Shown: positions 1 through 6,901 of the stretch, in pieces
How positions within the stretch are numbered: position 1 is the first letter of the stretch
Layout: every line of letters begins with the position of its first letter
Assembly (NCBI GenBank): GCA_946478765.1
Contig: CAMLDH010000212.1
Location: forward strand, 1 to 6,901
Direction of reading: 5' to 3'
DNA length: 6,901 nt
DNA from: an uncultured Oxalobacteraceae bacterium
GTDB taxonomy: Bacteria; Pseudomonadota; Gammaproteobacteria; Burkholderiales; Burkholderiaceae
Notes under the pieces: model-generated
Told to the model about the DNA's origin: nothing
Seen by the model: the letters and a program-made list of their open reading frames with translations, nothing else
Databases searched by the model: none
Translations under genes and position numbers: made by a program

Positions 1-1023
1 ATCGCAACGCGCATCCGCCGTGGCGTGACGCGAATGCAATCCCAGCTTGTCCAGCAAAGCACGATCGGCTTCCGCATCCGGGTTGTCGGTCGTCAACAAC
101 TTGTCGCCATAGAAAATCGAATTGGCGCCCGCCAGGAAACACAGCGCCTGTATCGCATCGCCCATCTCGCGACGGCCGGCCGACAGCCGCACGCGCGCCT
201 TCGGCATCGTGATGCGCGCGACCGCAATCGTGCGCACAAACTCGAACGGATCGATCGGGTCGGTCCCGTACAAGGGCGTGCCTTTGATTTGCACGAGGTT
301 ATTGACCGGCACCGATTCCGGATACGGATCGAGATTGGCGAGCTGCGCAATCAAGCCTGCGCGCTGGCGGCGCGATTCGCCCATGCCGACGATGCCGCCG
401 CAGCACACCTTGATGCCCGCATCGCGCACGCGGCCCAGGGTATCGAGGCGATTGTCGTAATCGCGGGTGCTAATGATGTCGCCGTACAGTTCCGGCGCGG
501 TGTCGAGGTTATGGTTGTAGTAATCGAGTCCCGCTCCCTTCAGGCGTTCGGCCTGGCCTTCGCCCAGCATGCCGAGCGTGACGCAGGTTTCCAGGCCCAA
601 TGCCTTCACCTCGCGCACCATCTCTTCGACATGATCGAGGTCGCGGTCTTTCGGCTCGCGCCATGCGGCACCCATGCAGAAACGCGTCGCGCCGTGCGCC
701 TTGGCCTGGCGGGCGGCATCGAGCACGGTGTCGAGCGGCAGGATTTTCTGCGCGGTGACGCCGGTATCGTAGCGTGCGGCCTGCGGGCAATAGCCGCAAT
801 CTTCCGGGCAGCCGCCGGTCTTGATCGACAACAGCGTGGCAAGTTCCACTTCATGCGGATCGAAATGTTCGCGATGCACTTGTTGTGCGCGATACAGCAA
901 ATCGTTGAACGGCAAATCGAACAATGCAGCGACATCATCGACCGGCCACGCAGCCGGTGCGGACACGGGCGCGGATTTGCCGGCGTTGACGGGCGGATGG
1001 AACGAAACAGGATGCGACGACAT
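1..1023 (-). CDS. bioB: Biotin synthase BioB (3' end cut by window edge)
   Basis: Radical-SAM enzyme that inserts sulfur into dethiobiotin, the last step of biotin synthesis, in the cytoplasm. The frame is open from ATG 1023 to base 1 with no stop, giving 341 residues. Visible: the radical-SAM cluster motif C72-PED-C76-GY-C79, the family Cys ligands for the [2Fe-2S] sulfur donor at C116 (RFCMGAAWR), C147 (ETCVTLG) and C207 (KVCCGGIVG), Arg279 in VRLSAGR matching the unusual arginine ligand of E. coli BioB, and the substrate/SAM motif YYNHNLDT (168-174). The first ~25 residues are Pro/Ala-rich and look like a non-conserved N-terminal extension. E. coli BioB has 346 residues, so probably only a few C-terminal residues are missing. 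The start is set by AAAGGA 9 nt upstream; an in-frame ATG at 1032 abuts that site and is unlikely. It follows bioD after a 32-bp gap, as the last visible biotin gene. Confidence 0.97.
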
Positions 1024-1032
1024 AAACAACAT

Positions 1033-1038
1033 TCCTTT
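1033..1038 (-). promoter_or_regulatory. Ribosome binding site of bioB
   Basis: AAAGGA in the 32-bp bioD-bioB gap, 9 nt before ATG 1023. It chooses this start over the in-frame ATG at 1032, which would begin immediately after the site. The gap holds no terminator-like hairpin, so bioB is probably cotranscribed with bioD. Confidence 0.7.
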
Positions 1039-1055
1039 GTATCTAGGTGAATCAG

Positions 1056-1769
1056 TTAATGTGAATCCGACAGTGTACCGGGCCAGCCCGGCAGACACGA
1101 AAAATCAAGATGGGCTGCGGCCAGTGCCGCCGACGGTTCGTCCAGGCGCGGCAGGTAGCCCAGCAGCGGCGCGCCCAAACGAGCGGCCAGCGCCTCGATG
1201 TTGGCCGCGCCATGCGGCATGCCCAGATCGACTGCATTGGCAACCCAGCCCGCCAACGGCAAGCCGCGCGCTGCGATCGCTTCCGCGGTCAACAATGCAT
1301 GATTGAGGCAGCCGAGCCGCAGCCCGACCACCATCACCACCGGCAGCGCCAACTGCTGCGCCAGATCGGCAGTGTCGTACCGGCCGGAGAGCGGCACGCG
1401 GAATCCGCCGACGCCTTCGACCACGACCGCATCCGCCATGCCGGCAACGCGCTCATAACAGGCGCGGATATGCGCCAAATCGATGTCGATGCCTTGCAGC
1501 GCGGCAGCAATGTGCGGCGCCGCCGCTTCCTGCAGCAGGTAAGGTGTCGCGAGCGCGGCCGGCAAGAGCACGTTGGCGGCAGCCGCCAGACAATCGGCAT
1601 CCGCGTTGCGCCAGACGCCGTCGCGCAATTCGGCCCCCGCCGCGATCGGCTTCATGCCGGCGGCCCGCACACCGCTCTGCGCCAATGCATGCAGCAGCGC
1701 ACTCGATATCAGCGTCTTGCCGATGTCGGTATCGGTACCGGTGACGAAATACGCACATGCAGCAGTCAC
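1056..1769 (-). CDS. bioD: Dethiobiotin synthetase BioD
   Basis: ATP-dependent carboxylase that closes the ureido ring of 7,8-diaminopelargonic acid with CO2 to give dethiobiotin. It has 237 residues (E. coli BioD 225). Visible: P-loop GTDTDIGKT (11-19) at the N terminus, the substrate lysine motif K40-P, the [13 protein letters not shown] segment (116-128) with E118, the [13 protein letters not shown] stretch (149-161) and N178 in a WVAN nucleotide-base motif. Start is GTG at 1769, preceded by AGAGG with 6 nt spacing; the overlapping ATG at 1771 reads ATGTGA and stops at once. The bioF stop TGA ends at 1771, leaving one base between the genes, so translation is very likely coupled to bioF. 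It belongs to the bioA-F-D-B operon. The last ~20 residues (after LDFSCLPGW) look poorly conserved. Confidence 0.96.
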
Positions 1770-1770
1770 A

Positions 1771-2964
1771 TCAAGCCTCTACTTTCTGGCGCGCTTCAAG
1801 CGCATTCAACGCCGCCGCCAATTGCGCGACGTCCTCGGCGGTATGCGCGGCCGACAATGTGACGCGCAGGCGGGCCGTGCCGGCCGGCACCGTGGGCGGC
1901 CGGATGGCCGGCACCCATAATCCGTCTTCATACAAGGCGGCGGCGGCGTGCAACGCGTCTTCATTGGCGCCGATGATCAGCGGCTGAATCGCGGTGTCCG
2001 ATGGCACATGCCGCCAGCGGCGCAAGTTCAATGCAGTCTTCAGCTGCGCAATCAGCGCGCGCAAATGGGCGCGGCGCGCCTGGCCTTCCGCACCGCCGAT
2101 GATGTCGAGACTGGTCAGCAACGCATGCGCCAATGCCGGCGCGGCGGCGGTGGTATAGATGTAAGGCCGCGCACGCTGCACCAGCCATTCGATGACGGTC
2201 GCATGCGCGGCCACGAATGCGCCGCCGACGCCGGCCGCCTTGCCCAGCGTGCCCATATAGACCAGGTATGGCGAGCGCAATCCGAAATGCTCCAGTACGC
2301 CGCGTCCATGAGCGCCGAGCACGCCGAAACCGTGCGCATCGTCCACCACCAGCCACGCGCCGTATTGTTCGCACAATGCGAGCAGCGCCGGCAATGAGGC
2401 CAGATCGCCATCCATGCTGAACACGCTATCGGTTGTCACGATCTTGGTGGCCGCGGTACTGGCTGCCAGCAGTTTTTTCAATGCATCGACATCGCCATGC
2501 GGATACACCTTGACCGCCGCGCGCGACAGGCGTGCGCCGTCGATCAGCGACGCATGGTTGAGCGACTCGGAAAACAGGTCGCTGTCATGATCGGCCAGCG
2601 CGCTCAGCACGGCAAGATTGGCCATGTAGCCGGTGCAGAAGTACAGCGCGCGTGCCGACTCAAGGTGCGGCGCGACAAACGCCGCGAGCCGCTCTTCCAG
2701 CAGCGCATGCGCGCGCGAGTGGCCGCTGATCAAGTGCGATGCGCCACTGCCGACGCCGTAGCGCGCCGCGCCTTCCTGCAATGCTTCGGTCACCAGCGGA
2801 TGCGCGGCCAAACCAAGATAGTCGTTGCTGCAAAATGCCAGCATCGACCGGCCGTCGACCTGCACGCGCGGCGCGCACGGGGTATCGGCCACGCGCCGGC
2901 GGCGGCGCAAGCGCTGTTCATCCAGTTGTGTCAATGCGCGATCGAGCGCGGCGAGCAGTTTCAC
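1771..2964 (-). CDS. bioF: 8-amino-7-oxononanoate synthase BioF
   Basis: PLP-dependent alpha-oxoamine synthase that condenses pimeloyl-thioester with L-alanine to KAPA, the first dedicated ring-forming step of biotin synthesis. It has 397 residues from GTG 2964 (E. coli BioF 384). Visible: CSNDYLG (45-51), the [10 protein letters not shown] glycine-rich motif (73-81 region), [12 protein letters not shown] (206-217) with the cofactor-contacting Asp and His, the PLP lysine K242 in [12 protein letters not shown], and the C-terminal [19 protein letters not shown] block typical of the family. Two starts are possible: TTG 2970 overlaps the bioA stop but has only 1 nt after AGGAG, while GTG 2964 has 7 nt, so I choose GTG. 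The gene starts 2 nt after the bioA stop and ends 1 nt before bioD, implying translational coupling both ways. Confidence 0.97.
1776..1780 (-). promoter_or_regulatory. Ribosome binding site setting the GTG start of bioD
   Basis: AGAGG inside the last codons of bioF, 6 nt before GTG 1769. It supports the non-ATG start, since the nearest ATG (1771) is followed directly by TGA. Confidence 0.7.
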
Positions 2965-2966
2965 TG

Positions 2967-4325
2967 TCAAGCTCCTATGACTTGTTCAAATACGGTGCGC
3001 GTCTGTTGCGCCAAGCCGTCGATTTCTTCGTCATTCAAGATATACGGCGGCATCAGGTATACGGTGCGGCCGATCGGGCGCAGCAGCAATTCGTGTTCCA
3101 ATGCCGTCGCGAAGAAACGACGCGAAAAGCTTGCCGCCCTGGCCGGGTCATCGACCGCCGCATCGAATGCCCACATCATGCCGCGCTGGCGGAAGTGGCG
3201 CACATGCGGATGCGCCGCCAGCGGCGCGAGAGCGGCCGTCAGCCGCGCGGCGCGTTCCCGGTTGCGGTTGAGCACGTCGTCTTCGTCAAAAATTGCCAAG
3301 GTCGCCAATGCCGCGCGGCACGCCAGCGGATTGCCGGTGTACGAATGCGAATGCAGAAAGCCGCGCGCGACATCGGCGTGATAAAACGCCTGATAAATCG
3401 CGTCGCGCGTCATGACCAATGACAAGGGCAGATAGCCGCCGCTGATGCCTTTCGACAGGCACAGAAAATCGGGCCAGATGCCGGCTTGTTCGCATGCGAA
3501 AAAAGTGCCGGTGCGGCCGCACCCGACCGCAATTTCATCGGCAATCAGATGCACCTGATAACGGTCGCACAATGCGCGCACGTCGGCCAGGTACACCGGA
3601 TCGTACATTGCCATGCCGGTCGCGCACTGGACCAGCGGCTCGACGATCACGGCGGCGATATGGCCGGCGCGTTCTTGCAGCAATGCTTCCAGCTTGCCGG
3701 CGGCGCGGCGCGCGACATCGGCCGCGGTTTCTCCCTCGTGCGCGTTGCGCGCATCGGGCGACGCCACCACGTGCACCTGCTGCAGCATCGCACCGTATGC
3801 ATCGCGGAAGATTTGCACGTCGGTCACCGCCAGCGCGCCGACCGTTTCACCGTGATAGCTGCCCTTCAGGCAAACGAATTCGCGCTTGTCGGTCAGCCCG
3901 GCATTGCGCCATGCATGGAAACTCATCTTCAGCGCGATCTCGACTGCCGACGCGCCGTCGGATGCATAGAAGCAGTGGCCGAGAACATGGCCGGTGCGTT
4001 CCGCCAGTTTCTCCGACAAGCTGATCACCGGTTCATGCGTGAAACCGGCGAGCATCGCGTGTTCCAGCTTGTCCAGTTGATCTTTCAACGCGGCGTTGAT
4101 GCGCGCATTGGCGTGACCGAACAGGTTGACCCACCAGGAACTGATCGCATCCAGATAGCGCTTGCCGTCGGCATCGTACAGCCACGCGCCGCGGCCGTGG
4201 CTGACCGGCACCAGCGGCACGGTTTCGTGATGCTGCATCTGGGTGCAGGGGTGCCATACGCTGCGCAGGCTGCGTGCTACCCAGTCGCTATGTTTGCTTG
4301 ACTCCAACACTGCTCCAAAAATCAT
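2967..4325 (-). CDS. bioA: Adenosylmethionine-8-amino-7-oxononanoate aminotransferase BioA
   Basis: Class III PLP aminotransferase that converts KAPA to diaminopelargonic acid using SAM as amino donor. It has 452 residues from ATG 4325 (E. coli BioA 429). Visible: WHPCTQM (24-30), [14 protein letters not shown] (58-71), the phosphate-binding SDGASAVE (122-129), SYHGET (156-161) with Y157, D263 in [13 protein letters not shown] that contacts the pyridine nitrogen, PLP lysine K292 in [12 protein letters not shown], and [11 protein letters not shown] (325-335). At the E. coli Tyr17 position there is Cys27. The start is uncertain: ATG 4325 sits 2 nt after the upstream DUF559 stop with a weak AGAG, while GGAG at codons 4-5 would serve TTG 4307 (spacing 5) or, less well, GTG 4310. 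Conserved sequence begins only near residue 14, so any of these keeps the enzyme intact. First gene of the biotin operon. Confidence 0.97.
2972..2976 (-). promoter_or_regulatory. Ribosome binding site setting the GTG start of bioF
   Basis: AGGAG in the last codons of bioA, 7 nt before GTG 2964 and only 1 nt before TTG 2970. The spacing argues that bioF starts at GTG 2964, shortening the longest reading frame by two residues. Confidence 0.75.
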
Positions 4326-4327
4326 CT

Positions 4328-4729
4328 CTAACTTGCGCTTTTAGCTCCTTCCCCCTGCAAGGGGGAAGGCTGGGATGGGGGTAAGGTGGTTAAAGCCGCA
4401 GCGATATTCGCCAAGACCCCTTCCAAATTATTCAAAACTTCATTGTTCCAAAATCGCAGAACACGCCATCCTTGCATCTGTAAAAATACGGTTCTCTGTT
4501 CGTCATAAGCCATTTGGTCCTGATGCTGTCCGCCATCGAGTTCAATCACCAATTTTTTATCAATACAGGCAAAGTCTGCAATGTATGGCCCGATTGGATG
4601 CTGGCGACGAAACCGTGCGTCTTGAAGCTGCTTGCCTCGAATTGCTTGCCACAACCGCCGCTCCGCATCGGTCATGTCGGTGCGCAATGCTCTTGCATTT
4701 TCGGTTGTCTGTTTTTTGATACGAAGCAT
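4328..4729 (-). CDS. DUF559 / Vsr-like endonuclease-fold protein
   Basis: Small protein of the DUF559 family, related by fold to very-short-patch-repair and restriction-like (PD-(D/E)XK) nucleases; no cellular role is firmly known. It has 133 residues from ATG 4729, or 141 from ATG 4753, which lies inside the flanking repeat. Visible: an N-terminal NARALRTDMTDAERRLW helix, the hallmark RRQHPIGPYIADFACID (41-57), VIELDGGQH (61-69) with D52, E63, D65 and H69 as likely metal-site residues, and WRVLRFWNNEVL (88-99). The core is intact, so the gene is probably functional. From about residue 116 the tail TLPPSQPSPLQGEG is simply the translated flanking repeat. ATG 4729 is preferred because family similarity begins there and GGTGA lies 5 nt upstream, though that site is weak. 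By hand count 4441-4620 has 83 G/C of 180, against 43 of 60 at 3661-3720 in bioA. Unrelated to biotin or leucine metabolism; likely acquired. Confidence 0.88.
   Translation of the reverse strand: MLRIKKQTTENARALRTDMTDAERRLWQAIRGKQLQDARFRRQHPIGPYIADFACIDKKLVIELDGGQHQDQMAYDEQRTVFLQMQGWRVLRFWNNEVLNNLEGVLANIAAALTTLPPSQPSPLQGEGAKSAS
4347..4382 (-). repeat. 36-bp palindromic repeat, bioA-side copy
   Basis: Inverted copy of the repeat at 4746-4781. Read on the minus strand it starts ACCCCCATCC and ends in a perfect 10-bp stem (arms 4347-4356 and 4360-4369, 3-nt loop). It matches the other copy at 33 of 36 positions by hand alignment; the differences are two in the spacer and one in the loop. It lies inside the DUF559 reading frame and encodes its tail. 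No T-run follows on either strand, so it does not look like a Rho-independent terminator. Confidence 0.9.
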
Positions 4730-4745
4730 TGTGATCACCCGCACC

Positions 4746-4781
4746 ACCCCCATCCTAACCTTCCCCCTTTCAGGGGGAAGG
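4746..4781 (+). repeat. 36-bp palindromic repeat, liuC-side copy
   Basis: Partner of the repeat at 4347-4382 in opposite orientation. It carries ACCCCCATCC, then a perfect 10-bp stem (arms 4759-4768 and 4772-4781, loop TTC). The hairpin faces outward from the DUF559 gene, as in the other copy. It occupies most of the 64-bp gap between the liuC stop and the DUF559 ATG at 4729 and contains the alternative ATG at 4753. I saw no further copies in the window. Confidence 0.9.
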
Positions 4782-4793
4782 GACTTGTTCTTT

Positions 4794-5579
4794 CTAACTC
4801 AACAAGTTTGGCTTGCGCTTCTCCAAAAACGAACGCACACCCTCGCGCCCCTCATCGGACGCGCGAATCACTGCAATGCGTTCTGCCGTATCCGCGATCA
4901 GCGCATCCGTCAGCGGCGCACCGGCCACCTCCTGCACCAGGCGCTTGGCTTCCTTGACCGCATTGGGGCTGGCGGACACCAGTGCCTTCACAATGTCATC
5001 CACCGTTGCATCCAAGGCTTCGGCTTTTACTGCCGCATGGACAAACCCGATGCGCAGCGCTTCGCTTGCAGAAAACCGCTCGGCAGTCAAAAAATACCGG
5101 CGCGCCGCATTCTCGCCCATCGCCTTGATCACATACGGCGAAATCGTCGCCGGCACCAAGCCGAGCTTGACTTCCGACAAGCAGAAATGCACTTCGTCCA
5201 CTGCCACCGCAATATCGCACGCAGCCACCAATCCCATGCCGCCCGCATAACAATCGCCCTGCACCCTAGCCACGACCGGCTTCGGACAAAAATACATGGT
5301 GCGCAGCATCTCCGCAAACTGCGCGGCATCCGCACGATTTTCCTCGTGCGTGTAACTCGCCATCTTCTTCATCCAGTTCAGGTCGGCGCCGGCGCAAAAC
5401 GCCGGGCCGTGCGCCGCGAGCACGATCGCGCGCACGCCCTCGTCCGCACCCAGCGCGCGAAATGCCTGCGTGATCTCCGCGATCGCGGTTTCGTTGAAAG
5501 CGTTGCGCACGTCGGGGCGATTGAGCCACACTGTGGCAACCCGATTTGCCTGCACTACTTGAAGCGTTTGATCACTCAT
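4794..5579 (-). CDS. liuC: Enoyl-CoA hydratase family protein, probable methylglutaconyl-CoA hydratase
   Basis: Crotonase-fold enzyme that probably hydrates 3-methylglutaconyl-CoA to HMG-CoA in leucine/isovalerate breakdown. It has 261 residues, normal for the family. Visible: CoA/oxyanion segment FCAGADLNWM (61-70), second oxyanion loop CYAGGMGLVAACDIAVA (110-126), and FCLSEVKLGLVPATISPYV (132-150). E136 matches the second catalytic Glu of rat crotonase (Glu164), but the first (Glu144) position is Gly116. As I recall, LiuC-type bacterial hydratases share this. Start: the upstream stop and this gene overlap in TAATGATG; AGGA at 5587-5590 is 7 nt from ATG 5579 and 4 nt from ATG 5582, so 5579 is preferred. 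The assignment to this substrate rests mainly on the adjacent MCC beta gene; a generic enoyl-CoA hydratase remains possible. Confidence 0.85.
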   Translation of the reverse strand: MSDQTLQVVQANRVATVWLNRPDVRNAFNETAIAEITQAFRALGADEGVRAIVLAAHGPAFCAGADLNWMKKMASYTHEENRADAAQFAEMLRTMYFCPKPVVARVQGDCYAGGMGLVAACDIAVAVDEVHFCLSEVKLGLVPATISPYVIKAMGENAARRYFLTAERFSASEALRIGFVHAAVKAEALDATVDDIVKALVSASPNAVKEAKRLVQEVAGAPLTDALIADTAERIAVIRASDEGREGVRSFLEKRKPNLLS

Positions 5580-5581
5580 CA

Positions 5582-6901
5582 TTACATCCTGAATAGGCCA
5601 AACTTCGTTTCCGGAATCGGCGCATTCAAGGCCGCACTCAGGCCCAGCCCCAATACCATGCGCGTATCGGCCGGATCGATGATGCCGTCGTCCCACAGGC
5701 GCGCCGATGCGTAATACGGGTGGCCTTGATGTTCGTACTGCTCCTTGATCGGCTGCTTGAACGCGTCTTCCTCTTCCTTGCTCCATGCGCCGCCCTTGCC
5801 TTCGATGCCGTCGCGCTTGACGGTCGCCAAGACGCTGGCCGCCTGGTCACCGCCCATCACCGAGATGCGCGCATTGGGCCACATCCACAGGAAGCGCGGC
5901 GAGAATGCGCGGCCGCACATGCCGTAATTGCCGGCGCCGAAACTGCCGCCGATAATCACCGTGAATTTCGGCACCGCCGCAGTCGCGACAGCGGTGACCA
6001 TCTTCGCGCCATTGCGCGCAATGCCTTCGTTTTCATACTTGCGGCCGACCATGAAACCGGTGATGTTTTGCAGGAAAACCAGCGGTATTTTACGCTGGCA
6101 GCACAGCTCGATGAAGTGCGCGCCCTTCAATGCCGATTCGGAAAATAAAATACCGTTGTTTGCGATGATGCCGACCGGCATGCCGAAGATGTGCGCAAAA
6201 CCGCAAATCAGCGTGGTGCCGTAGCGCGCCTTGAATTCGTCGAACGCGCTGCCGTCGACGATGCGTGCGATCACTTCGCGCACGTCGAAGGGCTTGCGCG
6301 TATCGACCGGGATCACGCCATACAATTCCTGCGCCGGATACTTCGGCTCGACCGTCTCGCGCAATACCATGTCGTGCGATTTTTGGCGATTCAGGTTCGA
6401 GACGATGGTGCGCGCCAGCGACAATGCGTGCAGATCGTTTTGCGCCAGGTGGTCGACCACGCCCGACAGGCGCGTGTGCACATCGCCGCCGCCCAGGTCT
6501 TCCGCGGTCACCACTTCGCCGGTGGCCGCCTTCACCAGGGGCGGGCCGCCCAGGAAAATCGTGCCCTGGTTCTTGACGATGATCGACTCGTCGCTCATCG
6601 CCGGCACATACGCGCCGCCGGCGGTGCAGGAACCCATCACGACTGCAATCTGCGGCATGCCTTTAGCGGACAGATTCGCCTGGTTATAGAAGATGCGGCC
6701 GAAGTGATCGCGGTCCGGAAACACGTCGTCCTGATTCGGCAGATTCGCGCCGCCGGAATCGACCAGATAAATGCAGGGCAGATTGTTTTGCTCGGCGATT
6801 TCCTGCGCGCGCAAATGCTTCTTGACCGTCATCGGATAATAGGTGCCGCCTTTCACTGTCGCGTCGTTGCAGACGATCACGCATTCCTGCCCCGCCACGC
6901 G
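5582..6901 (-). CDS. liuB: Methylcrotonyl-CoA carboxylase carboxyltransferase (beta) subunit, 5' end cut
   Basis: Carboxyltransferase half of biotin-dependent 3-methylcrotonyl-CoA carboxylase; it moves CO2 from carboxybiotin on the alpha subunit to 3-methylcrotonyl-CoA in leucine degradation. The frame is open to the window edge; 439 residues are visible, and family members have about 535, so roughly 95 N-terminal residues lie outside. GTG 6898 is an internal Val codon, not the start. Visible (numbering from the edge): [18 protein letters not shown] (46-63), first oxyanion loop [13 protein letters not shown] (90-102), [15 protein letters not shown] (115-129), the C-terminal half with [20 protein letters not shown] (244-263), second oxyanion loop [13 protein letters not shown] (318-330), and [22 protein letters not shown] (334-355). 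These separate it from propionyl- and acetyl-CoA carboxylases. It also could be named mccB. Its stop overlaps a liuC ATG. Confidence 0.95.
5587..5590 (-). promoter_or_regulatory. Ribosome binding site of liuC
   Basis: AGGA within the last codons of the MCC beta gene, 7 nt from ATG 5579 and 4 nt from ATG 5582. It favours the second of the two tandem ATGs and indicates coupled translation. Confidence 0.6.

Follow-up and report, generated by a model that had tools for sequence, protein, structure and literature searches.

The DUF559 gene described here, from an uncultured Oxalobacteraceae bacterium, lies between two inverted repeats that, judged by their sequence, share the architecture of the BoxC/PIT/intrastrand triplex motif (TM) repeats, namely a hairpin followed by a mirror third strand, and the link between DUF559 genes and TMs is general. 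The arrangement is probably that of a REPtron-like element in which a PD-(D/E)XK nuclease takes the place of the Y1 transposase and acts on its own repeats. A bolder reading, which we put forward tentatively, is that DUF559 proteins may be the missing dispersal enzymes of BoxC/PIT repeats, each a lone Vsr-like PD-(D/E)XK nuclease that recognizes and spreads its own hairpin-plus-third-strand fold; they would then form a class of mobile elements in four phyla with an enzyme unrelated to that of the Y1 REPtrons. Bracketed DUF559 genes were seen in Pseudomonadota, Chloroflexota, some Cyanobacteriota and some Deinococcota. A preliminary description of this DNA had conceived of a nuclease that recognizes or spreads its own palindromes in the manner of RAYTs, an analogy that would fit the present data; the BoxC/PIT/triplex-type identity of the repeats is an addition to it, and what is new here is a gene partner for repeats of a kind long known without one.

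The window, that is, the whole stretch of 6,901 nucleotides that was analyzed, carries the unit in the 468 bp between the stop codon of liuC and the start of bioA (Table 1). Among the inverted repeats listed for the window, the longest pairs positions 4347-4382 with 4746-4781 over 36 nt, with 33/36 identical, exactly as had been aligned by hand. Both repeats carry a perfect 10-bp DNA hairpin with a 3-nt loop on the outward side, which bears out the earlier report of outward stems, and a 3-nt linker and a 9-nt tail on the inward side; the hairpin energies are −10.7 kcal/mol (z −2.6) for the left and −10.8 kcal/mol (z −3.7) for the right repeat against dinucleotide shuffles. A TM finder that requires a stem of 9 (one mismatch allowed) and a mirror tail (two mismatches allowed) recovered both with no mismatch in stem or tail, and the hairpin-plus-mirror-tail motif occurred in 0/200 mononucleotide shuffles of the window. 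The inner 13 nt of each repeat are not spare: nine of them mirror the purine arm of the hairpin (GGGGGAAGG / GGATGGGGG, with a T opposite one A), and it is this feature that identifies the repeat class. The GC content is 47.9% between the repeats and 62.6% outside the unit, in agreement with the lower GC noted before. The only Rfam match on the window had an E-value of 0.72, under the gathering score, and identity as a defense system was rejected, since the PADLOC matches were marginal only (DpdF, 0.0013; Hhe, 0.04).

Table 1. Features of the repeat-bounded DUF559 unit in the window
Feature	Positions	Strand	Basis
Left TM repeat (3′ side of gene)	4347..4381	+	TM finder, hairpin energy
Parts of left TM: stem; loop; stem; linker (CTG); mirror tail	4347-4356; 4357-4359; 4360-4369; 4370-4372; 4373-4381	+	
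Right TM repeat (5′ side of gene), inverted	4747..4781	-	TM finder, hairpin energy
Parts of right TM: stem; loop; stem; linker (TTA); mirror tail	4781-4772; 4771-4769; 4768-4759; 4758-4756; 4755-4747	-	
DUF559 nuclease gene, 141 aa	4328..4753	-	ORF and PF04480
E71-x-D73-G-x-x-H77 codons (predicted nuclease active site)	4523..4543	-	Invariant alignment columns; codons checked
D60 codon (predicted active site)	4574-4576	-	Invariant alignment column
Right outer junction, unit to liuC stop codon	4782..4793	.	Comparison with occupied and empty junctions of relatives
Left outer junction, left TM to bioA start; contains end of DUF559 frame	4326..4346	.	Comparison with occupied and empty junctions of relatives

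The two repeats had been described as enclosing a single DUF559 gene. The family assignment stands (PF04480, E 2.6e-44, 150 bits against a curated cut-off of 20.6), but the gene is not merely enclosed, because it overlaps both repeats: its ATG (4751-4753) lies inside the tail of the right TM, and its frame crosses the entire left repeat, so that about 18 C-terminal residues are translated repeat plus a few bases beyond. These translated-repeat ends (MGV… and …PPSQPSP..GEG) are common to many of 29 aligned homologs. The only other Pfam match, PF18741, was below its cut-off. The AlphaFold model of the protein (mean pLDDT 73, with a higher value in the core) matched, by Foldseek, a Neisseria endonuclease-like protein (3HRL, E 4.7e-7), the catalytic domain of I-Bth0305I (3R3P, E 1.8e-5, TM-score 0.77 by target) and, weakly, Vsr (1CW0, E 4e-3). 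The protein is thus predicted from its model to be a nuclease of the Vsr/I-Bth0305I fold in the PD-(D/E)XK group, as had been proposed, and it scored 18.9 bits with the Vsr model TIGR00632, whose cut-off is 97.85. The E-x-D-G-x-x-H motif is intact in 95/96 TM-paired relatives and also in 56/58 relatives without TMs. One source names DUF559 proteins “very-short-patch-repair endonuclease,” and the Caulobacter protein VsrA, which carries a DUF559 domain, has been proposed as a mismatch-repair nuclease; a methylase mutant requires it for the SOS response, and a repair-like role was proposed for it (PMC12907096). No word starting with “palindrom” occurs in the part of that paper's text available here.

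BoxC/PIT/TM repeats were surveyed by Holder et al. (2015; PMC4666352), who also cite Hoyne and Maher. According to the parts of that survey drawn on here, they occur in many copies, are widespread in bacteria and sometimes form inverted pairs with unequal linkers; 23 copies are tabulated for Escherichia coli MG1655, the flanking genes have no common function, and mobility activities were never found nearby. In vitro, an isolated strand of the E. coli motif folds into a stable triplex; in vivo footprinting did not support a stable triplex, and the sites of the motif are variable and linked with genome instability (PMC4666352). In the window, the third strand fits G.G-C, A.A-T and T.A-T triads. 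The E. coli TM consensus (CCCTCNCCC...GGGNGAGGG N3 GGGNGAGGG) is absent from the window repeats, whose stem is CCTTCCCCCT; having the same architecture and another stem sequence, the window repeat is related to TM_ECO but distinct from it. Copy 9 in the table of the survey (1,351,204-239 of MG1655; PMC4666352) adjoins ycjD, which is annotated as DUF559, and another E. coli strain carries a second intact TM at the 3′ end of ycjD, the counterpart of which is decayed in K-12. The gene and its surroundings are present in 3330 of the 5375 genomes with any match (80% cover). The locus was rejected as a test for an empty site: the three strains examined in which ycjD is absent here (L225, L226, L227) carry efflux genes in the fabI-sapF gap, seen beside fabI or sapF and from one side only in each case, and these leave no clean empty site. 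One E. coli control genome gave no PF04480 match even though MG1655 has ycjD, so either that strain lacks the gene or the search can miss one.

The mirror relationship is maintained across very different stems. When hairpins near DUF559 genes were chosen regardless of their tails, 257 per 345 had strong tails, and among those with a G-rich tail the purine arm was mirrored better by its own tail than by tails belonging to other arms in 262/307 (8.46 versus 7.09 of 9 positions for own and other-type tails). Stems as unlike as GGGAGAGGG, GGGGGAAGG and AGGGGGAGG each retain a matching tail. Since such symmetry is poorly explained by ordinary protein contacts to duplex DNA, the recognized form is likely to be a folded strand, which could be a triplex or another, G-rich structure, for example a quadruplex. 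In a variant near several DUF559 genes (L192, L193, L202, L211 and others), the 3-nt linker has turned into a second hairpin and the mirror tail is retained; this variant possibly constitutes a repeat class of its own. In two genomes (G015 and G016), at the places listed, close pairs of type A repeats mostly have their tails inward and close pairs of type B their tails outward; the linkers of a pair are often unequal (TTA with TCG).

The bracketing of DUF559 genes by TMs was examined in two separate draws. Among the 80 best of 542 confirmed relatives, TMs were present on both sides of 51 loci, on one side of 19 and on neither side of 10, and 41 of the 75 with enough flank were bounded by an innermost inward pair, compared with 0/309 control ORFs, which were called by length and are not annotated genes; when orientation was disregarded, 9 of these 309 control ORFs had TMs on both sides and 87 on one side. 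The other draw was a PF04480 search over 199 Pseudomonadota genomes, from which 89 loci (29 + 60) were taken among the matches listed, leaving out fragments, matches with E above about 2e-29, one locus at a contig end and the rows of genome G012, which was used in the paralog test below. The short-linker finder placed TMs on both sides of 31 of these loci, on one side of 19 and on neither side of 39, with an innermost inward pair at 24/89 versus 0/60 control ORFs (controls with TMs on both sides, 1/60; on one side, 26); both draws combined, no such pair surrounded any of 369 control ORFs. In the second draw, 119 TMs were counted in 64 kb near DUF559 and 19 in 213 kb away from it, an approximately 20-fold difference in density. 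Strong inverted repeats were present at 27 of the 39 TM-blank loci and in 0/585 control intervals (an inverted-repeat score of 14 was reached by 0/585 control intervals in one test and by 8/533 in another). Hairpin-linker TMs, the form present at many of these blank loci, were found on both sides of 21/89 loci with a finder that is post hoc, having been written after the blank loci were viewed, and that gave 7 matches in 205 kb away from the gene. With both TM forms counted, 53 of the 89 sampled Pseudomonadota loci are flanked by TMs on both sides, 26 carry them on one side, and 5 have no TM or inverted-repeat signal; the refuting outcome foreseen earlier, that most DUF559 genes would lack the repeat, did not occur.

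The association extends beyond Pseudomonadota. Among 29 new Chloroflexota loci, taken from the matches listed, TMs were found on both sides of 18, on one side of 7 and on neither side of 4 (19, 6 and 4 after two gene ends were corrected). Orientation varies: the innermost pair is inward at 9/29 Chloroflexota loci and outward at L332, L333, L334 and L336. Numerous DUF559 matches in three Chloroflexota genomes (G384, G361, G408) are partial or weak and perhaps represent units in decay. In the plasmid collection, of which 11 of 44 matching records were examined, two-sided TMs or long inverted repeats were found in Cyanobacteriota (L329, L333, L335, L336), Deinococcota (L332, L334) and Sinorhizobium (L338), and a TM on one side in a Deinococcota plasmid (L328); the pairing was weak or absent at L330, L331 and L337. 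Nine loci on viral contigs comprised two with TMs on both sides (L319, L321), three with long inverted repeats (L320, L322, L324), one with a TM on one side (L323) and three with neither a TM nor an inverted repeat (L325-L327). On a Pseudanabaena plasmid (L335, 1-2270), the DUF559 match and TM pairs lie within one annotated CDS of 4866 bp, as if by in-frame insertion. Two Deinococcus plasmids (L328, L332) have DUF559 between different gene pairs of the hpa cluster in two species, which suggests separate insertions. The cyanobacterial plasmid genes at L330, L333, L336 and L337 adjoin DUF1156 or PglX genes, a possible defense context.

The units are compact and uniform. The 97 with an inward TM on each side have a median length of 451 bp (10-90%, 424-537), and in 77 of them the gene ends inside or past the 3′ TM; no clear rule was found for asymmetry between 5′ and 3′ linkers in TM-paired units. 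On the gene tree, those DUF559 genes that lack short-linker TMs group together (30 changes versus 52 with shuffled labels, 223 rows), and the TM trait is therefore partly bound to lineage.

Each DUF559 gene tends to have a repeat version of its own. Among 28 TM-paired DUF559 paralogs from 11 genomes, the strictly best partner of the left repeat was its own right repeat in 24/28, the observed sum was reached by 0/10,000 within-genome permutations, and paralogs in one genome carry differing repeat types. Across genomes, protein similarity and repeat similarity were correlated at r 0.41 (within-genome permutations, 0.08 ± 0.07; 1/5000 reached r), which is not in itself coevolution, because orthologous loci inherit their flanks and could yield part of the correlation. 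The covariation that the preliminary description had asked about was observed, and it persisted among loci that had no flanking gene in common within the 1.5-4 kb examined: the mean repeat similarity was 0.72 at protein similarities of 0.7-0.8 (n = 10, mostly related Gallionella-group loci that are not independent), 0.62 at 0.6-0.7 (n = 72) and approximately 0.44 below 0.6. This persistence suggests, from sequence comparison, that the gene and its repeats travel together between loci. Some DUF559 loci share flanking genes between species, as in vertical descent. No sign of recent copying of a whole unit was found, the closest same-genome pair among the 28 paralogs having a protein similarity of 0.68; the only identical DUF559 pair seen, in G023, was rejected as unit copying, since it belongs to an identical 8.3-kb duplication without TMs.

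Dispersed copies of the repeats, excluding those flanking the gene, tend to match the resident DUF559 type. They were sorted into four sequence types in 45 DUF559-holding genomes, the types having been assigned from the DUF559 loci examined, in some genomes only a subset of those present. Dispersed type B was present in 9/9 genomes with a B-flanked DUF559 versus 3/36 without (1-2 copies each), type D in 3/3 versus 2/42 and type C in 4/4 versus 8/41. Type A showed the weakest relationship, 17/19 versus 17/26, with p 0.06 at one copy and 0.01 at three; p-values in general overstate independence here, because the loci are related by descent. One genome (G086) has 144 type A copies with no A-flanked DUF559 seen and another (G007) 13 type D copies with no D-flanked one seen, and Rhodanobacter G012 has A, C and D repeat populations together with DUF559 paralogs of all three types. 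Over the 199 genomes, 34 had both the TM pattern and a strong DUF559, 18 the TM pattern only (one with 82 copies), 21 DUF559 only and 126 neither, an odds ratio of 11, or 8.0 when stratified over five genome-size classes with kinship ignored; the TM matches in G194 are poly-G runs, and without that genome the counts become 33/18/22/126. Occurrence at many loci with no connection to DUF559 genes had been named as a refuting outcome. The repeat is indeed dispersed, but its types largely track the DUF559 present.

The liuC-bioA junction was compared in 31 loci, namely L003 of one Oxalobacteraceae genome and 30 bioA loci found among 80 relatives of that genome. In twelve of them DUF559 is lacking and liuC is separated from the aligned bioA start by no more than 60 bp, which supplies the empty site sought in relatives. 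Other junctions without DUF559 measure 92-253 bp (five), 439 bp (one) and 280 bp (L252), and in the remaining nine loci liuC was not found upstream or the junction was unreadable. L003 has a 68%-identical DUF559 with a reported in-frame stop and one intact TM of the window's type. At L230 (1056-1472) and L231 (1058-1480), the same junction is occupied by a DUF559 of 46-47% identity that is flanked on either side by another repeat type, and at L252 (2898-3026) it holds an inward TM pair without a gene, a REPIN/MITE-like derivative. Different units, and in one case a pair without a gene, have therefore occupied this junction, which may be a preferred target. In L232 the junction is near-empty, with a short hairpin, similar to the stem of a TM, at about 1443-1503 that a since-lost unit may have left as a scar.

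Target-site duplications beyond chance were not found at the unit ends: direct repeats of 5 nt occurred in 3/96 units, compared with a mean of 1.4 (maximum 5) after swapping, and those of 6 nt in 2 versus 0.4. This gives no support for a classical DDE transposase, and old insertions may have lost such duplications. The outer flanks of 192 unit ends show a conserved R-Y-Y just outside the stem and nothing more, and the outer 8 nt at the two ends of one unit resemble each other more than those of different units do (3.55 versus 2.46); these two features may mark the true unit ends.

That each nuclease version goes with its own repeat version implies that the DUF559 nuclease probably spreads the TM repeats. 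The model that we consider most likely starts from a unit of about 450 bp laid out as a TM hairpin with an inward tail, the nuclease gene and an inverted TM hairpin. The substrate of the nuclease would be its own repeat type, recognized as a fold, probably in the form of an extruded or single-stranded hairpin or triplex. The enzyme would bind repeat copies and nick or cut them, and repair would do the copying, carrying repeats, gene-less pairs and, now and then, an entire unit into further intergenic sites. On this view, the BoxC/PIT/TM repeats scattered through a genome would descend from DUF559 units that are still resident or have been lost. What was seen directly comprises the bracketing, the match of repeat type to gene lineage, the tendency of dispersed copies to match in type, the presence and absence at one site, the intact nuclease motif and the TM-rich genomes without a detected Y1 transposase. 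Against the model stand the lack of target-site duplications beyond chance and of recent whole-unit copying, the genomes with a TM pattern but no strong DUF559, the type A copies of G086 and type D copies of G007, the mismatch-repair role proposed for VsrA, the footprinting result in E. coli (PMC4666352), the TM pairs that do not face inward and the partly lineage-bound distribution of TMs.

A different role, which we regard as unlikely, is that of a host-maintenance nuclease that resolves or repairs triplex or hairpin DNA or its mismatches; the repeats would then be recognition or autoregulatory sites spread by other means, and the gene would persist because the repeats are harmful. The Vsr-like fold of the model, the need for VsrA in the SOS response of the Caulobacter methylase mutant and the repair-like role proposed for it (PMC12907096, in the part available), the genome instability linked with E. 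coli TM sites (PMC4666352, likewise) and the flanking genes common to some loci across species are all compatible with such a role. However, it does not predict a 450-bp unit ending in matched inverted pairs, one repeat type per paralog, or presence and absence at a single junction with different units.

It is also conceivable, if improbable, that an unlinked transposase acts in trans to move TM pairs as non-autonomous elements and that DUF559 is cargo trapped between copies. The gene-less inward pair at the L252 junction and the genomes with TMs only would suit a passenger, as would the repeated segments of Legionella, which hold a DUF559 gene and a transposase (PMC12308824, in the excerpt used here). 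Against it, no other gene was found inside an innermost inward pair among the control ORFs, and the repeat types are specific to paralogs. In addition, as regards the Y1 family only, transposases were undetected in 16/45 genomes, including the TM-rich G086, G024, G067, G202 and G005, and a TM was present within about 600 bp of 0/30 Y1-transposase loci. Least credible of all, and only barely worth retaining, is that DUF559 is a restriction or Vsr-type mismatch-repair gene with GC-rich flanks that are terminators or palindromes arisen by chance. The repair name used by one source and the neighboring DUF1156 or PglX genes of some cyanobacterial plasmid copies are in its favor, but it is largely contradicted by the TM density near the gene, the pairing and the similarity results; mirror tails and type matching are not features of terminators, and the Vsr model fell far below its cut-off. 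The REPtron-like element with a PD-(D/E)XK nuclease remains the preferred reading.

A full-text search of the open-licence literature found DUF559 together with “repetitive extragenic palindromic” in no paper, and the portions of the open-licence literature mentioning DUF559 that were covered gave no link to repeats of this kind; the nearest are those on the Legionella segments (PMC12308824) and on VsrA (PMC12907096), each in the part covered here. The origin of BoxC/PIT/TM repeats has been unexplained, the survey of these motifs, in the parts drawn on here, never having met mobility activities around them (PMC4666352). With a cognate nuclease it becomes a testable question of enzymology, and the little-characterized DUF559 family gains a likely substrate. 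If the proposal is true, a REPtron-like system built on an unrelated enzyme is added to those known, and the third-strand match, which is kept across stems and hairpin linkers, points to a natural family of triplex-recognizing nucleases.

Comparison with known systems places the unit near several of them. It resembles BoxC/PIT/TM repeats in the hairpin, the short linker, the mirror tail and the many copies, and differs from them, as far as the survey was drawn on, in having a gene partner, many further sequence types and a hairpin-linker variant (PMC4666352). I-Bth0305I is a Vsr-like nuclease that drives the spread of its own DNA. The DUF559 protein shares its Vsr-like catalytic fold (PDB 3R3P), the fold looked for in an EDxHD homing endonuclease; by contrast, the PDB name of I-Bth0305I is that of a mobile intron protein, and the DUF559 units are free-standing and repeat-bounded, the window gene lying between liuC and bioA and in no intron or intein, at a junction that is a short intergenic gap when empty. 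Vsr (PDB 1CW0) and Caulobacter VsrA share the fold and, in the case of VsrA, the DUF559 domain itself, whereas the window protein does not reach the Vsr model and the role proposed for VsrA is one in repair (PMC12907096, in the part available). A classical insertion sequence is not indicated, no target-site duplications beyond chance having been found among the 96 units. The closest likeness is to the REPtron and REP-RAYT systems, as described in the excerpts of the relevant papers used here (Nunvar 2010, PMC2817692; Bertels and Rainey 2011, PMC3116915; Corneloup 2021, PMC8266576): a nuclease gene lies between two inverted palindromic repeats, in the window and in its relatives; the relatives show gene-repeat coevolution and repeat abundance tied to the cognate gene; and gene-less inverted pairs, comparable to REPINs, and a lack of recent duplicate gene copies are common to both. 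On the other hand, the enzyme is a Vsr-like PD-(D/E)XK nuclease instead of a Y1 HUH transposase, of which neither the Pfam matches nor the fold of the window gene gave any sign; the repeat carries a mirror tail, with RYY on its outer side in place of the GTAG of REPs, no GTAG/CGTC tag having been found beside the palindrome at the 192 unit ends; and the DUF559 gene usually runs into its own 3′ repeat. The unit is therefore REPtron-like by organization and is not a member of that group by its enzyme and its repeat.
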